From an uncultured Bacteroidales bacterium (GTDB lineage Bacteria; Bacteroidota; Bacteroidia; Bacteroidales; Bacteroidaceae): a DNA stretch of 33,541 nt. Below are positions 1 to 33,541 of this stretch, one piece after another (the first letter of the stretch is position 1; each line of letters begins with the position of its first letter). The stretch spans positions 1 to 33,541 of the forward strand of contig CAMGGA010000006.1 in NCBI GenBank assembly GCA_946055515.1, read 5' to 3'. The translations under genes and the position numbers were made by a program. The notes below the pieces were generated by a model. The model was not told the origin of the DNA, ran no database searches, and saw only the letters and a program-made list of their open reading frames with translations.

Positions 1-2
1 TT

Positions 3-527
3 GAAAAACTCCAAACGTTATTCCGAGGAATGCCTCTATTCAGAGTTGAAGTTGTGGATGCACGACCTAATATGCAAAAGAAGGTTGGCACGCGAATGAA
101 CAATATGGGAAGATATGACGTGTTTCTTCAACAGTCATCGACTAACGAACGCGAACTGATTGACTTCCCAACAAAAGAATCGAAGATAATTTATCTGTGG
201 ATGTTAGTGCATACAAGACAAGAACTCAGTCGCAGAGATATAATCATGAGCATGGAAGAGATATACCGCATTTGCGATTTATGCTATTATGGCACATACT
301 TTGAGCTGAGAGAGAAGATTAATGCAAAGGAATTGAAGAATGGCAGGGATGGTTTCGACCAGTTCTGGCTTCAGCACAAGCCAAAAGCCAATGCCAGTGT
401 CTTGCTTGCTCTCGACAAGCAGGATATAGCGGAATGGTACACTATTGCACATGATAAGAAGAAAGAGGTCAGTTCTCTCAGTTTGCCTGAAAATTTCATT
501 TCATTACCTGAAAGTTTAACCTTTTAA
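3..527 (+). CDS. Unknown protein, 5' end cut by the window edge
   Basis: I do not recognise this family. The frame is open from the first in-frame codon at position 3, so the true start probably lies outside the window; internal ATGs at 30 and 96 are alternatives. The visible product is mostly helical and charged, with no signal peptide or membrane segment. A central stretch (KIIYLWMLVHTR followed by EEIYRICDLCYYG) has the look of a winged-helix or helical-bundle segment, but that is only an impression. It ends 10 bp before the metalloprotease gene on the same strand, so the two are probably co-transcribed and may act together. Base composition is AT-rich like the next 3.7 kb and unlike the rest of the window. 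That it is a real gene is fairly safe; its function is unknown. Confidence 0.6.
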   Translation, partial: EKLQTLFRGMPLFRVEVVDARPNMQKKVGTRMNNMGRYDVFLQQSSTNERELIDFPTKESKIIYLWMLVHTRQELSRRDIIMSMEEIYRICDLCYYGTYFELREKINAKELKNGRDGFDQFWLQHKPKANASVLLALDKQDIAEWYTIAHDKKKEVSSLSLPENFISLPESLTF

Positions 528-537
528 ATATTAAATT

Positions 538-1638
538 ATGTCGTTTACAAGGAAAATCGGAAAGAAAAATGGAAAGGATTTGATAAACATCTCTGATAAG
601 GTGTTTGACAATGTGTATCCAACAATAATATCAGAAATATCGTCCAATGTCTCCGTAGAAAAACAGGAGGTCTTGGAAAAATTTGATGATAAGGATAAAA
701 AGAATAAATTGGTATGTAACTTTATAAGTGCTTATAAAACAATTAATGATATTATCAAAGGAAAAATCCTGTCATGTTTTGAAGACGCTATTTCTGGTAA
801 ACTTGAAAGTAAAGCCTTCACTAATATTGATAAGTCACAATGCATATATGAGTTACTAAATAGCGTGAACATCTATTTTGTAAATTCGGAAATGTGTGGA
901 GGCAAGACTTTTGATAAAAGGGAAATACCATCTGATATAGTATGGTCGATTAACTTAGATAAGAAAGAACTCCATAACAAGATTGAAAATGAAGAATTTG
1001 ATAAGGCTAATGAAAGAGGGGAGGTTGAAGCTGTCCTTTTGGGATGTTACAAGCGAGATACGGAACGATATTTTGCAGGTGAAGGATTAAAGTCCATGAA
1101 TGGAAGTGTTATTAATTCTTTTGATGATGTTAGTAAACATTGTAGTATTTTCCTTTGGATTGACCATATATATGAAACTTCAAACAACTACTATAACATT
1201 TCTTTTGAAGCACTATTGACATTTGTTCTTTTACACGAACTTATGCACCTTCTGATGGATGTTTTCGATGAGACAAAATTTGGAATCAAGGGTGAAGAAA
1301 ACCTTAAGTGTTTGGGGCAATTGTACGGATACTTCCGTGAGGAGTCGTTGGCCAACGCTTTGGCACTTCATCTTTGCGATTCAACAGGGAACGAGGCTTT
1401 GGTTTATTCAATATTGGATCATTTCGTACAAAATCAGACAATCCCGTATCAAACAGGTTGGCTGTATAAGAACCTTTTTGAAAAGGCCGTCAAAAACTGG
1501 ATGAAGTGCAAGACTGGCAAATATCTTACCAAACAACTTGCAAAAGAATGGTTGTTGGAAATCACAGAAGAAAAACCAGATTCCAATAATCTAAGGCGAA
1601 TAGAGGATGAAATTGAGGAAATCCTTCCCGATAAATAA
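538..1638 (+). CDS. Putative zinc metalloprotease with HELMH motif (IrrE/ImmA-like active site)
   Basis: The 366-residue product carries the zinc-binding motif HELMH at residues 233-237, preceded by a hydrophobic helix (LLTFVLL). About 30 residues further on is an acidic helix EESLANALA (from residue 268). This spacing and the E..AN..A pattern resemble the third zinc ligand of IrrE/ImmA-type gluzincins. The 230-residue N-terminal region is lysine-rich and unrecognised. The C-terminal 70 residues are helical and charged. There is no signal peptide, so it is probably cytoplasmic. It follows the truncated unknown gene by 10 bp and is closed by a strong terminator at 1661-1692, so it is the last gene of that unit. 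No XRE-type regulator, the usual partner of ImmA, is visible beside it. The metalloprotease assignment rests on the motif; substrate and role are unknown. Confidence 0.75.
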   Translation: MSFTRKIGKKNGKDLINISDKVFDNVYPTIISEISSNVSVEKQEVLEKFDDKDKKNKLVCNFISAYKTINDIIKGKILSCFEDAISGKLESKAFTNIDKSQCIYELLNSVNIYFVNSEMCGGKTFDKREIPSDIVWSINLDKKELHNKIENEEFDKANERGEVEAVLLGCYKRDTERYFAGEGLKSMNGSVINSFDDVSKHCSIFLWIDHIYETSNNYYNISFEALLTFVLLHELMHLLMDVFDETKFGIKGEENLKCLGQLYGYFREESLANALALHLCDSTGNEALVYSILDHFVQNQTIPYQTGWLYKNLFEKAVKNWMKCKTGKYLTKQLAKEWLLEITEEKPDSNNLRRIEDEIEEILPDK

Positions 1639-1660
1639 GCTCAGATATCCATGATACATG

Positions 1661-1692
1661 AAAATCCCGTCATAACCCAGGCGGGATTTTTC
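1661..1692 (+). terminator. Rho-independent terminator of the metalloprotease unit
   Basis: AAATCCCG at 1662-1669 pairs perfectly with CGGGATTT at 1682-1689 across a 12-nt loop, followed by a short T-run. It lies 23 bp after the metalloprotease stop codon. Confidence 0.85.
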
Positions 1693-1712
1693 TATATACG
1701 TATATCATTACC

Positions 1713-1741
1713 TTGTTTTTGAGTAACCCATGGTACCTTTG
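1713..1741 (+). promoter_or_regulatory. Bacteroidetes-type promoter for the LRR protein gene
   Basis: The -7 element TACCTTTG is at 1734-1741 and matches TAnnTTTG. A -33-like TTG is at 1713-1715 with 18 bp between them, one short of the best spacing. The start codon follows 34 bp downstream. Confidence 0.6.
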
Positions 1742-1775
1742 CGGCATAAAATTAAAATCAATAAAACAAGGTGTT

Positions 1776-2828
1776 ATGAAAAGAACGTTAAGTATTCTGA
1801 GCCTATTATTCATGGCTCTTTCGTCAAAAGCACAGGCAACGTATGTGGATGGAATCCGTTACAATATCATCGATACGGTTGCTAAGACATGTGAAGTGTT
1901 GTATGAAACATTTGTAGAGAATAACGGCACCAGAAACATCTATTCATCTTCGTATAGAGGTGATGTCGTTATCCCTGAAAAAGTGGAAATTTTTGATGGT
2001 ACTTATACTGTTGTTGCAATCAGTGAACAGGCTTTCCGCAATAGTGAGGTGACTCATGTAAAGTTGCCGAATACCATTAAAACGATAGGACTTGGAGCAT
2101 TCTATGGTGCAGCAAGACTCTGTGAAATTAATATTCCTGCAAGTGTGAAAGAGATAGGTCCAAGTGCCTTTGAGGGATGTCGTTATTTGGGCACGGTCGT
2201 TATGAGTGACAATGTTTCTAAGATAGGCAGTTGCGCATTCTTTGGTTGTGTCTGTCTTAAATCCGTAAAACTTTCAAATAAGATCAAAACATTGGAAGAA
2301 AGAACATTCACAAACTGCAATAGTCTTGAATCTGTAAATATGCCTACTTCTCTTAACAAGATTGGCGATGTCGCGTTTGGCGGTTGCGATAAATTAACTT
2401 CATTAACCATGCCTGCAACACTCAAAACGATAGGTGAAAATGCTTTTTACAAGTGCAAGAACCTCGAAATTAAGGGTATTCCAGCAACAGCCAAAATTGC
2501 ACCAACTGCATTCGACTTATGCAAACACAAATACAATATCGTACAGAATAAGTATAGTGCGAAGTATGGTGCGGCTCTAGTAGCAAAGGTAGTTGGTCTC
2601 TTCAAGAATAACGCCCCATTCATGGATTGTCCTATTGGAACTCCATTACTCCTACTCCAGGAATTAGGTAGAGTGATGCAGGGAGATAACAACATTTTCC
2701 TCACGCAAAGACCGTATAATGAATATGTTATAGGAAACAACAGATACAAGCACTACAATTTCAATGGTGTACGAATGATATTCAAGAACGGAAGGTTAAC
2801 TGACAAGAGTGATTGGCGAAATATCTAA
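1776..2828 (+). CDS. BspA-like leucine-rich-repeat protein, secreted
   Basis: This 350-residue protein starts with a signal peptide (MKRTLSILSLLFMALSSKAQA). Tandem LRR_5/BspA-type repeats follow at about residues 80-250. Each has the pattern 'aF..c..L..v.lP.sl..Ig..aF', with F-x-G/N-C and I/L-G-x-x-A-F visible in at least six units. The last 90 residues carry no repeat and end in a lysine/arginine-rich segment. BspA-family proteins in oral and gut Bacteroidetes are typically surface-exposed and bind host or bacterial ligands. I see no type IX sorting domain. The ATG at 1776 is chosen over the earlier in-frame start at 1713 because it gives a clean signal peptide and lies behind a good promoter. 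Composition is AT-rich, consistent with an accessory region. The family is clear; the ligand is unknown. Confidence 0.85.
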   Translation: MKRTLSILSLLFMALSSKAQATYVDGIRYNIIDTVAKTCEVLYETFVENNGTRNIYSSSYRGDVVIPEKVEIFDGTYTVVAISEQAFRNSEVTHVKLPNTIKTIGLGAFYGAARLCEINIPASVKEIGPSAFEGCRYLGTVVMSDNVSKIGSCAFFGCVCLKSVKLSNKIKTLEERTFTNCNSLESVNMPTSLNKIGDVAFGGCDKLTSLTMPATLKTIGENAFYKCKNLEIKGIPATAKIAPTAFDLCKHKYNIVQNKYSAKYGAALVAKVVGLFKNNAPFMDCPIGTPLLLLQELGRVMQGDNNIFLTQRPYNEYVIGNNRYKHYNFNGVRMIFKNGRLTDKSDWRNI

Positions 2829-2852
2829 TACAATAATAAATGTATTGGCAAA

Positions 2853-3224
2853 ATGGAACATATAGATAATTTTGAATCAGTTGATAATGATTATTACCTT
2901 TCTCTAACAACTTTGTTGGAAGGTGCAAAGAATGGATCTTCTTGCATGGTAAGATTGGCAAACAAAAACCAGAAGCATTGAATATACTTTGATGGAATGA
3001 GTATTCTTAACAAAGAAGACGAATTTTATTGGTTGCATAGAGCTGCCGAATTGGGTTATGCTCCTTCATACATCCCGCTGGGATTGAGATACCAATGTGG
3101 TTCTGGGACAGAACAAAACAAAGCGGATTTTTGGTACAATAAGGCTAAGGAGGCCGGAATAGAGACTTCTATGGATTATTTGATAACTTTTTGGCAAAAA
3201 ATAATGGAGGGAGAAAAACAATGA
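2853..3224 (+). pseudogene. Sel1-repeat (TPR-like) gene interrupted by an in-frame TGA
   Basis: From ATG 2853 the frame encodes 42 residues and stops at TGA 2979-2981. It stays open in the same frame to 3224. The part after the stop carries Sel1-type repeats: YFDG then WLHRAAELGYAPSYIPLG, and YQCGSG then WYNKAKEAG. The part before the stop holds the start of the first repeat (LLEGAKNGSSCMVRLA). Removing the six codons KNQKH-stop would restore a standard repeat joint (RLAN-IYFDG). This looks like one small Sel1 protein of about 120 residues disrupted by a small insertion or substitution. Alternatively, a shorter functional protein may start at ATG 2997 (75 residues). Its stop overlaps the next start codon by 4 bp (ATGA), suggesting translational coupling to the LRR gene that follows. 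Confidence 0.6.
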
Positions 3225-4066
3225 AAGTAAGATGTATGATTAATGTTCATTACGTCAGAGACTTGATAAACAAAAACGGAAATATTGTTCCTGCCACTGA
3301 TATCATTGAGTCAATGCTATTGGAAGAATTTGAAACTATCGAGGTTTCAGAAGAACAATACCAATATATGCAGGCATTTTGTTCCGATGGCGAGTTACAT
3401 TCACTTGACGAGATGCGAGACGACCTTATTGTTTTTTATAAGCAATTGAGTACGCCGAGACTTGCATACATCGAGAAAATGTATAAGGATTACATCATGG
3501 ATTCACGTCCTATGGATCGTAAACAGAGAATAAAAGCGTTTGTAATTCCGCTTCTTTCTGATAAGTTCCAGATGTTGTACCATAATGACTTTAAATATAT
3601 AATTGATAGAGAAGTTGTATATAAATACTACTATGACGGCAAAAAGAGTGTTGTTCTCTGCTTAAACAAAAACATAGAATCCTTTACGTCCGATGCTGAC
3701 TACATTGAAGATTATGCATTCAGCAGATGTCAATATTTGAAGTATTTGAATCTCCCTAAAGTTTATGAAATAGGGAAGGAGGCCTTCATCGGTTGCCTTA
3801 GTTTGAATGATGTTCATCTTCCAGATTGTCTGAAAGTTATAGGTAGTGGCGCATTTATGGGCTGCCATTTCCTTAACTATATAGAACTTCCGTCTTCTCT
3901 TGTCGAAATTGGAGATATGGCTTTCTGTGAATGTACAAATTTAACTCTAATCATCAACAATTATTATGGAAACTTAGTAGCCGAAAAGAAACTACATCCT
4001 AATGTTATAAAAATAGGAGAAAATGCATTTGAGGACACTCCTATTGAATATCTTTCATATGAATAA
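3221..4066 (+). CDS. BspA-type LRR_5 protein without signal peptide
   Basis: The 281-residue product has an unrecognised N-terminal half (residues 1-155) and a C-terminal half with about four BspA-type leucine-rich repeats. Examples are IEDYAFSRCQYLKYLNLP, IGKEAFIGCLSLNDVHLP and IGSGAFMGCHFLNYIELP. Unlike the LRR protein at 1776 there is no signal peptide, so it is probably cytoplasmic or exported by another route. I chose ATG 3221 over the in-frame ATG 3191 because it has the ATGA overlap with the Sel1 gene and a GGAGG sequence 10 bp upstream, which is unusual in this phylum. The pairing of Sel1 and LRR_5 genes suggests small protein-binding scaffolds, but no target can be named. AT-rich like its neighbours. 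Confidence 0.8.
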   Translation: MKVRCMINVHYVRDLINKNGNIVPATDIIESMLLEEFETIEVSEEQYQYMQAFCSDGELHSLDEMRDDLIVFYKQLSTPRLAYIEKMYKDYIMDSRPMDRKQRIKAFVIPLLSDKFQMLYHNDFKYIIDREVVYKYYYDGKKSVVLCLNKNIESFTSDADYIEDYAFSRCQYLKYLNLPKVYEIGKEAFIGCLSLNDVHLPDCLKVIGSGAFMGCHFLNYIELPSSLVEIGDMAFCECTNLTLIINNYYGNLVAEKKLHPNVIKIGENAFEDTPIEYLSYE

Positions 4067-4145
4067 AAGCGCAATCTACTCATCAAAAGATAATAATATT
4101 GAGATAGATGAATATGAGAATGTAACAGCTTTTGCTTTGGTATAG
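4059..4145 (+). CDS. Small ORF, probably a gene remnant
   Basis: A 28-codon ORF begins at ATG 4059, overlapping the end of the LRR gene by 8 bp, and stops at TAG 4143-4145. The same frame stays open after the TAG to TGA 4225-4227, giving a possible 55-residue product with one premature stop. Composition is still AT-rich. I recognise no family. It may be a decayed continuation of the accessory operon or simply chance. Confidence 0.25.
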   Translation: MNKSAIYSSKDNNIEIDEYENVTAFALV

Positions 4146-4214
4146 TCAAAATATTATCATGGCATTTATCGCAACTTAAAGAAGATAAGAAGAAATAACA
4201 TAGGATCACAGGGT

Positions 4215-4254
4215 CAGGCGACTTGATTCGCCCCATAGCGAGTCAATGCGCCTG
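4215..4254. repeat. Imperfect 40-nt hairpin at the composition boundary
   Basis: CAGGCG (4215-4220) pairs with CGCCTG (4249-4254). After a 2-nt mismatch, TTGATTCG (4223-4230) pairs with CGAGTCAA (4239-4246) with one wobble, around the 8-nt loop CCCCATAG. No T-run follows on either strand, so it is not an obvious terminator. Confidence 0.5.
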
Positions 4255-4636
4255 TCTCACTCCATGATTTGCCGGATTATCACAATATCTGTGCCTGTGC
4301 TGTACGTGTACACATCAAGGAAGGGTCAGGTGGTGGCGGATAGGAATAGTCTGTGTACTTGCTGCAGTCAATGTGTTGCGCAGTCATACTTGTTGGCAGG
4401 AACAAGGCCGCCCACAATAGCTGTTTGGGGAAGTGTAACATGTGTGGTAATAGTTGATTGAAAATAGTGTTTTGTGGATAGTTATGATTTAAAGTGTAGC
4501 TGCACGCAAGGTCACAGCCTTTCCCCTATACCATTTTTCATTGGGGGCAGGGTTTTGCGGCGGCTTGTGCGGCAGCGGAGTGGGGTAGAGGTTGGGGATA
4601 AGGTTAAGGCAGATGACGGGGCTGGTACAAAAAGGC

Positions 4637-4672
4637 TCTCGCTGCGACCGCAAAGTTGCGGTCGCGGCGAGA
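4637..4672 (-). terminator. Rho-independent terminator of pfkA
   Basis: A long stem runs between 4637-4652 and 4657-4672 (arms TCTCGCTGCGACCGCA and TGCGGTCGCGGCGAGA, one G-T wobble) with a short loop. On the minus strand it is followed by CCTTTTTG. It begins about 47 bp after the pfkA stop codon. Confidence 0.85.
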
Positions 4673-4719
4673 ACCATGTCTATATGTGGCCCAGGTGGGG
4701 CGAGGTCGGACAGGAAGGG

Positions 4720-5697
4720 TTAGATGCTCAGTTCGTCGAGCACTTTGATGAGCTTCTTGTCCATGGCTTTTCGTTTGCCGATGGCGTCGATGAAGGGGAC
4801 GTAGACCACTTCGTTGTTGCGCACACCCACCATCACGCCGCGTTGCCCCTTCACAAGGGCTTCGATGGCACCGACACCCACTTGGGAAGCGAGGATGCGG
4901 TCGCGGGCAGTCGGGCGGCCGCCGCGCTGAAGGTGGCCGAGAATGGACACGCGAACATCGAAGTTGGGATATTCCTTATTGACACGGTCGGCGTAGTACA
5001 TGGCGCCGCATTTGGGACTTTCGCTGACAATGACGATGCAACTCTTCTTGCTCTTTCTGATGCCGCGCTCCATGAACTCGATGAGCTGGTCGCTACCCGT
5101 GGAGTCTTCGGGGATAATGGCGGCTTCAGCACCCGCAGCAATGGCACTGTTCTGGGCCAGGAAGCCGGCGTCGCGGCCCATCACTTCCACGAAGAAGATG
5201 CGTTCGTGTGAAGTGGCCGTGTCGCGGATCTTGTCCACACACTCGGTAATCGTGTTGAGCGTCGTGTCGTAGCCGATGGTGTTGTCCGTGCCGTAAAGGT
5301 CGTTGTCGATGGTGCCGGGAAGTCCGATGCAAGGGAAATCGTATTCTTCGGCAAAGAGCATGGCACCTGTGAGCGAACCGTTACCGCCGATGACGATGAG
5401 CGCGTCGATGCTTTCTTTCCGCAGTGTTTCGTAGGCTTTCTTGCGGCCGGCAGCCGTTTCGAATTCTTTCGAGCGCGCCGTGCGGAGAATGGTGCCACCC
5501 GTTTGGATGATATTGCTGACATCTTCGGTCGTGAAGGGCTTGACTTCATCGTGGATAAGGCCTTCGTAGCCGCGATAAATACCTTTTATCTTGAAGCCGT
5601 TGCAGATGCCGCTACGTGTCACGGCGCGGATGGCGGCATTCATGCCTGGTGCGTCGCCTCCAGAGGTGAGGACACCTATACATCTGATTTTTGCCAT
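4720..5697 (-). CDS. pfkA: ATP-dependent 6-phosphofructokinase
   Basis: This enzyme phosphorylates fructose 6-phosphate to fructose 1,6-bisphosphate in glycolysis. The 325 residues match the family length (about 320). Visible motifs: the ATP-binding [15 protein letters not shown] near the N terminus, GGNGS at 104-108, PGTIDND with the catalytic Asp at 127-133, MGRDAGFLA, and LGHLQRGG in the substrate site. A Gly at the second discriminating position (GxGS) and PGTIDND rather than PKTIDND point to ATP, not pyrophosphate, as donor. Oddity: residue 106 is Asn where the well-studied bacterial enzymes have the Mg2+-binding Asp (GGDGS). It lies downstream of the nhaD-type gene on the same strand, 95 bp apart, and has its own strong terminator. 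I see no clear promoter between the two. Confidence 0.95.
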
Positions 5698-5792
5698 AGT
5701 ACTCTATATTAATGATTCGAGATGAAACAGTATAATCTATCCGCACTGGACTCCGCTTTCAGGGGGCACGGGCGGAAGATGAGAACCAGAGT

Positions 5793-7187
5793 TTAGAAGC
5801 AGAGCAACTGAACGGCCCACACAAGTGCGCCGGCCACGAAGCCCACTGCCACTTTCGGGGTGATATGGCGAAGATACCAGCCAAAGGATACCTCCTCCAT
5901 GCGCATCAGTAGCAAGCCGGCCACGGTGCCCGTTGAGAGGAGAGAGCCCCCCATCGCTGCCCCATAGCTGAGCATGGGCCAGAAATTGCCGCCTGGGGCA
6001 AAAGCCTCGAGTTCGCTCCATGCCGGCAGGCAGGGCGAAGAGCAGATGGCTGCATTGCCCACCACTGTCGGTATGGCTCCGACGAAAGCACTGCCAAGGG
6101 TAGAGAGCAGGGCCACGACGTAAGGGTTGTCGAAGCCCTCTACGCCCCACGAAAGTACTTGTGAAGGCAATCCTGTTTCCACCAGCGCCCCGAACATCAG
6201 CGTAAGTCCCACGAAGAAAAGGAGTTGCTGGAGGTTGGCGTATTGCAGGGCCAGCGGAAGCCGGCGGTTCGTCATTCGGTCGCTTCCCAGAAGCTGGCGG
6301 TTGCAGAGTTCGTCCACAATCCAGAGAAGTCCGAGCACGCAGAGCGCGCCCACAAAGGGAGGAAGCAACGTGATGCGGTGGAAAGTGGGGATAAACCACA
6401 GCCCGCCCACGCCCACGAGCAGCATCAGCAGGCGTTGCGGCCGGTTCAGCACCGTATCGTCGCCCCGATAGGGCAGGCGGGTTTGTGCAAATTCAATGCG
6501 GTGCGGAAGGCCTCGGCGCAGCAGGAGAAGCATGACGCCCAGGGCGACGAGGGTCGGCAGGCAGAGCGTGGCGAAGAACGCTGTGGGGACAATCAGTCCC
6601 GCGTTCCAGAGGCGCAGCGTCGTGATGTCGCCGATGGCCGTAATCGCGCCGCCGCAGTTGGCAGCCAGCACAATCACCGTGCAATAGATGCGTCGCAGGC
6701 GGTCCGTCTGGAGCAAGGGATGGACAATGGTGATGAGCAGGACAACGGTGACGAGGTTGTCCAGGTTGGCCGAGAGCAGGAAAGCCAGCGCCGCCAGTTT
6801 CCAGAGCAGTTTCTTGGGTTTGCGGGTTCGCAGCCATTCCTGTGCAAAATCAAAGCACCCGTTTGCCGCGAGCACCTCCACGATGGTTGTGGTGGCAAGC
6901 AGGAAGAGCACGATGCCAGCCATTTCCGCCGCATAGCGAAGGAAAACATGTTCCGCGATGAAGGCTTTGATGGTGAGCGCGGTGTGCTGTATGGTTCCCT
7001 GTTGGAGAAATGCGAGGTATTCTGCACCGTGTTGTTGGGAAACGAAGTCTGTGCCGTAAGCGATGTAGAGCATCCAGCAACACACACCCGTAAACATTGC
7101 AACAGCGGCTTTGTTGAGACGATTGAAAGCTTCGGTTGCAATCAAAAAGAGGCCAATGGTGAAAACTGCGAACAGGACAAGATGCAT
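5793..7187 (-). CDS. nhaD: NhaD-type Na+/H+ antiporter
   Basis: The 464-residue product is a polytopic inner-membrane protein with about twelve hydrophobic segments. It shows the NhaD signatures: a buried acidic loop SANLDNLVTVV around residue 140, and ANCGGAITAIGDITTLRLWNAG around residue 177, close to the AN.GGA.SPIGDVTT pattern of the family. NhaD proteins exchange cytoplasmic Na+ or Li+ for protons and help with sodium and pH homeostasis. The product begins at ATG 7187, 42 bp downstream of tRNA-Gly on the same strand. No separate promoter is visible in that gap, so it may be transcribed through the tRNA. Family assignment is good; the exact ion is inferred. Confidence 0.88.
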   Translation of the reverse strand: MHLVLFAVFTIGLFLIATEAFNRLNKAAVAMFTGVCCWMLYIAYGTDFVSQQHGAEYLAFLQQGTIQHTALTIKAFIAEHVFLRYAAEMAGIVLFLLATTTIVEVLAANGCFDFAQEWLRTRKPKKLLWKLAALAFLLSANLDNLVTVVLLITIVHPLLQTDRLRRIYCTVIVLAANCGGAITAIGDITTLRLWNAGLIVPTAFFATLCLPTLVALGVMLLLLRRGLPHRIEFAQTRLPYRGDDTVLNRPQRLLMLLVGVGGLWFIPTFHRITLLPPFVGALCVLGLLWIVDELCNRQLLGSDRMTNRRLPLALQYANLQQLLFFVGLTLMFGALVETGLPSQVLSWGVEGFDNPYVVALLSTLGSAFVGAIPTVVGNAAICSSPCLPAWSELEAFAPGGNFWPMLSYGAAMGGSLLSTGTVAGLLLMRMEEVSFGWYLRHITPKVAVGFVAGALVWAVQLLCF

Positions 7188-7229
7188 AGAGTCTGTATGA
7201 GTAGTTAGTTTCTCTAATGCGAAAATTAT

Positions 7230-7305
7230 TGGAGCGGCAAACGGGGCTCGAACCCGCGACCCTTGGCTTGGGAAGCCAATGCTCTACCAACTGAGCTACT
7301 GCCGC
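7230..7305 (-). tRNA. tRNA-Gly (anticodon CCC)
   Basis: The reverse strand folds as a full cloverleaf: acceptor GCGGCAG with TTGCCGC, D arm GCTC/GAGC, anticodon stem TTGGC/GCCAA around loop TTCCCAA, T arm GCGGG TTCGAGC CCCGT, and an encoded TCCA 3' end. Anticodon CCC reads GGG glycine codons. Confidence 0.95.
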
Positions 7306-7323
7306 ATTCGCTCATTTCGAGGG

Positions 7324-7354
7324 CAAAGATAGTGCAAATAGAATACAGTGCAAA
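7324..7354 (-). promoter_or_regulatory. Promoter of tRNA-Gly, perhaps also of nhaD
   Basis: On the minus strand a -33 TTTG (7351-7354) and a -7 TATCTTTG (7324-7331) are separated by exactly 19 bp, the Bacteroidetes consensus. The tRNA 5' end lies 18 bp downstream. Confidence 0.85.
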
Positions 7355-7537
7355 GAAAAAGTACAAGGTTTTTTCTCGATTTTGCATTCGATTTGCTCAA
7401 TTTGGGATAACAAGGGCAGCGCAGAATGAGAAAACAAATCTTTCGCCTTTGCTTTTCGTTCTTCGCGCATCTTGCGCTTTCTTCATAGAAGAAGATCTGC
7501 GGCTCGGGGGAGCAAAAGCAAATCATTCGGCTTTTCT

Positions 7538-7568
7538 TTTGCGCTGCATTCGGTTTGCGCTATTTTTG
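7538..7568 (+). promoter_or_regulatory. Promoter of the TonB-dependent receptor gene
   Basis: A -33 TTTG (7538-7541), 19 bp, and -7 TATTTTTG (7561-7568) match the Bacteroidetes consensus exactly. This predicts a 5' leader of roughly 80 nt before ATG 7656. Confidence 0.85.
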
Positions 7569-7655
7569 CAGGAGATTGGCTGCGAGGCAGCGCCGGGCCG
7601 GATAAAACCTTCTGGACTTGCACAATAAAACGCAGGCGAAAACGTTTTGATAGTT

Positions 7656-10064
7656 ATGAAACAAACCAAACATTCTATATTCTACCTCTTTTTCTTTCTT
7701 CTTTCTGCTTTTGCGGTGCTTCCGGCCGAGGCGCAGCGCAGGGCACGTATATTCGGACAGGTGAAAGACGACACGGGGGCTCCCATAGAATTGGCCACCG
7801 TGCGCGTACAGAACCAGAACGTTCTGACCTTGACCAACTTGCGGGGAGAATACTCGCTCTGGGTGGAGACTGCCGACAGCGTGCGGCTCGTCTACTCCAT
7901 GATCGGCTACGAAACGCGACGCCGCCTGCTTCGCCAGCCCATCGACAGTGTGCGCCTCGATGTGGTGCTACCGCTTTACGAGAAAGGTACGCTGGGAACG
8001 GCCGTAGTCACGGGGCAAGGCGTCCAGACCGGTAGCAACCAGCGCATCACGAAGCCCGACACGCATTTCCAGCCTTCTACCACGGGCAATGGTATCGAGG
8101 AAATCATTGCCACACAGGCTGGCGTCTCCACACACAACGAACTCTCCTCGCAATACAACGTGCGAGGCGGTTCGTTCGATGAAAACTGTGTCTACCTGAA
8201 CGGCATTGAGGTTTACCGCCCGCTGCTCGTCCGCTCCGGGCAGCAGGAAGGGCTCTCCGTCATCAATCCCGACATGACGGAGCGCATCGACTTCTCGACG
8301 GGCGGGTTTGAAGCGCGCTATGGCGACCGTATGTCGTCCGTGCTGGACATTACCTACAAGCGGCCCGAAACCTTCGAAGCCTCTGCATCGGCCTCGATGC
8401 TGGGGGCCTCCACCTACCTGGGCTGGGGCAACCGCCGTGTCAGTTTCATGACCTCCGTGCGCTACAAAACGACAAAGAGCCTGATGGGTACCACCGACAC
8501 GAAAGCGGAATATGAGCCCAAGTACCTCGACTATCAGGCGTTTTTCAGTTATCGGCCCAACCAGCGGTGGTCGTTGGAAATCCTTGGCAACTATTCCGAC
8601 AATCAGTATAAGTTCCGCCCCGAAAGCCGCGAAACCACTTTCGGCACGATGAACGACGCCAAGAAGTTCAAGGTCTATTTCGACGGCGGCGAAAACGACC
8701 TGTTCCGCACGCTTTTCGGAGCGGCCACACTGACGCGCCACTTCGGGCCCAACACGTATTTTGCCCTCCAAGGCTCCGCCTTCAAGACCCGCGAGCGGGA
8801 AACTTACGACATCCAGGGCGAATACTGGCTCAGCGAAGCCACGGGGCAGGAACAGCTCGGCGTGGGCACCTACATGGAGCACGCACGCAACCGCCTCGAG
8901 GCAACGGTCGGAAACCTCGGCCTGCGTTTCCGCACCAAGCTGAACGCCCACACGCTTCAGGCCGGACTCAACTGGACCCGCGAATCCGTGAAAGAGAATG
9001 CACGTGAGTGGGAGATGCGCGACTCCATGGGCTATTCGCTGCCCACAGACCCGCAGACCATGCGCCTCATCTACAGCCAGCGCTCCTCGACCGACATCCA
9101 GACCGTGCGGTTTGCCGCGTTCGTGCAGGACAGTTGGCGCTTCAAGACCTCCATGGGCCTGTTCAACTTCACTTATGGTGTGAGAATGAGCCATTGGGAC
9201 TGGAACGACGAGACCCTCTTCTCCCCCCGCGCTTCCATCGGCCTGCTCCCCGCTTTTTCCGACAACTGGACATTCCGCTTCGCCACGGGTGTCTACTACC
9301 AGGCCCCGTTCTACAAAGAACTGAAGGACACGACCCTCGTGGACGGACTCTCCACCGTGACCCTCAACCGCCACATCCGTTCGCAGCGTTCGGTCCATTT
9401 CGTGGCTGGCGCCGACTACACCTTCCGCCTGGCAGGCCGTCCCTACAAGTTCACGGCCGAAGCCTACTACAAGGCACTCTCCAACCTCATTCCCTATAGC
9501 GTGGACAACGTGCGCATTGTCTACTACGGCCGCAATGTGGCCAAGGGCTATGCGGCGGGTGTCGATTTCAAGCTCTACGGCGAATTTGTGCCAGGCACCG
9601 ACTCGTGGCTCACCCTTTCGCTGATGCGCACGAAGGAACAGATTGACGGTGTGTGGATTCCGCGACCCACCGACCAGCGCTACAACCTTTCGCTCTACCT
9701 TACGGACTATTTCCCCGGCACCACGCGCTGGCGCTTCACGCTGAAGGCCGCTTGGGCCGACGGCTTGCCCTTTACTGCGCCCCGCACGGACCGCACCTCC
9801 AGGATGTGGAGACCAGCGGCCTACAAACGTGTGGACATGGGCGCGAGCTACCGTCTGGTGGACAACGAAGACCGCCACCTCTCCACGGGGCTGTTCCGCT
9901 GGGTGAGAAATGTGTGGCTCGGGGCTGACTGCTTCAACCTGCTCGGCATCGACAACGTCAATTCCTACTATTGGGTCACCGACATCACCAACCGCCAGTA
10001 TGCCGTGCCGAACTACCTGACGGGCCGCTTGCTGAACATCCGCCTCCACGTGGATTTCAAGTAG
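7656..10064 (+). CDS. TonB-dependent outer-membrane receptor
   Basis: This 802-residue protein imports a ligand across the outer membrane using TonB energy. Order of parts: signal peptide (to about residue 26, ending AEAQ); a carboxypeptidase-D-like regulatory domain at about 28-110 (RIFGQVKDDTGAPIELATV); a plug domain at about 125-240 with NVRGGSFDENCVYLNGIEVY and EARYGDRMSSVLDI; then a 22-strand-type barrel to a C-terminal aromatic strand (LNIRLHVDFK). It is shorter than typical SusC proteins and has no SusD gene next to it, so it is not a standard glycan-uptake pair. ATG 7656 is preferred over TTG 7647 because it begins the signal peptide cleanly. It is monocistronic with its own promoter; I see no strong terminator after it. 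Ligand unknown. Confidence 0.9.
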   Translation: MKQTKHSIFYLFFFLLSAFAVLPAEAQRRARIFGQVKDDTGAPIELATVRVQNQNVLTLTNLRGEYSLWVETADSVRLVYSMIGYETRRRLLRQPIDSVRLDVVLPLYEKGTLGTAVVTGQGVQTGSNQRITKPDTHFQPSTTGNGIEEIIATQAGVSTHNELSSQYNVRGGSFDENCVYLNGIEVYRPLLVRSGQQEGLSVINPDMTERIDFSTGGFEARYGDRMSSVLDITYKRPETFEASASASMLGASTYLGWGNRRVSFMTSVRYKTTKSLMGTTDTKAEYEPKYLDYQAFFSYRPNQRWSLEILGNYSDNQYKFRPESRETTFGTMNDAKKFKVYFDGGENDLFRTLFGAATLTRHFGPNTYFALQGSAFKTRERETYDIQGEYWLSEATGQEQLGVGTYMEHARNRLEATVGNLGLRFRTKLNAHTLQAGLNWTRESVKENAREWEMRDSMGYSLPTDPQTMRLIYSQRSSTDIQTVRFAAFVQDSWRFKTSMGLFNFTYGVRMSHWDWNDETLFSPRASIGLLPAFSDNWTFRFATGVYYQAPFYKELKDTTLVDGLSTVTLNRHIRSQRSVHFVAGADYTFRLAGRPYKFTAEAYYKALSNLIPYSVDNVRIVYYGRNVAKGYAAGVDFKLYGEFVPGTDSWLTLSLMRTKEQIDGVWIPRPTDQRYNLSLYLTDYFPGTTRWRFTLKAAWADGLPFTAPRTDRTSRMWRPAAYKRVDMGASYRLVDNEDRHLSTGLFRWVRNVWLGADCFNLLGIDNVNSYYWVTDITNRQYAVPNYLTGRLLNIRLHVDFK

Positions 10065-10128
10065 CAAGGCGCAGATTGCCCCTGAGAGCGGACTAAAAAC
10101 AATAAATTTGTAAAATGTTTTTGATAAA

Positions 10129-10160
10129 TTTGGCCGTTATCAGATAACGGCTTACATTTG
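10129..10160 (+). promoter_or_regulatory. Promoter of the candidate small RNA
   Basis: A -33 TTTG (10129-10132), 20 bp, and -7 TACATTTG (10153-10160) match the Bacteroidetes consensus. No protein gene follows; the transcript would run into the terminator at 10284-10316. The expected start is near 10165. Confidence 0.8.
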
Positions 10161-10170
10161 CACCGTTATC
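10133..10170. promoter_or_regulatory. Palindromic operator inside the small-RNA promoter
   Basis: GCCGTTAT (10133-10140) and ATAACGGC (10144-10151) form a perfect inverted repeat with a 3-bp centre, lying exactly between the -33 and -7 boxes. A third copy of the half-site, CCGTTATC (10163-10170), overlaps the expected start site 29 bp after the first. This layout is what a dimeric repressor site would look like. The regulator is not identified. Confidence 0.7.
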
Positions 10171-10316
10171 CTACATACAATCTTTTTACCTTAATCCCGT
10201 CACATAGAACAACATGGCCGAAAGGCTGTTTTTGTGGAGACTGGGGCGCGTAAGCGACTAATACCTATCGAAAACAGTAAAAAGGCATCTCGTTGTGAAA
10301 CGTGATGCCTCTTTTT
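10165..10316 (+). ncRNA. Candidate small RNA of about 150 nt
   Basis: A promoter and an intrinsic terminator bracket about 150 nt with strong folding potential. CTTTTTAC (10182-10189) can pair with GTAAAAAG (10277-10284), closing the molecule. CCCGTC (10196-10201) can pair with GAC-U-GGG (10239-10245). Inside is a hairpin closed by a GAAA tetraloop (10214-10229). A second hairpin, CGC-GTAA-GCG (10247-10256), also has a GNRA loop. Together they could form a three-way junction. A 15-codon ORF (10214-10261, MAERLFLWRLGRVSD) lies inside, so a small peptide or leader is an alternative reading. I do not recognise a known family (not 6S, SRP, tmRNA or RNase P). Promoter and terminator make transcription likely; function is unknown. 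Confidence 0.6.
10284..10316 (+). terminator. Intrinsic terminator of the candidate small RNA
   Basis: GGCATC (10284-10289) pairs with GATGCC (10304-10309), then after one T-T mismatch CGTT (10291-10294) pairs with AACG (10299-10302) around a GTGA loop. TCTTTTT follows. Confidence 0.85.
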
Positions 10317-10454
10317 GGCTGAAACGCAAACAGAGGTTGCCCGGGAAATTTCCCTCCCGAGAGCCCCTTTCCGCGCATTCCTTATACGTATTTTTAACCC
10401 CGTTTTTTTGCTTCACATCTTCACAAAGTGTCAGTTTCTGATTGATACTCAACG

Positions 10455-10498
10455 GAAAACAGTGTGAAGGTAAAACTTTAGAACCTTCACCGGTTTTC
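10455..10498. repeat. Palindrome copy 1 (GTGAAGGT-N11-ACCTTCAC)
   Basis: GTGAAGGT (10464-10471) and ACCTTCAC (10483-10490) are perfect inverted copies around 11 nt. The stem resumes outside with GAAAAC (10455-10460) and GTTTTC (10493-10498). A closely similar palindrome lies 315 bp downstream. Confidence 0.7.
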
Positions 10499-10605
10499 GT
10501 GTATGTTTCGGATTGGGAAGAATACGCCTCGGCGGTCCTCGGGGGCGGCAAAGAAGGGCATGGGGCGGGTGCGGGCAGCATGGAAGAGGCTGCGCGAGGC
10601 TTCGG

Positions 10606-10669
10606 TGTTTCAATCGCGGCTTCCGGATTTACAAATCCTGGACTTGTTGTTTCAATCCCTGCTTCCCGA
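10606..10669. repeat. Two imperfect direct repeats, 42 bp apart
   Basis: TGTTTCAATC followed by a GCTTCC-containing tail occurs at 10606-10627 and again at 10648-10669, with a few substitutions. On the minus strand both read as EAGIET/EAAIET-like peptide units of 14 codons, so this may be a short remnant of a 42-bp repeat family. Confidence 0.5.
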
Positions 10670-10778
10670 AAGCCCAATCCACGGACAGTTGGGGGCAGGT
10701 GTGTGCGGCTGTAGCGAGGAAGTGACGGGAAAGCCGTGGAGCGGGGTGGGGGAAAGGCGGATTTTTTCGATGTGAAGC

Positions 10779-10810
10779 GTGTGAAAGGTCAAAAGTGCGA
10801 ACCTTCACAC
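10779..10810. repeat. Palindrome copy 2 (GTGTGAAAGGT-N11-ACCTTCACAC)
   Basis: GTGTGAAAGGT (10779-10789) and ACCTTCACAC (10801-10810) pair with one bulged A around 11 nt, the same loop length as copy 1. Confidence 0.7.
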
Positions 10811-10930
10811 TCTAATCCTCTGATATTCAGAAGATAAGATACTCTCTGTGAAGCTGTGAAGCCTTTTTCTCCCTATTAAATCACGTATATACACGCGTGC
10901 GCGTAAGGCGTTTGTGGCGGGTGTGTGAAG

Positions 10931-10960
10931 CCTGTGCAGGCCTGTGCAGGCCTGTGCAGG
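10931..10960. repeat. Three tandem copies of CCTGTGCAGG
   Basis: The 10-bp unit repeats exactly three times without spacers. Each unit is itself nearly palindromic (CCTG at one end, CAGG at the other). Confidence 0.9.
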
Positions 10961-10992
10961 CAAAGATGGCGCAGAAAAAAATAGCTCATTCC

Positions 10993-11024
10993 TTTGGCAA
11001 GCGAAAGTGCTTTTGCTAATTTTG
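10993..11024 (+). promoter_or_regulatory. Promoter of the DUF2520-KdsC operon
   Basis: TTTG (10993-10996), 20 bp, TAATTTTG (11017-11024). It predicts a leader of about 110 nt before ATG 11137. Confidence 0.8.
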
Positions 11025-11136
11025 CCACGCAGAAGTTTGCGTGACTCGCTCTGAAAGCGGCGCGCACAAGTTCTTTCGGCAGGAGTGCCCAAACGACTTT
11101 CGCCTTTGCGTTTCTCCCGGGGAAGACTAACCGCTA

Positions 11137-12474
11137 ATGACCATGAACAGCATGAAGACATTTTGCATGATAGGGGCTGGCAACGTGGCTTGGCATTTGG
11201 CCGCGGCATTGCAGAAAACCGGCTTGACACCACTTGGGGTGTACAGCCGGGGCATGGAGCATGCGCGCGAGTTGGCCAAACGCATCTCTTCGCCGGTGGC
11301 CACGGACAGCCTCGGACATTTGCCCGCAGCGGACCTCTACGTGCTCTCCGTGCGCGACGATGCGCTCCCCGGGGTGGCTGGGGCACTGCATGACGCCGGC
11401 GCTCCCGCTGATGCGCTCTATATCCACACGGCGGGCTGTGTAGGGCTCGACGTGCTGAGCCGCTGGTTCCGCCACTGTGCAGTGGTCTATCCGCTCCAGA
11501 CGTTCAGCAGGAGCGTGCCCGTGGACTGGACAGACATTCCCCTTTTCGTGGAAGCCTCCACCCCCGAGGCGCTCGAAACGTCCGAACGGCTTGCCCGTCA
11601 AATCTCCCGACAGGTACAGCGGCTCACGAGCCAAGGGCGCGAAGCGCTCCACGTGGCGGCGGTGTTTGCCTGCAATTTTCCGAACCACTGCTATGCTGTG
11701 GCATACTCTTTGCTCAAGGAGGCCGGCATCGACCCGTCGTGTCTCTTGCCCCTGGTCGAACAGACCGCCCGCAAGTTGCACAGCGTGGCCCCCGCCGAGG
11801 GGCAAACGGGACCTGCCGTGCGCGGCGACGCTAAGGTGATGGAGCGCCATGTGAAGGCCCTCGAGGCCCATCGGGATTGGCAAGAAATCTACAAACTGCT
11901 CAGCCGGAGCGTGCAGCGCATGGCGGGGCGTGATCCCTATAACTTTTCTATGATAGACTACGACCTGAAGAAAATAAAGGCGCTGGCCTTCGACGTGGAC
12001 GGCGTGTTGAGTACGAACTTAGTGACGCTTTTTCCCGGCGCCGAGGGTGGACCGCTCCGCTCGGCCAACATCAAGGACGGCTATGCGATGCAGCTGGCCG
12101 TGAAGTGTGGCCTGCAGTTGGCGATCATCACGGGTGGCCGCAGTGCGGCCGTACAGACGCGCTACGAGGCGCTCGGCGTGCAGCACATCTACATGGGTGC
12201 AGCCGTGAAGCTCAAGGTGCTCCACGAGTGGATGGAGGCCGAGGGACTGCGCCCCGAAGAGGTCATCTACATGGGCGACGACATCCCCGACTACGAGGTG
12301 ATGCGCGTGGTGGGTTGTCCGTGTTGTCCTGCCGACGCTGCGCCTGAAATCAAGGCCGTCTCGCGCTACGTGAGCCACGCGGCGGGCGGCATGGGCTGCG
12401 TGCGCGACGTGCTGGAGCAGGTGCTGCGGGCACAGGGCAAGTGGATGGCAAACGCCGAAGCCTTTGGGTGGTAA
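11137..12474 (+). CDS. Fusion of a DUF2520 Rossmann protein with KdsC-type Kdo-8-phosphate phosphatase
   Basis: The 445-residue product joins two proteins that I expect to be separate neighbours in related genomes. Residues 1-265 are an NAD(P)-type Rossmann domain (GAGNVA at 13-18) plus a DUF2520 helical domain ([23 protein letters not shown]); the reaction is not known. Residues 272-445 are a HAD phosphatase of the KdsC family: DVDGVL with nucleophile Asp286 and Asp288, [18 protein letters not shown], and [11 protein letters not shown]. KdsC removes phosphate from Kdo 8-phosphate in lipopolysaccharide synthesis. No stop codon separates the parts, but Met272 (ATG at 11950) sits where a free-standing KdsC would begin ([18 protein letters not shown]), so an internal start is possible. 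It leads an operon with maf 35 bp downstream. kdsD and kdsA lie 11-13 kb away. Confidence 0.85.
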
Positions 12475-12509
12475 ATTTGTTTTTTCATTCTTTTATTTTC
12501 TATATCGTT

Positions 12510-13091
12510 ATGCTTGACAACCTGAATAAGTACAAAGTCGTACTGGCCAGCAACTCGCCCCGACGGAAGGAGTTGCTGCAACGCTTGGGAGTGCCCTTCA
12601 AGGTGCGCACGCTGTTTGGCATTGATGAACATTATCCCGAAACCCTGCGCGGCGAGGACATCGTGCGCTACATTTCGCGCGTGAAAGCGCAGGCTTACAA
12701 GACTTCCATGGCACCCGACGAATTGCTCATCACGGCCGACACAATCGTGTGTCTCGGCGGCAAGGTGATGGGCAAGCCGAAGGATGCCGAGGGGGCAAAG
12801 GAAATGCTCCGCGAACTGTCGGGCAAGACCCATCAGGTAATCACGGGCGTGACCATCGTGACGGCCGACCGCACAGAGGACTTCGCCGTGACGACGCAGG
12901 TGACCTTTGCCGAGCTCTCGGAGGAAGAAATAGACTTCTACGTGAGCAACTATATCCCCTTCGACAAGGCCGGAGCCTATGGCATCCAGGAGTGGATAGG
13001 CATGGCGGCTGTCGAAGGCATCCGCGGTAGCTACTTCAACGTGGTGGGGCTGCCCATCCAGCGCCTCTACCAGAAACTGAAAACTTTCTAA
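12510..13091 (+). CDS. maf: Maf-family nucleoside triphosphate pyrophosphatase
   Basis: Maf proteins hydrolyse non-canonical or excess nucleotides (dTTP/UTP in the YhdE group) to monophosphates and are linked to cell-division control. The 193-residue product has ASNSPRRKELLQRLG at 13-27, ADTIV and GKPKDAEGAKEML in the middle, and DKAGAYGIQEWIG plus GSYFNVVGLPI near the end, all diagnostic. I start at ATG 12510 (MLDNLNKYK); the longer frame from 12441 only overlaps the end of the upstream gene. It lies 35 bp behind the DUF2520-KdsC fusion and 22 bp before a lipoprotein gene on the same strand, forming a three-gene operon. Confidence 0.93.
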   Translation: MLDNLNKYKVVLASNSPRRKELLQRLGVPFKVRTLFGIDEHYPETLRGEDIVRYISRVKAQAYKTSMAPDELLITADTIVCLGGKVMGKPKDAEGAKEMLRELSGKTHQVITGVTIVTADRTEDFAVTTQVTFAELSEEEIDFYVSNYIPFDKAGAYGIQEWIGMAAVEGIRGSYFNVVGLPIQRLYQKLKTF

Positions 13092-13113
13092 ACTTAACTT
13101 TTTCGATTCCGAT

Positions 13114-13620
13114 ATGTTCAAGAAAATCATGCTTCCCCTGCTTTGCCTCTTTCTGGTGGCATGCAGCGAGGATACCGACAGTGCGGAATACGCTTCGAAG
13201 CCCCCTGTCTTTGCCGAACTCACCTGCACCCCGCTCACGCCGGGCGAAACGGAAATCCGTGCGGGCCAGCGCTTCGTGGTGACTCTCGTGCAGAAACAGA
13301 AAGGCCGCTTGCTCAACACAACGAAGTATGCTTGGAGCGACCAGCAGCAGATGTTGCAGCACAAGTATGTGCCTTCGGTGGTCTACGACAACCAGTCGGA
13401 AAATCCGACAGACACGATTGTGGCCCCCAGCGCCGGTACCTATAACCTCACTTTCAAGGGTACGTACAACGCTTCGGGCAACACGCAGTGGTGGGCTCAG
13501 AAGTACGGGACCAATTCGCTCTCTACCCTGGATGACGGCACGGGCCGTGTGAACTACACCGTGGGTGGCTTGCTGTATTTCACCGTGACGGTAGACAAGA
13601 CCATCGTGGTGAATCCCTGA
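13114..13620 (+). CDS. Small lipoprotein, function unknown
   Basis: The 168-residue product begins with a lipoprotein signal peptide whose lipobox LVAC places the modified Cys at residue 17, followed by an acidic SEDTD. The mature part looks all-beta, with alternating hydrophobic strands and a C-terminal strand (LLYFTVTVDKTIVVNP), like a small Ig- or jelly-roll-type domain. I do not recognise a family. It is last in the operon with the DUF2520-KdsC gene and maf (22 bp after maf), and the strong hairpin at 13698-13739 follows. Surface or periplasmic outer-membrane anchoring is inferred from the lipobox. Confidence 0.8.
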   Translation: MFKKIMLPLLCLFLVACSEDTDSAEYASKPPVFAELTCTPLTPGETEIRAGQRFVVTLVQKQKGRLLNTTKYAWSDQQQMLQHKYVPSVVYDNQSENPTDTIVAPSAGTYNLTFKGTYNASGNTQWWAQKYGTNSLSTLDDGTGRVNYTVGGLLYFTVTVDKTIVVNP

Positions 13621-13697
13621 GCCGCTGTTGCTCGCGCTGAGGATAGGCCATGACGCATTTGTCGTGCGTGGCATCCAAGAAGCCTGCTACATACGAA

Positions 13698-13739
13698 ACT
13701 CCCCACTTGCGCACCGATTGGGCGGCGTAAGTGGGGAGT
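13698..13739. terminator. Hairpin between convergent genes, likely bidirectional terminator
   Basis: ACTCCCCACTTGCG (13698-13711) pairs with CGTAAGTGGGGAGT (13726-13739), one wobble, 14-nt loop. It lies between the lipoprotein gene (plus) and mtgA (minus). T-runs are short on both sides. Confidence 0.7.
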
Positions 13740-13763
13740 CTCGTTTCTGGGCTGGGGGAGGGG

Positions 13764-14444
13764 TTATTCCCACGTTTCCCTGGAGATGAAGCGCATCTGT
13801 TTCTGTATGTCCTTTGTGCGCTTCCGCATGTAGCGCGAGGGGCGCTGCGAACTGAATTTCAGCGGATTGGGCAGGGTGGCGGCGATGAGGGCGCAGTCCT
13901 TATCGCGGAGCTGCATGGCGGAGCAGCCGAAATGGGCACGCGCCACGGCTTCCACGCCATAGATGCTGGGCCCCATCTCGATGCTGTTGAGGTACACTTC
14001 CATGATGCGCTCTTTCGGCCAGAGCAGTTCGATGAGCACCGTGAAGTAGGCTTCGAAGCCCTTGCGCACCCAGGTGGACGAGGGCCAGAGAAAAACGTTC
14101 TTGGCCGTTTGCTGGGAAATCGTGCTCGCCCCGCGCACGCGCCCTTTCTTTTCCGCTTCGCGCACGGCGTCCTGGATGGCGCCGAAGTCGAAGCCGTGGT
14201 GACGCATGAAGTTCTGGTCTTCCGAGGCCACTACGGCTTGCGGCATTGCACGCGCCATGGAGTCGAGCGGTACCCATTGGTGGTGGATAGCTGCGGGCTT
14301 TCCGTCCATCACGTTCTCCACTGCGCGGATAACCATCAAGGGCGTGATGGGGACGGGGAGCCATCGCAGCGCAAGGACTGCGAGGACGGAAGAGAAGAGG
14401 AAGAGGAGGAAAATCCACTTGAGGATTTTGAAAATTCGACGCAT
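13764..14444 (-). CDS. mtgA: Monofunctional biosynthetic peptidoglycan transglycosylase
   Basis: This GT51 enzyme polymerises lipid II into glycan strands at the inner membrane. The 226-residue form has one N-terminal membrane anchor (about residues 10-27). The five GT51 motifs are visible: VASEDQNFMRHHGFD with catalytic Glu75, RGASTISQQTAKN, KGFEAYFTVLIELLWPKERIMEVYLN, and GPSIYGVEAVARAHFG. No transpeptidase domain follows, so it is the monofunctional type. I start at ATG 14444 (MRRIFKILKW) because the longer frame would begin inside the terminator of the upstream DUF3127 gene. It lies 114 bp downstream of that gene, with a terminator and an 18-bp palindrome between, so it may have its own promoter, which I cannot pinpoint. 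Confidence 0.92.
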   Translation of the reverse strand: MRRIFKILKWIFLLFLFSSVLAVLALRWLPVPITPLMVIRAVENVMDGKPAAIHHQWVPLDSMARAMPQAVVASEDQNFMRHHGFDFGAIQDAVREAEKKGRVRGASTISQQTAKNVFLWPSSTWVRKGFEAYFTVLIELLWPKERIMEVYLNSIEMGPSIYGVEAVARAHFGCSAMQLRDKDCALIAATLPNPLKFSSQRPSRYMRKRTKDIQKQMRFISRETWE

Positions 14445-14477
14445 GAAACGGAAGAATTTGGTGGGGGGAAAGGAAAA

Positions 14478-14507
14478 CGGGTGTGCCCTCTTGCGGAGAC
14501 ACACCCG
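14478..14507 (-). terminator. Terminator of the DUF3127 gene
   Basis: CGGGTGTG (14478-14485) and CACACCCG (14500-14507) form a perfect stem. On the minus strand it is followed by TTTTCCTTTCC. Confidence 0.75.
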
Positions 14508-14526
14508 TGAAGGGGGGAAGTGGTTT

Positions 14527-14544
14527 CCTGGACCCGGGTCCAGG
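14527..14544. repeat. Perfect 18-bp palindrome
   Basis: CCTGGACCCGGGTCCAGG reads the same on both strands with no spacer. It sits 15 bp after the DUF3127 stop and 83 bp before the mtgA start. Confidence 0.8.
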
Positions 14545-14558
14545 GCACTTGCTGTGGA

Positions 14559-14954
14559 TCAGAAGGGGAGGTCGTCGGCCGTGCCCGTTTCAGCCGGGGC
14601 AGCGGGTGCTGCAGGGGCTGCGGGAGCCGCGGGTGCTGCGGGAGCGCCGTAGGCGGGTGCTTCGGGAGCTGCTGCTTCGGCCGTGCCGCGCTGTACGCGC
14701 CATGCGCTGATGTCGTTGTACCAGCGGCCCTGGTATTCGTGTGCGTCTATGTCGAAGGAGACAATCAGTTCTTCGCCAACTTGGATGTTGAACTCGCGAA
14801 GGCGGTCTTCGCCAAACACGCGGAATACGCAGTGCTTCGGATACTGCTCGTGGGTTTCGATGACGAACTCTTGTGATTTCCAAGTGTTGCCCGTACGCTG
14901 CGACACACCGCCACGAGGCTCAAGCGCTGCAATGATTTTTCCAGAAATTTCCAT
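14559..14954 (-). CDS. DUF3127 OB-fold-type protein with SSB-like C-terminal tail
   Basis: The 131-residue product has an N-terminal beta-rich domain (residues 1-90; GKIIAALEPRGGVSQRTGNTWKS, then HCVFRVFGEDRLREF and ISAWRV) typical of DUF3127, thought to adopt an OB fold. A flexible linker of repeated Ala-Ala-Pro units follows at about 95-123, and it ends in DDLPF. A disordered linker ending in D-D-[LI]-P-F is the arrangement single-stranded DNA-binding proteins use to recruit replication and repair partners. A role in DNA metabolism is therefore a reasonable inference, not shown. It has its own terminator at 14478-14507. The GCC/GCG-rich linker makes long spurious frames on the other strand. 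Confidence 0.85.
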   Translation of the reverse strand: MEISGKIIAALEPRGGVSQRTGNTWKSQEFVIETHEQYPKHCVFRVFGEDRLREFNIQVGEELIVSFDIDAHEYQGRWYNDISAWRVQRGTAEAAAPEAPAYGAPAAPAAPAAPAAPAAPAETGTADDLPF

Positions 14955-15141
14955 GTGTGATATTGATAGATGAAATAGTTTTTACTGTTAGATCAGGACA
15001 AAGCCATAATTCTGCGCGAAAATACAATTTTCCTTTCAATAAAATGCGGACAAGGCAGAAAAAGATGGCGTGGCAGGCCGAGAATGGACGTTGGGGCAGT
15101 GGCCGTGCCCGGGGCGCGAATTGGGGTGTGAAGAAGAAAAA

Positions 15142-15173
15142 GGAGGATAACCCATGGGAACGGGTTATCCTCC
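15142..15173 (-). terminator. Rho-independent terminator of rng
   Basis: GGAGGATAACCC (15142-15153) pairs perfectly with GGGTTATCCTCC (15162-15173) around an 8-nt loop. On the minus strand TTTTTCTTCTT follows. It lies 17 bp after the rng stop. Confidence 0.92.
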
Positions 15174-15189
15174 GGATAGAGGTGAATGC

Positions 15190-16776
15190 TTACTTCATGT
15201 CGTTATGTTGCTTCATGGAGATTTCTTCGCCGTGCGTGTCGAAGAAGGCATACTGAAGGTAGGCTAACTTTTGGTTGGGGATTACCTTCACGCCGAAGCC
15301 GTACTTCATTTGCCATTGGCGCTTCAGGGAGACGATGCCTTGGTTGATGTAGGCTGCCACGAAGGGGTGGACGTGGAGGGTGAACTTCTTGATGCCGAAC
15401 TTGTTGACCATGGTGTCGATTTTCGTTTCGAGCGCATCGGTGAAGAGTATGCTGGGCTTGATTTTGCCCGTGCCGCCGCAGGTGGGGCAGCTTTCTTCGA
15501 CGTTTACGTCCATGGCGGGGCGCACGCGTTGGCGGGTGATTTGCATCAGTCCGAACTTCGAGAGCGGGAGGATGGTGTGGCGGGCACGGTCTTTGCGCAT
15601 ATTCTCGACCATGCGCTCGTAGAGCTTTTGTCGGTTTTCGGGCAGGTTCATGTCGATGAAGTCTACCACGATGATACCTCCCATATCGCGCAGGCGCAGC
15701 TGTCGGGCCAATTCGTCGGCAGCTCCGAGGTTTACGTCTAAGGCATTGGTTTCCTGACCTTCTGGACTCTTCGAGCGGTTTCCGCTGTTCACGTCCACCA
15801 CGTGGAGGGCTTCCGTTTGTTCGATGATGAGGTAGGCGCCGTGTTTGTACGTGACGGTTCGTCCGAGAGAGGTCTTGATTTGTTTGGTTACGGAGAAGTT
15901 GTCGAAGATGGGCACGTTGCCTTTGTAGAGCTTCACGATGTCTTTACATTCGGGAGCGATGAGGGCAACGTAGTCTCGCACCTCGTTCCATACGTTTTTG
16001 TCGTTTACGTAGATGTTTTCGTAGGAAGGGTTGAAGAGGTCGCGGAGCAGGGCCACCGTTCGGCTGGTTTCTTCGTAGGCGAGGAGCGGCAACTTCTGTT
16101 TGCGGCTGCGTGTGAGTTTTACTTTGCGGATGGCTTCTTCCCATCTGTTGAGCAGGATGCGCAGTTCGGCATCGAGCTCCGGGGCACGTTTGTTTTCAGC
16201 CACCGTGCGGATAATTACGCCAAAGCCTTTGGGTTTGATGCTTTGTACCAGCTGCTTGAGTCGTGCACGTTCGGCAGCCGATTTGATTTTGGTGGAGACG
16301 GAAATTTTGTCGCAGAAGGGCATCAACACGAGGAAGCGTCCCGCAAAGGAGAGTTCCGCCGTGAGGCGTGGTCCTTTGGTGTTGATGGGTTCCTTGACAA
16401 TCTGTACGAGCAACTCCTGGCCCACCTTGAGCGTGTTTTGGATGCTTCCGTCCTTGTCGAGGTCGGGGAGTCGGAGCACCTTTTCGAGCGTGGGGTTGCC
16501 TTTTCCGCTGTCGCCGATGAGTTGCAGGTATTTCTCCTGTGAAGCGTAGTGCGTGCCCAAGTCCAGGTAGTGGAGGAAGGCATCGCGTTCATAACCGACA
16601 TTTACGAAGCAAGCGTTGAGGCCGGGCATCAGTTTGCGCACCTTGGCCAGATAGATGTTGCCTACCGAGAAGTGCTCGGTGCGTCCTTCGCGTTGGAATT
16701 CAACAAGCTTCTTGTCTTCGAGCAATGCGATGGAGATGTCTTTGGCGGTTACATCTACAATTACTTCGCTTGTCAT
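15190..16776 (-). CDS. rng: Ribonuclease G (Rne/Rng family)
   Basis: This endoribonuclease processes rRNA and turns over mRNA. The 528-residue product shows an S1 RNA-binding domain at about 35-130 (GNIYLAKVRKLMPGLNACFVNVG), the RNase-H-like catalytic core with GGIIVVDFIDM (catalytic Asp) and RARHTILPLSKFGLMQITRQR, and the Zn-link CPTCGG with cysteines 430 and 433. The length and lack of a long C-terminal scaffold fit RNase G rather than RNase E. It lies 122 bp downstream of the small basic ribosomal-protein gene on the same strand, with the hairpin at 16808-16866 between them, and ends at a strong terminator. Confidence 0.95.
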   Translation of the reverse strand: MTSEVIVDVTAKDISIALLEDKKLVEFQREGRTEHFSVGNIYLAKVRKLMPGLNACFVNVGYERDAFLHYLDLGTHYASQEKYLQLIGDSGKGNPTLEKVLRLPDLDKDGSIQNTLKVGQELLVQIVKEPINTKGPRLTAELSFAGRFLVLMPFCDKISVSTKIKSAAERARLKQLVQSIKPKGFGVIIRTVAENKRAPELDAELRILLNRWEEAIRKVKLTRSRKQKLPLLAYEETSRTVALLRDLFNPSYENIYVNDKNVWNEVRDYVALIAPECKDIVKLYKGNVPIFDNFSVTKQIKTSLGRTVTYKHGAYLIIEQTEALHVVDVNSGNRSKSPEGQETNALDVNLGAADELARQLRLRDMGGIIVVDFIDMNLPENRQKLYERMVENMRKDRARHTILPLSKFGLMQITRQRVRPAMDVNVEESCPTCGGTGKIKPSILFTDALETKIDTMVNKFGIKKFTLHVHPFVAAYINQGIVSLKRQWQMKYGFGVKVIPNQKLAYLQYAFFDTHGEEISMKQHNDMK

Positions 16777-16807
16777 GTCGTTAGGGGTTTGATACTGAAT
16801 TGAAAAC

Positions 16808-16866
16808 GGCGGGTAAACGAGGAGGCTCTCTCGCGGAGCGGGGCTTTCTGTGCTCGTTTACTCGCC
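16808..16866 (-). promoter_or_regulatory. Hairpin between the small basic gene and rng, possible attenuator
   Basis: GGCGGGTAAACGAG (16808-16821) pairs with CTCGTTTACTCGCC (16853-16866), one wobble, around a 31-nt loop. On the minus strand GTTTTC follows, a weak T-run. It could partially terminate readthrough into rng or be a processing site. Confidence 0.5.
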
Positions 16867-16898
16867 GGGTGGTGAAAAGTCTGGCTTTTTACGCCGAG

Positions 16899-16988
16899 CT
16901 ACTTGCTCTTGTGGCGGTTCTTGCGCAGTCTTTTTTTACGCTTGTGCGTAGCCATCTTGTGTCTTTTTTTCTTCTTTCCGTTAGGCAT
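16899..16988 (-). CDS. 29-residue basic protein, AURKAIP1/COX24-type (bS22/mS38-like)
   Basis: A very short gene running from ATG 16988 to TAG 16899. The product (begins MPNGKKKKRHKM, ends KNRHKSK) is almost entirely Lys, Arg and His with MATHKRKKRLRKNRHK in the middle. This matches the small AURKAIP1/COX24-domain proteins annotated in Bacteroidetes. These resemble mitochondrial mS38 and mycobacterial bS22, which bind the small ribosomal subunit; the ribosomal role here is inferred from that family. It sits 36 bp after the HU-family gene and 122 bp before rng, all on the minus strand, so an HU-bS22-rng transcript is likely. It is too short for standard ORF cut-offs and easily missed. Confidence 0.85.
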   Translation of the reverse strand: MPNGKKKKRHKMATHKRKKRLRKNRHKSK

Positions 16989-17024
16989 ACCTATTACGTT
17001 TTTGGGGTTAATTATGTGAGTTGT

Positions 17025-17321
17025 TTAATTCTCCTTCTCAGTGGTGGCAATGGTGATGGCATCTGCAAACTCTTTCGAGGATTTGAAGAGGACCACCTTG
17101 TGTGCCGGTATGAGAATAGTGGTGTTGCTCATCAAGTTGCGGCCAGTTTTCGGAGCGCGTTGCTTCAGGTAGAACGTGCCGAAGTTGCGGAAGTTGATAG
17201 ACTCGCCTTGTATCAGCGTTTTCTTTACGGTATTGATGTAGTTCTCAATGACACACGTAACCGTATCTCTGTCCACACCCGTTTCCTTGGCGATAGACTT
17301 GATAATCTCAGATTTAGTCAT
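17025..17321 (-). CDS. HU-family DNA-binding protein
   Basis: HU/IHF-type proteins bend and compact DNA as dimers. The 98-residue product has the helical N-terminal half (MTKSEIIKSIAKETGVDRDTV), the core FRNFGTFYLKQRAPKTGRNL, and the beta-arm segment ending in IPAHKVVLFKSSKEF; the arm lacks the usual Pro after the Arg-Asn. The short C-terminal tail is acidic/polar (TTEKEN). It is upstream of the small basic protein gene on the same strand. A 13-bp perfect inverted repeat overlaps its likely -7 promoter element at 17412-17448, hinting at autoregulation or a structured leader. Confidence 0.92.
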   Translation of the reverse strand: MTKSEIIKSIAKETGVDRDTVTCVIENYINTVKKTLIQGESINFRNFGTFYLKQRAPKTGRNLMSNTTILIPAHKVVLFKSSKEFADAITIATTEKEN

Positions 17322-17411
17322 GTCTATGAATAATGATTGTAGTTTGTTTTATGCTTCTTGAGTCTTGGAAGCGCTTGCAGCAAGCCTCCTCGAGTGCGCT
17401 TTCGTGCAGTG

Positions 17412-17450
17412 TCTTTGCACCCTCTCTGGTGGGATGAGGGTGCAAAGATA
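17412..17450 (-). promoter_or_regulatory. Probable HU promoter overlapping a 13-bp inverted repeat
   Basis: On the minus strand TATCTTTG (17443-17450) fits the -7 consensus; no clear -33 TTTG is seen. TCTTTGCACCCTC (17412-17424) is a perfect inverted copy of GAGGGTGCAAAGA (17436-17448), so half the palindrome lies in the -7 box and the start site. Confidence 0.6.
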
Positions 17451-17563
17451 TTATTTTCTTATGATTTATAGAAGAATTGCGACATTTTTGCTGCAACTTC
17501 GTGGAGCAGGCCGTGTCGCAGAGGCTTCTATCGCAGCGTTTGGGCACGCTGAGCCTGCAGGAT

Positions 17564-17998
17564 TTATTTCACGGGGATTTTCTCAATGCGGCGAATGTGG
17601 CGTCCACCTTCAAAGTCGGTGTTGAGAAATTCGTCCATGATGCTGCGTGCTGTTTCCTGGTCGATGTAGCGGCCCGGCATGGCCAGCACGTTGGCATCGT
17701 TGTGGAGACGGGTCATGTGGGCAATCTCGGGAGTCCAGACCAGCGCGGCCCGGATGGACTGGTGCTTGTTGAGGGTCATGGAGATGCCCTCACCACTGCC
17801 GCAGATGGCAATGCCCTTTTCCACTTCGCCGTTTTCAATGCCGCGTGCCAGGGCATGGGCAAAGTCGGGGTAGTCGCAGCTTTCCGTAGAGTAGGTGCCG
17901 TAGTCCTGGAAGGTGAGGCCCTTCTCTTCGAGATACTTGATGACGAACTGCTTCAGTTCAAATCCTGCATGGTCGCAGGCCAAACCAATATTTTTCAT
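17564..17998 (-). CDS. rpiB: Ribose-5-phosphate isomerase B
   Basis: RpiB interconverts ribose 5-phosphate and ribulose 5-phosphate in the pentose phosphate pathway. The 144-residue product has all the expected residues: CDHAG with His10, catalytic Cys66 in ICGSGEG, NKHQSIRAAL, His99, and the phosphate-binding Arg133 and Arg137 in GGRHIRRI. It lies 25 bp downstream of tkt on the same strand, so the two non-oxidative pentose-phosphate enzymes form an operon. I see no clear terminator after it. Confidence 0.95.
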   Translation of the reverse strand: MKNIGLACDHAGFELKQFVIKYLEEKGLTFQDYGTYSTESCDYPDFAHALARGIENGEVEKGIAICGSGEGISMTLNKHQSIRAALVWTPEIAHMTRLHNDANVLAMPGRYIDQETARSIMDEFLNTDFEGGRHIRRIEKIPVK

Positions 17999-18023
17999 AT
18001 CAGAGCGTTTGCGCTTGGTCCAA

Positions 18024-20060
18024 TTAGTGAGTTTCCAGATAAGCCAGTACTTCGTTACGGATGTTTTCGGCCGTGTAGCCCAGCTTTTCGTCGAGCACCT
18101 TGTAGGGTGCGCTGAAGCCGAAGCTTTCGAGGCCGTAAACCTTGCCGTTCGTGCCTACGAGACCTTCGAACGTGACGGGCAAGCCGGCGGTGAGGCCGAA
18201 AATCTTGCCGCCTGTCGGGAGCAGAGCTTCCTGGTATTCCTTGTCCTGGCGGCGGAAGAGGCCCTCGCTCGGGCAGCTCACCACGCGTGCCTTGATGTGG
18301 TTCTCTTCGCGCAGGAGGGCTGCGGTCTCGGCCAGGGTGCTGACCTCAGAACCCGAAGCCACGAGAATTACATCGGGGTTGGCTTCGCTCACCACTTCGT
18401 AGGCACCGCGTTCCACGCCAGCCTTGTAGTTCGTGTCGGCAGGAAGGTCTTTCACGTTCTGGCGGCTGAAGATGAGAGCCGTGGGCGTGTCCATGTTCTC
18501 CATGGCCATTCGCCAGCATTCCGTGGTGGCATGCACGTCGCAGGGACGGAACACACGTACACTGTCGCGGCCGCTGTGGTTTTTCATTTTCTCCATGAGG
18601 CGGATTTGGGCTTCCTGTTCCACGGGCTCGTGGGTGGGGCCGTCTTCGCCTACGCGGAAAGCGTCGTGCGTCCACACGAATTTTACGGGGATTTCCATGA
18701 GCGCAGCCATGCGGATGGCAGGTTTCATGTAGTCGGAGAAGACGAAGAAGGTACCCATTGCAGTGATGATACCGCCGTGGAGCATCATACCGATGCACAC
18801 ACAAGCCATCGTCAGTTCCGACACGCCCGACTGCAGGAAGCCACCGGCGAAGTTCGTGCGGGTGATTTCCGTCGTGTGTGCCATGAAGCCATCGGTCTTG
18901 TCCGAGTTGCAGAGGTCGGCCGAGGAAACGATCATGTTGGGCACGTATTCCGAGAGCAGAGCCAGGCAAGCCGAAGAGCCATTGCGGGTCGGAGCGTTCG
19001 GCTTCTGCTCGATGGTTTCCCAGGGAATTTGGGGGAGGCGTCCGGCCATCCAGTCGTTGAGCAGGGCGGCCTTTTCGGGATTGGCTTCCTCCCAGGCTTT
19101 TTCTTCAGCCTTGCGGGCTGCAACGATTTCGCGCAATTCAGCCTTGCGTTCTTCATACATGGCAGCCACTTCGGGGCGGATCACGAAAGGATTCTCGGGA
19201 TCGGCGCCGAGGTTCTTGATGGTGTTCACGTAAGCCTCGCCTCCGAGGGGAGCGCCGTGCGTCTTGCAGTTGCGTTCGTAGGAGGTGTTGTCCGCCTTGC
19301 GGCAGCCTTTGCCCATCACGCAGTGGCCGATAATCAGAGTCGGTCGGTTTTCCTCTTCATTGGCGGCCTTGAGTGCAGCACGGATTTGTTCGGCATCGTT
19401 ACCGTCGATTTCGAGCACGTTCCAGTTCCAGGCGCGGTACTTCATGCCCGTGTCTTCCGAGATAACGGCAGAGGTTTCGGTCGAGAGCTGGATTTCGTTG
19501 GCGTCGAAGAACATGATGAGGTTGTTCAGGCCAAGGTGACCGGCCATGCGGCCAGCGCCCTGCGAGATTTCCTCTTGCACGCCGCCATCAGAGATATAGG
19601 CATAAATCTTTTCCTTGTTGAAGCCAGGGTTTCCCGTGCGGGCATAGAGCGCCTTGGCGGCGATGGCAGCGCCCACGGCGTAGGTGTGTCCTTGGCCGAG
19701 CGGTCCGCTGGTGTTCTCGATGCCGCGTTCGTGGCAGACTTCGGGGTGTCCCGGAGTGGGGGAGCCCCACTGGCGGAACTGCTTGAGTTCCTCGATGGTG
19801 TAGTTGCCGATGAGAGCCAATTGCGAATACAGCATGGGCGACATGTGGCCGGGGTCGAGGAAGAAGCGGTCACGACAGCGCCAGGTGGCGTCTTCGGGGT
19901 CGAAATTCAGAAATTCGGAGTAGAGGACATTGATAAAGTCGGCTCCACCCATGGCACCTCCGGGGTGGCCTGACTTCGCGCGTTCAACCATACTCGCTGC
20001 CAACACACGGATGTTGTCGGCTGCAAGGTTCATGAGTTCTTTAGAATGAACAGTAGACAT
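18024..20060 (-). CDS. tkt: Transketolase
   Basis: This ThDP enzyme moves two-carbon units between sugar phosphates. The 678-residue length fits the family. Visible motifs: SGHPGGAMGGADF (30-42), GPLGQG (119-124), the ThDP/metal site ISDGGVQEEIS with DANEIQ about 30 residues on, the catalytic glutamate region GVSELTM, and GEDGPTHEPVEQ. The pattern SDGG instead of GDG is, as I recall, also seen in other Bacteroidales transketolases. I start at ATG 20060 (MSTVHSKELMN); the longer frame from 20102 adds a cysteine-rich extension unlike the family. It is first in an operon with rpiB. Confidence 0.95.
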   Translation of the reverse strand: MSTVHSKELMNLAADNIRVLAASMVERAKSGHPGGAMGGADFINVLYSEFLNFDPEDATWRCRDRFFLDPGHMSPMLYSQLALIGNYTIEELKQFRQWGSPTPGHPEVCHERGIENTSGPLGQGHTYAVGAAIAAKALYARTGNPGFNKEKIYAYISDGGVQEEISQGAGRMAGHLGLNNLIMFFDANEIQLSTETSAVISEDTGMKYRAWNWNVLEIDGNDAEQIRAALKAANEEENRPTLIIGHCVMGKGCRKADNTSYERNCKTHGAPLGGEAYVNTIKNLGADPENPFVIRPEVAAMYEERKAELREIVAARKAEEKAWEEANPEKAALLNDWMAGRLPQIPWETIEQKPNAPTRNGSSACLALLSEYVPNMIVSSADLCNSDKTDGFMAHTTEITRTNFAGGFLQSGVSELTMACVCIGMMLHGGIITAMGTFFVFSDYMKPAIRMAALMEIPVKFVWTHDAFRVGEDGPTHEPVEQEAQIRLMEKMKNHSGRDSVRVFRPCDVHATTECWRMAMENMDTPTALIFSRQNVKDLPADTNYKAGVERGAYEVVSEANPDVILVASGSEVSTLAETAALLREENHIKARVVSCPSEGLFRRQDKEYQEALLPTGGKIFGLTAGLPVTFEGLVGTNGKVYGLESFGFSAPYKVLDEKLGYTAENIRNEVLAYLETH

Positions 20061-20206
20061 TGCTATATTTCTTTGGCATTTTCGGCTACACTTGGCAGGC
20101 AAAACGAGTTGTTTCTCCGCGCTGGGCTTCGTTCAACAAGCTTTTTCCTGCACCCGCTTGCACGAAAATTCGTTTAAGTTTGGTGAGGCTGAATGAATTA
20201 TGGGCG

Positions 20207-20214
20207 CAAAGATA
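20207..20214 (-). promoter_or_regulatory. Probable -7 promoter element of tkt
   Basis: TATCTTTG on the minus strand matches TAnnTTTG, about 147 bp upstream of the tkt start. The -33 box is not recognisable. Confidence 0.5.
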
Positions 20215-20304
20215 CAAATATTCTTCATATAGAGTGTGCTTTGCTTCCATTTTGTATGGTTAAGTAGTGATGTTGTGTGCAAGGATTGTGCAGTGTAAAT
20301 GACA

Positions 20305-20346
20305 ACTGCGCCCGTTTTGCCTCTTTTCGGAGACAAAACGGGCGCA
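20305..20346 (-). terminator. Terminator of the acyltransferase gene
   Basis: CTGCGCCCGTTTTG (20305-20318) pairs perfectly with CAAAACGGGCGCAG (20333-20346). The T-run after it on the minus strand is weak (TTGTCATTT). Confidence 0.7.
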
Positions 20347-20359
20347 GGAAGAGGGCTTC

Positions 20360-21610
20360 TTATTCGTCTTTCGTACTGGAGGCGGCGAGGATGTCCTTAA
20401 TGCCCTGCACGAAGGCTTTCCAGGTTTCGACAGCGAGGCGGAAGAGGGCACGTCCCACGATGAAGAGTCCCCTAATCACCTTCTGGCCCACCATGAGGGC
20501 GAAGTCGATGGCCTGGTCTTGGTTAATCGAGATGTGCGGGGTGATGCGCTTGTAGGCTTCCAGCCAGAGGAGCGGCAGGCCCACGCCCACAAGGAGATAG
20601 AGCAAGATCCACAACACGTTGCTTGCGTCTTCGTGAACCACGGGGTGGCTTCCGACAGCTTCCCAGGGCAAGCCTAAGGCCTGTACCTTGATGGCGCTCA
20701 CCAGCTTGAAGGCGAGCAGATGGAAAGCGAAGATGTGGAGCGTATGTTCGCCGATGTACACCAGTCCTTGCTTGACGAAGCCCCCCAGGCGGTCGAGCCA
20801 GTACGCGGCATAGAGCAGCACGATGAATCCTGCCACAGCGGGCACGGGCAGGGAAATGAACTGGGTGAACGAAGGGTTCCAGGCCATGGCCGAGGGGAAG
20901 AAGAAGGAGGCCAGGAGCAGCACCGCCCCGGCGGGAGCCGCCCAGCGCCACGAGAGCAGTTCGGCTACGCGGTACTGCCGCAGCAGGAAGCCCGCCGCCA
21001 TCAGCGTCATGCCCATCAGTTCGCGGTAGCCCCCTTGCGCCACTCCCGTCACAGTGATGCCGTCGGCCACCTTCCACGTTGTCAGCAGCAGGCCGATGAT
21101 CAGCAGTCCCCAGCCCGCCTGCTTGTCAGTCTGGAAGCGGGGCGAGCGCCGGAGGAGTTTGAAGAGAAGCAGAAATCCGATGCTGGCCAGCAGGAGTGCA
21201 CGGAAGAACCAGAAGGCCCCGCCGAGAAACTGGTCGTAGCCCGACATGTTGAACACGATGCTCCAGAGGTGTTGCCCCATTTGGTGGAGCGTGTAGGGGT
21301 GCATCACGCCTCCCTGCGCGTTGCCGTAGGATTCGCTGAGCAGTCCGCACCAGAAGAACACGTTGTGCAGCAAAAGGAAGGCCACGCTCCATTTCAGGAA
21401 GGGCACGTAGAGCTTCTTGGCGCGGTGCAGCAGGAAGGTGCGTTCGTCCGTGAGGTAGCGCGTGTTAAAGAAGTAGCCCGCACAGAGGAAGAAGGCAGGC
21501 ACATGGAAGATAAAGACGAAGTTGAAGAGCCAGCCGCTGATGCCCGCGTGGGAGAGCACAACCAGCATGATGGCCAAGGCTTTCAGTATAGAGAATTTCG
21601 GGTCGCGCAT
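20360..21610 (-). CDS. Membrane acyltransferase, family 3
   Basis: The 416-residue product is an inner-membrane protein with about ten hydrophobic segments. It has the Acyl_transf_3 signature at the N terminus: a basic start (MRDPKFSILKALAIMLVVLSHAG) and FVFIFHVPAFFLCAGYFF. These enzymes add acetyl or other acyl groups to sugars of exopolysaccharide, LPS or peptidoglycan. The conserved His in VVLSHAG is present. I start at ATG 21610; the longer frame from 21661 adds a non-hydrophobic leader. It lies 132 bp downstream of the PLD-type gene on the same strand and has its own terminator. The acceptor sugar cannot be told from sequence. Confidence 0.85.
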   Translation of the reverse strand: MRDPKFSILKALAIMLVVLSHAGISGWLFNFVFIFHVPAFFLCAGYFFNTRYLTDERTFLLHRAKKLYVPFLKWSVAFLLLHNVFFWCGLLSESYGNAQGGVMHPYTLHQMGQHLWSIVFNMSGYDQFLGGAFWFFRALLLASIGFLLLFKLLRRSPRFQTDKQAGWGLLIIGLLLTTWKVADGITVTGVAQGGYRELMGMTLMAAGFLLRQYRVAELLSWRWAAPAGAVLLLASFFFPSAMAWNPSFTQFISLPVPAVAGFIVLLYAAYWLDRLGGFVKQGLVYIGEHTLHIFAFHLLAFKLVSAIKVQALGLPWEAVGSHPVVHEDASNVLWILLYLLVGVGLPLLWLEAYKRITPHISINQDQAIDFALMVGQKVIRGLFIVGRALFRLAVETWKAFVQGIKDILAASSTKDE

Positions 21611-21668
21611 GGAGTATATAATATAAGGAGTTGGAGAAAGTAGTTCTTGGGTAAGGAGCAAGGGAAGG

Positions 21669-21708
21669 GGAAACAGCGCTATCGGGCTGTGCGCGACGCT
21701 TTGTTTCC
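21669..21708. repeat. Hairpin between the PLD-type gene and the acyltransferase
   Basis: GGAAACAGCG (21669-21678) pairs with CGCTTTGTTTCC (21697-21708) apart from a 2-nt bulge. There is no T-run, so a terminator role is uncertain. Confidence 0.4.
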
Positions 21709-21742
21709 ATCCCCATTCGCTTCACGACAGGCAACGACGGAT

Positions 21743-23107
21743 TCAGACCTTGTCGCTTTCCTGCCAGTGCTCCCACTCGTTGAAGTCGTGGGCGTTCTGT
21801 TCTTGTTTGTCACACTTCACGAAGGGAATTAGGAAGTGGAAGAGCCATCCTTTGGTCTTCTTCCACCGTCCCCACTCCTTCCACAGCTCTGGGGTGAGCT
21901 GGAAGCAGCGCGTGTCCCGGTCCGTGAAGAAAATCTGTTTCAGTTCCTCTGTGGTGTTCGGGTCAGCCACGAGCAGGTTACACTCATAGTCAAACGAGAG
22001 GCTGCGGCTGTTGAGGTTGGCCGAGCCGATGAACGAATAGCGTCCGTCCACCATCATGATTTTGCTGTGGTGGAAGCCCCCCTCGAAGAAGTAGACCTTC
22101 ACGCCGCGTTTCATCAGCTTGTGGGCATTATACTCCACGATGCGGGGCGTGATGGGGATGTCGCTTTTCGCCGAAACCATCACCTGCACGTCCACGCCGC
22201 GCTTGGCGGCACGCTTCAGTGCCCGCTTGATGTGGCGGCACAGGGTGAAATAAGGATTGATGATGAGTATTTCCTTCTCGGCGTGGTCAATGGCATGGAC
22301 GAAGGTGTCGTGGATGCTGCGGGCCGAGCCATGCGGGTCGCGATTGACCACGCCCACCACCTTGTGTCCCGCCGTTTCCGTCGTGTCCGGCTTCAGCATG
22401 CCGAAGTCCAGGCGTGCATCGCGTTCGCCGGGGAAATACTCCGGCCCGTGTACCTCCTGTCCCGTCACCTTGTTCCAGAAGTTGAGGAACACCTTTTGCA
22501 GTTCGCCCACCGCGTCACCTTCCACGCGGGCATGCAGGTCTCTCCATTCCCCGAACTCGGGTTTGCCCGTGATGTAGTAGTCTGCCACGTTCATGCCCCC
22601 CGTGTAAGCCACGATACCGTCAATCACCACAATCTTGCGGTGGTCGCGGTGGAGCACATGGTTCACCCAGGGAAAGCGGATGGGGTCAAATTCGTAGATC
22701 TCGATGCCGTGTCTGCGCAGGCTGTCGAGGTGGTTGGCGCGGAGCGGCCGGTTGTTCGAACTGTTGCCGAAACCGTCGAAGAGAGCCCTCACCTTCACGC
22801 CTTCAGCAGCCTTTTGGGCCAGGAGGGTGAAGAGTTGGGCAGAGATGGAGTCGTTTCGGAAGTTGAAATATTCTAAGTGTATGCTTTCCTTTGCAGCGCG
22901 AATGGCAGGGAAGAGGTCGTCGAATTTCTCCTTCCCCGTCTTGAAGAGCACCACGCGGTTGTTGTCCGTGAACTTCACGTCGAACTCTTCTTGCAAAAAC
23001 CGGACAATGTCCGAATCGCTCGCCGCTGCGGCCTTGCAGCCCGAGGCCAGCGCAGGCAGATAGAATAAGTAACTCAATAGCAGGAATAGTAAAGTATGTC
23101 TAATCAT
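21743..23107 (-). CDS. Exported phospholipase-D / cardiolipin-synthase-like protein
   Basis: The 454-residue product carries two HKD motifs: His156-x-Lys158 with Asp163 (HRKIVVIDG), and His347-x-Lys349 with Asp354 (HSKIMMVDG), each followed by GGMN or GSANLN. This is the layout of cardiolipin synthases, which join two phosphatidylglycerols. Unusually, the N terminus is a signal peptide rather than the two membrane helices of standard ClsA. The sequence LASGC with Cys24 could be a weak lipobox or a cleavage site. The enzyme is therefore probably periplasmic or envelope-anchored, and a phospholipase D role is an alternative. It lies 181 bp after kdsD on the same strand, the gap holding no gene. 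Confidence 0.85.
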   Translation of the reverse strand: MIRHTLLFLLLSYLFYLPALASGCKAAAASDSDIVRFLQEEFDVKFTDNNRVVLFKTGKEKFDDLFPAIRAAKESIHLEYFNFRNDSISAQLFTLLAQKAAEGVKVRALFDGFGNSSNNRPLRANHLDSLRRHGIEIYEFDPIRFPWVNHVLHRDHRKIVVIDGIVAYTGGMNVADYYITGKPEFGEWRDLHARVEGDAVGELQKVFLNFWNKVTGQEVHGPEYFPGERDARLDFGMLKPDTTETAGHKVVGVVNRDPHGSARSIHDTFVHAIDHAEKEILIINPYFTLCRHIKRALKRAAKRGVDVQVMVSAKSDIPITPRIVEYNAHKLMKRGVKVYFFEGGFHHSKIMMVDGRYSFIGSANLNSRSLSFDYECNLLVADPNTTEELKQIFFTDRDTRCFQLTPELWKEWGRWKKTKGWLFHFLIPFVKCDKQEQNAHDFNEWEHWQESDKV

Positions 23108-23288
23108 TACGTCTTCTTTGGGCGGGGCGTGTGAGCCCCACCATCAAGAACAAGCATCTGTCCTCCGGGGCATGGTGCCGGGAGCACTCGCTTCTCGCGG
23201 CCTTCGCTTGGAGCAGTCCTATTGCCCGCTGGTGAGCCGTGCCCGGGTGTGGGGTCAGTGTCATGCTTTCCGTGAAGCGCAGCGCGGC

Positions 23289-24239
23289 TTAGAGCATGGT
23301 GCGGAACGAGTCTACCACGCCAAGGAGGTGCTTCTCCTCGTCCACCACCAGCACAGAGTGAATCTTGTATTGTTGCAGGATGTGTTCAATCTCCGTAATC
23401 TTCGTGTCGGGCGAAACCATCTTCGGCGTGCGCGTCATGATGTCCGCCACGCAAAGTTGGAAAAACTTGTCCTGCGAATTTTCCATGGCGCGGCGGATAT
23501 CGCCGTCCGTGATGAGGCCTACCACCTGGTCGTTTTCCATCGCCACGCAGAGGCCCAGGCGTCCGCCTGTGATGTGGATGACCGCCTCGCCCAGTTTCGT
23601 TTCCGGGGCAAGGGTAGGGAGGTCCTCCGCCCGCATCACGTCGCGTGCCTTCGTCAGCAGTCTGCGGCCCAGCGTGCCGCCGGGGTGGAACTGCGCAAAG
23701 TCCGCCGCCTCGAAGTGTCGTGCTTCCATCAGCGCGCAGGCCAGCGCATCGCCCAGCGCCAGGGCCGCTGTGGTCGAGGACGTCGGTGCCAGGCCGAGCG
23801 GGCAGGCTTCGTGGCGCACAGCCGCGTTGAGGTGAGCCGTGGCGTTTTGGGCCAGCAGCGAGTGAGGATTCCCCGTCATGGCAATCACAGGCACATGGTG
23901 CGCCGTGAGGTAAGGCAGGAAGCGCAGCAGTTCGTCCGTCTGTCCCGAGTTCGAGATAGCCAGCACCACGTCCTTGGGCTGGATGACGCCCAAGTCGCCG
24001 TGGAACACGTCGAGCGGGTTGATGAAGAAACTGGGCGTGCCCGTGGACGAGAGCGTAGCAGCGATTTTGGCGCCTATGTGTCCGCTCTTGCCCACACCGG
24101 TCACGATGAGTTTGCCCTCGCAGGCCAATATAGTAGATACAGCTTTGTCGAAGTCACTGTCTAAGTGTGGAATCATCTCCAGCAGCGCCTCCGCTTCGTC
24201 CTGGAGGCATTTGATGGCTGTTTCAATCCATTTGCTCAT
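23289..24239 (-). CDS. kdsD: Arabinose-5-phosphate isomerase (Kdo pathway)
   Basis: KdsD converts ribulose 5-phosphate to arabinose 5-phosphate, the first step towards Kdo. The 316-residue product has an N-terminal SIS domain (about 40-175; TGVGKSGHIGAKIA, FFINPLDVFHGDLG with the conserved His80, AISNSGQTDEL) and two CBS domains (about 203-260 and 265-316), the standard architecture. Its substrate comes from the pentose-phosphate enzymes encoded nearby. It starts 33 bp downstream of kdsA, so the two form an operon. Confidence 0.95.
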   Translation of the reverse strand: MSKWIETAIKCLQDEAEALLEMIPHLDSDFDKAVSTILACEGKLIVTGVGKSGHIGAKIAATLSSTGTPSFFINPLDVFHGDLGVIQPKDVVLAISNSGQTDELLRFLPYLTAHHVPVIAMTGNPHSLLAQNATAHLNAAVRHEACPLGLAPTSSTTAALALGDALACALMEARHFEAADFAQFHPGGTLGRRLLTKARDVMRAEDLPTLAPETKLGEAVIHITGGRLGLCVAMENDQVVGLITDGDIRRAMENSQDKFFQLCVADIMTRTPKMVSPDTKITEIEHILQQYKIHSVLVVDEEKHLLGVVDSFRTML

Positions 24240-24272
24240 GGTGTAGAAAAGCTAATACAGTTAGGGTTCGTG

Positions 24273-25025
24273 TTACATCAGGCTCTTGACCAGTGCTTCC
24301 AGGTCGCTCAGGTACAGCATGTTCGGCCCGTCGCTCAGCGCCTTCGTCGGGTTCGGGTGCGTTTCCACGAAGTAGCCGTCAGCACCGAAAGCCTTGGCCG
24401 CCAAGGCCATTTGCGGCACAAACTGGCGGTCGCCTCCCGTAGAGCCCCCCGCTCCGCCCGGGCGTTGCACGGAGTGCGTGCAGTCCATCACGATGCGGTC
24501 CGCGTAGGGTTTCATCAGCGGCAGGTTGCGGAAGTCCACGACCAGGTTATTGTAGCCAAACATATTGCCGCGCTCCGTGAGCCAAACCTCTTTTGCCCCA
24601 GCTTCGCGGCACTTCTCGGCAGGGAAGCGCATATCCTCACCCGAGAGGAACTGCGCCTTCTTGATGTTCACTGTGCGTCCCGTCCGTGCGGCAGCCACGA
24701 GCAGGTCCGTCTGTCGGCAGAGGAAGGCCGGGATTTGGAGCACGTCCACCACCTGCCCGGCTGCTTCCGCCTGATAGCTCTCGTGGATGTCAGTCAGCAG
24801 CGGCAGTCCGAATTTGCTTTTCACGTCGGCCAGCATCTGCAAGCCCTTTTCCAGGCCCGGGCCGCGGAAGGAATGTATGGAGGTGCGGTTAGCCTTGTCA
24901 AACGAGGCTTTGAAATAGACTTCTGCGCCCGTAACTTCTTGGATACGGCACAGTTCGGTAGCCACGATGTCGAGCAGTTCGGCCGACTCGATGACACAAG
25001 GACCGGCAATAAAGAGAGGTTTCAT
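24273..25025 (-). CDS. kdsA: 3-deoxy-8-phosphooctulonate synthase (Kdo-8-phosphate synthase)
   Basis: KdsA condenses arabinose 5-phosphate with phosphoenolpyruvate to Kdo 8-phosphate. The 250-residue product is typical in length. The N terminus IAGPCVIES carries Cys10, where metal-independent enzymes such as that of E. coli have Asn, so this is the metal-dependent class. Other motifs: FKASFDKANRTS, TDIHES, CRQTDLL, LTERGNMFGYNN, DCTHSVQRPGG and THPNPTKALSDGPNML. The probable -7 promoter element is at 25047-25054. kdsD follows 33 bp downstream. Confidence 0.97.
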   Translation of the reverse strand: MKPLFIAGPCVIESAELLDIVATELCRIQEVTGAEVYFKASFDKANRTSIHSFRGPGLEKGLQMLADVKSKFGLPLLTDIHESYQAEAAGQVVDVLQIPAFLCRQTDLLVAAARTGRTVNIKKAQFLSGEDMRFPAEKCREAGAKEVWLTERGNMFGYNNLVVDFRNLPLMKPYADRIVMDCTHSVQRPGGAGGSTGGDRQFVPQMALAAKAFGADGYFVETHPNPTKALSDGPNMLYLSDLEALVKSLM

Positions 25026-25046
25026 AGATTAGGAGTGTTTGTGCCG

Positions 25047-25054
25047 CAAAAGTA
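25047..25054 (-). promoter_or_regulatory. Probable -7 promoter element of kdsA
   Basis: TACTTTTG on the minus strand matches TAnnTTTG, 21 bp upstream of the kdsA start. The -33 box is weak. Confidence 0.5.
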
Positions 25055-25095
25055 ATTATAATCGGTGAAATGTGCTCTTTTTCCAACGAATAAAG

Positions 25096-25154
25096 TCCGC
25101 AAGCCTTCAGAAACCACCACGCTTTGCAGCGGTGCGTTCCCGAAGGCTTGCGGA
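25096..25154 (-). terminator. Long hairpin terminator of the SGNH hydrolase gene
   Basis: TCCGCAAGCCTTC (25096-25108) pairs perfectly with GAAGGCTTGCGGA (25142-25154). An inner stem (CGCT/AGCG) makes it branched. On the minus strand CTTTATT follows. Confidence 0.75.
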
Positions 25155-25214
25155 AAACAAGTGCGGAGAGTGGGCCACAGATCCCCCTTCCGGCCGCTCT
25201 GTTTGGAGAAAGGA

Positions 25215-26810
25215 CTACTTCACTTTCGCCGTGCATCGCGTGAGCGCCTCCACCATGCGGTCTACCTCCGCTTCCGTGAGCGAAGGCCGGGCGAGCAGTT
25301 CGTAGGCCGCCTCCGCCTGTGCCTCGAAGGCGGCAAGGTCAGCCGGCGTGAAGCTCGCAGCCGGAGCAAGCTCAAAGGCCACGTGTCCCGCCGTGATGGC
25401 TTCGCCCACGCGGTTGCGCAGCGTAGCCTGGCGGCAGCGTTCGGCACACACCTCGCTGCTTGCCACGGCGAAAGCCTCATCGGGGAAGTCTCCCTGCAAG
25501 GCCGTTGCCAACCGTTGCGCAATCAGGTTGTAGCCCAAGCCATAGAGGTAATTCGGATGGCGCACGTATTCCGCGTCCGCCACCCCCTCGTGTTCCATCC
25601 CCGTGTAGCCATCCACGTAGCGCAACCGTTCCCGTTGTGCCTGGGCCAGCGAGTCGAGGAAAGCATTCAGCGGGCGGATGCGTTCCGCGTTCTTTTCTGC
25701 AGATGCCGTGGGGTGGATGCCCACCAAGTAGACCTTGGCCGTGGGGGCTGCCGTTGCGAGTTTCTCGACGAGGGCGGCATAGTTGGCTTTGACTTGTTGC
25801 AGGGGCGCCTTGCCGTGTACCTCCACCGTGCCCGCGTAGAGCACCACCGCCTTCGGGCAGGCTTTCTTCACCCCCGTAGCGGCAAACGTGGCCTCCACTT
25901 CGCGGTCCACGCCCTCGAGCGAGATGGCACCGTAGCCCCAGCCCGAACCGCGGTTCTTCACGTGCGGCGTGCCGAAGATTTCGTTCCATTCCCCCGCCTT
26001 CACCTCCGCGTCGCCGAAGATGAGGATGTCGTCCGCCTCGATGGGCAGCAGGCTGAAGTAAGTGGCTCGCATCCCGTTGGAATACTGCAACCCGCCGTTT
26101 TGTTGCAGGCTGTCGGCCCCGGCTGGGTAGACCGGGCGCACTCCGTAGGGTTCCCCTTCGGCCAGGTAGCTGCAAATCTTTTCCGCCCACACGCGGTAGG
26201 CCGCCGCCGTGAGGTGGAGGCGGTCGAAGCTCCACGTGCCCCCGTCGGCCACGTGGATCAGCGCGTCGTAGAGGTCAATATACTGGAGCCAAGGCTCGTT
26301 CACCTCCTCCACGTAGCCCTTCACGAGCGCATTCGTGCGGAGCCAGCGTTCGGCGGGCCGGTTGTGGGTCTGGTTGTTGAGGATGCTGTAGAGATACACC
26401 TTCGTGTCGGGGCAACGGCGGTGGATGCGGCGCACCATGCTCTTCACGTGCGCCGCCACCTGTTCGGGCTGGAAATCCAGTCCGCCGCTTGTGGCGATGT
26501 CGTTCGTGCCGATCATCAGGAAGAGCTTCTTCGGGGCATATACGAGGTAACTTTCGAGGTTCGCACTCTGCTCCGTCGAGTACGTGCCCGAGTTGCCGCG
26601 GTTCACGATGGGGAGCGGCCGTCCGTCTGTGGTGGTGAAGGCTTCCACCCAAGTGTGCATGTCCGTGATGCTGTTGCCCACGAACACGATGCTGCCCTCC
26701 TCGGGCGGCAGGGATTTGAAGATGTCGTAGCGGTGGGAGCGGAAGGGTTCGTCGGCCCAGGCGGCAAAGGCCCAGAGCGTGGCGAAGAAGAGGAGCAGTG
26801 CGTGTTTCAT
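25215..26810 (-). CDS. Exported two-domain SGNH/GDSL hydrolase, second domain degenerate
   Basis: The 531-residue product starts with a signal peptide (to about residue 19). Domain 1 (about 25-220) has all SGNH blocks: GNS with Ser47, NRGNSGTY, GTND (101-104) and the D-x-x-H pair in DRLHLT (196-199). Domain 2 (about 245-440) keeps the fold pattern but not the catalytic residues: GDA at 266-268 where the nucleophile serine is expected, NRGSGWGY, GTVE (327-330) for GTND, and HPN near 418. A helical region covers 450-531. Such exported esterases often deacetylate carbohydrates (sialate-O-acetylesterase or acetylxylan-esterase-like). The large outer-membrane barrel gene upstream ends 81 bp before it; a weak -7-like box (TACCTTCG, 26853-26860) lies in between. 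Confidence 0.85.
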   Translation of the reverse strand: MKHALLLFFATLWAFAAWADEPFRSHRYDIFKSLPPEEGSIVFVGNSITDMHTWVEAFTTTDGRPLPIVNRGNSGTYSTEQSANLESYLVYAPKKLFLMIGTNDIATSGGLDFQPEQVAAHVKSMVRRIHRRCPDTKVYLYSILNNQTHNRPAERWLRTNALVKGYVEEVNEPWLQYIDLYDALIHVADGGTWSFDRLHLTAAAYRVWAEKICSYLAEGEPYGVRPVYPAGADSLQQNGGLQYSNGMRATYFSLLPIEADDILIFGDAEVKAGEWNEIFGTPHVKNRGSGWGYGAISLEGVDREVEATFAATGVKKACPKAVVLYAGTVEVHGKAPLQQVKANYAALVEKLATAAPTAKVYLVGIHPTASAEKNAERIRPLNAFLDSLAQAQRERLRYVDGYTGMEHEGVADAEYVRHPNYLYGLGYNLIAQRLATALQGDFPDEAFAVASSEVCAERCRQATLRNRVGEAITAGHVAFELAPAASFTPADLAAFEAQAEAAYELLARPSLTEAEVDRMVEALTRCTAKVK

Positions 26811-26891
26811 GATGTATTTCTTGATTGGAGACTTTGTTGCGGTGTTGCCCTGCGAAGGTACGAATATATTTTAAACCGTCTCCTTCCCCCG

Positions 26892-29819
26892 TCATTTTTG
26901 TGGCGATTTGCTGAACCTGTACACAGCGTGCAGCATGGCGTAGCGCGGGATGGATATGTGCCACGTCTCCGTGCGGCCTTGCGCGTTTACGGTCTGTCGG
27001 ATGTTCGAGATGTTGCCCAGCAAGTCAAAGCCGTCCAGCATCACGGTCAGCCTGCCTTTCAGGAACTTCTTGGCCACACGCATGTTCCACACCAGGTCGT
27101 CCGTGTTGAACGACTTGTCGGCGTAGCCCCTGCGGCCATACAGGGTGGCGTCCGTAGAAATCTGCCAGCCCATGGGCAGGTCTGCCGTGCAACTGATACC
27201 GTATTGGAACGCAGCGGCATCCGTGGACACGAAGCCGCCCCTGGGCGAAGTCTGGCGGGTGTATGTCACCGAAGCCTTTCCGCCCAAACGGAAAACCCCT
27301 ATAGCGTAATTCAAGCGCACGCCCTGCGTCAGAAAAGTAGTATTTACGGTGCTCTTCTGCGGCACTTGCTCCGAGGAATCGCTGCTGAGGTCGGTGCTGT
27401 GTCGGACAGTCGCCTCGGAGTTCAATTCCAGTTTCAGCCGCTTAAGCTTGTCCAGCGGCGTGGAGAAGATGACCTTGCCAAAGAGCACATTGTTGCCGTC
27501 CACGTTTTCCGGACGGTACGTGTAGATACCCGTCAGCCTGTCGTAGGTGTAGCCCATGGCTACGTCGTTGTGCGTCAGCTGGTATGAAACGTTGGAGGAC
27601 ACCATGCGCTGCGTCTCCGGGCTGTTCCACACATAGTTCAGCGCCCAGCGGTGGCTGCTCGTCACGTGCAGGCCGTTGTTTCCCGTGTACACTTCCAGCG
27701 GGTTGTCGTTTGTGCGCACATCCACGAAGTAGTCGATGGATGCCGGAGCCATGGAGAACGCGTAACTTGCTTTCAGTTCGTGGCTGGACCGCACCCGGCC
27801 GCTCTCCTCCCGGTTTATCCATTTCTTGCCCACCGACAGCGAAGGGCGGAACAGCACATAATGCTTCGTGACCGTCGTGTCTGCCAGAGTCGGGCGGTTG
27901 TAGTCCAGCCGGTTGCGGTCCATGCTGAGCGGGAGGTTGAAGTGGAAAGACCAAGTGTTGTTCCTGTACTCATCCTTGGAGAGGTCCAGGGCAATGACGT
28001 GGTAATCGTTCCGCGCTGTGGCATACTTGCTGTGCTCTGGGTCGTAGGTCTGTTTTTGCCAGTCTGCGACGGAGGGCAAAACCCCAAGTTCAGGCCAGTC
28101 GCGGTCATTGTCCGTCAGATAGTCCAGGCGGTACAGCCCATAGCGTTGGCGGTTGTGGTCCGTGGTGTATTCATACGAAGGACAGAGGAGCCAGTTGTGT
28201 CCGATGCCCCAATAATAATAGGCAGCCTTGGCGGTAAGGGAATGGCCCCGGTAGTCCTCCCTGCCATACTCGTTTCTCCTGTCCGCCGGAGCGTCGCCTT
28301 GCGGATAGTCGTAGAGCTTGTGGGCGAAGTTGTCGTGTCGGGTGTCGATGTAGTTGCCGCGTGTTTCCAGCAGCAAGTTGTCGTTCGTGTGCGGCACCTT
28401 GATGGCAGCCTGCGCCGTCATGCCTGTAGACAGGTAGTAGCCGTCTCTCTTCGAGTCGTCAGAGACACGGTTGATGATGCCGGCCAGAATGTCGGGCGAC
28501 ACGTTCGGTGTAAAAAGCATATCCAGCGTTTCGTCCCGCAAGCAGTCCCTGTCCGACTGTGCCGAGCGGTTGAGGCTGTTGCTGCTGTTGGAAGAATAGT
28601 GGAGGCTCGGGCTCAGTTTCACGTTTCCCCACTTGCTGTGGAAGGTCCAGTGGTGGCTGGTGTTGAAGTAGAGGTCGTGGTCTTTGCTTGCATGGCGCAG
28701 GCGTCCGTACGTGTCGCCGCCTTGCAGGAAAGTCTCTTTGGCTGTCAGTTCCCTGGTCCGTGTGTCCGTGTGGCTCACGGTGGCCTCCCCTTCCAGTTGG
28801 AACCGGTGCAGGCGGTCATTGACCAGGTAGTCCAAGCCCCCGTTCTGCAGTGTACGCATGCCGTCCTCGATGGCGGGCATCCACTCGCTGCCCTGTCCCG
28901 GCCGTTGGCGGTCGTTGAGATTGTTGGCATTAGCAAAGGCAGAGAGGCGGGAATGGGTGGTATACCTGAGCGCGAAGAGGCGTGCCAGGTAGCGACTGTC
29001 GGTGCCGCCTCCTCCCTCCAAGTTGCCCATCCAGCCAATCTGGTAGTTCTTCTTCAGCGCCACGTCCATCACCAGCATCTCGTCGCCGACGCTTCTGCCC
29101 ATCAGTTTGCCGATGCTCCCCAATTTGTCATAGACCTTGATGTCCTTCACCATGTAGGTAGGGAGGTTTTCGAGCATGATGGAACGGTCTTTCCGGAAAA
29201 AGTCCTCGCCGTTCAGCAGCAGGCTTTCCACCTGTTTTCCATTGACGAAGATGCGTCCGTCGTCCTTCAGCTCCGCCCCGGGCAGCTGGCTGATGAGCGC
29301 ATCCAGCATGGAGCCTTCCTCCAGTTGGAAAGCGTCGGCGTTGTAGACGACCGTATCTCCGCGAAGAAAAAACTTGACCTTTGTGGCCTTTACCACCGCT
29401 TCGTCCAGTCTCACTTCGCGCGGGGCACGTTTCAAGATGATCGGGTCGTGCAGGATGGCCTTCTCGCTCCTGCGCAGTCGGTCAATCCTGTAAGGCAGGG
29501 TCCGCGTCTCGTAGCCGTCCTTGCTCACGCGAAGCAGGTATTCGCCCGCCTCGGGCAGCGGGGCCACAAAGACGGAGCGCATATTGGCCACCTCCGCATT
29601 GGGGATGACGGTCCACTCGAAGACCAGGGTGCTGTCCTTCGTCAGCAACTGCGTCTTCACGTCCACCAGCGGCTGGCGCGTCACGTAGTCCTGCACTTGG
29701 CCATAGAGGATGTGGTATTCATTCTTCATGAAGTCGTCCATCGTAAGCAAAGGCTTCTCTTGGGCACGGACGTGCATGGACAGAAGGAGGAATAAGAAAG
29801 CGAAAAAGGATTGTCTCAT
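26892..29819 (-). CDS. Large TonB-receptor-like outer-membrane beta-barrel protein
   Basis: The 975-residue product has a signal peptide (ending VRAQ), an N-terminal carboxypeptidase-like regulatory domain (about 40-130; ILYGQVQDYVTRQPLVDVKTQL, EYLLRVSKDGYET), a plug-like region with DALISQLPGAELKDDGRIFVNGKQVESLLLNGEDFF, and a long barrel of the OMP_b-brl_3 type. The plug motif is characteristic of Bacteroidetes TonB-receptor-like proteins without a SusD partner. I start at ATG 29819 (MRQSFFAFLF); the upstream frame only adds a charged leader. A TAnnTTTG -7 box (29937-29944) lies about 118 bp upstream, with no clear -33. The following SGNH hydrolase may share its transcript. Ligand unknown. 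Confidence 0.85.
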   Translation of the reverse strand: MRQSFFAFLFLLLSMHVRAQEKPLLTMDDFMKNEYHILYGQVQDYVTRQPLVDVKTQLLTKDSTLVFEWTVIPNAEVANMRSVFVAPLPEAGEYLLRVSKDGYETRTLPYRIDRLRRSEKAILHDPIILKRAPREVRLDEAVVKATKVKFFLRGDTVVYNADAFQLEEGSMLDALISQLPGAELKDDGRIFVNGKQVESLLLNGEDFFRKDRSIMLENLPTYMVKDIKVYDKLGSIGKLMGRSVGDEMLVMDVALKKNYQIGWMGNLEGGGGTDSRYLARLFALRYTTHSRLSAFANANNLNDRQRPGQGSEWMPAIEDGMRTLQNGGLDYLVNDRLHRFQLEGEATVSHTDTRTRELTAKETFLQGGDTYGRLRHASKDHDLYFNTSHHWTFHSKWGNVKLSPSLHYSSNSSNSLNRSAQSDRDCLRDETLDMLFTPNVSPDILAGIINRVSDDSKRDGYYLSTGMTAQAAIKVPHTNDNLLLETRGNYIDTRHDNFAHKLYDYPQGDAPADRRNEYGREDYRGHSLTAKAAYYYWGIGHNWLLCPSYEYTTDHNRQRYGLYRLDYLTDNDRDWPELGVLPSVADWQKQTYDPEHSKYATARNDYHVIALDLSKDEYRNNTWSFHFNLPLSMDRNRLDYNRPTLADTTVTKHYVLFRPSLSVGKKWINREESGRVRSSHELKASYAFSMAPASIDYFVDVRTNDNPLEVYTGNNGLHVTSSHRWALNYVWNSPETQRMVSSNVSYQLTHNDVAMGYTYDRLTGIYTYRPENVDGNNVLFGKVIFSTPLDKLKRLKLELNSEATVRHSTDLSSDSSEQVPQKSTVNTTFLTQGVRLNYAIGVFRLGGKASVTYTRQTSPRGGFVSTDAAAFQYGISCTADLPMGWQISTDATLYGRRGYADKSFNTDDLVWNMRVAKKFLKGRLTVMLDGFDLLGNISNIRQTVNAQGRTETWHISIPRYAMLHAVYRFSKSPQK

Positions 29820-29936
29820 GGTTGATTTTCGGTTGATTTTCAATAGGCTCAGTCTGTTCTGGCAGCCGCAACCTTACCAAATGTTTCCGTGTCTTCAGGC
29901 CCCAATAGGGCCGCCCGGCACCTTGCGGAAAGGGCA

Positions 29937-29944
29937 CAAAAATA
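29937..29944 (-). promoter_or_regulatory. Probable -7 element upstream of the large barrel gene
   Basis: TATTTTTG on the minus strand matches TAnnTTTG. No TTTG is seen at the right distance, so confidence is limited. Confidence 0.45.
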
Positions 29945-29954
29945 TAGGCCAAGT

Positions 29955-29992
29955 GCATGGCAGTCGGTTACTGCGATGGTCCATTGCCATGC
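29955..29992 (-). terminator. Hairpin after the ECF operon, possible terminator
   Basis: GCATGGCA (29955-29962) pairs perfectly with TGCCATGC (29985-29992). A T-run (TATTTTTG) follows only after 10 more bases, so termination is plausible but not certain. It lies 50 bp after the last operon gene. Confidence 0.5.
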
Positions 29993-30042
29993 AGTAAGGT
30001 TCGCAAAAAGTCCACTTGGCCGATGTCGTGCAGAGTCGGCTG

Positions 30043-30828
30043 TTAGAAGCCCAAGCTCACGCCCGTGCTGAGCGACGAGAAGTCAGGTCCCCAGTCGGGA
30101 TTGATGACCTGGCAGGGCGAATACTTCACGTAGAGGCCCACGCCGCGCCAGTTCAGTTGGGCGAGGAAGTCCACCGTCACGGGGCGCTGGTGAATCTTCT
30201 TGATGCTCTCCTGCACGCGGTTCGTCACCTTCGTGTCGAGGTTCGGGAAGTGCGTCGTCTCCTTGTAGTGCGTCTCCACCGAGGCATAGGTGTTGAAGTT
30301 CAGAATAGCGCCGAGCGAGAAGGCCCAGTCTTTGGAGAGGTCCACGGTGTAGCGCACCGGAAGGTAGAGGCTGAACACCTTGATGCGCGAGAACTCCGCC
30401 GTATGTGCGACCGCTTCGGGGTAGGGTTCAATGGTGAGATAGCCCATGCCGTCCTTGACGAAGCGGTTGTGTCCCGTCATGCGGTAGTTGCGCCAGTTGA
30501 AGCCGAACGAAACGCTCACGTTCTGGTTGCCCGAACGCGTGTACCAGCGGTAGGCCACGGGGGCGAAGCCGATTTCGGCCGACGACCAGAAGTCCACGTC
30601 CATCCCTGCGGGGGCACCGAGGGCAGTGACGAAGCCTACGTGGAAGTCGCCGAAGTCCCCTTCTTCGCGCGGGTGTTTCTTATGCTTGTGGTGGTGATGC
30701 TTGTGCTTGTTGGCGTCGGTGAGCTCCGTGGGGGTAGTATCCGGGGTGACAGACACGTCGGTGACGGTGTCGTTGGCCTGTGCCGAGAGGGCGAAGAGCA
30801 GGCAAAGGAAGAATGAAAGTCTTTTCAT
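30043..30828 (-). CDS. Outer-membrane beta-barrel protein with His/Lys-rich N-terminal segment
   Basis: The 261-residue product has a signal peptide (to about residue 18), a Thr/Asp-rich spacer, then a histidine- and lysine-rich stretch at residues 41-52 (KHKHHHHKHKKH). An outer-membrane barrel of about eight strands follows, with alternating hydrophobics and a final aromatic strand (LSTGVSLGF). The C-terminal part resembles that of the upstream gene (LYVKYSP / IYVQYNP; TGVSL / TVGISL), so the two are probably distant paralogues. The His-rich segment may bind metal or interact with lipid or peptidoglycan; this is inference. It is last in the operon that begins with the sigma factor, 55 bp after its paralogue. 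No named family recognised. Confidence 0.75.
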   Translation of the reverse strand: MKRLSFFLCLLFALSAQANDTVTDVSVTPDTTPTELTDANKHKHHHHKHKKHPREEGDFGDFHVGFVTALGAPAGMDVDFWSSAEIGFAPVAYRWYTRSGNQNVSVSFGFNWRNYRMTGHNRFVKDGMGYLTIEPYPEAVAHTAEFSRIKVFSLYLPVRYTVDLSKDWAFSLGAILNFNTYASVETHYKETTHFPNLDTKVTNRVQESIKKIHQRPVTVDFLAQLNWRGVGLYVKYSPCQVINPDWGPDFSSLSTGVSLGF

Positions 30829-30883
30829 GAGGAAAGGTCTTATGGCGCGGCGGGCGCGCCGGTGATTTGAATAAAGCGTGTTG

Positions 30884-31759
30884 TCAGAGCGAGATGCCCA
30901 CGGTCAGGAGGCGGAAGCGCGGGGCCTGCGGCGCATCGAAGAGATAGTTCGGGTTGTACTGCACATAAATGCCGCAATAGTTCTTGTAGTCCAGTGTCAG
31001 CCGGTAGCTGAGGCTCAGGTCGTTGGCCGAGAGGTGGCGGAACTTGTGGGTATATTCGCGGTTCTCCACCTTGTACGTGTTGCTGATTTTCGGTTTCAGG
31101 TGAAGTTGTCCGATGGCCGCGAGGTCCACCCAGAGCGAGCCGAAGCGGTGTCCGTAGTGGAGCGGCAGCGTCCAGGCGCAGTCCGTGATAGTGGAGCGGT
31201 GGTCGTAGGAGCCTTCAGGGGGCGGGAGCAAACCCACGCCGCCGGGAGTGTGTCCCCACATCTGTCGCGTGTGCTGGCTGATGAGGTTCGTTTCCATGCC
31301 GATGCCTAATGAGAAGTAGTCATGACTGCCGGGGAGGTACGCCTGGACGCCCACCAGTTCGAGCGAAAACTGCCATACAGCGTGGAGGTCGGTGTTCGTG
31401 GGGTTCTTCACGGCAAAGCCATAGCCGACAGAGATGTTGTTGAAGAGCAGGAGGTTCAGGCCGCGGTCCTCGTTGTCACACCTGTTCTGGAGCGGCAGTG
31501 AGATGCTCCAGAGTTCGGCGCGTTCGTTCACCTTCGTCAGCGACTCTTTGCCGAAGGACTTGCTGTAGGAATAGAAGTAGTTCGGGTCGTCGCCCTGTCC
31601 GTAGATGGTCACCTGCGCGGATGAGTCCGTGTCGAGGATGACCACGCTGTCGGGACGAACCACGCGCACCACCGTGTCGCCCGGCAACCATTCGCCGCCG
31701 GAGGCCCATGCTGCCGTGTAGAGGGTGAGAGAAAGAAGGGTAAACAGAAGTCGTTTCAT
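30884..31759 (-). CDS. Outer-membrane beta-barrel protein
   Basis: The 291-residue product has a signal peptide (ending AWAS), a short periplasmic or surface N-terminal region, and a barrel of repeated amphipathic strands ending in LLTVGISL, a typical outer-membrane insertion signal. It resembles the downstream gene at 30043 in its last 40 residues. I do not recognise a named family. It follows the DUF6108-like gene by 94 bp and precedes the paralogue by 55 bp, so it belongs to the sigma-factor operon and is probably one of its envelope targets or outputs. Confidence 0.75.
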   Translation of the reverse strand: MKRLLFTLLSLTLYTAAWASGGEWLPGDTVVRVVRPDSVVILDTDSSAQVTIYGQGDDPNYFYSYSKSFGKESLTKVNERAELWSISLPLQNRCDNEDRGLNLLLFNNISVGYGFAVKNPTNTDLHAVWQFSLELVGVQAYLPGSHDYFSLGIGMETNLISQHTRQMWGHTPGGVGLLPPPEGSYDHRSTITDCAWTLPLHYGHRFGSLWVDLAAIGQLHLKPKISNTYKVENREYTHKFRHLSANDLSLSYRLTLDYKNYCGIYVQYNPNYLFDAPQAPRFRLLTVGISL

Positions 31760-31853
31760 GGGGAAGTAGTTGAGGGATTGAAAATGTGATAGTGTGGGAG
31801 AAATAAAGGGATTATGCAGGTTTGTCAGCGCGTGGGCCGCCTTGCTAAGGCTT

Positions 31854-32324
31854 TCACTTGAAGAACGATTGCAGTTCTTGCGGAGTGGCCGTGCCCTCTA
31901 TATAAATAAGGAGCAGGCCCTTCGTGGAGGCCGAAGGCTTGGCGGCGAGCGCATTGTTGCGGTAGATGAGGTAGCGGCGCTTCTGGTCCTTCGGCTTCAG
32001 CTGGTAGAAGCCATAGTAGAGGCGTCCCTGCCTGTGCACCGCTTCCTTGTCGATGGCCTCCTTGGCGTCGGCGAGCACTTTCTGCTCCACCAGTTTGGCC
32101 TCTGCGGCCGAGGGCACGAACGACAGGCTGCGGAACAGCGTGAGCTTGTAGGGCTTGAGCCGGCTGCCTTTCAGCAGCACCTCGGTAGCGTCCTTACGTT
32201 GTCCGTAGGCACTTCCGAAGAGCGGTTCCACGTGGAGTCCCGTCTGTGCGGCGGAGGGCAGTGCGCAAATCAGGAGCCACAGGCAGAGCAGCAGGCGTTG
32301 GGGTAGGATATGCAGGTGAATCAT
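31854..32324 (-). CDS. DUF6108-like secreted protein
   Basis: The 156-residue product has a signal peptide (ending SAAQ) and a compact mature domain with VEPLFGSAYGQRKDATEVLLKG, SRLKPYKLTLFRSLSF and a Tyr-rich YYGFYQLKP followed by RRYLIYRNN. This matches, as I recall it, the DUF6108 proteins found next to ECF sigma genes in Bacteroides; I could not confirm it by search. It lies 31 bp after the anti-sigma gene. Its function is unknown; a periplasmic sensor or effector of the operon is possible. Confidence 0.75.
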   Translation of the reverse strand: MIHLHILPQRLLLCLWLLICALPSAAQTGLHVEPLFGSAYGQRKDATEVLLKGSRLKPYKLTLFRSLSFVPSAAEAKLVEQKVLADAKEAIDKEAVHRQGRLYYGFYQLKPKDQKRRYLIYRNNALAAKPSASTKGLLLIYIEGTATPQELQSFFK

Positions 32325-32355
32325 GTGAGAGAAGGAATTTGGGGAAGGATGCGGG

Positions 32356-32877
32356 TTAGGGTAGGGGAAAGTCGAGGGCTTCGGCCATTTGTTCCTCCAT
32401 CGTTTCCGTGGCGAGCGGTGCGGCGATGTCGGAGAGCGAGCGGTGCATGGCCGCCTCGACCGCCGCAGAGTTGGTCGTGCGTTCGCCGTGGATGTAGGCC
32501 ACGCAGTCCGGGCTCTTTTGGGGGAAGGTCCAGGCCGCGGCCATCACCACACCGGCCACTGCGGCAGCCGCAGCGTAGCGCAAGCCCAGGCGCCAGCGGC
32601 GCGTGGAGATGCGCTGTGCAGCCGGCTGTGCCGTCCGTGAAGGGAAGGGCGGGGCAGCATGGGCGCGTTGGCGGGCGAAGGCTGCGAGCGAGAGGGCCGC
32701 ACGGAGTTCGTCGAACTGCGGGGCCTCGGCCTCGGGCGTTGCCGCGAAGCGGGCCAGCGCGCGTTCCTCTTCCTCCGAAGTCAGGGCCTCGAAGTAGCGC
32801 TCGGCAAGCACCTCGGCCTCGGCTACGGTGAGTGGCCGAAGGCGGGCGGGAGAGGGAGACGGAGAGAGATGTTGCAT
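32356..32877 (-). CDS. Putative anti-sigma factor, single membrane span
   Basis: The 173-residue product has a cytoplasmic N-terminal part of about 95 residues, helical and acidic (LTVAEAEVLAERYFEALTS), one transmembrane segment at about 100-118 (an Ala/Val-rich run), and a periplasmic tail of about 55 residues. This is the layout of anti-sigma factors, and it starts 13 bp after the ECF sigma gene. No zinc-binding HxxxCxxC motif is visible, so it is not a classical ZAS protein. The role is inferred from topology and position. Confidence 0.7.
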   Translation of the reverse strand: MQHLSPSPSPARLRPLTVAEAEVLAERYFEALTSEEEERALARFAATPEAEAPQFDELRAALSLAAFARQRAHAAPPFPSRTAQPAAQRISTRRWRLGLRYAAAAAVAGVVMAAAWTFPQKSPDCVAYIHGERTTNSAAVEAAMHRSLSDIAAPLATETMEEQMAEALDFPLP

Positions 32878-32890
32878 AACTGGGATTGGA

Positions 32891-33412
32891 TTAAGCGTGG
32901 TGGCGTTGTCGGTAGACTTCGCGCACTGTCTTTCGAGCTCGTGAGAGTCCTACACGAACGGCGCTCGGTGGCATTTGGAGCAATTCGGCAATTTCTTCGT
33001 AGCTGCGGCCTTCGTAGTCGCGCAGGCGGAGAATGGTTTGTTGCTGTTCGGAAAGCCGTTGCCGCACAATATCCATGACTTCGGCAAACGTCTGTTCCGC
33101 TTCAGCCGCCTCGGCTTGCGGGTCAAAAGGTGTAGCGTCGGGCAAGTTCGGGGGGAGTTCGTCGCGCGGCTGCGCCTTGCGCCGTCTCGTCCGGTCGATA
33201 CTGAGGTTCTTCACGGTGGTCGTGATCAGCGCCGAAGCCTCGTCGGGCGAGGCCGGGGAGCGATTGGATGTCCACAGTTTGAGAAACGCATCTTGCAGGG
33301 TGTCTTCCGCGTCCTCGTTGTTGCCCGTGATGGTTGCAGCCAAGCGTTTCAGTCGTAGGTGGAGGTGCTCAAAAGCCGCTACGAGCACGGGCGGTTTGGC
33401 GGGATGTTCCAT
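32891..33412 (-). CDS. ECF-type RNA polymerase sigma factor
   Basis: The 173-residue product has sigma region 2 (about 11-77; HLHLRLKRLAATITGNNEDAEDTLQDAFLKLW) and region 4 (about 115-165; LSEQQQTILRLRDYEGRSYEEIAELL, then VRVGLSRARKTVREVY), joined by an acidic linker. No other domains are present, so it is a typical ECF factor. It heads an operon with a putative anti-sigma factor, the DUF6108-like protein and two outer-membrane barrels, which suggests control of envelope functions. A -7-like box (33445-33452) lies 33 bp upstream of the start. Confidence 0.92.
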   Translation of the reverse strand: MEHPAKPPVLVAAFEHLHLRLKRLAATITGNNEDAEDTLQDAFLKLWTSNRSPASPDEASALITTTVKNLSIDRTRRRKAQPRDELPPNLPDATPFDPQAEAAEAEQTFAEVMDIVRQRLSEQQQTILRLRDYEGRSYEEIAELLQMPPSAVRVGLSRARKTVREVYRQRHHA

Positions 33413-33444
33413 TACATGCTGGAGGGGTTGCTATGGGTATAACG

Positions 33445-33452
33445 CAAAGGTA
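33445..33452 (-). promoter_or_regulatory. Probable -7 element of the sigma-factor operon
   Basis: TACCTTTG on the minus strand matches TAnnTTTG. The -33 region has only a partial match. Confidence 0.5.
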
Positions 33453-33541
33453 TGCGATTTGTAACATAGAAAACAGGAAAATTTTAATTATTACTGTCCG
33501 CTAAACCGCAAAGCCGTCAGCCCAACTTCATGGAAACCAGA

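Follow-up and report, generated by a model that had tools for sequence, protein, structure and literature searches.

A small-RNA gene distantly homologous to BTnc060 in an uncultured Bacteroidales bacterium and its predicted pairing with mRNA leaders

A TonB-dependent receptor-like gene that ends at 10064 and a DUF2520 gene that starts at 11137 flank a region of an uncultured Bacteroidales genome in which a perfect promoter and an intrinsic terminator enclose about 150 nt. The locus raises the question of whether these elements delimit a small-RNA (sRNA) gene of a wider family and, if so, what the RNA might act upon. Positions are those of the window, by which we mean the whole 33,541-nt stretch of DNA that was analysed.

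Architecture of the locus

Both elements, which a preliminary description of this DNA had reported, were confirmed, at 10129-10160 and 10279-10316. The gene is made up as follows.

10129-10160, plus strand: Bacteroidota-type promoter, with the -33 element TTTG (10129-10132), N20 and the -7 element TACATTTG (10153-10160)
10133-10151, unstranded: perfect 9-bp inverted repeat, GCCGTTATC-A-GATAACGGC, inside the promoter spacer
10165-10316, plus strand: predicted small RNA of about 150 nt, its start placed by the distance to the promoter and by the 5' limit of conservation; matched by covariance model R1 at 10165-10309
10165-10172, plus strand: unpaired conserved 5' end GUUAUCCU, predicted in several partners to pair with the leader as well
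10177-10194, plus strand: conserved motif 1, ACAAUCUUUUUACCUUAA, the predicted main pairing segment in the window's lineage
10195-10256, plus strand: structured insert of 62 nt that separates motif 1 from motif 2, present solely in the window and G046
10257-10271, plus strand: conserved motif 2, ACUAAUACCUAUCGA (family form ACUAAUACCUAUUGA), the predicted second pairing segment
10279-10316, plus strand: intrinsic terminator, with stem 10279-10294/10299-10314, GUGA loop 10295-10298 and U5 at 10312-10316

Promoters of the TTTG/-7 kind are described in the accessible part of PMC7366714. The pattern TTTG-N20-TANNTTTG was found twice in the window, compared to a mean of 0.06 in shuffled sequences, none of which contained two matches; the second perfect copy lies at 10993-11024, approximately 110 nt upstream of the DUF2520 gene. 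The palindrome in the promoter spacer is a possible operator, and CCGTTATC occurs again at the 5' end of the window RNA (10163-10170). In the sister species G046 the palindrome is retained just partly. A simple terminator scan overlooked the terminator at 10279-10316 and picked an internal hairpin at 10214-10229 instead. Folding of 10165-10317 gave -40.9 kcal/mol, compared to -30.65 +- 3.67 for shuffled sequences, of which 2/200 were as good.

Between 10064 and 11137 there are just mechanical reading frames of 63-193 aa, and Pfam gave no match at E 0.1 or below for the seven that were tested, which supports, short of proof, the earlier view that the gap is without a protein gene. A coding RNA was rejected, the 15-codon frame that begins at 10214 being confined to an insert that is absent from 129 of 131 homologs. 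At the curated Rfam cut-offs the window yields a tRNA and nothing else; this is a tRNA-Gly (CCC) gene at 7230-7305 on the minus strand, upstream of the TonB-dependent receptor-like gene. Three head-to-tail GCCTGTGCAG units are found in the intergenic sequence at 10930-10961.

Conserved anatomy and relatives

When the 221-nt region was used as query, relatives were found in 18 of the 58 genomes of the window's genus. Common to them are a 5' block, GUUAUCC-n-ACAAUCUUUUUACCUUAA, a second block, ACUAAUACCUAU, and then a terminator. The motif 1 pattern, which forms the family core, matched at least 120 stretches of named genomes; among the matches listed (80 titles) were Bacteroides, Phocaeicola, Prevotella, Segatella, Hallella, Xylanibacter, Paraprevotella and Bacteroidales, along with one record titled Clostridium. 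We extracted 135 distinct homologs and dropped three without a clear motif 2 and one that was too short, leaving 131. The invariance of motif 1 in this set is by construction, because the set was gathered largely by the motif 1 pattern; motif 2, the terminator loop and the promoter lay outside that pattern. The usual form of the family is approximately 83-94 nt long and consists of an unpaired 5' half with the two conserved motifs, followed by a GNRA-capped terminator. The gap between the motifs is 0-11 nt in 129/131 homologs and 63 and 68 nt in the window and G046. The terminator loop is GUGA in 98/131 homologs and GAGA, GCGA or GGGA in 21 more. TAnnTTTG precedes 113/131, with a TTG 17-22 nt further upstream in 107; this conservation indicates that the promoter of the window is more than a chance match, and on sequence the reading of the locus as a small-RNA gene with its own promoter and terminator was right.

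The covariation check that had been suggested for this RNA was also performed. RNAalifold analysis of 41 sequences, the window included, predicted a single hairpin of 11 pairs, which is the terminator, with compensatory changes in 11/11 pairs. A covariance model (R1) built from the same 41-sequence alignment scores 57.1 bits on the window, itself one of the building sequences. R1 matched 27/58 genomes of the window's genus and, in a sample across the order (taken from the record titles above to be Bacteroidales), 56/393 genomes from 28/205 genera; the window's own taxonomic family accounts for 6 of the 56 matched genomes, and 317 of the match-free genomes may hold more of it. Among 16 further genomes of that family, picked for carrying the secreted-protein gene discussed below, 15 were matched. 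Realignment of 58 R1 matches showed that the letters of CAAUCUUUUUACCUUAA are retained in 54-58 of them, and the letters of CUAAUACCUA in 44-58.

R1 found one copy in the window's genome, one in each of four g2 genomes, one or two in g4 and five in g220, where g2 is termed Bacteroides-like on the match of the G113 gene and promoter to those of B. pyogenes (L214 and L042) and g4 Prevotella-like on its neighbour genes. Part of these counts was made with strict filters and few scored candidates (11 per genome for G113 and G209, compared to 150 for G490 and G507), so that copies may be missed. Two copies, a GAAAA form and a GAATA form, occur in some Prevotella-type genomes (L054 and L061; L326 and L334). 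The neighbours of the sRNA vary, being a GlnRS-type gene in some genera and different genes in others. A divergent glutaminyl/glutamyl-tRNA synthetase gene lies beside the sRNA at the Bacteroides- or Prevotella-type loci L042, L060 and L213 (tested against Pfam) and, by ORF size only, at L053, L092, L073 and L106; the window has other neighbours. The gene thus carries its own promoter and intrinsic terminator without a fixed neighbour, as is expected of a trans-acting base-pairing sRNA, and on sequence it looks like a member of a small-RNA family spread over the order.

The window copy was originally described as able to form a closing helix, two GNRA-loop hairpins and a possible three-way junction. 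The hairpins belong to the insert, which consists of an arm (10196-10245) with an inner GAAA hairpin and a CGC-GUAA-GCG hairpin (10247-10256). The insert is 62-67 nt long in the window and G046, and both species have the arm with its GAAA hairpin as well as the small GUAA hairpin. It folds at -22.5 kcal/mol in the window and -22.2 kcal/mol in G046, with 1 and 0 of 200 shuffles as good (z -2.7 and -3.1). The arm has diverged between the two species, yet the predicted fold is alike, and for this reason the GAAA and GUAA hairpins are probably real elements kept in two species. They stand outside the family core, in an insert absent from 129/131 homologs, and the closing helix (10182-10189 with 10277-10284) is possible in 2/131, these being the window and G046 by a crude test for the 3' arm GTAAAA. 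The hairpins of the earlier description probably hold for the two carriers, and its helix and junction did not extend to the family: judged by these alignments, the conserved core is the unpaired 5' half plus the terminator, not the junction.

The locus had also been said to match no known RNA family, a statement that has to be revised. The Rfam model of the Bacteroides sRNA BTnc060 (RF04184) aligns to the promoter and 5' half of the window gene with 33.8 bits and E 0.001. Its gathering cut-off of 228.9 bits is reached neither by the window nor by the Bacteroides-like homologs, the best of which scores 191.8. At E up to 1, RF04184 also matches 5/14 control genomes, some of them unrelated, so that only its strong hits count. 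RF04184 and R1 find the same gene in the Bacteroides-like genomes G113, G209 and G288, with RF04184 scores of 191.8, 167.6 and 110.8 bits in Bacteroides-like genomes, and R1, which includes the window, finds the window copy too, as common descent would predict. By this sequence comparison the window RNA is a distant homolog of BTnc060, from which it differs by the 62-nt insert. The BTnc060 model has a length of 213 nt and in G113 starts approximately 124 nt before the conserved 5' end of the RNA, which suggests that it has the wrong bounds and too strict a cut-off. A search limited to the main texts of a collection of papers returned no mention of BTnc060, hence no function, and no occurrence of the motif 1 letters.

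Predicted mRNA partners

We examined start regions for complementarity to the sRNA in G352, where 574 such regions were taken from 0.8 of the 3.29 Mb. The lowest energy, -22.8, was obtained at a gene for a 120-aa secreted protein, with motif 2 and motif 1 paired in the right order across the start codon. As a class, the start regions of G352 were not enriched (mean -9.0, compared to -9.5 +- 0.5 for 20 shuffled sRNAs). The best value was no outlier (the next were -21.3 and -20.8) and was equalled by 28/40 shuffled sRNAs; duplex energy alone was accordingly rejected as proof of a target. Because the energy in G352 was not significant in itself, homologs of the gene were examined. They were found in 21/81 genomes of the taxonomic family and make up a family of proteins of approximately 118 aa, for which the naming searches gave no convincing result: NCBIfam had a best E of 0.0018 in one member; Pfam had DUF4179 in 7/16 (best E 1e-4, below the cut-off in the member shown) and LTXXQ in one at E 0.14; and PDB sequences had a best E of 0.0073. 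A weak second RF04184 match in G113 (23.5 bits, E 0.27) lies antisense at the start of a homolog of the secreted-protein gene.

Pairing was tested for 32 genes, which comprise those of 29 of the 30 homolog loci (one with two genes; the fragment L315 was left out) and of two further loci; five further homolog matches were without a locus and outside this test. Each leader was paired with the sRNA of the same genome, or with the consensus sRNA for G482, where no sRNA was found. In other genera, duplexes with the genome's own sRNA reached -41.9, -40.4, -37.5, -36.1, -33.9, -32.4, -31.8 and -31.0 kcal/mol, each with 0/200 leader shuffles as good. Over the whole set, the number of shuffles as good, of 200, was 0 for 13/32 genes, at most 2 for 18/32 and at least 5 for 14/32, and the duplex was at -30 kcal/mol or below for 10/32. 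By way of background, of 656 start regions from named sRNA loci scored with one Bacteroides-like sRNA, 1 reaches -25 and 0 reach -30. The 14 genes without convincing pairing include 5/5 tested in g206, where the sRNA is present, and 2/2 in the window's genus.

Thirteen genes were tested in further genomes of the order, one of them from G288 of the window's family. For the four close homologs the shuffles as good, of 200, numbered 0 (G288), 0 (G181), 1 (G245) and 7 (G155); among nine weaker homologs, one in G155 (L396) gave 0 and the other eight at least 15. Thus 9/13 genes in this set fail, with at least 5/200 shuffles as good. The G245 duplex has 29 pairs and one bulged base (-36.6 kcal/mol, 1/200) and that of G181 reaches -31.1 kcal/mol (0/200). 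Complementarity to part of the approximately 118-aa protein family was seen in several genera and in two further taxonomic families, down to about -42 kcal/mol overall. The start codon is inside the predicted duplex in G352, G510 and G453; in several other partners the duplex ends at least 15 nt upstream of it, extending to -15 or -16 in G490 and G113 and spanning -73..-42 in G245. These data indicate conserved complementarity of the sRNA to mRNA leaders and starts, with failures in 14/32 and 9/13 genes.

In g220 (G464 and G485) each genome has five sRNA paralogs, the secreted-protein gene is present in five or six copies, and an altered sRNA matches an altered leader. In G464 a paralog with an altered seed pairs at -35.7, compared to -20.1 for the consensus sRNA, and in G485 the values are -30.9 for the own sRNA and -20.8 for the consensus. 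The g220 paralogs lie at L332, L333 and L335-L342, some of them without motif 2.

The approximately 118-aa family was rejected as the target in the window's own genome, whose assembly is 76% complete and in which no homolog was detected. Clear homologs (E about 1e-25) were found in 2/58 genomes of the genus, compared to 27/58 for the sRNA, so that in this genus the RNA must have additional targets or duties. A search of the window's genome for ACAATCTTTTTACCTTAA, with 3 mismatches allowed, gave, besides the sRNA gene, only the leader of a DUF1573 gene (identified by Pfam at 118.3 bits); this single 18-mer match is not above the reversed control, which gave two. The core of the sRNA, with the insert left out, pairs with the DUF1573 leader at -31.2 in the window and -28.1 in G046 (0/150 each), and the actual first 52 nt of the window RNA do so at -32.2 (0/200). 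The 17-nt leader site is identical in the two species (17/17), compared to 16/32 and 14/26 in its flanks, where the 5' limit of the flank was our choice; further upstream, in what is probably the promoter, identity is 43/46. The comparison was extended to 30 DUF1573 loci, of 52 genomes with a match. This pairing was found in 2/18 sRNA-bearing genomes of the genus (the window and G046) and in none of the other 16 or of 12 sRNA-free members, the nearest having 6 and 9 of 150. No difference in pairing was seen between sRNA-bearing and sRNA-free genomes (Mann-Whitney p 0.42), and DUF1573 was rejected as a genus-wide target.

Long-seed sites (AAGGTAAAAAGATTG, with 1 mismatch allowed) number 59 in the 58 genomes of the genus, 23 of them being sRNA genes by position. 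The remaining 36, which are complementary to motif 1, compare to 14 for the reversed control, an excess that points to further targets. Among the 30 sites inspected, those with loci, the ones not sRNA-like were mostly in open frames and had no shared target, and the L166 site abuts a start codon; a site outside these 30, in G046 (C4), is the DUF1573 leader.

Proposed function and relation to known sRNAs

On the strength of these sequence comparisons we consider it probable that the RNA is a trans-acting antisense sRNA, homologous to BTnc060, that lowers the expression of small secreted proteins by pairing with the leaders or starts of their mRNAs. It would be transcribed from its own promoter and end at the GNRA-capped terminator, and its unpaired 5' half (motif 1, short spacer, motif 2) would provide an extended antisense sequence that zips up with the target at its leader or start codon; in the window RNA, pairing of both motifs would leave the 62-nt insert as a loop between them. 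We infer duplex formation inside the cell and, as its result, lower translation or lower stability of the mRNA. Some partners have their start codon within the predicted duplex and others downstream of it, so that repression is likely. A broader picture is put forward more tentatively, at somewhat less than even confidence: an order-wide antisense RNA with a near-frozen strand of approximately 50 nt would be directed at secreted envelope proteins, with its target exchanged between lineages (the approximately 118-aa family in many, DUF1573 in that of the window, where a gained structured arm splits the strand) and with sRNA and target copies multiplied and co-changed in one genus.

The same duplexes might instead activate or protect the target mRNA, and those ending at least 15 nt upstream of the start codon in several partners need not block initiation. 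We consider this unlikely, given the predicted duplexes over the start codon in G352, G510 and G453 and that Bacteroides sRNAs mostly repress, as far as the accessible parts of PMC7366714, PMC11697453 and PMC10861873 report. A further reading treats the RNA mainly as a protein-binding or sponge RNA, in which unpaired ACCU-like motifs (AUCCU or AACCU, UUACCUU and AUACCU, with AACCUAU also in distant members) serve for protein binding, and the complementarity to mRNAs is of secondary importance or lets the mRNA titrate the RNA. Both motifs are indeed kept where no partner leader was found, in g206 and most of the window's genus, several ACCU copies are present in distant members, and RbpB is reported, in the text available for PMC11697453, to bind single-stranded regions of Bacteroides sRNAs. 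Partner leaders nevertheless match whole stretches beyond ACCU, as in the 29 pairs with one bulge of G245, and in G464 and G485 changes in the sRNA are paralleled in the leader, which makes a mainly protein-binding role rather improbable. Where no partner is seen, the constancy of the motifs is most likely due to further targets or to a bound protein.

The three-way junction could also have been the functional centre of a structured RNA, such as a ribozyme or a ligand-binding RNA. The insert folds better than its shuffles in both carriers (z -2.7 and -3.1); it is, however, missing in 129/131 homologs, and the closing helix is possible in 2/131. In addition, no Rfam ribozyme or riboswitch was matched up to E 5, a sucC cis-element at E 0.3 being at chance level. 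We regard this reading as highly improbable.

Antisense repression by the sRNA, as proposed here, can be set beside the sRNAs that are described for Bacteroides or its family in the accessible parts of PMC7366714, PMC11697453 and PMC10861873. An sRNA found across many families of the order, together with a family of partner mRNAs that can be recognised from their sequence, constitutes a directly testable regulator in common gut bacteria, and the sRNA family may exemplify a seed that stays fixed while its targets change. FopS and GibS were compared by description only, no family of either being among the Rfam matches. As described in the available portions of PMC11697453 and PMC7366714, they resemble the present family in having an unpaired, conserved seed at the 5' end and an intrinsic terminator, and in pairing close to mRNA starts. 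For FopS of B. thetaiotaomicron, 14 paralogs of approximately 65 and 70 nt and susC-type mRNA targets are reported (PMC11697453, in part); R1 gave a single match per genome in the four g2 members G113, G209, G490 and G507, a count that may be too low. BatR (BTnc167), according to the available text of PMC10861873, is likewise a conserved Bacteroides sRNA with its own promoter; it functions in bile tolerance, and its targets are cell-surface genes, which it represses through pairing where their translation begins. It is a separate gene with a full length of 154 nt, and its seed is proposed to be freed by processing, whereas the pairing strand of the RNA described here is predicted to be open at the very 5' end.
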